Source: a virus. From it: a stretch of 33,624 nucleotides of DNA. The translations under genes and the position numbers were made by a program. The DNA is taken from IMG/VR virus record IMGVR_UViG_3300034093_000266, positions 1-33,624 of that record; one strand, written 5' to 3'. The notes beneath the pieces are model-generated. The model ran no database searches. It had not been told where the DNA came from and was given only the letters and a program-made list of their open reading frames with translations. Position 1 is the stretch's first letter. Each line of letters begins with the position of its first letter. Shown piece after piece: positions 1-33,624 of this stretch.

Positions 1-161
1 CCGCCCTCGTTAACATTGCCCCCTGCGCCCGTTGTAAAGCCCACAATCCTTGTCCCCGATGTGATGCCCGTGCCTGATAGCGTCTGACCGATGTTGATGC
101 CGCCAGCGGTCACCCCACTAGCTGGGACGGTCAAGGTTGTGCCAGCAATCGACCCTGTGAA
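1..161. repeat. FTGSI module, left-edge copy (cut)
   Basis: Minus-strand codons from 161 read FTGSIAGTTLTVPASGV...GQTLSGTGITSGTRIVG. This is the same module type as the right-edge copy ([12 protein letters not shown]), with shared bases such as TTCACAGGGTC at the start. It is truncated by the contig end. Confidence 0.7.
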
Positions 162-395
162 TGTCGCCCCCATTTGTCCGCTTGGGCCAATGGTGTACTG
201 AACCTGATTTTGCGTGGTCTGAAAAATGATCTCTGATCGATAGAAAACCATCATGTTTTCATTCGACCATTGCGCGATCATGTCGTTGAGCATATCCAGG
301 GCATCTTGCGCTTCATCTGCCGTTGGTACTTCACCAGCGGCAACAGCGCCAATGTCCTTCATAGCACGACTGATAATGTCAAGTGGAGTAGTCAT
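1..395 (-). CDS. P22 gp4-like head completion/DNA stabilisation protein, N-terminal part (runs off window)
   Basis: The gene starts at ATG 395, directly after the TAA of the upstream gene (398-396), with GGAG 8 nt upstream. It is open through 131 codons to the window edge. The N-terminus (MTTPLDIISRAMKDIGAVA, then a DALDMLNDMIAQW helix) is the typical start of P22 tail-accessory-factor gp4-like proteins, which bind under the portal and seal the packaged head. From about residue 79 it enters a Gly/Thr-rich module beginning FTGSIAGTTLTV. The same module type and the gp4-like C-terminal part are at the other window end (32861-33624), so both pieces are very probably one gene cut by the contig break. 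Family is clear; exact joined length is unknown. Confidence 0.75.
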   Translation of the reverse strand, partial: MTTPLDIISRAMKDIGAVAAGEVPTADEAQDALDMLNDMIAQWSNENMMVFYRSEIIFQTTQNQVQYTIGPSGQMGATFTGSIAGTTLTVPASGVTAGGINIGQTLSGTGITSGTRIVGFTTGAGGNVNEG

Positions 396-872
396 TTAGA
401 AACTCCGAATAGTTACTATGTCACCAGCCACCAAACCGCTTGTAAACGTAATTGTTGTGGAATTGGTTTCAACGTAGGTGACATTGTAATTTTGCACCAA
501 CCCATTGACCGCAACAATTGCGCTACCACCAGTTGTATATGGCAAAACGGTAAAAACAGTTTGTCCAGATGTTGCGGTAATTGATGGTTGTTGACCACCA
601 TAAGCGCCCGTAATGTTGTCTGTCGTATAAATTAAAACATCATTTGCATCTTTTAAAATAAATTTATACATTCCAGATGCAAGCCAAACAGAGGCTCGAC
701 CAGCGGAATCCATAATGACAGGATTGGTGTTTGCAGTTGTTCCCGAATAACTGGTGTATGTAGCTAAAGGCGTATTTGTGCCAGCCACATAGGTGTAAAG
801 TTTCCCCCCAGCCAATGGAACACCGTTAGCATCAAAAAATTGTAAAAAGGGAACGGGTGAAATTGCGGCCAT
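396..872 (-). CDS. Virion protein of the tail/fibre block (158 aa)
   Basis: Begins MAAISPVPFLQFFDANGVPL followed by GGKLYTYVAGTNTPLATY, a beta-rich N-terminal region often seen in podovirus tail proteins and at the start of some tailspikes. The rest is Thr/Ser/Val-rich beta-strand sequence ending GLVAGDIVTIRSF; no catalytic motif or membrane segment is visible. Its start overlaps the stop of the small upstream gene (TAATG at 874-870) and its stop abuts the gp4-like gene, so it is translated within the late structural operon. Likely a head-proximal tail or fibre-attachment protein; the precise role is inference. Confidence 0.72.
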   Translation of the reverse strand: MAAISPVPFLQFFDANGVPLAGGKLYTYVAGTNTPLATYTSYSGTTANTNPVIMDSAGRASVWLASGMYKFILKDANDVLIYTTDNITGAYGGQQPSITATSGQTVFTVLPYTTGGSAIVAVNGLVQNYNVTYVETNSTTITFTSGLVAGDIVTIRSF

Positions 873-1048
873 TATTTTTCCCCAATAGATTCTGTCGTAT
901 TGCTTTGCTCATTTTCTTGTTGCAAACGCAATTGATTTTCTAATTTTGTGTACAAACGCCCTGATATCTTAACTGGCATTTCGCCAAGTGCGTTTAAAAT
1001 TAAAAGCACTTCTTCTGCGTACATATTTTTTAAATCAAATGGCATCAT
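872..1048 (-). CDS. Small unknown protein in the fibre block (58 aa)
   Basis: ATG 1048 overlaps the TGA of the upstream beta-roll fibre gene (1047-1045) and the TAA at 874-872 overlaps the next ATG, so the gene fits exactly between two late genes. The product is acidic and helical (MMPFDLKNMYAEEVLLILNA, then KLENQLRLQQENEQSN), with a possible short coiled coil at the C-terminus. The tight stop/start overlaps on both sides are the main evidence. A fibre-assembly chaperone is possible given its place between fibre genes, but nothing in the sequence proves it. Confidence 0.68.
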   Translation of the reverse strand: MMPFDLKNMYAEEVLLILNALGEMPVKISGRLYTKLENQLRLQQENEQSNTTESIGEK

Positions 1049-2244
1049 GCCGCCCCAATTGTTGTAACCGTACCGCCAGAACCTCGATATTTCAAAGCAC
1101 CAGCAAAAACATAAAGTTGCCCACCACCTGCGGGAGATGTGCTTGGCTCATTTGGAACGTTAGGCAACGCAAGTGCGCCAGCTACGTTTGCAGATGCTGC
1201 CATGCTTCCAAAGCACCAGTTACCGTTTTGATCTCTTGATAAAGAAACCGTGCCATCACCAGTACCAATTTGAATGGTGTCATGCGTTCCAGAACTAAGC
1301 GTTATGCCTGCGCCCAAAATCGTGTTGTTATAGCCCGTTGTCAAACCAGCGCCAGCACCCTCGCCCACGGCGGTGTTCTTAGTGCCCGATGTGCAATCGT
1401 ACAAAGCCAATGCGCCCAACGCCGTGTTGTTGTTTGCGGTTGCAAATCTCAATGCTCGTCTACCAACAGCGGTTAATCCCGTGCCTGTTTGATTTAAATA
1501 CAACGCTTGAAGTCCAACGGCAACGTTTTCTGTGCCAGTTGTATTGCTGTATAAAGCAGATTGCCCTACCGCAACGCATCCATTTCCAGTATCAATATTA
1601 AAAAGCGCATAACTACCGATAGCGGTGCAATCACTTGCAGACCCAGTTCCTGCGCTTGAACCATTCATGGAATCATAACCAACGGTTGTGTTGTAACTGC
1701 CTTCGTTAAAAAATAAAGATGCTTGACCAACGGCGGTGTTTCTGTCGCCAGTTGTGTTCATTGCACAATCCATTCCAACGGCAGTATTTGCTTCTCCAGT
1801 TACGTTAAACCCAAGTGCTGCACTTCCTACCGCCGTGTTCCAAATGCCCGTGTTATCACGCAAAGCCCAAAGGCCAACAGCGGTTTGGTATTCTCCTGTT
1901 CCATCTTGCGGAACATTTCCATACATTTTGTTTAATGCTTGGTAGCCAACAGCAACGTTTCCAATAGCGGTAACAGCGGTCGCCATTACCTCGTGCCCAA
2001 CGGCAACGTTTGTCGTGCCCGTGGTCATGCTGGCAAGGCATCTGTACCCGATGGCGGTATTCACATCGCCCGTGGAGTTCAATGTTAGTGCTTCGTATCC
2101 GTAGGCGGTATTGTATTGGCCCAATAATCCAGCACCAGGACTGTTGTTAACAAGCGCATCGACACCAGCGGCAGTATTTGTTGCGGCATACCCGCCAGTT
2201 CCCGCCCAGTTAATTTGTTTGGTGTTAATTTGTAACGTTGTCAT
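1045..2244 (-). CDS. Tail fibre/adhesin with YadA-like beta-roll repeats (399 aa)
   Basis: About sixteen imperfect repeats of the type NTAVGYxAL..N.TG (for example NTAIGYRCL, NVAVGYQAL, NTAVGSAAL, NTALGALAL) fill residues ~44-325. This is the signature of the left-handed parallel beta-roll of trimeric autotransporter (YadA) heads, also used in phage fibres. The C-terminal ~70 residues are different (GDGTVSLSRDQNGNWCFGSM, ending YRGSGGTVTTIGAA) and may form the tip or trimerisation end. There is no signal peptide, consistent with a virion protein. It sits between the S74 fibre and a 58-aa gene it overlaps. A receptor-binding or spacer fibre is likely; the receptor is unknown. Confidence 0.82.
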   Translation of the reverse strand: MTTLQINTKQINWAGTGGYAATNTAAGVDALVNNSPGAGLLGQYNTAYGYEALTLNSTGDVNTAIGYRCLASMTTGTTNVAVGHEVMATAVTAIGNVAVGYQALNKMYGNVPQDGTGEYQTAVGLWALRDNTGIWNTAVGSAALGFNVTGEANTAVGMDCAMNTTGDRNTAVGQASLFFNEGSYNTTVGYDSMNGSSAGTGSASDCTAIGSYALFNIDTGNGCVAVGQSALYSNTTGTENVAVGLQALYLNQTGTGLTAVGRRALRFATANNNTALGALALYDCTSGTKNTAVGEGAGAGLTTGYNNTILGAGITLSSGTHDTIQIGTGDGTVSLSRDQNGNWCFGSMAASANVAGALALPNVPNEPSTSPAGGGQLYVFAGALKYRGSGGTVTTIGAA

Positions 2245-2253
2245 TTTGTGTCC

Positions 2254-3099
2254 TTATGGATGTGCTGCAACATACGCATCAAATTTGTTTTGCAATTCTT
2301 GAATTTGTTGCAAAAGAGGCAAAATCAATTTTTCATAACTGATACCCACCAATTTTGGTTCACCGTCCACCATGTCATAAATGCAAAGTTCTTTGTTTAC
2401 CAATTCAACATCTTCTGCAATCAAACCATATTGCAAACCACCATCAGATTCATCTGCATACGAAATTTGTTTATCTTCTGAAATAATTTTTTTGCGGTAA
2501 TTAAAAGATACTGGTTTTAATTGTTTAAGCCAAGAAAAATCAGTTTTATAACTTATGTTGGTTTTGCTTGCACGAACAGATGACAAATAACCAATCGTGC
2601 CTGTGTTGTCAGAATAAACAGCTCTGTTTGTTCCACCAACCACAGTTGAATAAATTTGTGTGCAATAAAAACCACCCGTTGCATTAAAGTTAATGCTACC
2701 CGCACCTTTTGAATCAATGTTTAAATTTGCATTAGCACCAGAACTTCTGGTTATTATGTTAGCGTTGTTTGTTGTACTGCTTAATTCAAGATAAGCATTG
2801 GCAGTACCGACATTTAAATTAGTACCGTCCCATGTAAGACCAGCACCCGTTGCCAAAACAGTTGTGCTTGAGGCATAAACCACCCCATTTGCGGTAAACG
2901 CTGAATTTGCGCCAGTACCACCGCTGGTATTTGGGAGTGCCGTGGTTAAAGCCAAACTTCCAGCGGCTACGGCGCGACCAGCAGTTAAATTAGCAATTGA
3001 AACTTGTTTGGTTGTGCTGCTTTGCACAATTGGTAAAACTTCTGTACCCGCAACAGGTGTTGTTGCGCTTGGTAGGTTTGAAATTTTAGTATTTGCCAT
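2254..3099 (-). CDS. Tail fibre with C-terminal S74 intramolecular chaperone (281 aa)
   Basis: The N-terminal ~180 residues are Thr/Ser/Asn-rich fibre sequence starting MANTKISNLPSATTPVAGTE and including the fibre motif LPNTSGGTGANS. The C-terminal ~100 residues match the Peptidase_S74 chaperone: SVRASKTNI holds a Ser and a Lys five residues later (the known Ser/Lys autocleavage pair spacing), then FSWLKQLKPVSFNYRKK, YGLIAEDVELVN and YEKLILPLLQQIQELQ. In the family this domain trimerises the fibre and then cuts itself off. Its position in the late operon next to a beta-roll fibre supports a fibre role. Cleavage itself is inferred from the family. Confidence 0.85.
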   Translation of the reverse strand: MANTKISNLPSATTPVAGTEVLPIVQSSTTKQVSIANLTAGRAVAAGSLALTTALPNTSGGTGANSAFTANGVVYASSTTVLATGAGLTWDGTNLNVGTANAYLELSSTTNNANIITRSSGANANLNIDSKGAGSINFNATGGFYCTQIYSTVVGGTNRAVYSDNTGTIGYLSSVRASKTNISYKTDFSWLKQLKPVSFNYRKKIISEDKQISYADESDGGLQYGLIAEDVELVNKELCIYDMVDGEPKLVGISYEKLILPLLQQIQELQNKFDAYVAAHP

Positions 3100-3117
3100 T
3101 GATTACTCCAGTAAAAA

Positions 3118-3771
3118 TTATTCCAACAACAGATTGTTGTAAGAACCATATTCCATCATTATCCAATTTGTGCCATCTGAAACCAAAGTTGCCCAATCGC
3201 CAACAGATGCCGCAAGAATTGCAGTTCCAGCCGAACCACCTCCTTGTGGCACAACATTACTTGATGCAGAAATTACGGTAAACAATTGATAATTTTGAAA
3301 CGTTAATTCACGACCAGTATTTGTACTGGCGTTGGGCAAAGTTACAGTCAAACTTGCCGCAGCTTTGTTGTTAATAATCCATGTGTCTGTCGAAGCAATT
3401 GAATAATTGCTTGTTGCCGTAACAGGCGCACTACTAAATGAACCGCCACTTCTAGCAACTGTGATTGAACCTGACGCATTGGTTATGGTAATTCCAGCAC
3501 CAGCAGTTAGTGTCCCCAGCGTATATCCTGACCCATTGCCAATTGGCAACTGTCCATTTGTTGGGGTTGCAGTTAGCCCTGTGCCGCCAGCGGATACAGG
3601 AACTGTTTTCCAACCAATTACTTGCACCGCATTGGCATTGTCTTTATAGAACAATTTGCCATCGGTAATGTTGATCGCCAGTTCACCATTGGCAAGATTT
3701 GCCGCCAACGGCGCATTAGTGGTTGTACTTGAAAAGTACAGTTGAATGGGGGTAAAACCTGTTTGTGCCAT
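3118..3771 (-). CDS. Tail fibre-type structural protein (217 aa)
   Basis: The start chosen is ATG 3771, which overlaps the stop of the upstream 91-aa gene; an in-frame upstream extension lacks this coupling. The N-terminus MAQTGFTPIQLYFSSTTTNA with NLANGELAINITDGKLFYKD is the common hyaluronidase/fibre-type repeat found in phage fibres (GELAIN..DG.LFYKD). It is followed by VSAGGTGLT and a beta-rich body. The C-terminal part (VTATSNYSIASTDTWIINNK to NWIMMEYGSYN) resembles fibre tip domains. No enzyme motif is visible. A fibre component is likely. Confidence 0.78.
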   Translation of the reverse strand: MAQTGFTPIQLYFSSTTTNAPLAANLANGELAINITDGKLFYKDNANAVQVIGWKTVPVSAGGTGLTATPTNGQLPIGNGSGYTLGTLTAGAGITITNASGSITVARSGGSFSSAPVTATSNYSIASTDTWIINNKAAASLTVTLPNASTNTGRELTFQNYQLFTVISASSNVVPQGGGSAGTAILAASVGDWATLVSDGTNWIMMEYGSYNNLLLE

Positions 3772-4046
3772 TAGATGCTCGGTGTAAAGACCTGGGGCAA
3801 CCAAGGGGCGACAACCACCCGTTGGGTTGCCGCAGCTTGCGCGTCTAATCGGGCCTCAACCTGTGCGCCAATGTCGGCGGTCACCCAGCCGATCACAATA
3901 TCCTCGGTCACATCAGCAAATGGCACGGTCAATTTTGGCTCGGCAAACTTCCACCAACCCTCGGTTTCTACCCCGTTTTTAGCGCAGAAATACCGTGCGC
4001 TTGTAATCAGATCGCCATCAGCTTGGATTTCCAAGATTTTCCACAT
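3771..4046 (-). CDS. Conserved small tail-block protein (91 aa)
   Basis: Starts MWKILEIQADGDLITSARYF with VETEGWWKF and DIVIGWVTADIGAQVEARL. This resembles a small conserved phage protein that usually sits beside fibre genes, though I do not know a function for it. The start overlaps the TGA of the long fibre gene (TGATG at 4048-4044) and the stop overlaps the start of the next fibre gene, so it is translationally coupled on both sides. A fibre-assembly helper or minor tail protein is possible. Confidence 0.75.
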   Translation of the reverse strand: MWKILEIQADGDLITSARYFCAKNGVETEGWWKFAEPKLTVPFADVTEDIVIGWVTADIGAQVEARLDAQAAATQRVVVAPWLPQVFTPSI

Positions 4047-6586
4047 CAGAATGTGCCCCCTGTGACCCCGCCCGTGGCGGTTAAAACGCCCGTGGATGGA
4101 TTAAATTTGAGTTTAGTGGATGATACCTTGATTGGCAAATTTCCTGTGGTTGTAGTCACCCAGGATAGATACATTTCTGCCGCTGTGGTGGTGTCATCTG
4201 TAATTGCCACGTTCGTTGCGTTTGTTGCGGTTCCCGCTGTGGTTGCAGACCCTGCCGAACCGTCAATATTTACGCCTGTTAGAGATTGGGCGCTACTTGC
4301 CCGATTGAGTGCAATGGCAGTTGTGCCAACGTACAGGCTTGAATTACCCAATACACCGCTGGAAATCGTGCCAGACAACTGACCCGCTGGGAGACTTGTC
4401 AGGCTCGCCCCCGAACCGCTGAACGCTGTGGCGGTCAACAATCCAGAACTAGGGTTAAAGTTTAGTTTTGTGGAACTGACAAAGTTTGTGGTCAGGTTGC
4501 CCGTAGTCTGGTCTGCAAACAAGGGGTAACGCACCGCATTGGTGGTTACATCATCTGTGACCGTGGCGTAGGCTACGGGGGTTACCCAGCTTGGGGCGCT
4601 TGTGCCGTTGGATTGCAGAACCTTATTGGCATCCCCCGCGCTAGAGGCCAGGAATGCCGTTGTGCCGCTTGCGGATTGGTAGGGTATGGATGCCGCCGCC
4701 CCACCCGCCAAGTTGGTTGCCGTGCCCACAGACACGGTTGAGGTGGCAACGTTTGTCCAATAGCCCAAGGATGTGCTGTATTGGATTAAATTCTTGTCAG
4801 CAAGTGTGCCAAATTGCACGTTTGAATCAGTACCGCCAAGTGTCGAACCTCGGACAATGCCAACTTGGAAAGACCCAGAACCGCCTGACCCTGCTTTGAT
4901 TACAAGGCCCACTTGCACCTTGATGTAGGGTGCAACAGGTTCAACTTTGGTGGGGTTTCCTGTTATCGGGTTGTACCAAATAACATCATCATCAGCCCAA
5001 ACCTCACCAAAAGCCGTGCCGTTGGTTGTGATTCCACGAACTACGCCAAACGATGTGACACGCCCAAAACCATTAAGCGCCAAATCTTCAGTGGCAATGC
5101 CGACAATTGCATTGGCATCTGTAATCCCCACAATCGTGGGCGCAAACGTAATAACGCCACTGGCCCCCACAGTGCCCGTGTGGTAAACAATTTGAAGGGG
5201 CGAATCTGTAATGGCAGCAGACGCTTTGCCATAAACAAAAATTTCTTCACCAATTTGCTGGGTAATGTTGCCGTTACCCATGCCCAAATTCCACGAACCC
5301 GTAGAACCGTCATACCACATTCTTCCTGCGGCAAGAGTTACAGCAGAACCATTGCTAAACTGCTGAGACAAAATGCCGCTGGTGTTGCCTGTGTCATCAA
5401 TCGTTACAACACTGTTTTGAATCAGCTTGCCCGTGGTCAGGTTAAATCGGGCAATTGCGTTATCTGTTGCACTTGCTGGCCCAACTACATCCCCTGCGCC
5501 ATAGTCTGCCCAGGTTGGCGTTCCAGCACCGCCAGAGATCAGAACCTGTCCAGCAGTACCCGCAAGGGAAAACGCATAAGCCGTGCCCGTGCCGTAGGCC
5601 ACAGCGCCAGCCGTTGCCGTTGCCGTGCCGTTTGTGCCGCCATTTGCAATTGGCAAAGTGCCAGACACATGGGTGGTAAGGCCAATCTTTCCCCAACTTG
5701 GCGCGGTGGTGACCCCGCCAGAAATCAACGCATTGCCCGTGGCAACGTCTGACAGCTTGCTGAGTGCGGATGTACCAGACGCATAAATAATGTCGCCAAT
5801 AGCGTAACTGGTGATGCCTGTGCCACCATGATCAGCGGCAATTGCTGTCCCCGCCCAAGTGCCTGTGGCAATTGTTCCCAACGTGACGATGCTTGTTTGG
5901 CCTGGGTAAGTGTCGGAAATCTTTAGCCCACTTGCAGATGCATCTAAGGTTGTACCGTTTGGCTTGACAGAGAATGTATTGCCAATCAGTTGAAGGCCGC
6001 TTCCCGCAATGTACGAACCCGCACCAGAAAACTGCGACCAAGGCATTGCGGTCACATCAATTGTGCCACCCTGATTTGCGGTGCATACCCAGCCCGTATC
6101 AGCCAAGGTTGTGCCTGTTTCAATGAAGGTGAACGCTGATGGCACTTCTGCCCAAATACTCATGTCGGCAGATCGTGCCCAAGTGCTGGCAGATGCCACA
6201 TAAATGCCGTTGAACTGGCTCAACGTCTGATCTTTGACCAGAATCCTATCCCCAGCGGTCAGCGTGGCAATCCAATCGCCCCCCGCTTGTACCGCCAAGC
6301 CCGACAGCGTGATGTTGTTGGTGGTTGAGTACACACAGGATGCTTTTACATCCAAACCCTGCGCCACCGAATCCACATAGCCTTTGTTGGCAATGTCTGT
6401 GGCGCTAGTTGGGGTTGTGGTAATCGTGCCAGTTACCGTGCTGATGTTCGTGAATGAGGCGTTTTCTGGGCCATAAAAAGGCGTTCCAGCAGGGCCAACA
6501 AAGTACTGAAGGGCAAAGGTAGGCTCGGGCGCAAAAACGCCCTGCACAGGGACAAAATTAGTGGTCTGGGTGACCGCTGTGGTCAT
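4046..6586 (-). CDS. Long tail fibre protein (846 aa)
   Basis: This is the longest protein of the fibre block. An N-terminal segment (to ~residue 60) is followed by ATDIANKGYVDSVAQGLDVK and a LSGLAVQAGGDWIATLTAGDRILVKDQ region typical of phage fibre shafts. Repeated GGTG.TSY..GDI.YASG and LPIANGGTNG motifs come next, and a repeated module near the C-terminus (SSTKLNFNPSSGLLTATAF and SSTKLKFNPSTGVLTATGG). It ends VTGGTF, the same last four residues as the 117-aa protein at 30943-31296. There is no signal peptide or enzyme motif. It is the first large gene after the candidate promoter/terminator region at 6.9 kb. A host-range fibre is likely. Confidence 0.8.
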   Translation of the reverse strand: MTTAVTQTTNFVPVQGVFAPEPTFALQYFVGPAGTPFYGPENASFTNISTVTGTITTTPTSATDIANKGYVDSVAQGLDVKASCVYSTTNNITLSGLAVQAGGDWIATLTAGDRILVKDQTLSQFNGIYVASASTWARSADMSIWAEVPSAFTFIETGTTLADTGWVCTANQGGTIDVTAMPWSQFSGAGSYIAGSGLQLIGNTFSVKPNGTTLDASASGLKISDTYPGQTSIVTLGTIATGTWAGTAIAADHGGTGITSYAIGDIIYASGTSALSKLSDVATGNALISGGVTTAPSWGKIGLTTHVSGTLPIANGGTNGTATATAGAVAYGTGTAYAFSLAGTAGQVLISGGAGTPTWADYGAGDVVGPASATDNAIARFNLTTGKLIQNSVVTIDDTGNTSGILSQQFSNGSAVTLAAGRMWYDGSTGSWNLGMGNGNITQQIGEEIFVYGKASAAITDSPLQIVYHTGTVGASGVITFAPTIVGITDANAIVGIATEDLALNGFGRVTSFGVVRGITTNGTAFGEVWADDDVIWYNPITGNPTKVEPVAPYIKVQVGLVIKAGSGGSGSFQVGIVRGSTLGGTDSNVQFGTLADKNLIQYSTSLGYWTNVATSTVSVGTATNLAGGAAASIPYQSASGTTAFLASSAGDANKVLQSNGTSAPSWVTPVAYATVTDDVTTNAVRYPLFADQTTGNLTTNFVSSTKLNFNPSSGLLTATAFSGSGASLTSLPAGQLSGTISSGVLGNSSLYVGTTAIALNRASSAQSLTGVNIDGSAGSATTAGTATNATNVAITDDTTTAAEMYLSWVTTTTGNLPIKVSSTKLKFNPSTGVLTATGGVTGGTF

Positions 6587-6589
6587 GGC

Positions 6590-6853
6590 TTACTCAAAAT
6601 AAACCGTGATGCTTGCAGTTCCAGAAATCACGACATACAACCCGTTTTCACAATTGATGCCATCATAAAAATTAATGTTTGTTGCCGCTGTCATGGTGAA
6701 TGTGTCAATGATTTTCACATTTGTGCCAGGGGTTTGGGCATCGTACACAGTCACGGTGGGGGTGCTGGATATGGTGCTAACAAAAATGCCTTTTAGTTTT
6801 CCAGGTTGATTTTTCACCATTGCGGTGGCAGAAATCTGTGCGTAGTTAGACAT
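6590..6853 (-). CDS. Small beta-rich virion protein (87 aa)
   Basis: A short protein (MSNYAQISATAMVKNQPGKL to NGLYVVISGTASITVYFE) with alternating hydrophobic/Thr residues, as in phage head-decoration or tail-fibre attachment proteins. It lies 3 nt upstream of the long fibre gene and is the first gene after a terminator hairpin at 6896-6922, so it opens the fibre sub-operon. It resembles small proteins that follow P22-like coat genes, but a specific family is not recognised. Confidence 0.7.
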   Translation of the reverse strand: MSNYAQISATAMVKNQPGKLKGIFVSTISSTPTVTVYDAQTPGTNVKIIDTFTMTAATNINFYDGINCENGLYVVISGTASITVYFE

Positions 6854-6876
6854 GGCTTGGCCTTTCAGTTCATCAA

Positions 6877-6882
6877 ATTATA
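6877..6882 (-). promoter_or_regulatory. Candidate -10 element for the fibre block
   Basis: A perfect TATAAT reads on the minus strand about 25 nt upstream of the ATG at 6853. No good -35 hexamer is visible at the normal distance, where the terminator stem lies. It may be a weak or activator-dependent promoter restarting transcription after the terminator. Confidence 0.35.
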
Positions 6883-6895
6883 TGCTTCAAAAGAG

Positions 6896-6922
6896 AAAAA
6901 GCCACCCCTTTTGAGGGCGGCT
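6896..6922 (-). terminator. Rho-independent terminator after coat/decoration genes
   Basis: On the minus strand an 8-bp stem AGCCGCCC/GGGTGGCT (one G-U pair) with a short loop is followed by TTTTTCTCTTTT. It lies just after the stop of the 140-aa gene at 6945 and before the fibre block. It probably limits read-through from the highly expressed coat region into the fibre genes. Confidence 0.75.
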
Positions 6923-6944
6923 CTTTCACTTAGTTCATGCCGTT

Positions 6945-7367
6945 TTAAGGCAGGAAGGTCAGGTCGTAACCGTAGATGAATACATCAGCGGTTGCGGCAG
7001 CGCCTTGGGCGGTGGTGCAACGAATATACAGGGGTGTGCCCGTAATCGATGCGGTTGAGGTTGCGGCGGTCACAACAACTGCGGTGGTCGAGTTATTACC
7101 CGACAACGCATATGCTGATTTCACTGCTGTGCCAGTAGCGCTTGGGCCTGTGTACACGGCAAGTTGTGCCGTGGTCAAACTGATGCTTGCGTTTGCAACA
7201 ATGATGCTTTGAACGCTGACGTTACCAGCCACCAAAATGGGGGCGATAGTGTCAGCAACAGCATTGAGGTTAACGCCTTGGGCAGAGGCAATCAAGCGCA
7301 ATGCCTGATTGGTTGCCAAGTTACTGGGGTGGTTGGTGGTGGTGCTTGCTGCGCCTGGATTAGACAT
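6945..7367 (-). CDS. Virion (decoration-like) protein next to coat (140 aa)
   Basis: Start chosen at ATG 7367 (MSNPGAASTTTNHPSNLATN) because AAAGGA lies 8 nt upstream; a longer in-frame form would run into the coat gene without a ribosome site. The protein is Ala/Thr/Val-rich and beta-stranded (SISLTTAQLAVYTGPSATG, TPLYIRCTTAQGAAATADV), without enzyme motifs. It directly follows the coat gene and precedes a terminator, so it is probably made at high level with coat. A capsid decoration or head-fibre role is inferred from position. Confidence 0.72.
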   Translation of the reverse strand: MSNPGAASTTTNHPSNLATNQALRLIASAQGVNLNAVADTIAPILVAGNVSVQSIIVANASISLTTAQLAVYTGPSATGTAVKSAYALSGNNSTTAVVVTAATSTASITGTPLYIRCTTAQGAAATADVFIYGYDLTFLP

Positions 7368-7390
7368 GATTAAAGTCCTTTCAATGTTAA

Positions 7391-8629
7391 TTAAGCTGCA
7401 ACTCGGCAAGCGAGTTCGGGATACAGGGGCGCCCAACCATACAGCACATCAACGCGAGTCGGAATCGAATCGTTATTGATGGTGTACTGACGAACCACGC
7501 GCATTGACAAGCCCAGTTCCTTATCGCTTGCACGACCAGCGAACACAACGCCATCAGGCAGTTCCAAGTCAGCCGTAGCCAAGGTAAATGCGTTTTTGTG
7601 CATCACGATGTTTTGGGGCGACACAGTGCCTGTGTTGTTGAAGGGGGTCACAACTGCGGTTGCGCTGGTGGTGGTAATGGTGACGTTCTGGAACTGACCA
7701 CCAGTGATGATGGCAGGAGAAACGGTCACGGCAGTACCGCCGCCAGTAGCCACAGCGGTGGTCGAGGTCACCACAAAGCTACGCAACTTGCCCGAACCGT
7801 ATGCGCTACGGTTTTGGGGGTTGACAGCGTACACGCCAGCGATCTGGATGGTGTCGCCCTGGTTCAGCGTCAAAGCAGAAGATGCCACCAAGGTGACGTT
7901 GCTGGTTTGTGCCCAACCCGTGCTGATGCCGATGCTGGTGGTGTTGGTGGCGAGGGTCAAACCAGTGTAAGAACCAAAGGTTTGGTTCACAACGTTTTGG
8001 TCCATCTTCCAGTTCATACCAGCAGAATCACGGCCCATCATGCCTTTTTGGTATTGCTTGCCAATCACATCGGATGGGACAAACAAACCCTTCAAGCTGT
8101 CAACAATGGTTGCGCCCGTGAAAGGCTCAACAATGCAAGAACGGCGACCGTCACGGGGTGCGCCCTCGCTGTCCAGATACGCACCTGCGGTCAAGTAGGT
8201 GAGCAAACTGGTGGGAGGCGTTCCAGCCGTACCAACGATGTTGGCGGTGTTGTTCTTTGCCATCGTCAGACCGTCAAAGTCGATCTTGTTGGCAACAGCA
8301 GCCACAGCGGGTTTCAGCACTCGGTCAGAGAACATATCCAATGACAGGGCCAAATCTTGCGTGGTGAACTGGGTATCAACGTGGAACTGTGTGGTCAAAG
8401 TGACAGGCACAGAAGTCTCGTTGAAGTCCTCAACGTTCAATGCTGGGCCAGTAGTTCCGATGAAACGACCAGGACGGCGAACGTTTAGGGTGTTACCGAT
8501 CTTTGCGCCGCTAACGGCAAATTGATCGTCATAATTGCGGTCAACTTCAGAGGAGAAGGTCAACTCGTTTTCCAAAACCATCAACGCTTCGTTGGTGATC
8601 ATGGAGATGGTAAGCAGATTGTTGCTCAT
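7391..8629 (-). CDS. Major capsid (coat) protein, P22 gp5-like (412 aa)
   Basis: N-terminus MSNNLLTISMITNEALMVLE, then DRNYDDQFAVSGAKIGNTLN and RRPGRFIGTTGPALNVEDF, matches the P22 coat family (HK97 fold with an inserted domain). The C-terminal stretch (DGVVFAGRASDKELGLSMRV, YTINNDSIPTRVDVLYGW, ending YPELACRVAA) is also typical, and 412 aa is close to the ~430 of P22 coat. It lies immediately downstream of scaffold, as in P22. AAGGA precedes the start. High confidence. Confidence 0.93.
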   Translation of the reverse strand: MSNNLLTISMITNEALMVLENELTFSSEVDRNYDDQFAVSGAKIGNTLNVRRPGRFIGTTGPALNVEDFNETSVPVTLTTQFHVDTQFTTQDLALSLDMFSDRVLKPAVAAVANKIDFDGLTMAKNNTANIVGTAGTPPTSLLTYLTAGAYLDSEGAPRDGRRSCIVEPFTGATIVDSLKGLFVPSDVIGKQYQKGMMGRDSAGMNWKMDQNVVNQTFGSYTGLTLATNTTSIGISTGWAQTSNVTLVASSALTLNQGDTIQIAGVYAVNPQNRSAYGSGKLRSFVVTSTTAVATGGGTAVTVSPAIITGGQFQNVTITTTSATAVVTPFNNTGTVSPQNIVMHKNAFTLATADLELPDGVVFAGRASDKELGLSMRVVRQYTINNDSIPTRVDVLYGWAPLYPELACRVAA

Positions 8630-8654
8630 TTCATTTCCTTAAAAAAAGATTGAT

Positions 8655-9569
8655 TTAGCGGATTCGCCCTGCCATTCGTGCGGCTTTGTAGGCTTGATAT
8701 GACCCTTCAAATTTACCATCGCTGGTAAGGGGTACATCTCTGCCGTTTGCCGCCGATCTGATTGGGTTAATCGGCGCTGGCGCTTTACTTTTCCCAACAA
8801 CAGTCTTAGATGTTGGCTCAGTCTTTTCGTACTGGGCCTCTAGCTTTCCAATGCTTCTCAAAGCCGATGCCACCGTCATGCCTGAGAGTTTCTCTGCAAA
8901 CTCGGGATTCTCGGCAAGGTGATACAGAATTCGCGGCCCTACATCTGATTCAAAGATTGCATCCCGCACTTCGTTGCTCACAACAACGTCAGCAGAACCA
9001 ACCATATCGTCAAAATCAGGCATCTCAGACTTGGCAGCTTTAACCCGATCAGTCCAGGCGTTTATCACCTTTTCCCGTTCGGCTTGCTGTTTAGCCTGTG
9101 CTTCCTTCTGCTTTTCCTCGCCCATCCTTTGTTCAACCCGATAATCTGTCAACGCCTTAGCATATTCATACATATCGGAGAAATTCTCTGGCTTGGGTTC
9201 ACCAGTTGGCTGGGTTTCAGCTTGCGGCTTTGCCCGTCCTTCCAATTCCCTAACTTTGGCCTCTAAAGATTCCCGCGCTTCCCGTTCCCGCTTGGCTTCT
9301 TGCCTTGCTTCCTCGCGTTGCTTGGTTATCTTTTCAAACCTTAATTCCAGCTTTGGATTGCGTTTTCTTTCCTCTGTCGCTGTCGCTTCATCTTCCCCAA
9401 GCGGCTCACTCTGGCTTTGCGATTCTGTCGGCTCTGTGGGAGTTTTCTCAACCACAGCCTCGACAGGCGCTCTATCAGCTAAACCCATCTTCTTGGCGTT
9501 GAACTCAGCTAAATTCTCACTTGTCACCACGTTAGCGGCGACTTTTGGTGCTTCTTGCACTTCAGACAT
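8655..9569 (-). CDS. Capsid scaffolding protein (304 aa)
   Basis: Very charged and helical: a disordered acidic N-terminal third (TPTEPTESQSQSEPLGEDEA), then a long Glu/Arg/Lys coiled coil (residues ~70-180, e.g. KITKQREEARQEAKREREAR). The C-terminal basic tail ends AYKAARMAGRIR, like the coat-binding helix of scaffolds. Placement between portal and coat is the P22 order. GGAG lies ahead of ATG 9569. The gene has its own candidate promoter and leader hairpin upstream. Confidence 0.88.
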   Translation of the reverse strand: MSEVQEAPKVAANVVTSENLAEFNAKKMGLADRAPVEAVVEKTPTEPTESQSQSEPLGEDEATATEERKRNPKLELRFEKITKQREEARQEAKREREARESLEAKVRELEGRAKPQAETQPTGEPKPENFSDMYEYAKALTDYRVEQRMGEEKQKEAQAKQQAEREKVINAWTDRVKAAKSEMPDFDDMVGSADVVVSNEVRDAIFESDVGPRILYHLAENPEFAEKLSGMTVASALRSIGKLEAQYEKTEPTSKTVVGKSKAPAPINPIRSAANGRDVPLTSDGKFEGSYQAYKAARMAGRIR

Positions 9570-9585
9570 GGATTACTCCAAGGAT

Positions 9586-9609
9586 TTACCCAGTTGACCC
9601 AACTGGTAA
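9586..9609 (-). promoter_or_regulatory. Leader hairpin upstream of scaffold gene
   Basis: An inverted repeat TTACC(C)AGTTG / CAACTGGTAA with a 3-nt loop (10 pairs, one bulge) lies in the transcribed leader between the candidate promoter at 9620-9647 and the scaffold start. No U-run follows, so it is more likely an mRNA-stabilising or translational element than a terminator. Confidence 0.5.
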
Positions 9610-9619
9610 GGTTTGGGCG

Positions 9620-9647
9620 ATATTACCCGAAATCATGTCAATGTCAA
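9620..9647 (-). promoter_or_regulatory. Candidate strong promoter for scaffold and coat
   Basis: Directly after the portal stop the minus strand reads TTGACATTGACA, a tandem perfect -35 hexamer. The first copy (9647-9642) is followed after 16 nt by TAATAT (9625-9620). Transcription would start near 9613, about 44 nt before the scaffold ATG. A dedicated promoter would raise coat and scaffold output relative to terminase and portal. Confidence 0.6.
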
Positions 9648-11774
9648 TTATTGCGGCATTCCTTGTATAAAGGGATTGGGCTGGTGACTAATATCTTGGG
9701 CGGCAAACATTGCAAGCTGTTGCTGTTCAGCGTTTAGGCGTTCAATCTCCATCATTAACTGATCAGGTGACATTCTTGCAATAAGCATTTTGACCAACGC
9801 ATCAATTTCAGACTTGTTTTGGCTAGTAATTGCATTGACATTGGTTTGATTAACTTTTGCTTCGTTAATTGTTTCGGTGTTGTGCGCCCGTGCGGTCACA
9901 TCCATCAGCTTGCGTCTAGTTGCGCCTTCTTCTCTGATCTGGGCCACTTGCGCCCTGTTATTGATTTCCAGACCCGCCGCTTGCAATTGCTGTTGTAACT
10001 GCTGAATCATTTGCTCAGATTGCGCCAAACGCATCTGGGCTTCTGGCGGTATGTCGGATTTCTCGTCAATGTTTGCCATCGGGTTCATAGCGGCAAGGCG
10101 GTCAGCAATTACATCTGCGCCTGGGAAATCCATGTTTCTGAATACCAAGTCCCCCGCAATATTAAACAATTCCTGATTGCCCGTCAGCAAAGGCATCATG
10201 GATTCAACCGCTTGCTGGCGCTTGGTCTGGAATCCTGGGCCTGTGTCCATCACCACATCGTATTCGCCAACGGTCACATCGTTTAAAACCTCGCCAATCT
10301 CGTTTTGCTCGTTGATCGTGGTCATGTCGGGTTGACCATCAGAACCAATAATCCGCATCACTCGCTGGGTGTCGTAAATCTTGGGTATCAGGTCAAGAAT
10401 AATGCGCCCAGTTTGAGCAATGGAACGGGTCAAATTGTCGTAAAAGTGGAAGTTAGACAGATCAACCTGATTTTGTTGGCCCTGCAACGCTTTGCCTGAG
10501 ATATTCCCAGACGGCAATTGATTCGGATCCATGATGCCCAACACCATCTGCAAATCAGCAGAAATTGCACCAGCCGCTTCCATAATCCCTGCGGGTGGCG
10601 GCTCGGGTTGCAGTCGCTGGGGGGCTGGCGCTGGTACGCCTTCAATGTCTTTTTGCTTATACCGCAATACAGGCATGGACTTAATGTTAGCCATTGCCCA
10701 TTCGTTTTCGTGACCTTCATCTTGGCCCTCTGCCAGCAGCCATTTAGCCTTGGGTGCAAGCGCCACCGATTCGGTCATGCTGGTGCGCCAGAAGTTATAC
10801 ATCCGCTGGGGGTCTTTGGCAAACCGAACTAAACCGTATTTCTTGCGCTTGTCATCCACAATCACCTGTGCGCCATAACAAGGCACAACGGGGATATATT
10901 TACCCGCCCAGGTCTTTTCCTCTAACACTTCCATTGCGGTCATCTTGACCCATTTAACAGCCTTGCGGAATGAATCCCGTTCATCAACCACAGTCAACTT
11001 TGCGGCCTCAACCCGTGCAAAGAAGTTGGCGCTGTCCCCAAATGACGTTGTGCCATCACTCAGCAAATACAGTTTGGCACGTTCACGCTCAATGTAAAAA
11101 TACTCGGCAATCCGAATATCCTCTTTGGTCACCCAGGCAGAGGTGTCATCCCCTGTGCTGCGTTGCTGGAAGTTAGCCCCATCGTTTGCACCTGGATACA
11201 TTTCCCGAAATATCTTCTTGTCCAGCACAGTGGTGATTAGGCATCGCTCGGCATCTGACCCATCGGGCCTGACGCTGTTGGGGTCAAAGTAGACAGTAAA
11301 GGGGTTTTCAACGGCATCAATGTAGATTTCTTGGTCGAAAGAATCTTCCCGCACATACTTGTAATTGATGCGCCAGTAGCCCCAACCCATCCTGACAGCG
11401 TAATCAAATGCGGTGTCGTAAGCTGTGTCGGCGCTGGAATTGACCTCGATGTGACGGGTGATGCCCTCAATGACCTGGGCAATCTTGTAGTCGGCAAGGT
11501 TGTTGACGGGGTGAACTTTAATGCGTGGGCGCTGCATCCTTTGCTGGTTGGTCACCTGTCGGATGTATGCATCGATCTTGTTGATCGTCAGGCAAGGGCG
11601 GCTTTCCAGATTTCGGCTATTCTGAATCTCAACGGGCCATTGGTCACCAGCGGCAAACTTAATGTCGTTTAACGCCTCGGCTCGGTTTGTAGAGTCCGAA
11701 TCATTGACCAAGCGCCAAAACTTGATCGCTTCGTTAATCTTGGCGTTTGCGCCGTCTGCATCTTGGTAAGCCAT
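9648..11774 (-). CDS. Portal protein, P22 gp1-like (708 aa)
   Basis: Forms the 12-mer ring at the head vertex through which DNA is packaged and ejected. N-terminal sequence (EAIKFWRLVNDSDSTNRAEA, KFAAGDQWP, RPCLTINKIDAYIRQVTNQQ) and GWGYWRINYKYVREDSFDQE match the P22-type portal family, and 708 aa fits P22 gp1 (~725). The C-terminal part is Gln-rich and helical (QMIQQLQQQLQAAG), as expected for the barrel helix. It sits between large terminase and scaffold, the P22 order. Confidence 0.92.
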   Translation of the reverse strand: MAYQDADGANAKINEAIKFWRLVNDSDSTNRAEALNDIKFAAGDQWPVEIQNSRNLESRPCLTINKIDAYIRQVTNQQRMQRPRIKVHPVNNLADYKIAQVIEGITRHIEVNSSADTAYDTAFDYAVRMGWGYWRINYKYVREDSFDQEIYIDAVENPFTVYFDPNSVRPDGSDAERCLITTVLDKKIFREMYPGANDGANFQQRSTGDDTSAWVTKEDIRIAEYFYIERERAKLYLLSDGTTSFGDSANFFARVEAAKLTVVDERDSFRKAVKWVKMTAMEVLEEKTWAGKYIPVVPCYGAQVIVDDKRKKYGLVRFAKDPQRMYNFWRTSMTESVALAPKAKWLLAEGQDEGHENEWAMANIKSMPVLRYKQKDIEGVPAPAPQRLQPEPPPAGIMEAAGAISADLQMVLGIMDPNQLPSGNISGKALQGQQNQVDLSNFHFYDNLTRSIAQTGRIILDLIPKIYDTQRVMRIIGSDGQPDMTTINEQNEIGEVLNDVTVGEYDVVMDTGPGFQTKRQQAVESMMPLLTGNQELFNIAGDLVFRNMDFPGADVIADRLAAMNPMANIDEKSDIPPEAQMRLAQSEQMIQQLQQQLQAAGLEINNRAQVAQIREEGATRRKLMDVTARAHNTETINEAKVNQTNVNAITSQNKSEIDALVKMLIARMSPDQLMMEIERLNAEQQQLAMFAAQDISHQPNPFIQGMPQ

Positions 11775-11792
11775 ATGAACCCCTTTGGGCGA

Positions 11793-13064
11793 TTATCCCA
11801 TCCATGAACCCGCTGTGGCAACCATTTGCTTCTTGCGTTTAGTGGGTTCTTTGATCATAAGCCCAATGTATCGAAACGCATCTGCCCCGTGGGAATAATG
11901 GTCGTGCAATGGGTTGCGGCTGAACTGCCCCGTGTCTGGGTCAACCTCGTACCTGTAATGTCTCAGGCAAGCCAGACCATCGGCGGTATGTTCGCGGTCA
12001 AAGTAACAGTTTGGGAATATTGTCCTGGCGGCGTTGATGGAGTCCAGAATTGGCACTCTGGGCAGGATGTTGGTCTTGTACCCTGCTGCCCTCACAATGT
12101 CATCAATTGACCGCCCAGCCGCCGCCAAGGTCTTGTTTTCAGCGTCATGGGGTAACCAAACGGTATCATATACATAACCATAGGTTTGCATGGTCGCTAA
12201 GTAATAGCTGATGGTTTTCTGGGCATCCTCAATGTATCGGATTAGCCTTGTCTCCATCCCCACAAACTGCAAGAACCATATGGCGGTGCTATCTGACCAA
12301 CCCAGGTCAAACACCGCATGAACTGGTTTGGTTGCGTCATAGGGCACTTTAGTGATGCGCCCATCCTTCTCGGCCTGTTGCATTTCCTTGGCAAAGATAG
12401 CCCCGTCAACAGTCTGGCGGCATAGCCCTTCCCAAACTTGGTTGTAGGCTTCTTCATCCCTTTGCTTTAAAGAATCTTTTTCCAAGCGCAGAGTTTCGGG
12501 AAACCAGGGGTTATCTGACCAGTTCACCCGCATGGTGATGCAATCCTCTGGTGGGTTTGCCACAAAACGCTGGTAAGTTTCGTCTGTTTCCAACTCAGGA
12601 TTGAACGAAATCCATATCTCTGACCCGCCTTTGCGGATGGTTGGAATCAGAATGTTCCACGATAAACGGCTGGTGGTCTGGGCTTCCTCAACCCAGCAAA
12701 TGTCAACGCCTTCGTAAGATTTGATGTTTGACACATTATTTTTAAGGCCCACAAAGCTGAATTCTGTGCCGTTGCGCCCCCTGATGCTGGCCTGGGTGAT
12801 CTCATAGAACCCCAGCAATCCAAGGCTTTCAATCTGGTCGCACAGCAGTTTGTGAACCGAATCCCTGATGCTGGTTTGAAACTCTCGGGCGCACAGGATG
12901 CGGATTGGGTTTTTTGCCCCCAGGATAAGCAATGCTCTAGCTATTCCCCAAGACTTTGCCCCGCCCCGCCCACCATATAGAACTTTGTAGCGGGACTTCT
13001 GAAACAACCCTTGCAGCTTGACAGGGAACTCTGCCTTTGCAATGGCATCTTGTACATCAGTCAT
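11793..13064 (-). CDS. Terminase large subunit (423 aa)
   Basis: The packaging ATPase/nuclease. Walker A GGRGGAKS is at residues 31-38, Walker B with catalytic acids VDICWVEEAQ at ~120-129, and a motif III-like WISFNPE at ~151-157. The C-terminal RNase H-like nuclease shows D253/D258 in DLGWSDST, D307 in LPHDAEN and D395 in HGADAFRY. It is of the PBSX/Terminase_3 type. The start overlaps the stop of the small-subunit gene (ATGA at 13064). The set is complete, so it is probably active; this type is compatible with headful packaging, which would fit a permuted genome. Confidence 0.95.
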   Translation of the reverse strand: MTDVQDAIAKAEFPVKLQGLFQKSRYKVLYGGRGGAKSWGIARALLILGAKNPIRILCAREFQTSIRDSVHKLLCDQIESLGLLGFYEITQASIRGRNGTEFSFVGLKNNVSNIKSYEGVDICWVEEAQTTSRLSWNILIPTIRKGGSEIWISFNPELETDETYQRFVANPPEDCITMRVNWSDNPWFPETLRLEKDSLKQRDEEAYNQVWEGLCRQTVDGAIFAKEMQQAEKDGRITKVPYDATKPVHAVFDLGWSDSTAIWFLQFVGMETRLIRYIEDAQKTISYYLATMQTYGYVYDTVWLPHDAENKTLAAAGRSIDDIVRAAGYKTNILPRVPILDSINAARTIFPNCYFDREHTADGLACLRHYRYEVDPDTGQFSRNPLHDHYSHGADAFRYIGLMIKEPTKRKKQMVATAGSWMG

Positions 13065-13324
13065 TCGGGCTTGATGAATGTGACTTGAATCCCACCCAGC
13101 AATGGCGACCCATCTGCGTTTTCAATGGTCGTTGCCTGTATTGCCTTGCCATCCATCCTATCAATGATCTCTTTGATGGCCCAAGGTTCACCCGCTTCAG
13201 CTTGGCTTACCAACTGCTCGGCAATCCCCCTGAGTCGGTGCGGCTCAGTAGTCAAAACAAGGCGCAACTTATCGTAAAACAGTCTGCCCTTTGCAGCGTT
13301 CTGGTTTCCTTGTGGTGCAGCCAT
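13061..13324 (-). CDS. Terminase small subunit-like protein (87 aa)
   Basis: MAAPQGNQNAAKGRLFYDKL followed by LRGIAEQLVSQAEAGEPWAI and KEIIDRMDGK is the pattern of short DNA-binding proteins found directly ahead of large terminases. The basic N-terminus plus helical EIIDRMDGK region suggests DNA recognition. ATGA overlap with the large subunit gene supports the role. It is shorter than P22 gp3 (~160 aa), so an additional small-terminase factor cannot be excluded. Confidence 0.8.
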   Translation of the reverse strand: MAAPQGNQNAAKGRLFYDKLRLVLTTEPHRLRGIAEQLVSQAEAGEPWAIKEIIDRMDGKAIQATTIENADGSPLLGGIQVTFIKPE

Positions 13325-13354
13325 TGATTTAACCTGTAAGTCTTTGTGATTAAA

Positions 13355-13519
13355 TCACTTTTTCTTTTTTGATGTGGTTTTCTTTCCCGCATCTTTCATG
13401 GCTTCCCGCTGTACTGAATAGCCAATAGCCACCGCTTGTTTGGGTGGCTTGCCAGCGGCGATCTCTGCCTTAATATTGGCCTTCAGCGCCTTGGGGGTCA
13501 TTGATGCTATCAGCGGCAT
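13355..13519 (-). CDS. Small basic conserved phage protein (54 aa)
   Basis: ATG 13519 has a strong AAGGAG 7 nt upstream; the product is MPLIASMTPKALKANIKAEI followed by AAGKPPKQAVAIGYS and a Lys-rich tail (KKTTSKKKK). Small proteins of the shape MPL...I..EI.AGKPPKQAVAIA are common near phage terminase genes; their role is unknown. It overlaps the 3' end of the upstream 69-aa gene by 50 nt in a different frame, and a 13-bp palindrome (GTGATTTAATCAC) covers its stop. Confidence 0.72.
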   Translation of the reverse strand: MPLIASMTPKALKANIKAEIAAGKPPKQAVAIGYSVQREAMKDAGKKTTSKKKK

Positions 13520-13679
13520 TTGCCTTCTCCTTGGATTCTTGGGCCAGCTTTTCTTGTAAGGCTTGCTTCAACTCGGTGTTTTCTCTAAAAAGGGCAGCGG
13601 CTTGCGCCATAGCGGAATCCCGCTGCCCCTCTAGCATCTCAACCAAAAGCTGAATTTCTGGGTTTGGATGCTTCAACAT
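13470..13679 (-). CDS. Small coiled-coil protein (69 aa)
   Basis: MLKHPNPEIQLLVEMLEGQR, then ALFRENTELKQALQEKLAQE: a helical, heptad-like region over residues ~8-52 with a hydrophilic tail. It lies between the 193-aa virion-type gene and the 54-aa gene whose start it overlaps. No family is recognised. The start is placed directly after the upstream stop. Confidence 0.6.
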   Translation of the reverse strand: MLKHPNPEIQLLVEMLEGQRDSAMAQAAALFRENTELKQALQEKLAQESKEKANAADSINDPQGAEGQY

Positions 13680-13680
13680 C

Positions 13681-14262
13681 TTAGGCGGCGCTCGAACACA
13701 TCAGGTAGTAAGGCGTACCGTCCGATGCCACAACTTTCAAAGTTTTGGCAATGGTGGCAGTGCTTGTCACGAACAAAGCTGCGGGAATGTTGAACAAGTT
13801 AGGAACCGTACCCGTGCCGCTGTTGGTGAAACGAATAAATGATGTATTCGTCCAAGTGCCACCAGATGCAAAGTTGGAATCCGCTTGAATAGCCGCCAAC
13901 GTGCCCCCTGGGTTAGTGGATGTACCGCCCAAGGTAGCCCGTAAAGCATTGCCAGCGCCAGAAATAGTGCCAGCGCCATTGACGCTCAAACTCAGGTGTG
14001 CGCCATTGATCGTTCCACCAGTGGCAGCCCCTGCGCCCGTCACAACGCTGAACGCTCGGATGGTTTCACCGCTACCAGTGCTGCTAAACGTCAGACGTTG
14101 GTAAGTTAGTCGGGTGTCGCCACTTGCGGCGCTGGTCGTGGCATATGCCCCGTTAATGATGCCGCTGGTCGTTACAGCTACTGGAACAGTTGAATTACCA
14201 ACTTGAACTGAAACGAACTCTGGGTCTGCGTAAGCTACGCCTGTTGCGATTGAATTTGCCAT
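13681..14262 (-). CDS. Beta-rich virion-type protein (193 aa)
   Basis: Gly/Thr/Ser-rich beta sequence throughout (MANSIATGVAYADPEFVSVQ, DTRLTYQRLTFSSTGSGETI, GTPYYLMCSSAA). There is no signal peptide and no catalytic motif. Similar proteins occur near the head genes of P22-like freshwater phages and are usually thought to be decoration or head proteins. It lies upstream of the terminase genes rather than after coat, so the role is inferred only. Confidence 0.7.
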   Translation of the reverse strand: MANSIATGVAYADPEFVSVQVGNSTVPVAVTTSGIINGAYATTSAASGDTRLTYQRLTFSSTGSGETIRAFSVVTGAGAATGGTINGAHLSLSVNGAGTISGAGNALRATLGGTSTNPGGTLAAIQADSNFASGGTWTNTSFIRFTNSGTGTVPNLFNIPAALFVTSTATIAKTLKVVASDGTPYYLMCSSAA

Positions 14263-14290
14263 GATATTTCCTTTATTTCTTCCAAAAGGG

Positions 14291-14563
14291 TTAACAATTC
14301 CAGTTTTTTAGACTGGCCTTAGCCCGTTCTGCTGGGCCTTTAGAGTGTTTTACCACCCCCTCCATCCTAGCGCAAAAACTAGCTTTTCGTCCAGCATCTG
14401 CCTTGGTCTTGGGGTTTGGGGCTGGTGGCTTTAAGTTTGAATTGTTCTTAGCGTTGTACTCGGCACGGCCTTTGGCGGTCATTCCCGCACCTTTTTCGGT
14501 GGGGTTGTAGGTTTTCCCTTTGCCCGTAGTCTTGTGGGGGATGGGCTTATCGTGCTTTGCCAT
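14291..14563 (-). CDS. DUF6321-like conserved phage protein (90 aa)
   Basis: Basic and hydrophilic, with the conserved pattern GMTAKGRAEYNAKNNSNLKP, PNPKTKADAGRKASFCARME and a C-terminal ASLKNWNC. This resembles the DUF6321 family, frequently found next to small terminase or head genes. The function is not known; the high charge suggests binding to DNA or packing in the head. Confidence 0.78.
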   Translation of the reverse strand: MAKHDKPIPHKTTGKGKTYNPTEKGAGMTAKGRAEYNAKNNSNLKPPAPNPKTKADAGRKASFCARMEGVVKHSKGPAERAKASLKNWNC

Positions 14564-14565
14564 GA

Positions 14566-14733
14566 TTACTTCTTTTTGGCGGTTTTGGCTGATTCTTTGA
14601 ATGCCTGGGCAGTCGGCGCACCCTTTGCCCCTGGCGACCTCATGCGCTCTGGCGTTTTACCCGCCGCCTTTTGGCGCTCTATGCGTTCTTGCTTGGCGTG
14701 AATGTTGGCATAAAGCCCAGGTTTAGTTGCCAT
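14566..14733 (-). CDS. Small basic conserved phage protein (54 aa)
   Basis: Start chosen at ATG 14733 (MATKPGLYANIHAKQERIER) because GGAGG lies 7 nt upstream; the longer in-frame form has no such site. The C-terminus (PGAKGAPTAQAFKESAKTAK) is typical of a short conserved protein in many tailed phages, usually beside the DUF6321-like gene as here. Function unknown. Confidence 0.78.
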   Translation of the reverse strand: MATKPGLYANIHAKQERIERQKAAGKTPERMRSPGAKGAPTAQAFKESAKTAKKK

Positions 14734-14735
14734 TT

Positions 14736-14993
14736 TTAAGCCTCCACAACGGCGCAAATGTCCGCTTCTTGAATGATTTGATAATCCTGACCATCAATTT
14801 TATGGGTGGGCCATTTCAGATAATCCCCATTCCCATACTTTATGAAGTCGCCAGCTTGGACACCCTCAACATCAGGGCCAACCGCCACAATCGTCCCCTC
14901 GTTAAAGGGTTCTTTGTTGTCAATGTAGATGATGTCGGAGATATGCCGCACTTGGGGGCGCACCACCACCCGATCACGTAGAGGCTTTAGCAT
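14736..14993 (-). CDS. GroES-like co-chaperonin (85 aa)
   Basis: MLKPLRDRVVVRPQ at the start, EGTIVAVGPDVEGVQAGDFI in the middle and EADICAVVEA at the end follow the Cpn10/GroES order, and the length (85 aa) is slightly below GroES (97). In phages such proteins pair with the host GroEL and help fold the coat protein, as T4 gp31 does. The mobile-loop region (residues ~17-32) is short and differs from bacterial GroES. It lies in the late operon upstream of the head genes. Confidence 0.82.
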   Translation of the reverse strand: MLKPLRDRVVVRPQVRHISDIIYIDNKEPFNEGTIVAVGPDVEGVQAGDFIKYGNGDYLKWPTHKIDGQDYQIIQEADICAVVEA

Positions 14994-15225
14994 TTGCTTT
15001 CCTCTCGTATTTGCGCTTTGGGGGCGTGATTTGATCGGTGGTTATGTCGTACACAGGCAAGGCGACTAAATCAACCTTTACATCCTGCGTTTCAACAATC
15101 AGATGCTGACCGCACCAATCTTTTTCGTGCTTGTTTTGCTGGGTTGGGTAAAGCCTACACACGCCCATGATTTGCTGGGCGCGGTAAAACTTGCAGTTCC
15201 CGCAATTAGAATCCATTTCAGCCAT
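14974..15225 (-). CDS. Zinc-ribbon protein (83 aa)
   Basis: CGNCKFYRAQQIMGVCRLYP...WCGQH gives C-x2-C...C...C-x2-H, a likely structural zinc site at residues 8-40, followed by a basic tail (PPKRKYERKANAKAST). A near-perfect AAGGAGGT lies upstream of ATG 15225, and the end overlaps the GroES-like gene by 20 nt. A 35-nt hairpin lies just upstream. Cys-rich small proteins of this type are common in phages; the role is unknown. Confidence 0.76.
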   Translation of the reverse strand: MAEMDSNCGNCKFYRAQQIMGVCRLYPTQQNKHEKDWCGQHLIVETQDVKVDLVALPVYDITTDQITPPKRKYERKANAKAST

Positions 15226-15251
15226 TCAAAACCTCCTTTTTTGTTTGGTCA

Positions 15252-15286
15252 GTAAGCCCTGCCGTCTTATTCACGGTGGGGCTTAC
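15252..15286. promoter_or_regulatory. Long two-part hairpin between late genes
   Basis: GTAAGCCC ... GGGCTTAC (8 perfect pairs) encloses a second stem CCGT...ACGG around a 7-nt loop. It fills the 64-bp gap between two late genes. No clear U-run follows on either strand, so it may be a regulatory or processing site rather than a classical terminator. Confidence 0.5.
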
Positions 15287-15289
15287 GCT

Positions 15290-15502
15290 TTATTGGCAAG
15301 ACTTGCGGTCGTGAGTGTAGCAAATACCTGACATTTTGCCGCCTTCAAATTTCTTGTCAGCGCCAGTTTTGTTGGTCATAGCGTTAGGGATGCCCTTTTT
15401 GGCGCTGCCTTGTTCGCCAGACTTCATGTCAGGGGCAGGGTTGCCCTTCATGGAGACTTGTGCGCCGTAGCCTTTGGGTTCGTTTTTCATCATATTTGCC
15501 AT
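15290..15502 (-). CDS. Small hydrophilic protein (70 aa)
   Basis: MANMMKNEPKGYGAQVSMKG, then a Lys/Gly-rich disordered centre (EQGSAKKGIPNAMTNKTGAD) and a short conserved-looking tail with two Cys (GICYTHDRKSCQ). AGGAAA precedes the start. It resembles short conserved proteins upstream of head genes in related phages, without known function. Confidence 0.65.
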   Translation of the reverse strand: MANMMKNEPKGYGAQVSMKGNPAPDMKSGEQGSAKKGIPNAMTNKTGADKKFEGGKMSGICYTHDRKSCQ

Positions 15503-15509
15503 GATTTCC

Positions 15510-15875
15510 TCATTTCAGAGTTAAAAGATACAGGGTTGAATTGATCAGATCAGCAATTTCATCAACGATGTTTTGCAATTCTGAGTCTTGGGGGATTTCT
15601 TCTCGCGCTTCTTGCACAAACCCTTTTAGCTGGGTCAGATACTCATGCGGTGTGTCTTTGGGGTCGTGCAGTTCATCAGGAAACTTCTTCATCCTGGTGT
15701 CGTAGCGCCCTTGGTAACTCTCTGCCAGACTGTCAGCTAAGTCTACGATCTTGGGGTAAAACTTGCCCAGCGCCTTGTGGGTCGCGTATTCGGTCGTTTG
15801 CAAATGCTGGAAGTGCGTGATTGTTCCCGCATGAAACAGCGTGGCGACAAATTCGGCAACTTCTTCGTTTTTCAT
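15510..15875 (-). CDS. Ferritin/Dps-like four-helix protein, DUF5856-like (121 aa)
   Basis: All-helical sequence (MKNEEVAEFVATLFHAGTIT, FQHLQTTEYATHKALGKFYP, IVDLADSLAESYQGRYDTRM). The pattern H...H..T..Y..H.....Y resembles Dps-like helical bundles and a phage family known as DUF5856. Metal binding is possible but a full ferroxidase site is not evident by eye. It is the first gene after the terminator at 15890-15911, so it opens the late operon. A TATAGT lies just upstream, very close to the start. Confidence 0.72.
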   Translation of the reverse strand: MKNEEVAEFVATLFHAGTITHFQHLQTTEYATHKALGKFYPKIVDLADSLAESYQGRYDTRMKKFPDELHDPKDTPHEYLTQLKGFVQEAREEIPQDSELQNIVDEIADLINSTLYLLTLK

Positions 15876-15889
15876 GCGCTCACTATATC

Positions 15890-15911
15890 AAAAAAAAGGG
15901 GGCGAACCCCC
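15890..15911 (-). terminator. Rho-independent terminator with UUCG loop
   Basis: On the minus strand GGGGG-TTCG-CCCCC is followed by eight T. The UUCG tetraloop on a G-C stem is especially stable. It closes the minus-strand early unit (20620 -> 15940) and separates it from the late operon starting at 15875. Confidence 0.88.
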
Positions 15912-15939
15912 AAAATGCTGGCAACTGCTACCAACAGGG

Positions 15940-16257
15940 CTAGATTTTCGCATCTGGAAAGGGAATGTCAATAGGCCAACAGTCCCGCAGGGCATCAATT
16001 GTCCTGTGATGCGCCTTTAGCCACATTTCTTGGCGTTCTTGGCGGCTCAAATCCTTACCTTGGTCAATCTCGTAATGACACCCCAAACACAGCGCAGCGA
16101 CTAAATTGTCATCAGCTTTGACCCCTCGGCCCTTGCCGCCGCCCCAGTTTGTGTGCGCCGCTTGCACCATGTTCCCAGACCCACAGGCTTGACAGTCAAG
16201 GCTTGCCACCAGTTTCAGCAGCTTTTTTGACCTTACGTATGAATGTTTTTCGATCAA
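15940..16257 (-). CDS. HNH/YbcO-like nuclease (105 aa)
   Basis: Starts with TTG 16257: GGAG is 7 nt upstream and no suitable ATG exists before the core. CQACG (residues ~22-26), VQAAHTNW, CLGCH and EIDQG form a Cys4/His zinc-finger HNH arrangement like DUF1364/YbcO or RecA-dependent Ref-like nucleases. These resolve or nick recombination intermediates in phages. It overlaps the upstream zinc-ribbon gene by ~62 nt. It is the last gene before the terminator. Confidence 0.76.
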   Translation of the reverse strand: MIEKHSYVRSKKLLKLVASLDCQACGSGNMVQAAHTNWGGGKGRGVKADDNLVAALCLGCHYEIDQGKDLSRQERQEMWLKAHHRTIDALRDCWPIDIPFPDAKI

Positions 16258-16381
16258 CTATTGTCTCCAATGTGGAAAACCTGTGGAAATTAGCGCATTC
16301 CAAGCGCCTTCTTCTTGTATTGCCTGTGGATATTCTGGATTCTTTGACAATTGTCCATGTTCCGCATTCTGGACACTTCAT
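16196..16381 (-). CDS. NrdR/Ogr-like zinc-ribbon regulator (61 aa)
   Basis: ATG 16381 overlaps the TGA of the transporter-like gene (ATGA), so MKCPECGTWTIVKESRIST is chosen over a longer form. CPECG ... RRRRLECANFHRFSTLE resembles the zinc ribbon of NrdR or Ogr/Delta-type transcription factors, followed by a basic helix (RKTFIRKVKKAAE). It could activate late transcription, as Ogr-like proteins do, since it lies just ahead of the late operon. That role is inference. Confidence 0.72.
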   Translation of the reverse strand: MKCPECGTWTIVKESRISTGNTRRRRLECANFHRFSTLETIVDRKTFIRKVKKAAETGGKP

Positions 16382-16851
16382 TTTTTTAACCAATAAGACC
16401 AGATGCCGCCGCCAAATACTTTGGCGCAGAACTGAAGGGCAACGATTTCGGGCATCAATCCACCAAAAGCAATGGTTGGGAATGTGATGGAGTCCACCGC
16501 AGCGCCAGCAACATTAGACCCGTTTGATCGAATCACCCATGCTTTATCCCGCAAATAATGATAAACAATGGTGTCGGCAGTCATGGCAAGGGCAAATGCC
16601 ACAAATGATGCCAAAGCAATCGCCCCCGCTGCTGGGTTCAGCAAATACGAAACCCCACTAGCCACCGCAATCAATCCACCCATTTTTAGCAAAAGCCTGT
16701 CGTTTTGCCATTGTTCATGCAGTTTGTCCCGCAATGACAAATCCAGCCCTATCAGCACAAAAGCATTTATGGGGCTAAACCAAGGGCCAAGCCATGCCAC
16801 CAGTAGGTTAGCAATGACAAGGGCGGCAATGTAAATCGCTGGATAAATCAA
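16378..16851 (-). CDS. VUT/YhhQ-like queuosine-precursor transporter (157 aa)
   Basis: Several membrane helices, with the family-like motif FSPINAFVLIGLDLSLRDKL (residues ~25-44), then GLIAVASGVSYLLNP, IALASFVAFALAMTADTIVY and TFPTIAFGGLMPEIVALQF. This pattern belongs to the VUT/COG1738 family, whose member YhhQ imports preQ0/preQ1. The start is TTG 16851: AGGAG is 8 nt upstream and the TTG overlaps the TGA of the TGT-like gene (TTGA). At 157 aa it is shorter than bacterial YhhQ (~220). Coupling to a TGT-like gene strongly supports precursor uptake for 7-deazaguanine modification. Confidence 0.78.
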   Translation of the reverse strand: MIYPAIYIAALVIANLLVAWLGPWFSPINAFVLIGLDLSLRDKLHEQWQNDRLLLKMGGLIAVASGVSYLLNPAAGAIALASFVAFALAMTADTIVYHYLRDKAWVIRSNGSNVAGAAVDSITFPTIAFGGLMPEIVALQFCAKVFGGGIWSYWLKK

Positions 16852-17531
16852 ATCAAAATCTCCTGTAATGGTTTTGTTTCCCAAAGTGGGGGGGGGGGGT
16901 TAGTTGAATCTATGCGTTTTGCCATGCAACCTGCACAAACCTGCTTTTCGGCGTGATGTAACGCCACATTTGTTGAATCAGCACTAGCCAAAGGCCAAGG
17001 GCCAGCAGACAGTCCCAGCATCCTCAATCCATGCACCCAAGGCAATTGCCGCCCAAAGGTGTTTGTCATGGCGTTAAAGGCTTCGTCCATCTTTCCGCAC
17101 CACTTGGGTGTGCCAATCTGCCAAAACTCGCCAGCCGACCCAAAGCAAACCCGCCCCCAGGCATCGCACAGTTCTAATAAATAGGATATTGGCAAGCCCA
17201 AATGCCAGACAGGAATGCCAAATTCTTTGCGGAAAGGCCATGTTTTGACCATTTCCCGCTGTTGCTCAACAGTCCCATCAATCACATCAGGCACAACCGC
17301 CCAATGTGGATGCGCCAACAAAGGTTCAACCCATTCATAGAATCCATCAATGTCAAAGGTCAAGCCACGGGTTTTGGCGCTAAATGCCCCGTTGTCCAGC
17401 ATCAAAGACTGACCCAAGCGCAAGCACCTTTGCAAATCGTCTGGTCTGGCGTAGGAAACGCAAAAATGTTTGCCGCCCATTGTTTCTATGGCTTTCATAG
17501 GCGTTATTGGCGTTCCATGATAGTGAATCAT
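16848..17531 (-). CDS. TGT-superfamily/DpdA-like protein (227 aa)
   Basis: Start at ATG 17531 overlaps the stop of the upstream gene (ATGA). The sequence shows LMLDNGAFSAKTRG (~43-56), WAVVPDVIDGT (~77-87), PVWHLG, CFGSAGEFWQIG, WVHGLRMLG and PLASADSTN, then CAGC. This order of Asp-containing beta-strand ends fits the TIM barrel of tRNA-guanine transglycosylases and their phage DNA-modifying relatives (DpdA), which swap guanine for a 7-deazaguanine base. The coupled VUT-type transporter supports this. A C12 run lies near the 3' end. Whether DNA or tRNA is the target is not shown, and family assignment is by motif only. Confidence 0.6.
   Translation of the reverse strand: MIHYHGTPITPMKAIETMGGKHFCVSYARPDDLQRCLRLGQSLMLDNGAFSAKTRGLTFDIDGFYEWVEPLLAHPHWAVVPDVIDGTVEQQREMVKTWPFRKEFGIPVWHLGLPISYLLELCDAWGRVCFGSAGEFWQIGTPKWCGKMDEAFNAMTNTFGRQLPWVHGLRMLGLSAGPWPLASADSTNVALHHAEKQVCAGCMAKRIDSTNPPPPLWETKPLQEILI
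16888..16899. repeat. Homopolymer tract (G12 on plus, C12 on minus)
   Basis: Twelve identical bases inside the 3' end of the TGT-like gene, encoding its PPPP. With 12 C the gene ends at the TGA that overlaps the transporter start. With 13 C, or a -1 ribosomal slip, the frame runs directly into the transporter without a stop. Confidence 0.9.
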
Positions 17532-17857
17532 TGATGCGCCCTGTCTTGCAGTCGGTTGGTGGCCTCTCGAGTCCGCCAAATTTCGACATCTAGCCTTGAT
17601 GCCTCAATTTCCCAGCGCAGGGTTTCTTCCTGGGCTATTGCCGCCGCCAGCCCTTTCAGCAAGGTGTGATATTCGGGGTCAGCGTAAGCCTCGCGTTCTT
17701 GGGCGTTTGCCGCCTCATAGCCCATTTGCAAGGCATCTTTCATCAAAAGGGCTTTTTTGGACTTGCGAAATTCCTCAAGGTACACCCGCTGGGCTTTGGC
17801 ATCGCCATAGGCTCGGGCTTTAGCGCGAATGTCTTGGGCGGCTTCTTCTGGTTTCAT
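17528..17857 (-). CDS. Conserved helical phage protein (109 aa)
   Basis: MKPEEAAQDIRAKARAYGDA, YLEEFRKSKKALLMKDAL, AAAIAQEETLRWEIEASRLD and VEIWRTREATNRLQD form a nearly all-helical, charged protein. Such proteins recur in recombination/early modules of phages of Proteobacteria. No catalytic motif is seen. It follows the PAPS-reductase-like gene directly (TAA at 17860-17858, ATG 17857) and overlaps the TGT-like gene. Confidence 0.76.
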   Translation of the reverse strand: MKPEEAAQDIRAKARAYGDAKAQRVYLEEFRKSKKALLMKDALQMGYEAANAQEREAYADPEYHTLLKGLAAAIAQEETLRWEIEASRLDVEIWRTREATNRLQDRAHQ

Positions 17858-18705
17858 TTAATCTCCACAAAAACATGAAATTGCTTCTTCATTTGGGTCA
17901 AACATATCAGTCTGTTCTGCTGAATATTTATACATTTCGGCATAACTGGGGCGGTCAATAGCAAAGAATTTGCCATCTCCGTGGCATCTTTTTGCCGCTT
18001 CTTCTTCTTGTTTTATCCACCAAAGCGCCCGTTCTGGCTTTTCTTTAATCAAACTTAAAACCTGAGATTTTGGTTTCAACATACATAAATCACAGTTCCC
18101 GTGCATTGTTTTGCCGTTCATGTTTGGCAATTCAAGATCAAAAGTTTGATTTTTCCAAAAATTGCCGACATCTTTTGATGAAACATTTGCAGGGACAAGT
18201 GGCATATGCACTGTTTCGTGCTTGTTTTCTGGGTGCGGATTTGCACGAAATTTAGCCACGCGCCTTGGTTCATCTGCCCGAATGCCTATAAATGAATCCC
18301 ACTCAGTCCACCCAATTGATCGCAAATGTCGGTGCATCGTTCTGGTTTTCATTTGGCTTGAACAATATCTGGCCCTGCCATTTGGCAAAGTGGGTTCAAA
18401 CCATTTAATTACCGCATCAAAAGGCTCGCCATTTCTACTGGCGGTTTGGTAATTAACAACTTTGGGAATTTTTATGTCATTCACAACAGCAAATTCCAAC
18501 CAAGTAATTTCAACATTCCAATGCCTTGAACAATCATTTACAAATTTCAAAGTGGCTTCTTCTTCTTTGCCCGTGTTGCAAAAAATAACTTTGGCTTCGT
18601 TTGGCAATTGCCCCCCCCGCACTCTAATACTTTATGCAACATATATGCAGAAGTTCTACCACCAGAAAACGATATGCAAGTTGGTGAATCAATTAAAAAA
18701 CTCAT
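17858..18705 (-). CDS. PAPS reductase-like protein, frameshifted at a G8 run
   Basis: ATG 18705 overlaps the TGA of the nuclease gene (ATGA), and the first frame encodes MSFLIDSPTCISFSGGRTSA with the N-type ATP-pyrophosphatase P-loop SGGRTSAY at residues 14-21. At the G8 run (18618-18611) the continuation is in the -1 frame: QLPNEAKVIFCNTGKEEEAT and ~245 more residues, including RARYCSSQMKTRTM, FIGIRADEPRR, GNCDLCMLKPKS and a C-terminal ISCFCG. Full length would be ~280 aa, normal for phage PAPS-reductase-like proteins. Either the run was miscounted (6 or 9 G restore the frame) or a -1 slip is used. The downstream part alone lacks the P-loop. The substrate is unknown. Confidence 0.8.
18611..18618. 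repeat. G8 homopolymer (minus strand) at the frame change
   Basis: Eight G on the minus strand between the P-loop part and the rest of the PAPS-reductase-like gene; a heptanucleotide G-GGG-GGG fits the pattern of a -1 slippery site. Confidence 0.9.
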
Positions 18706-18968
18706 TTCAAAACTCCGATCATGCGTAAAGCCCCGTCAGGGCCATCAATCCTTGCCAAGGTACTACCAGACCAATTCTTAAAAAAATCGTCTTGTAGGGC
18801 CGTTAGACGCCTTTTGGGGCCACTTTTGCATTCCACCAGAAAGGTGTGGTTCTTGTATCCAACTAAAAGGTCAACTGGTAGGCCAATGACCCAGACGTAA
18901 GCGCCAGCGGCCTCCAATGCTGAAATGATTTGTTTTTGGTTGGCATCAACCCTAGCGGCATATCTCAT
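18702..18968 (-). CDS. VRR-NUC/Holliday-junction-type nuclease (88 aa)
   Basis: A small PD-(D/E)xK fold: GLPVDLLVGY gives D33, FLVECKSG gives E46 and K48, and LTALQDDFF gives Q59, in the spacing of VRR-NUC or archaeal Holliday-junction-resolvase-like nucleases. It may cut branched DNA from recombination-dependent replication, which fits the Erf and exonuclease genes on the other strand. It overlaps neighbours on both sides with ATGA. Confidence 0.75.
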   Translation of the reverse strand: MRYAARVDANQKQIISALEAAGAYVWVIGLPVDLLVGYKNHTFLVECKSGPKRRLTALQDDFFKNWSGSTLARIDGPDGALRMIGVLK

Positions 18969-19075
18969 TTTTTAAATCCAAACCAGCGCCGACCAATCTG
19001 GATGCCAAGGCCGTATCGCGGGAAAAACAAAACACCAAAGCCAACGCTGTGCATTTTTTGTACATCGATTTTCAT
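18965..19075 (-). CDS. Very small basic protein (36 aa)
   Basis: MKIDVQKMHSVGFGVLFFPR, then a basic aromatic end (GRRWFGFKK). The ATG at 19075 overlaps the TGA of the upstream gene and its own TGA overlaps the nuclease ATG, so the gene fits the ATGA chain exactly. It may be amphipathic or membrane-associated. Function unknown. Confidence 0.68.
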   Translation of the reverse strand: MKIDVQKMHSVGFGVLFFPRYGLGIQIGRRWFGFKK

Positions 19076-19302
19076 TTTGACCTTTCTTGGTTCATTCGGT
19101 TTCTGAGGTCGTTGGCAGCAGCTTCACCCCTGCGCCTTGCAATGTCTGCAATCGTGGTCTGCCACCAAGCTGATGCCTTGGCTTTGCCCAGTTCCTTGGT
19201 TTTCTGCTGGTATCTCAAAATCCATTCTCTGGCCTCGCTCTGGCGCATCTCCTGTAAGGAAAAGCGCATAGTCAATTGCGGTTCGGCTGATGGTTTGTCC
19301 AT
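19072..19302 (-). CDS. Charged helical protein (76 aa)
   Basis: MDKPSAEPQLTMRFSLQEMR then EAREWILRYQQKTKELGKAK and IADIARRRGEAAANDLRNRM: strongly helical and basic. AGGGT lies ~7 nt upstream of ATG 19302 and the TGA overlaps the next ATG. It overlaps the 73-aa gene at 19124-19345 for most of its length in another frame; one of the two might be spurious, but both starts have support. Function unknown. Confidence 0.66.
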   Translation of the reverse strand: MDKPSAEPQLTMRFSLQEMRQSEAREWILRYQQKTKELGKAKASAWWQTTIADIARRRGEAAANDLRNRMNQERSK

Positions 19303-19345
19303 CTTTTACCCTGTCTAAAAGTTTATGTGCCTCAAAGTAGTTCAT
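19124..19345 (-). CDS. Small protein overlapping another gene in a different frame (73 aa)
   Basis: ATG 19345 overlaps the TGA of the zinc-protein gene (TGATG). The first ~34 residues (MNYFEAHKLLDRVKDGQTIS, AIDYALFLTGDA) look like a recurrent small phage protein. Beyond that the sequence (GTGQSQGISLVADHDCRHCK) is less protein-like and lies opposite the coding frame of the 76-aa gene. Possibilities are a real overlapping gene, or an N-terminal part joined to the next frame by a +1 shift. Confidence 0.5.
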   Translation of the reverse strand: MNYFEAHKLLDRVKDGQTISRTAIDYALFLTGDAPERGQRMDFEIPAENQGTGQSQGISLVADHDCRHCKAQG

Positions 19346-19575
19346 CAAAATGCCTCGTCATCCATCCAATGTTTCACGGGCTTGGTGTTGGGCAACAGGG
19401 CGGCAATGTCCCGCCTAGTAGCTGGCTTCTTGTCCGACCATTGATGCTCGGAACACATTGGGCGCTGGCCTTCCATATGAACTGACCAACGTTTGGGGCA
19501 TCCTGGCACACTGCACATCAGGCGCTGAACATCGTCTAACGGGTCTTTTTTGGTGTCTGGTTTTACAAAGTTCAT
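19345..19575 (-). CDS. Small Cys/His zinc-binding protein (76 aa)
   Basis: CSVPGCPKRWSVHMEGQRPM followed by CSEH gives C-x4-C...C-x2-H, a likely zinc knuckle at residues ~21-44. Small Cys-rich proteins like this often follow DUF1376 replication genes. ATGA overlap with the replication gene (19575/19572) supports coupled expression; a loader or DNA-binding helper is possible. Confidence 0.76.
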   Translation of the reverse strand: MNFVKPDTKKDPLDDVQRLMCSVPGCPKRWSVHMEGQRPMCSEHQWSDKKPATRRDIAALLPNTKPVKHWMDDEAF

Positions 19576-20348
19576 TTTTGGTACTTTCCATCAATTATCT
19601 TGGCGAAATTGGTTGCGTTCACTATCCACACCAGATCAGGTCGCCATGTCCTGTCCTTGGTTTCAAACCCCTGCGCCAGCTTGGTGTCGTTGGCAATGTA
19701 GTTAAAAAACGAATCCCACCATGTCAAACCATCCGCTTGGGTTGCATACCCCTGTGGGCTGAATACAGACGGTTTGGCGGCTTGCAACCACCTTTGCCGT
19801 AAGTTGGTCTGCCTGACCCCATCCCACACCCTTGGCTGGGCAAGCTGTGGCAAATGCTTTTTGTAGAGATTCAGAATGTCCTGATGGGGGCAAGTCGGCA
19901 ACCCTGCCGACAAAGAATCTTTAGATTCTTTTATATGGTTATTGGTTATTGGTTCATGGTTATTGGTTAGTTGAACGTCTGTTGAACGCCCGTTCAACGC
20001 CTGTTCAACGCCCGTTGATTCTTTGTTTAACGCTCGTTTAAGTGCCGATGCTTTTCCTGCCTTAGATGCGGTTTCAATTTGCAAGTGGTAATGATCAATT
20101 TCTTTGTCGCAACGTCTGTGATGCCATTCGTTGTTTTCCAAAGTAAAAAACATATCCAAAATGCCACTCAAAACTTCTTGCTGGTCACGGGCGTTGACCT
20201 TCATTGAAAGTTCAAACAATGAATTAGGTAATGCTTGTTCGGTGTCGTAGTAAATCCACAACAATTTCAGATAAATTCCAACTTCTTCATTTGTCAAAAA
20301 TGAAGTGTCTTTGATGAAATCACCAATGTGGTGCTGGTAGTAATGCAT
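19572..20348 (-). CDS. DUF1376 (YdaU-like) replication protein (258 aa)
   Basis: Start at ATG 20348, with GGAG 7 nt upstream; a 5-residue longer form lacks a good site. The N-terminal ~90 residues (MHYYQHHIGDFIKDTSFLTN, EVGIYLKLLWIYYDTEQALP) match DUF1376, a winged-helix-like domain of phage replication initiators. The centre (residues ~100-145, Asn/Glu/Thr-rich) is encoded by DNA-level tandem repeats. The C-terminal ~100 residues (ILNLYKKHLPQL, LRQRWLQAAK, GLTWWDSFFNYI) form a helical domain typical of such proteins. Probably the origin-binding initiator, using host helicase and polymerase. Confidence 0.8.
   Translation of the reverse strand: MHYYQHHIGDFIKDTSFLTNEEVGIYLKLLWIYYDTEQALPNSLFELSMKVNARDQQEVLSGILDMFFTLENNEWHHRRCDKEIDHYHLQIETASKAGKASALKRALNKESTGVEQALNGRSTDVQLTNNHEPITNNHIKESKDSLSAGLPTCPHQDILNLYKKHLPQLAQPRVWDGVRQTNLRQRWLQAAKPSVFSPQGYATQADGLTWWDSFFNYIANDTKLAQGFETKDRTWRPDLVWIVNATNFAKIIDGKYQK
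19912..19931. repeat. Inverted repeat beside iterons
   Basis: Perfect 9-bp arms AAAGAATCT/AGATTCTTT around a 2-bp centre, A+T-rich, directly next to the heptamer array; a candidate melting or binding site of the origin. Confidence 0.65.
19937..19971. repeat. Five tandem heptamers GGTTATT
   Basis: Units GGTTATT, GGTTATT, GGTTCAT, GGTTATT, GGTTAGT in direct array inside the replication gene. Period 7 is not a multiple of 3, so the conservation is at DNA level. Confidence 0.75.
19970..20046. repeat. Seven 11-bp iterons, consensus GTTSAACGCCY
   Basis: Units at 19970, 19981, 19992, 20003, 20014, 20025 and 20036: the first four and the sixth are close to GTTGAACGCCC, the others degenerate. Spacing is about one helical turn and not a codon multiple. 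A plausible initiator-binding array (origin of replication) within the initiator gene, as in lambda O. Confidence 0.7.
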
Positions 20349-20407
20349 GAAGCATCTCCGCAAATCTCCCAGAAAAGAAACCTCGGCAGGAGGGGAGTTC
20401 TCTTTTC

Positions 20408-20429
20408 GGTGGGGTAGCTACTCCCCACC
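20408..20429. promoter_or_regulatory. GC-rich hairpin upstream of the replication gene
   Basis: GGTGGGG/CCCCACC (7 bp) with an 8-nt loop holding AGCT, between the Cro-like stop and the DUF1376 start. No U-run follows on the minus strand, so it is a leader structure or attenuator rather than a classical terminator. Confidence 0.45.
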
Positions 20430-20449
20430 TAGCCGTGTTTCAAACAATC

Positions 20450-20620
20450 TTACATTGAAAACCACTCAGGACGCAACACCATCAATTGCCAAATCCTTGC
20501 CTGAGGAACAGTTTTCCATTGGGAAACCGCCGATTGGTGGATGCCCAAGATTCTGGCAAGCTCAGTCTGTGAGCCAGCCAATGCGATAAATTTGTCCTTG
20601 TCCATCCGCACATTGTACAT
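20450..20620 (-). CDS. Cro-like helix-turn-helix regulator (56 aa)
   Basis: MYNVRMDKDKFIALAGSQTE leads into TELARILGIHQSAVSQWKTV, a clear helix-turn-helix of the Cro/YdaS type (LA..LGI..SAVSQW), and then ARIWQLMVLRPEWFSM. A start at 20620 has AGGGGT 12 nt upstream; ATG 20605 is an alternative (51 aa). It is the first gene of the minus early unit and faces the plus early unit, with a dyad over both promoters, so it probably represses one or both. A parallel reading frame across the same stretch looks non-coding. Confidence 0.75.
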   Translation of the reverse strand: MYNVRMDKDKFIALAGSQTELARILGIHQSAVSQWKTVPQARIWQLMVLRPEWFSM

Positions 20621-20642
20621 AAGACCGCTAATACCCCTACAG

Positions 20643-20671
20643 TTGACTTGGGATTATAAGGTAGCTGATAA
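20643..20671 (+). promoter_or_regulatory. Early rightward promoter
   Basis: TTGACT (20643-20648), 17 nt, TGATAA (20666-20671): a near-consensus sigma70 promoter. Transcription would start near 20678, ~39 nt before ATG 20717. It drives the plus-strand recombination unit. Confidence 0.75.
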
Positions 20672-20673
20672 TC
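20652..20673. promoter_or_regulatory. Candidate operator dyad over both divergent -10 elements
   Basis: GATTAT (20652-20657), 10 nt, ATAATC (20668-20673). The left arm covers the minus-strand TATAAT and the right arm the plus-strand -10. A dimeric repressor such as the Cro-like protein could bind here. Confidence 0.55.
20653..20658 (-). promoter_or_regulatory. Candidate leftward promoter -10 (TATAAT)
   Basis: A perfect TATAAT on the minus strand, inside the spacer of the rightward promoter; no good -35 is visible. It would start RNA near 20646 for the Cro-like gene. Occupancy of the two promoters should be mutually exclusive. Confidence 0.5.
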
Positions 20674-20716
20674 ACGCCATGCCCTGAATTTCTCGGGGTC
20701 TTTTAGGAGTCTCACA

Positions 20717-20962
20717 ATGAGCAACGCAACTGAAATGCAAGCATTTGACCCACGCGATAATTTTGCTGATGAATATGTTGAATATCACAAAAACAACTCA
20801 CGCTGTTTTACTGGCTTTGTAGTCGGCAAAGACACTTCTATTAAAAAATGTGTTTTGGTCAGAAAATTTGACGGGGAAATTGTTTCCTGTGACATTGATT
20901 ATTTGTACATCCCCTGTGAGCGTACCGATACCCGTGAAGATTACGCTCGTTGCTCAGATTAA
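20717..20962 (+). CDS. First early gene, unknown (81 aa)
   Basis: AGGAG lies 7 nt before ATG 20717, in the leader of the rightward promoter. The protein (MSNATEMQAFDPRDNFADEY, CFTGFVVGKDTSIKKCVLVR, SCDIDYLYIPCERTDTRED) is acidic overall, with four Cys and beta-strand character. No family is recognised. The first gene of an early phage operon is often a host-takeover or anti-defence factor; that is only a suggestion here. Confidence 0.75.
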   Translation: MSNATEMQAFDPRDNFADEYVEYHKNNSRCFTGFVVGKDTSIKKCVLVRKFDGEIVSCDIDYLYIPCERTDTREDYARCSD

Positions 20963-20970
20963 AAATTTTT

Positions 20971-21090
20971 ATGTACACAGAAGACTATGAAGAATGGCGG
21001 TGGGGGCAAATTTTCACCCGCCAATCAAACTACAACCCCGACAACCAACCAGAGGATGACCAAGATGAAACACCCACGCACGATGAATGA
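20971..21090 (+). CDS. Small acidic protein (39 aa)
   Basis: MYTEDYEEWRWGQIFTRQSN followed by an acidic tail (DNQPEDDQDETPTHDE). It lies 8 nt after the preceding stop and overlaps the next gene. No ribosome site is visible upstream (AT-rich), so translation may depend on the preceding gene. A longer reading in another frame over this stretch (starting 20987) looks unlike protein in its first part. Confidence 0.5.
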   Translation: MYTEDYEEWRWGQIFTRQSNYNPDNQPEDDQDETPTHDE

Positions 21091-21232
21091 GGCATTTCAC
21101 AAAACAATTGAATATGGATGCGCCATAGAAATCCATGCTGTGCGACATTCCACTGGCGACAAAGTTATCAGGGTTCTTGCCTTGGTTGCTTTGGTTGTGC
21201 TTTGCCTTGATATTTTTATTTGGAGACCATGA
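21065..21232 (+). CDS. Small single-pass membrane protein (55 aa)
   Basis: Start at ATG 21065 with AGAGG 9 nt upstream. A charged N-terminus (MKHPRTMNEAFHKTIEYG) is followed by one membrane helix (VIRVLALVALVVLCLDIFIW, residues ~34-53) and a stop two codons later. The orientation suggests N-in. Located in the early unit; superinfection exclusion or membrane takeover are possible but unproven. Confidence 0.62.
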   Translation: MKHPRTMNEAFHKTIEYGCAIEIHAVRHSTGDKVIRVLALVALVVLCLDIFIWRP

Positions 21233-21233
21233 C

Positions 21234-21431
21234 ATGAATGCAGACGAACTTATCGACAACATCAAATTCATTGCTGACAAACAGTATGAAGGCGAACCCG
21301 CACAGAACCGCTTGGCCTATCACGTTGGGCTTTTGGAGTCGCACTTGCGTACGCACATCAACCTTGTGGAAACCGCACAGGAATACATCAAAGAACTGGA
21401 AATGCGCTTGATTGCAAAGGAATCGGAATGA
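21234..21431 (+). CDS. Small acidic helical protein (65 aa)
   Basis: ATG 21234 (MNADELIDNIKFIADKQYEG) with GGAG upstream, 1 nt after the previous stop. The C-terminal half (LLESHLRTHINLVETAQEYI, ELEMRLIAKESE) is a likely coiled coil. Its end overlaps the next start (ATGA at 21428). Function unknown. Confidence 0.7.
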   Translation: MNADELIDNIKFIADKQYEGEPAQNRLAYHVGLLESHLRTHINLVETAQEYIKELEMRLIAKESE

Positions 21432-21700
21432 AGATGATCACCTACTCACTTTTGTGCTGGATGGCCTGGGTCACGGCTGGTTGCTCTAGCTTGCCAGGGT
21501 CAGCACCCCAAGCGCCCAATCAGGATTTGATTGTTGACAAGCAAGTGCAGCCGATGGGCAGGAATGAGGTTATTGACGCTGTGCGCCAATGCGAATCCTC
21601 TGGCCTCCGCGCCATCCCGCTATACGCCAAACGCAAGATCAATGGCTACACAGTCGAAACTGTGGTGGAAGTCACCTGCGGCCCTAAATACGCTTATTAA
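21428..21700 (+). CDS. Early-expressed lipoprotein (90 aa)
   Basis: A signal peptide with lipobox: MKMITYSLLCWMAWVTAGC, cleavage before C19, then SSLPGSAPQAPNQ and a short domain (NEVIDAVRQCESSGLRAIPL, KRKINGYTVETVVEVTCGPK) with two further Cys. The product should be anchored in the envelope. It overlaps the preceding gene (ATGA). It lies in the early unit, not beside holin and endolysin, so a spanin role is less likely than superinfection exclusion; neither is shown. Confidence 0.75.
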   Translation: MKMITYSLLCWMAWVTAGCSSLPGSAPQAPNQDLIVDKQVQPMGRNEVIDAVRQCESSGLRAIPLYAKRKINGYTVETVVEVTCGPKYAY

Positions 21701-21709
21701 GGAAACATT

Positions 21710-22285
21710 ATGGAAACACCAATTGGAAAACAAATCGCCGCCGCCTTTGTCAAAGCACAATCACAATTTGGCAAGGCGCTAAAAACGTCTGTAAACCCCC
21801 ATTTCAAATCCAAGTATGCAGACCTCAGTTCTTGCATTGATGCTGTTGTAGGCGCTTTAAACGCCAATGGCATAGGTCTTATGCAACGCACCTATGAATG
21901 CAAAGATGGCGTAATGGTTGAAACAATGTTTGTGCATGAATCTGGGGAAGTGATGGAGTGCGGAATGCTTCATGTCCCAGCCAGCAAACATGATGCAATG
22001 GGTTTTGGTAGCGCCTTGACTTATGCGCGGAGATATAGCCTTTTGACCGCCAGCGGCCTCTCACCAGATGACGATGACGGTGTAGCGGCATCTCGCCCCG
22101 CGCCACAAATTGACGCTGGAATGATGGCAGACCACATAGCCGCCATCGATGCCAGCGCCAACAAAGAAGAACTGCAAACCGCCTACAAAGCAGCCTATGA
22201 CGCTTGCAAGGGCGATCAGATTTGGATTGCCAAGGTCATCAAAGCCAAGGCAGACCGCATTGCCAAAGCAAAGGAAAAAGCATGA
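21710..22285 (+). CDS. erf: Erf-family single-strand annealing protein (191 aa)
   Basis: NPHFKSKYADLSSCIDAV at ~29-46 and GFGSALTYARRYSLLTASGL at ~98-117, followed by DDDDG, are the hallmarks of the ERF superfamily (P22 Erf). Such proteins anneal complementary single strands in phage recombination and circularisation. The C-terminal part is helical and Ala/Lys-rich. It is encoded just ahead of a YqaJ-type exonuclease and an SSB-like protein, forming a complete annealing system. Confidence 0.93.
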   Translation: METPIGKQIAAAFVKAQSQFGKALKTSVNPHFKSKYADLSSCIDAVVGALNANGIGLMQRTYECKDGVMVETMFVHESGEVMECGMLHVPASKHDAMGFGSALTYARRYSLLTASGLSPDDDDGVAASRPAPQIDAGMMADHIAAIDASANKEELQTAYKAAYDACKGDQIWIAKVIKAKADRIAKAKEKA

Positions 22286-22467
22286 GAAAAAAGAAAGAAA
22301 TCGGTCTTGAGGAAATAACCCTTAAAGACTTTATCGCCATTTTTGCCATGCAATCTTTTATCTCTGGATGGATTAGCCGCGGCACGTATCCAGAAACAGA
22401 TTTAATCGTTTCTGAACTTTCATACAAAATGGCAAATGCCATGCTGGAGACACGCAATGGAAACTGA
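22282..22467 (+). CDS. Small helical protein between recombinase and exonuclease (61 aa)
   Basis: ATG 22282 overlaps the stop of the Erf gene (ATGA). MRKKKEIGLEEITLKDFIAI, FAMQSFISGWISRGTYPETD, SELSYKMANAMLETRN: amphipathic helices, no known motif. Similarly sized proteins recur in phages of this type near recombination genes. It overlaps the exonuclease start by 11 nt. Confidence 0.7.
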   Translation: MRKKKEIGLEEITLKDFIAIFAMQSFISGWISRGTYPETDLIVSELSYKMANAMLETRNGN

Positions 22468-23086
22468 AATCATCCAAGGCAGTAGCGAATGGTTTTATCA
22501 ACGTTTGGGAAAAGTTACCGCCAGCAGAGTGGCAGACGTAATCGCCAAGACCAAGACAGGTTACAGCACCAGTCGCGATAACTACATGGCCCAGCTTGTG
22601 GTGGAACGCCTAACCTTTACCAAACAAGAGTCATACACCAACGCCGCCATGCAATGGGGCACAGAACAAGAACCATTTGCTAGGGCTGCTTATGAGGCCG
22701 CACAAAGCGTTATGGTGGAAGAAGTGGGGTTTGTGCGTCATCCATCAATTGAGTGGGCTGGCGCGTCACCTGATGGGCTTGTTGGGGACGATGGATTGGT
22801 GGAGATCAAATGCCCAAATACGTCCACCATGATTGAAACGCTGCTATCCCAAAAAGTGCCTAGCAAATACATCACCCAGATGCAATTTCAAATGGCTTGC
22901 ACAGGGCGCAAATGGACTGACTATGTTTCATTTGACCCCAGAATGCCAGCCAAGGCGCAATTGTTTGTCAAACGGGTTGACCGTGATGACGCATATATCG
23001 CAGAGATTGAAGCAGAGATTGTCAAATTTCTTGCAGAAGTCAAATCCCAAGTTCAACAACTAAACGCAATCATTGAAAGCAAATAA
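22457..23086 (+). CDS. YqaJ/lambda-type 5'-3' exonuclease (209 aa)
   Basis: Start at ATG 22457 (METEIIQGSSEWFYQRLGKV) with GGAG upstream. The PD-(D/E)xK core is D106 in GASPDG and E117/K119 in LVEIKCP; TASRVADV and QWGTEQEPFARAAYE also match the family. It makes 3' overhangs for Erf annealing. The stop overlaps the next ATG (TAATG). It fits the family length (~210-230 aa) and looks intact. Confidence 0.92.
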   Translation: METEIIQGSSEWFYQRLGKVTASRVADVIAKTKTGYSTSRDNYMAQLVVERLTFTKQESYTNAAMQWGTEQEPFARAAYEAAQSVMVEEVGFVRHPSIEWAGASPDGLVGDDGLVEIKCPNTSTMIETLLSQKVPSKYITQMQFQMACTGRKWTDYVSFDPRMPAKAQLFVKRVDRDDAYIAEIEAEIVKFLAEVKSQVQQLNAIIESK

Positions 23087-23328
23087 TGTCAAAAGTTAAA
23101 AAAGAAATCACCGCCATCGTGGGCCAGTACACCAATGCCCAAGGTCAGCAAAAGAATCGCTATCAGCGCATCGGGTCAATCATTGACACACGCAATGGCG
23201 AAATGCTCAAACTGGATGTAATCCCTTTGAAGGAAAACGGTTGGGACGGGTGGGCATATTTGAACGACCCGCGCCCTGTTGAGCCTAAAGGCTTGCCAGC
23301 AGATAACGATGATGACCTGCCGTTTTAA
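23086..23328 (+). CDS. SSB-like protein with DDDLPF tail (80 aa)
   Basis: MSKVKKEITAIVGQYTNAQG, NRYQRIGSIIDTRNGEMLKL, DVIPLKENGWDGWAYLNDPR suggests a short OB fold (beta strands plus Trp/Tyr), and the protein ends NDDDDLPF. That matches the C-terminal tip of bacterial SSB proteins (DDDIPF), which recruits recombination and replication enzymes. TAATG overlap with the exonuclease gene supports a shared role. The body is shorter than classical SSB (~115-residue OB fold), so it is an SSB-like protein rather than a proven SSB. Confidence 0.75.
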   Translation: MSKVKKEITAIVGQYTNAQGQQKNRYQRIGSIIDTRNGEMLKLDVIPLKENGWDGWAYLNDPRPVEPKGLPADNDDDLPF

Positions 23329-23330
23329 TT

Positions 23331-23630
23331 ATGTTTGATTTCATATTTCCGCGAGTGCGTAAATCTGACCCGCTGACCTCGTTTGTGGCAGCGGATTCAG
23401 CCAAGGAATTAGCTAAAAAACACGGTTCAATTATTGTTCAATGCCTTGTCCAGCACGGGCCATTGGGCAAAGATGGAATCGCCACCCACACGGGTCTGGA
23501 TGGCAATCAAGTGGCACGGCGTTTAAAAGAACTGGAAACGCTGGGATTGATTGAATTGACAGGCAAAACAGTCGCATCTAAATCAAAGCGCCAGGAAAGG
23601 GAATGGCGCACAACTTTAGTGAGGGTTTGA
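23331..23630 (+). CDS. Winged-helix DNA-binding protein (99 aa)
   Basis: DPLTSFVAADSAKELAKKHG, then a winged-helix core: IVQCLVQHGPLGKDGIATHT, DGNQVARRLKELETLGLIEL, and a wing with basic residues (KTVASKSKRQEREWRTT). It resembles MarR/GntR-type helix-turn-helix regulators used by phages. It could regulate the early unit or DNA replication. No ligand domain. Confidence 0.78.
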   Translation: MFDFIFPRVRKSDPLTSFVAADSAKELAKKHGSIIVQCLVQHGPLGKDGIATHTGLDGNQVARRLKELETLGLIELTGKTVASKSKRQEREWRTTLVRV

Positions 23631-23631
23631 C

Positions 23632-23967
23632 ATGAATGAAGAAGATGAAGCATTTGAGGATTTAGCAAAGCGACAAGGGGATTGGGGTATGCAGGGGTCA
23701 CGCAAACACCAGATCATGCGGTACGCTGAAAATGTAGAAAACAAGGGGACAAGCATGACTGACAAAGAAGCAATGAAGCTGGCGCTTTTTGCATTGGACA
23801 TTGTGAAAATACATTTCACACAAAGCCGCCATGTTAATGAAGCCATTACCGCACTCAAAGAAGCATTGGCACAGCGCACAGAGCAAAACTTTTGCCCCCG
23901 ATGCGGCAAGCGCACACCAGATTTAATCACCATTCACACTTGCACACCACCACAGGAAAACACATGA
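23632..23967 (+). CDS. Composite small phage protein with zinc ribbon (111 aa)
   Basis: Three parts: an acidic start (MNEEDEAFEDLAKRQGDWGM then GSRKHQIMRY), a helical middle starting MTDKEAMKLALFALDIVKIH (residue 42) and a zinc-ribbon-like end with CPRCGKRTPDLITIHTC. The middle looks like the start of a separate common phage protein, and GGGG lies ahead of ATG 23755, so a shorter internal product is possible. Function unknown. Its TGA overlaps the next ATG. Confidence 0.72.
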   Translation: MNEEDEAFEDLAKRQGDWGMQGSRKHQIMRYAENVENKGTSMTDKEAMKLALFALDIVKIHFTQSRHVNEAITALKEALAQRTEQNFCPRCGKRTPDLITIHTCTPPQENT

Positions 23968-24059
23968 TGGGTTTGTTTTTGGTCTTGTGCCTGGGCGCTG
24001 CCGTTGTGGTGGCAGTCGCCTGGGTATTCGTTCAAATCCTGCTATGGATGGAGGAATAG
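23964..24059 (+). CDS. Very small membrane peptide (31 aa)
   Basis: ATG 23964 overlaps the preceding TGA (ATGA). MMGLFLVLCLGAAVVVAVAW plus VFVQILLWMEE is one membrane helix with an acidic C-terminus. The last 18 nt overlap the endolysin gene on the other strand. A pinholin-like or regulatory membrane peptide is conceivable; it is in the early unit, and the function is unknown. Confidence 0.55.
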   Translation: MMGLFLVLCLGAAVVVAVAWVFVQILLWMEE

Positions 24060-24521
24060 CGCCCGTTCATCCTGGCGGCGTTTAACCAGTCCTGGCAGGA
24101 CTTTGCCACCGCCCTTGGTGTACTTTAGGAATTCATCCGCAGCACCCGCCTTGTCGCCTCTAAGCACTTTCTGGCGTAGCGTTGAACGCTGGGCTGTTCC
24201 CAAGCCGCAGTTAAAAGAAAAAGAAACAAGACTGTCAAACATACCTTGGCTGAGATCGACAGGAAATAAAGTGTGTACTCCACGTTCAAACCTTGCAAGA
24301 TCGTTTCTGAGAATGGCATTTACTTCTTCTGCTGAAAACGTGCGGTTATCCTCTGGACGTAGCTGATAACCATCTCTTTGATCAACAGGCATCTTGCCTT
24401 GATCTGGGTAAAGTACATGACCAACTCCAATCGTCCAAAGTTTTGCAGGGCAACGGTAAGGCTTAAACCGCACACCTTCATGGTGCTTGACCATCTCAAC
24501 AGCTTCAAGGCTAATGTTCAT
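24042..24521 (-). CDS. Endolysin, GH24 (T4-type) lysozyme (159 aa)
   Basis: Start at ATG 24521, overlapping the holin-like TGA (ATGA); a longer in-frame form lies inside the holin gene. EGVRFKPYRCPAKLWTIGVGH gives catalytic E15 and T30, with Cys24 where T4 lysozyme has Asp20. Such Asp/Cys variation at this site is known in the family. LVSFSFNCGLGTAQRST, KYTKGGGKVLPGLVKRR and ERALFL follow as usual. There is no signal-anchor segment, so a holin is needed for release, and one is directly upstream. Confidence 0.92.
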   Translation of the reverse strand: MNISLEAVEMVKHHEGVRFKPYRCPAKLWTIGVGHVLYPDQGKMPVDQRDGYQLRPEDNRTFSAEEVNAILRNDLARFERGVHTLFPVDLSQGMFDSLVSFSFNCGLGTAQRSTLRQKVLRGDKAGAADEFLKYTKGGGKVLPGLVKRRQDERALFLHP

Positions 24522-25021
24522 TTTTTGAACGCTTGACCGCCAAACCAAAACGACACAATGCAAGCCCAAATAATCTGAGTCTCATCATCCCACAAATGGT
24601 TTAGCGCCACATCAAAAGCTACGTCTGTGTGCCAAGCATAGTAAAAACCAAAGATTTCGACAAACATAAACATCACAAACATACCGTAAGTAATGACCGA
24701 ACGGGTTGCCGCCCTCATGTTGATCACCCAAATTGATGCACCTTGGCCTAGCGCCACATCATGGGCATACAGGGCTTGGCGTTCTTGCATGGCGGTCTGG
24801 GCATTGGTGACCTCTGCGTTAATCTGTATCTGCTCAGTCTGGATATGCTCAATACGTTCCTGTGCTTCCAAGCCAGCTTTTTTTAGGGTCAGTTCCCGTT
24901 CGGTTTGCATTGCCGCCAGCGCCAGTTCATGCTTTTTGTCGGCACGGTCTTGGATGAATTCAAGGATTTTGGGCAGACCACCCATCAGGAAGCTGACTAG
25001 GGATGAAAACAAGGTTAGCAT
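24518..25021 (-). CDS. Holin-like membrane protein with coiled coil (167 aa)
   Basis: Three regions: an N-terminal hydrophobic stretch (MLTLFSSLVSFLMGGLPKIL), a long charged coiled coil (residues ~24-80, e.g. MQTERELTLKKAGLEAQERI), and two membrane helices (VITYGMFVMFMFVEIFGFYY at ~108-128; IIWACIVSFWFGGQAF near the end). This architecture matches the three-segment holin-like proteins placed directly before phage endolysins. It is longer than most holins (~100 aa). The ATGA coupling to the endolysin supports the role. Confidence 0.78.
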   Translation of the reverse strand: MLTLFSSLVSFLMGGLPKILEFIQDRADKKHELALAAMQTERELTLKKAGLEAQERIEHIQTEQIQINAEVTNAQTAMQERQALYAHDVALGQGASIWVINMRAATRSVITYGMFVMFMFVEIFGFYYAWHTDVAFDVALNHLWDDETQIIWACIVSFWFGGQAFKK

Positions 25022-25024
25022 TTT

Positions 25025-25480
25025 TTAGCCTTTTAAATCAAAACTTAGATTGGCATGGCGGGGGTATTGAACAACACGTTCACCCTCGGGACATTTGTAT
25101 TTGATCGTTGCCAGCAAAGTTGCCTTGCCTTCAGCAATCTTTTCTTTTCTCACCATCGTCAACTGGTAGGTAAACGTGTCAATCTCTGGCCCTGCTGGGC
25201 CGCTGAATCTGCTTGCCGTGGTGGTTGCCTCATGCACCATACCCGCCGCATCCCGAATGCTTGGGGTGAAACTCTCAACAGAACAATCATCCCGTTTTTT
25301 GATTCGTGCAACAGTGACATTTATGGGTTGTCCAACCTCTGCCACAATTTTAAAATGCTCTGGTGACCATTCAAGAATAGCCCTATCAAACCAGCCAAAC
25401 TTGTCAGCCAACGTGTAACTGCCACCTAATGCGGCAACGCTTGCGGCAACAGCGCCAATGGCTTTGGTTAAATCAATCAT
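25025..25480 (-). CDS. Membrane-anchored lysis-block protein (151 aa)
   Basis: An N-terminal hydrophobic anchor (MIDLTKAIGAVAASVAALGG) followed by a beta-rich periplasmic-looking domain (HFKIVAEVGQPINVTVARIK, EIDTFTYQLTMVRKEKIAEG) with two Cys. It lies between the 76-aa membrane protein and the holin-like gene. It could act as an accessory lysis or spanin-like factor, but it does not match known spanins; function is unknown. Confidence 0.66.
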   Translation of the reverse strand: MIDLTKAIGAVAASVAALGGSYTLADKFGWFDRAILEWSPEHFKIVAEVGQPINVTVARIKKRDDCSVESFTPSIRDAAGMVHEATTTASRFSGPAGPEIDTFTYQLTMVRKEKIAEGKATLLATIKYKCPEGERVVQYPRHANLSFDLKG

Positions 25481-25492
25481 GCTTTTACCAAA

Positions 25493-25723
25493 TTAATTTG
25501 ATTTGCCAATCCAGTGGGACACATAGCCCATTGCACTAGATATAGCAGACACCAGCGCCATGCCAGCCCAGAACCCGCCTCGACCCTGATTGGCAAGGGC
25601 AACCAGTTGTTCTAGCTGGGCCTCCATCTTGGTCATCTTCTTGTCCATGTCATCAAATCGGCGCTCGTAGTCCTCGACCTTTTGCCAGAGTACGCCATAT
25701 TTAACAAGGTCGATGTCTGCCAT
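25493..25723 (-). CDS. Small coiled-coil membrane protein of the lysis block (76 aa)
   Basis: Start at ATG 25723, overlapping the TGA of the 862-aa gene (TGATG; a GTG three bases earlier is an alternative). A coiled coil (VEDYERRFDDMDKKMTKMEA) is followed by a single membrane helix (FWAGMALVSAISSAMGYVSH). It resembles XhlA-type accessory membrane proteins that sit next to holins. Topology is probably N-in. Confidence 0.68.
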   Translation of the reverse strand: MADIDLVKYGVLWQKVEDYERRFDDMDKKMTKMEAQLEQLVALANQGRGGFWAGMALVSAISSAMGYVSHWIGKSN

Positions 25724-28311
25724 CACTTGTTCAAATCTTCAAGTTTGTTTTTGCCCGTTTGCTTGCCAAGGGCCGTAGCTTTTTCCATTTCTTTTTGGGA
25801 TTTTTTAGCCTCTTTGGTCAATGCTTTTTCTTCTATTTTGGTTTTGTATTTTGCGCCAGCTTGTTGCCCAAGATATGTACCAACGGCAGCGCCAGGGGCT
25901 TCACCAACAAACCCACCAAGGGCAGCACCAGCGCCAGCACCAATTTTGGGTAAGTTGCCTTCTATCACGCCAACCCGTCTAGCTTGCAATGCCGCACCCT
26001 CATATGCGTGGATTCCTGGCACTATCTGCCCAACCGTGTTCAACAGGTGAAACCTACGAACTTCATCAGGTGGGAATGTTTCTAAAATCTTTTCACCAAC
26101 CAATGAATTCATTGTTTTGTTGGCTGAGTTTTGATTCCAAACGCCCATTTTGTCAGACCCAGCTTTTTGCACCTCACGGGCTAAAGCACCATCAATTTCA
26201 GCAACAGCAGCAGCGGCTGATTGGCGCAACTCCTGTGGAACTGGCGGCATACCTTCTGGCGCACCTTTTACATTGCCATTTGCAAGATCGTTCAAAGTTT
26301 CCCGAATGTGCCGCCATTGGTCTTTGGGCAAATTATTCATCTTGGATGGGATTTTTTCCAATGGGGTGGATGATGTAATCACCCCGTTTTTGTCCATCTC
26401 GCCAAACAAAGTTTTTATGCCTTTAGAACCAAAAATGGTTTTTTCCACTTCATGGATTCTGTCGCCTAGCTTGTACAAAGCAGGGTCAGCAACTGCCGCA
26501 ATGTCTTTGTCTATGGCTTGGTTAACCCGCCGAATGGCGTTAGCGTTTTGCGGTGTCCAATCAGCATTGATTGCTTTACGCACGGCATCATAAGCAGCGA
26601 CAGACCCAGGCGGGTGCATCACGCCATTAATATCTTCAAAGCCAACTGTCTTTGCAAGGTTCAAATAATCTTTGGCGGCTGACTGTACGCCCTCAACGCC
26701 TTTGATTTTTAGCCCTGCCGCCCATTGGGGGTTTTTCAGCAAATCATCAACATTGCTTGTTTTGATTTGATTGCCGCCAACCCTTTTATATGCCGAATCG
26801 TAAACCTGTTTTTTGGCTTGATTCAAATACCCCATGATGCTAGACGATGCCATGTCATCAGGTGATGTGCCATACAAAACATCATTGATACGCCCACCAC
26901 GTTGTTCATCATTGATCAAAGTGCGTGATGCGCCCGTGGCATCAACTCGTTCATCTGCATACTTAGACAATGCAATTTGTTCATTGGCAATTTGCTGTTT
27001 AAATAATTGGCCCTCGGGCGTGTCTAGTTTTGCTTTTGTGTGTTCGTTACGCAACAAGTTTTCATTGCCTGTCACCACTCCTGGCCTTACGCCTACCCCT
27101 GGCATCACTTCTTGCACAGCTTGCGAACGCAATATTTGTTCATTAACAGGCACATCTGTCGGGGTTTTAGAAAGTTTGATTTGTGGGAATTGCCCCCGCA
27201 CAGTTTCCTCGCCAGTAATCTTGCCAGCAAAGGGATTGTTTGCGGCGGCGGCAGCGCCAGCACTTCCCGCTGGTGCTTGCTTGGCCTCAAACTGGGCTTG
27301 CGCTTGTTCTTTGGTTAGCTGTCCAGGCTTAACAATTTGCAACTCAGCGGCAGCTTGCTTGATTGGTGTGGTAACAGCTTGTACCGTTTCTTTTACAACA
27401 GGGGCAACTTCTTTAATTGCTTGCGGCACAGCAACAGACCCAATGACCACCATGTTTTTAATGTCTTGTTCGGGTATGCCTGTCTTTTCAGAAATCTGTT
27501 TGGGAGTCATGCCCAACTGTTCAGCCATCTTTTTGACTTGCTCAATAACAGGTTCAGTAATTCCGCCCAATGGCTTTTGATACGTTTCTTTACCTGTTAG
27601 GCCAAAGAATTTGCCTACGGGCTTGTCAATGCTTGCAGCGGCTGCTTGCCCTGTTTGTTCTGCTCGTTCGGGGCTTTGTGCTGTCCTTGCCAATCCTTGT
27701 ACAAACGCACCATACGTTGCAGGGACAACCCCATAAAGGGTGTCAATTGCGCCAGCCACACGCTCGGGCATATCGCGCTTGGTTTCTAACGCACCTTTTA
27801 AGAACTTGCCAACCAATTGGCGAACGCCCCCAGGCTCAGTAACTTGTGCTGCTGTTTGTGCAATGGCTTGCCGTGCGCCACTTGTGGGCGGTTGTTCAAT
27901 CGTGGCAGCAGGGGCGGCTTGCGGGGCGATAGGGGCGGCTTTTGCCGCAACGGGTGCGGTGGCAGTCTTGCCAGACAAAAACGCTTCTAGCGGGTCGCCA
28001 GAGGCGGCAACAGGCGCAGATGGTGCAGATGGTGCAGCGGGTTGCGCGGTGGGTTGTGCCTTACTTGCTGGCGCACGGGATATTTCCCTAGTCAATCCAG
28101 CAATATCGGCTTCTAACCGCAGTTTTTGTTTAGGGTCAGTTGTTTTTGTCAGCGCCGCCTGTGCTTTGCTTAGTTCAGATTGCAAGATAGACAGAGAATC
28201 TTTATCCCGCTGGGCCTGTACATTAGACGCAACTCGGGTTGATTCGGCTGGCTTTTTTGGCGGTTCTGCAACCGCTTGACCACCAAAGAATTGTTCTAAA
28301 ACGTCATTCAT
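25723..28311 (-). CDS. Large ejection/internal virion-type protein (862 aa)
   Basis: Mainly Ala/Gln/Lys/Pro-rich helical sequence, with an Ala/Pro-rich disordered stretch (PTAQPAAPSAPSAPVAASGD), a middle with amphipathic helices, and a Gly/Ala-rich glycine-zipper-like segment near the C-terminus (GAGAGAALGGFVGEAPGAAV) that could enter membranes. In P22 the equivalent position (after gp20, before lysis genes) holds gp16, which ejects with the DNA. The ATGA overlap with the upstream 501-aa gene supports co-production. Family assignment is by position and composition. Confidence 0.68.
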   Translation of the reverse strand: MNDVLEQFFGGQAVAEPPKKPAESTRVASNVQAQRDKDSLSILQSELSKAQAALTKTTDPKQKLRLEADIAGLTREISRAPASKAQPTAQPAAPSAPSAPVAASGDPLEAFLSGKTATAPVAAKAAPIAPQAAPAATIEQPPTSGARQAIAQTAAQVTEPGGVRQLVGKFLKGALETKRDMPERVAGAIDTLYGVVPATYGAFVQGLARTAQSPERAEQTGQAAAASIDKPVGKFFGLTGKETYQKPLGGITEPVIEQVKKMAEQLGMTPKQISEKTGIPEQDIKNMVVIGSVAVPQAIKEVAPVVKETVQAVTTPIKQAAAELQIVKPGQLTKEQAQAQFEAKQAPAGSAGAAAAANNPFAGKITGEETVRGQFPQIKLSKTPTDVPVNEQILRSQAVQEVMPGVGVRPGVVTGNENLLRNEHTKAKLDTPEGQLFKQQIANEQIALSKYADERVDATGASRTLINDEQRGGRINDVLYGTSPDDMASSSIMGYLNQAKKQVYDSAYKRVGGNQIKTSNVDDLLKNPQWAAGLKIKGVEGVQSAAKDYLNLAKTVGFEDINGVMHPPGSVAAYDAVRKAINADWTPQNANAIRRVNQAIDKDIAAVADPALYKLGDRIHEVEKTIFGSKGIKTLFGEMDKNGVITSSTPLEKIPSKMNNLPKDQWRHIRETLNDLANGNVKGAPEGMPPVPQELRQSAAAAVAEIDGALAREVQKAGSDKMGVWNQNSANKTMNSLVGEKILETFPPDEVRRFHLLNTVGQIVPGIHAYEGAALQARRVGVIEGNLPKIGAGAGAALGGFVGEAPGAAVGTYLGQQAGAKYKTKIEEKALTKEAKKSQKEMEKATALGKQTGKNKLEDLNK

Positions 28312-29813
28312 TTACTAACCCCAGTTTCCGACAGTCTCTTGATGTTTTGATATTTTTTCAAAAAATCATTAAATTGTGCGGGATTTGGGAAAAGGCGATT
28401 TAACTCTGCTTTTTGCTTTGCAGGGTCAGTTATATCGCGTGTTATGTTTATAGCTTCAAAAATCTTGCTGTCAGCATTAGCGTTCCATGCTTGCTGATAA
28501 GCCTTCATGTTGTTGTCGCCAAATTTTTGGGAAAACTGTTGTGCGCCTGTGGCTTGCATATCCAGATTGGTTTGATCAGCTTGCACTCTACGGGCAATTT
28601 TTATCAACACTTCTGGCGGCACTTTAATTGTGCCGTTAGCCACCGCTTGCATATCCAATCCAGCAACAGTATTGCCAGCACCACCCATAGCTGTGGCATT
28701 AGATAACGCAAGGTTTGCCAAGTCTTTGGCAAGCATATCGTATTCACTGCTTTTCATTGCAGACAAAACTTTTTGCTCTAATCGACCCATCACGCCACCG
28801 CCTGGGAAAAGTAAATTTTCCCCAATGCCAGATGCCGTCTGGATAACTTCTTCCACGTTTCTGCGCCCTTGCGTCAATTTGCCTTGGGCTTCCACTAATC
28901 TATTTCTGTATTCTTGACCAGCCAATTGATCTTTTTGCTCGGTTGGTTCGGCAATGTAAGGTTGATCTGCCCTACGGACAGGGAAGGGCAAACGCATACC
29001 TGGGGCAACTTCAGCACCAGCAGTAGGCAACCCGCCAGCACTTGGCCCACCAGTTGGAACGTTGGCTTGCAAACCGCCAGCCATGCCAATGGTTGCGGTG
29101 GGCGGCGCAATACCAACTCCAGGCGTGGTGGTGACTGTCTTGCCTTCTGCCGTTGTCGCAATAGTTGGCGCAAATGTGGTTTGTTGCTGCGTAGGTGTCA
29201 TGATGGCCTGACTTGCTTTGATCAGCGCATCAGTAACACCTGGGCCTTTTTGCATTTGCGAAAACATAGGCACATAGGCTTTTTCCACCAAATTTTTCAT
29301 TTCTGGGTCGTTGGGATTTGTGGCAAGAAAATTTTGCAATTCTCTATTTACAACTGCGGGGTCATCTACACCAAAACGACCAGCCGCCCCTAAAAACGAT
29401 GAAATTAACGCCTTTTTATCTTGCGTTAAATTTTGCTTTGCTCTTAAACCCTCGGTCTGTGCCGTTCCCAAAGTTGTGATTTTTTGAACATAGTCAGGGC
29501 CAGTTAAAGGCGCAATCTTTGGAACTGCGGCGTTGATCTTGTCAATGTCAATTCGCCCATCAGTTTGGAAATTGTTAGGGTCTGCAAAAAATGTTTGTAG
29601 ATTGCGGCGCTCAATGTCGCCTTGCTCAACAACGCCCAATTGAATCTGACCAGTTCTGGCGGCTTGTTGTTGTTGCTGTAAAGCCAGCGGGTTAATTTGT
29701 TCGGCTTGCTGATAGGCTTGCGCCCCCCTTGCAATGCCCAGCATATCGGAAAGGGACGTTTGCTGTGGCGGCTTAATGTTTAAGCCAATTGGTGGAACGT
29801 CAAAAGTTGCCAT
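28308..29813 (-). CDS. Ejection-type protein, gp20-like by position (501 aa)
   Basis: Gln/Ala-rich and helical (MATFDVPPIGLNIKPPQQTS, LALQQQQQAARTGQIQLGVV), with a disordered Pro/Gly/Thr-rich centre around residues 215-290. The C-terminal ~200 residues are helical (YRNRLVEAQGKLTQGRRNVE, EVLIKIARRVQADQTNLDMQ). Similar Gln-rich proteins follow small ejection proteins in P22-like phages. There is no enzyme motif. Likely packed in the head and ejected with DNA. Confidence 0.7.
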   Translation of the reverse strand: MATFDVPPIGLNIKPPQQTSLSDMLGIARGAQAYQQAEQINPLALQQQQQAARTGQIQLGVVEQGDIERRNLQTFFADPNNFQTDGRIDIDKINAAVPKIAPLTGPDYVQKITTLGTAQTEGLRAKQNLTQDKKALISSFLGAAGRFGVDDPAVVNRELQNFLATNPNDPEMKNLVEKAYVPMFSQMQKGPGVTDALIKASQAIMTPTQQQTTFAPTIATTAEGKTVTTTPGVGIAPPTATIGMAGGLQANVPTGGPSAGGLPTAGAEVAPGMRLPFPVRRADQPYIAEPTEQKDQLAGQEYRNRLVEAQGKLTQGRRNVEEVIQTASGIGENLLFPGGGVMGRLEQKVLSAMKSSEYDMLAKDLANLALSNATAMGGAGNTVAGLDMQAVANGTIKVPPEVLIKIARRVQADQTNLDMQATGAQQFSQKFGDNNMKAYQQAWNANADSKIFEAINITRDITDPAKQKAELNRLFPNPAQFNDFLKKYQNIKRLSETGVSK

Positions 29814-29816
29814 TTT

Positions 29817-30593
29817 TTATCCTACAAGATATTGGCTAAAACCCGCATCGTTATAGCCTGTGGGCAAGTTCATTGCGCCAGCCATTGCCCCTTGTGGGCG
29901 TAACAAAGATGCCAAGGTTGCGGCGTTTCCAATCCCTTGCATACCCCCTGCCATAGCGTTTGCAGCCCCGATCTGACCAGCGCCAAGGGCAGATGCACCC
30001 CCAATGCCCAGTTGCCCAATATTGGCAGCAGTGCCTGTGCCAAGGTTTGCTGTCTGCCCCGTGGCGGTTTGTCCAATGCCAGCAATCCCCGCTAATCGGT
30101 TGTAAACGTTTCCAAGGCCAGTTTGTTGTTGGTTAAACTTTTGGGCTTCTTGCGTCATGTAATTTTGCAAGGCGTTTTGGTAGGCATTGCTTGCGTAATC
30201 TTCCGCAAACTTAATCCCGCCTCGTTCAACATTAGACCCACCCCCGCCAACGTTTAGGGCTTGTCGGGTTGCCCCTAAACCTTGTCCCTTCATAAACTCA
30301 TAGTTTGGCGCAAGGTTTGTTTGCAAATCGGCAGCGGTAAATGGTTTATACCCCGCTGGCAGTTCTGTCAATTGCGGCAACATCGTGCCAATCTTTGACA
30401 ATGCGCCATAACCTGCCATCCGATATGGGGCTTGTTGGGCATTCAAAATGTCAAACATTTCACGTTGTACACGGGCGGCATCCTGAGTGGCTGCATATTG
30501 TTGACCAGCGGCAGATGTTGCAGCACCCGCTTGCTGTTGAGAACCCATGTACCCTAATAACGCTGCACCGCCTATGGCCCATGCTAATGGCAT
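29817..30593 (-). CDS. Ejection-type protein, gp7/gp14-like by position (258 aa)
   Basis: An N-terminal hydrophobic Gly/Ala segment (MPLAWAIGGAALLGYMGSQQ) followed by Gln/Ala-rich helical sequence (YATQDAARVQREMFDILNAQ, YQNALQNYMTQEAQKFNQQQ). The C-terminal half is Gly/Ala-rich (LGIGGASALGAGQIGAANAM). This resembles DNA-transfer proteins of P22-like phages. The start overlaps the cupin gene by 10 nt and has GAAAGG upstream. Confidence 0.72.
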   Translation of the reverse strand: MPLAWAIGGAALLGYMGSQQQAGAATSAAGQQYAATQDAARVQREMFDILNAQQAPYRMAGYGALSKIGTMLPQLTELPAGYKPFTAADLQTNLAPNYEFMKGQGLGATRQALNVGGGGSNVERGGIKFAEDYASNAYQNALQNYMTQEAQKFNQQQTGLGNVYNRLAGIAGIGQTATGQTANLGTGTAANIGQLGIGGASALGAGQIGAANAMAGGMQGIGNAATLASLLRPQGAMAGAMNLPTGYNDAGFSQYLVG

Positions 30594-30946
30594 GATGTTT
30601 CCTTTCGAATCAAAACTTCATCAACTTTGGTTGCATCAGTTTCATCTGTTGCATGGATGCAAAACCATTCACAATCTTCAAGCGCCTCAATTGTGTGATG
30701 GACACCTGATTTTATTTCTAAACACGCTGGCGCGGTGTATTCTTTTTGGCCTTCATCTGTACGCAGAATTATCCGCCCTTTGGCAAGAATGCTTAAATGA
30801 CTGTAATTGTGGGCATGAGTGCCAGCAATAAACCCCGCTGGGATACGCATCCGCTTGGCATACAGGCCATCAGAAAAGTGATGTTCAATGCCCAAATCAG
30901 CTTCAAACTTGCCTTGAAGCGCGGCAAACAAATCAGCATTGTTCAA
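30584..30946 (-). CDS. Cupin-domain protein in the virion gene block (120 aa)
   Basis: A single cupin: GTHAHNYSHLSILAKGRIIL (residues ~43-62) carries the H-x-H...H pattern of motif 1, and SGVHHTIEALEDCEWFCIHA (~79-98) fits motif 2. It probably binds a metal. The start is TTG 30946, overlapping the TGA of the 117-aa gene (TTGA), with AAGGGGG 6 nt upstream. It is cytoplasmic and not fibre-like. Cupins recur in this location in related phages; the substrate is unknown. Confidence 0.8.
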   Translation of the reverse strand: MNNADLFAALQGKFEADLGIEHHFSDGLYAKRMRIPAGFIAGTHAHNYSHLSILAKGRIILRTDEGQKEYTAPACLEIKSGVHHTIEALEDCEWFCIHATDETDATKVDEVLIRKETSCH

Positions 30947-31296
30947 AACGTACCCCCTTGAACCCCGTTTAGGGCCGTAAAATTGGTGAATTTACCACTT
31001 GCAGGAGTGGTCAAGCCAATGGTTGTGTTGTTGATTGCACCCCCGCTGATCGCCACAGTTGCCGCTGTCATGGTGGTAAATTTACCCGCCGCTGGAGTAG
31101 TTAAACCAATGGTGGAATTGTTAATTGTCACATTGTTAATTGAACCGCCAGTAATAACCGTATTTGCTGATGTAAACGTGATTACGCTGGGATTCATCAA
31201 CCACATCAACCATGCTTGGCTTGGTCTACCAGTAGTTTCATCTAAAAAAGATGAATAGGGGATGTTGATGTTGCTGTTTGGGATAGCGGTTGCCAT
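30943..31296 (-). CDS. Short fibre-type protein with repeated module (117 aa)
   Basis: Start at ATG 31296, overlapping the gp10-like TGA (TGATG). After a 40-residue start (SSFLDETTGRPSQAWLMWLM) come two near-identical modules: INNSTIGLTTPAAGKFTTM and INNTTIGLTTPASGKFTNF. It ends NGVQGGTF, like the 846-aa fibre (VTGGTF). The repeats suggest a beta-helical or trimerising fibre piece. Located among head-completion genes, so it may be a tail-needle or fibre-attachment protein; inferred. Confidence 0.7.
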   Translation of the reverse strand: MATAIPNSNINIPYSSFLDETTGRPSQAWLMWLMNPSVITFTSANTVITGGSINNVTINNSTIGLTTPAAGKFTTMTAATVAISGGAINNTTIGLTTPASGKFTNFTALNGVQGGTF

Positions 31297-32861
31297 CAAT
31301 TATCCCCAACGGTCATCTTCAATTCAGCGGAAACAATCACGGCTTTAATTGGGTCAGAAACCACAACCTCAAAAATTCTATCTCTTGACCAACCTAAACG
31401 CCGCCACAAAGCACGATTTACATAGTTGCCTTGCTTGCCAATTGTTACCCAATGTTCATGCGACCAAGTTGACCCGCCATCATTTGACCAGCGCAACATG
31501 GCTTTGGGGTTTACCCCTTGGGTGTAAAGTTCATCTAACTCAATAAACGCATCATCTTCTGCCAAAAGAATGTCGCCATTTTCAAGAAGCAAATAACCTA
31601 CAAATTCAAATGCTTCAGTTCCATTCAATCCAACCCCAGGCTGAAATTGAATCTGAAATGAATCAAAATATTGCCTTTGTAAGTCTTGCGTTAAATGTGT
31701 GGCTCGGCGCAATCTGCGAATCGTAGCCCCATCATCTGTGTAAACAGAATTTTCTAAGCTGTACAGTTTGCCGTTTTGATAGTCACCAACGATGTATTTG
31801 TTAGCAAAATATGCACCGCAATTAGAACGATGGCGGGTATATCCAGAATTCCAATATAACCATTTGTGCCATGATTTTGTGGATAAATCGTAAACCCAAG
31901 TTAAACCATTTTCACCGACAGATGGAAATGTACAAACATACATTTCGTGTCCTTCAATTTGATAGGTATACGCAACCGCATCAGATACAACCTCATTCAA
32001 TAAAGATTGTTCTACGGCATGGGTAGAAATTTTTACCCATGTATATCCTTGCATCATTTCAATTGTGGAATTGCCCCTTGTGTCTTTTGCAACCATTACA
32101 AAAGAATCTGCAAATCTTGCCAATGAATATTTAGCCCCGCATCCCGTTTGGCTAAATGTTCCAGGTACACGCTGGAATGGGAAACTGGTAATTCCTGCGA
32201 TTACGTTTCCCACATCTGTCCAAACCTCGGTGGTCACTTCACCAATCAAATAAACTTGTCGGCGGTCAGCAATTAGCGTCACCAATAAATCAGATGACCC
32301 ATCAGCCGTGCCATACAGGGCTTGTGTAGATAGACTAGACCCAAGATCAGTACACGCCCAGTTTTGTGTTCCTGGCTCGTTATAAATGTTGTAATTGTCG
32401 ATCACATCAACCACAGTTGCACCCTGCCAAGGCCCATCTGTAATTGGCAAAGTTGTAAATACGTTTGTTGCAACAACCCATGTGTATCTATTAGGCCCAT
32501 CAACAATGTAAGCAGTCAAACCATTTACATCGTCAATATTGTCAGAAATAGACACTTGTCCCGTATTTGTGGTTAACGTTCCAACTTGCGTTGCAACAAA
32601 TGAAGTGTTGACTTGATAAACCCGATTTCCTGCAACCGCCATTAAAATGGTTTGGCCTGACATGGTATGCAAACCACGAACCTCGGCATTTAAAAGTTGT
32701 GCTTGCAACGTAAGTCCAGGCGTGGGATATAGCGCCACAATTCCCCTGTCCCCAGGTTGCTTAGAGGAATCAATCTCAGCAAAGAAATTGATGCACTCTT
32801 GGTCATCTTGGTAGATAGATGGCGCAACGTAGGATGTGCCGACAAAACCAAAATCTGGCAT
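31296..32861 (-). CDS. P22 gp10-like DNA stabilisation protein (521 aa)
   Basis: Starts [20 protein letters not shown] with ECINFFAEIDSSKQPG and LYPTPGLTLQAQL, the pattern of the gp10 (phage_stabilise) family, and follows with many beta-strand repeats ending EVVVSDPIKAVIVSAELKMT. gp10 binds below gp4 and keeps packaged DNA in the head. The start overlaps the gp4-like stop (TAATG at 32863-32859). About 520 aa is near P22 gp10 (472). Confidence 0.87.
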   Translation of the reverse strand: MPDFGFVGTSYVAPSIYQDDQECINFFAEIDSSKQPGDRGIVALYPTPGLTLQAQLLNAEVRGLHTMSGQTILMAVAGNRVYQVNTSFVATQVGTLTTNTGQVSISDNIDDVNGLTAYIVDGPNRYTWVVATNVFTTLPITDGPWQGATVVDVIDNYNIYNEPGTQNWACTDLGSSLSTQALYGTADGSSDLLVTLIADRRQVYLIGEVTTEVWTDVGNVIAGITSFPFQRVPGTFSQTGCGAKYSLARFADSFVMVAKDTRGNSTIEMMQGYTWVKISTHAVEQSLLNEVVSDAVAYTYQIEGHEMYVCTFPSVGENGLTWVYDLSTKSWHKWLYWNSGYTRHRSNCGAYFANKYIVGDYQNGKLYSLENSVYTDDGATIRRLRRATHLTQDLQRQYFDSFQIQFQPGVGLNGTEAFEFVGYLLLENGDILLAEDDAFIELDELYTQGVNPKAMLRWSNDGGSTWSHEHWVTIGKQGNYVNRALWRRLGWSRDRIFEVVVSDPIKAVIVSAELKMTVGDN

Positions 32862-33624
32862 TACCTGAACCCTCCGTCCATGATAAAGCCAGCATCTTTA
32901 GCCCTGCCAACCATCAGACTGTCAGGGTATCGGGCAATCTGTGCTGGGCGCATATTTGTGCGCTTAACCGTGGCTTTGCCCTGACCCGCATAGGCGTTGA
33001 TCATGCCGATCTGCACTTGATTGACCTTGCCAAACATCGGCAGCAAACGTTCTGCCAAGCACCACCGCAGGGCCATGTTGTAGCCTTGGGGTAGCTGGAT
33101 GGTGTCGGTCAGCGTGGCAAATTCCCTAAAAATCGTCTGGGTGAACAAGTGCAATTCACCCTGGGACGGGTTGGGGTAGACATAAATTGTCCCCAGCAAC
33201 TCGGAAGGCTGGTAGTAAATTGCCTTTGCCCAAGGGCCGTTCAATTGCTTGATGCCAATGGATTCATATTCTTCAAGGCTCAGAATTGACAAAGGATAGT
33301 CAAGATAACCCCCTGCAATGTTTGTCCCGCCCTGCTGAGTCGCCACCCGTACAAAGCCAGATTCAATTGACAATGGGCGCTCATAGTAGGCCGTGATTGG
33401 AAAAGGCGTAATCGTTCCCGTCATGGCAACGCTACCAACAGACTGGGAAACCGACACGGTATAAGTTCCAACCCCGCCAAGACCACTTACAAACGCCGTG
33501 ATCGTAGTGCCACCTGTAACACCGCTACCAGCAATCACAGAACCAACGCCTAAATAGCCAGCAGAAATGGCGCTCACAGTTAAAGTTGTGCCGCTGATAG
33601 ACCCTGTGAAAGCTGGGGTGGGCG
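32861..33624 (-). CDS. P22 gp4-like head completion protein, C-terminal part (runs off window)
   Basis: Open from the right window edge (frame begins at 33622) to TAA 32863-32861. After a Gly/Thr-rich module ([18 protein letters not shown], to about [11 protein letters not shown]) the sequence ([60 protein letters not shown]) fits the C-terminal half of gp4-like proteins. An internal ATG 33577 has no special claim as a start, since the frame stays open to the edge. It continues the N-terminal piece at 1-395. Confidence 0.8.
33409..33610. repeat. FTGSI module, right-edge copy
   Basis: Minus-strand codons from 33610 read [20 protein letters not shown], then [16 protein letters not shown] and [11 protein letters not shown], about 67 residues. 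It is homologous to the module cut at the left edge. Confidence 0.7.

Follow-up and report, generated by a model that had tools for sequence, protein, structure and literature searches.

What does a phage gain by encoding, side by side, a relative of the DpdA base-exchange enzymes and a relative of the queuosine-precursor transporters? The question is raised by two overlapping genes in a viral record of 33,624 nucleotides (IMG/VR IMGVR_UViG_3300034093_000266), which is called the window here. Both genes lie on the minus strand, where a first-pass annotation of the letters alone had placed them. The upstream gene, referred to as dpdA, runs from an ATG at 17531 to a TGA at 16848 and encodes 227 amino acids; the downstream gene, vut, runs from a TTG start at 16851 to 16378 and encodes 157 amino acids, predicted to form a compact six-helix protein of the Vut_1/COG1738 family. 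The dpdA product matched phrog_887 (labelled 'queuine tRNA-ribosyltransferase') with an E value of 1e-46, and the vut product matched phrog_4899 at 1.6e-40 and Pfam Vut_1 (PF02592) at 2.4e-14, with 54.4 bits against a gathering score of 27.2. Comparison with relatives gave dN/dS ratios of 0.02-0.09 for dpdA and 0.09-0.12 for vut, indicating purifying selection on both genes. Because of these family matches and low ratios, the two are not chance open reading frames. The TGA stop of dpdA and the TTG start of vut have bases in common in a TTGA overlap at 16851-16848, and an AGGAG ribosome-binding site for vut lies at 16864-16860, within the 3' end of dpdA and with an 8-nucleotide spacer to the TTG, so that both elements reported in the first-pass annotation were located. 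The overlap recurs in many relatives, which suggests translational coupling, and the AGGAG is kept in close relatives. The window comes from a tailed phage, as it contains genes for a P22-like portal, a major head protein, a terminase and a head-closure protein. The portal proteins nearest to its own belong to uncultured spring phages, Xanthomonas PBR31 and Rhodoferax P26218, and a freshwater betaproteobacterium as host is only a guess from these sequences. No tRNA gene was found in the window, and the record carries no terminal repeats and may therefore be incomplete.

The motifs that had been quoted for a TGT-like protein are all present on the minus strand; one of them, CAGC, is limited to close relatives of the window protein and is not general to the DpdA family. 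The dpdA product had no Pfam or NCBIfam match. In particular, it was matched neither by the curated DpdA models (PF23859 for the mycobacteriophage type and NF041059 for Dpd islands) nor by TIGR00430 for tRNA-guanine transglycosylase, and PF23859 matched none of 67 relatives of the protein. PDB chains of TGT were not found with the DpdA profile, and hhalign against TGT yielded nothing useful. Profile searches thus agreed with the families first proposed for the two proteins through phrog_887 and Vut_1, but not through the curated DpdA and TGT models. An AlphaFold2 model based on a 67-sequence alignment (pLDDT 91.5, pTM 0.87) had a single PDB match at E below 0.001 in Foldseek, namely Cap10 (9ntn, 2.3e-4), followed by Zymomonas TGT. 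Alignment of the model with VIA-align gave a Z score of 14.9 over 216 residues for Cap10 and of 14.2-14.6 for TGTs, with about 207-216 residues aligned; for TGT at Z 14.6, 209-211 of the 227 residues were superposed at an rmsd of 3.0-3.1. As modelled, the protein has the TGT-like barrel that the first-pass annotation had supposed; the fold assignment rests on the structure model, because the sequence profile methods gave no TGT kinship. As Cap10 itself belongs to the TGT family and yet binds a protein that is deazaguanylated (PMC11996544), the target of DpdA is not given by the fold alone. Residues that are invariant in the family include D46, P81, D82, H110, H167, R170 and D185, of which D46, H167 and D185 are invariant across 67 sequences. 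These three are candidates for the two catalytic aspartates (D46, D185) and the histidine of DpdA (H167). In a weak profile match (probability 15-17%), they are collinear with DSGAFT, LHGF and SDS of PF23859-type DpdA, and the same weak comparison places them on DCGAF, LHVLGF and SFDTTSP of island DpdA. Relatives were found in 106 GenBank phage records, including Salmonella phage 7-11 and Pantoea phage MED16, whose DpdA proteins are 33-40% identical to that of the window over 83-89% of the query (tblastn). Sequence and model together place the window protein in the phage singleton DpdA group, which is group 3 in Hutinet 2019 and DpdA/TGT_1 in the MED16 study, and make it a probable guanine base exchanger; it has in common with the group homology over nearly the full length, the TGT fold and the finding of no preQ0 synthesis gene.

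The second protein had been assigned to the queuosine-precursor transporter family, an assignment that held for the family and needed refinement for the branch. TIGR00697 (queuosine precursor transporter) was matched by 61 out of 61 Vut relatives, whereas the window protein scored 37 bits, under the curated cut-off of 50.95, and by sequence it falls in a compact branch and does not qualify as a YhhQ equivalog. A tree set 81 compact Vuts apart from 14 full-length YhhQ proteins (100/99), with a long branch between the groups. The preQ0 transporter YhhQ of E. coli has 221 amino acids against the 157 of the window Vut, and both belong to the Vut_1 family; the compact Vut family profile matched YhhQ at 1.2e-7, with N, R, AS, D and F as the positions in common. 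The AlphaFold2 model of Vut has six helices (pLDDT 95.4) and resembles an S-component in its fold. Foldseek alone returned nothing significant for this model, and the top nine VIA rows were ECF S-components or ECF metal-transport subunits at Z 8.7-11.5; the score against 5edl was 11.5 over 149 residues, and values below 13 call for caution in helical folds. Judged by its sequence family, Vut probably transports a 7-deazaguanine precursor.

We propose that the two genes form a minimal 7-deazaguanine DNA-modification module, in which uptake by Vut and insertion by DpdA into phage DNA act against host nucleases, and we give this reading a probability of roughly 0.7. Vut would raise the supply of 7-deazaguanine base in the cell by uptake, probably of preQ0 and possibly of preQ1 or another derivative. 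Working in the manner of a TGT, DpdA would then exchange guanines in phage DNA for the imported base or for the dADG derived from it, and DNA modified in this way would be protected from some host nucleases or restriction. Modification of DNA by the pair is supported by the homologues in phages 7-11 and MED16, since in both phages dpdA is the sole gene of the pathway and the DNA carries dADG, at about 0.02% of G in 7-11 and about 0.13% of G in MED16 (PMC6884629, PMC8306585). Protection is not proven, because these amounts are small and most of the enzymes that were tried on MED16 DNA cut it.

Compact vut genes are also found with other partners, among them two further subfamilies of DpdA type. 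In Sinorhizobium phage phiLM21, such a gene follows a different DpdA, matched by PF23859 at 2.4e-43, and at another locus (L105) it precedes the gene for a phrog_15826 protein whose DNG and PDV motifs resemble those of the window DpdA family. In the Dpd islands of Devosia, Ensifer and Microvirga, which encode DpdB and a DpdA matched by NF041059 at 5.8e-158, compact vut overlaps or adjoins queC, and the compact vut of a Dpd-like cluster in a Massilia genome groups in the 35-row clade of the window. In the Vut tree, the vuts of Dpd islands are nested among those of phages. Bacterial Dpd islands modify DNA, and the occurrence of compact vut in them favours DNA over tRNA as the target of DpdA. The island-associated compact vut loci of these four genera are L287, L288, L289, L292 and L318.

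The pair could instead act on tRNA, with DpdA as a small tRNA transglycosylase that is fed by Vut and restores or boosts queuosine-type modification for phage translation. The TGT fold and the label of phrog_887 would fit such a function, and tRNA queuosine is what YhhQ usually serves. The supply of precursor also bears on this reading. Consistent with the first-pass annotation, which had seen no synthesis gene, domain searches for QueC (PF06508), PTPS/QueD and radical-SAM proteins across the window found none, and the genes neighbouring the pair in the window had no DpdB-like Pfam or PHROG matches. Among 49 bacterial genomes with dpdA loci, queC above the cut-off was missing from 4 of the 15 that also have vut and from 1 of the 34 that do not (Fisher p 0.026), a comparison confounded by taxonomy and draft genomes; the four genomes without queC are in favour of the tRNA reading. 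Because queC is present in the other 11 of the 15, uptake by Vut may supplement host supply and not replace it. The two-gene salvage route first proposed for this locus therefore stands as a coupling of a DpdA-like gene with vut, but was worded too strongly as import in place of synthesis. The genome with the bacterial dpdA-vut locus nearest to the window (L125, 81% identity) has queC and tgt and no YhhQ match. Several observations speak against tRNA as the target. An own tgt above the cut-off is already present in 46 of the 49 genomes. At 227 amino acids, compared with about 375 for TGT, the window DpdA is too short for the zinc-binding subdomain of the tRNA enzymes, and it has neither their conserved Cys3His set nor a match to the TGT model. 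Compact Vut, moreover, occurs in the DNA-modifying islands, and it is the DNA of 7-11 and MED16 that contains dADG. We consider action on tRNA unlikely, and DNA is the target that our analysis favours for the window DpdA.

The neighbourhoods of dpdA were surveyed with DpdA in two scans of IMG/VR and one of GTDB genomes, and in GenBank phages; each DpdA scan consisted of the best 80 matches, so that close relatives are over-represented. Of the distinct IMG/VR loci listed, 131 encode a DpdA at least 44% identical to that of the window and have room for a neighbour to be seen. In 119 of these 131, vut lies on the same strand within about 570 bp of dpdA, and in none was an opposite-strand vut found near dpdA; the other 12 lack vut although there is space for a neighbour. 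The order is dpdA-vut at 91 of the vut-carrying loci and vut-dpdA at 28. As a neighbour family of dpdA, vut was the commonest (126 loci), and the runner-up was found at 27. Starting from vut instead, dpdA or a DpdA-like gene was found next to every one of the 34 close relatives of the window vut, and among distant DpdA relatives in bacterial genomes (below 44% identity) vut is present at 5 of 50 loci. A quick tree of DpdA with 132 rows implied at least 21 changes of vut presence and at least 11 of gene order, counts that errors in the tree would inflate (one contig, L012, was excluded from the order count). These data show that the pairing of dpdA and vut is not due to chance.

Linkage of this kind might reflect a common early accessory-gene region of temperate phages, in which Vut is otherwise employed, for example as a membrane exclusion factor. 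Genes for VRR-NUC, RusA, NinB-like and PP-loop proteins also occur in the region, the 12 relatives without vut agree with a loose association, and in mEp021-type E. coli phages a divergent Vut adjoins a methyltransferase, with neither of the two DpdA families searched for found in mEp021. However, no other family approaches the frequency of vut beside dpdA, and the two genes remain adjacent where their order is reversed or another DpdA subfamily stands in for the usual one, across unrelated phages as well as Dpd islands, which makes a shared accessory region an improbable explanation. It is highly improbable that DpdA modifies a protein, such as a host defence protein, with base supplied by Vut: the top structural match is Cap10 of type IV CBASS in complex with a deazaguanylated CD-NTase, but Cap10 and TGT are tied (Z 14.9 versus 14.6) and this match is not decisive for a protein target, Cap10 deazaguanylates protein together with the QueC-like Cap9 (PMC11996544) whereas the window has no PF06508 match that could be such a partner, and the homologues for which there are data have modified DNA.

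The DNA-modification module is thus the reading we prefer, and what counts against it are the vut-less relatives, the mEp021-type phages with Vut and no DpdA, the lack of a match to the curated DpdA models, the small dADG content of 7-11 and MED16, and the presence of queC in 11 of the 15 bacteria with a dpdA-vut locus, which makes the need for import less evident. It is doubtful whether the compact Vut is, beyond this, a transporter dedicated to DNA modification, with a substrate unlike that of YhhQ, that brings in some 7-deazapurine different from preQ0 or passes the base directly to DpdA at the membrane. If it were, these phages would contain an undescribed DNA base and depend on nucleobases scavenged from their surroundings.

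Parts of this picture are already known, namely dADG in singleton DpdA phages, YhhQ homologues that occur here and there, and YhhQ in some Dpd islands. The survey of Hutinet 2019 reported YhhQ homologues in some phages, uncorrelated with any group (PMC6884629), and about 9% of Dpd islands have been reported to contain YhhQ (PMC11888242). In phages 7-11 and MED16, no vut lies closer than 4 kb to dpdA, in contrast to the fixed pair of the window. Dpd islands contain the same compact Vut branch as the window, there overlapping queC, but their DpdA has about 430 amino acids and is accompanied by DpdB and preQ0 synthesis genes, whereas no DpdB-like, QueC or QueD protein was found in the window. Like the window, the clusters of Enterobacter phage EC151 and Seuratvirus combine dpdA with a preQ0 transporter in one phage; unlike it, they also carry folE, queD, queE and queC (PMC8310023). 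What is new is a compact, tightly coupled and widespread two-gene variant, and we found no description of such a pair in singleton-DpdA phages in the open-licence literature. In the largest group of DpdA phages published so far, dpdA stands alone and the source of the base has been unclear; a coupled vut offers a testable supply route. The compact transporter is coupled genomically to singleton DpdA in most close relatives and is common to these phages and bacterial Dpd islands. If our reading is right, modification should be stronger in phages with vut than in those without it, such as 7-11 and MED16. Cultured relatives with vut include PEAT2, AB3P2, LHE71, Lg3, Phleasolo, Phc and Pam5, and BTP1 is a further phage without it.

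Several individual loci deserve mention. At one (L024 2665-3568), vut has been lost by a clean deletion and dpdA is intact; at a second (L072 2155-2456), the vut frame is broken, again with dpdA intact; and other vut-less close relatives have RusA or VRR-NUC genes where vut would be. A 12.7-kb viral contig (L012), possibly a chimeric assembly, carries two dpdA-vut pairs (1604-2829 and 6001-7148), which differ in lineage and lie on opposite strands. In Caulobacter phage DMCA, a gene for a 98-amino-acid QueD-like protein (PTPS, at the Pfam cut-off; L109 5705-6001) overlaps the beginning of a dpdA that lacks vut, and from its sequence it is a possible alternative partner of dpdA. The divergent compact Vut gene of mEp021-type coliphages and MagusPhagus lies immediately before the methyltransferase gene (L118 3908-5175, L319 2417-3681; phrog_757 in mEp021).

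In the window itself, a run of 12 G at 16888-16899 (12 C in the dpdA sense) encodes PPPP shortly before dpdA ends. In close relatives, this tail carries C9 or shorter interrupted tracts with the frame unchanged, and the extra codon lies beyond the last conserved block, so that phase variation at this tract is not indicated. The PP-loop gene upstream of dpdA (17858-18705, minus strand) was considered as a hidden QueC and rejected, as it matches phrog_424 and PAPS reductase and PF06508 has no match in the window. A frameshift splits this PAPS reductase-like gene where eight G follow one another (18611-18618); relatives have a single open frame, and the break in the window is either an assembly error or a real inactivation.
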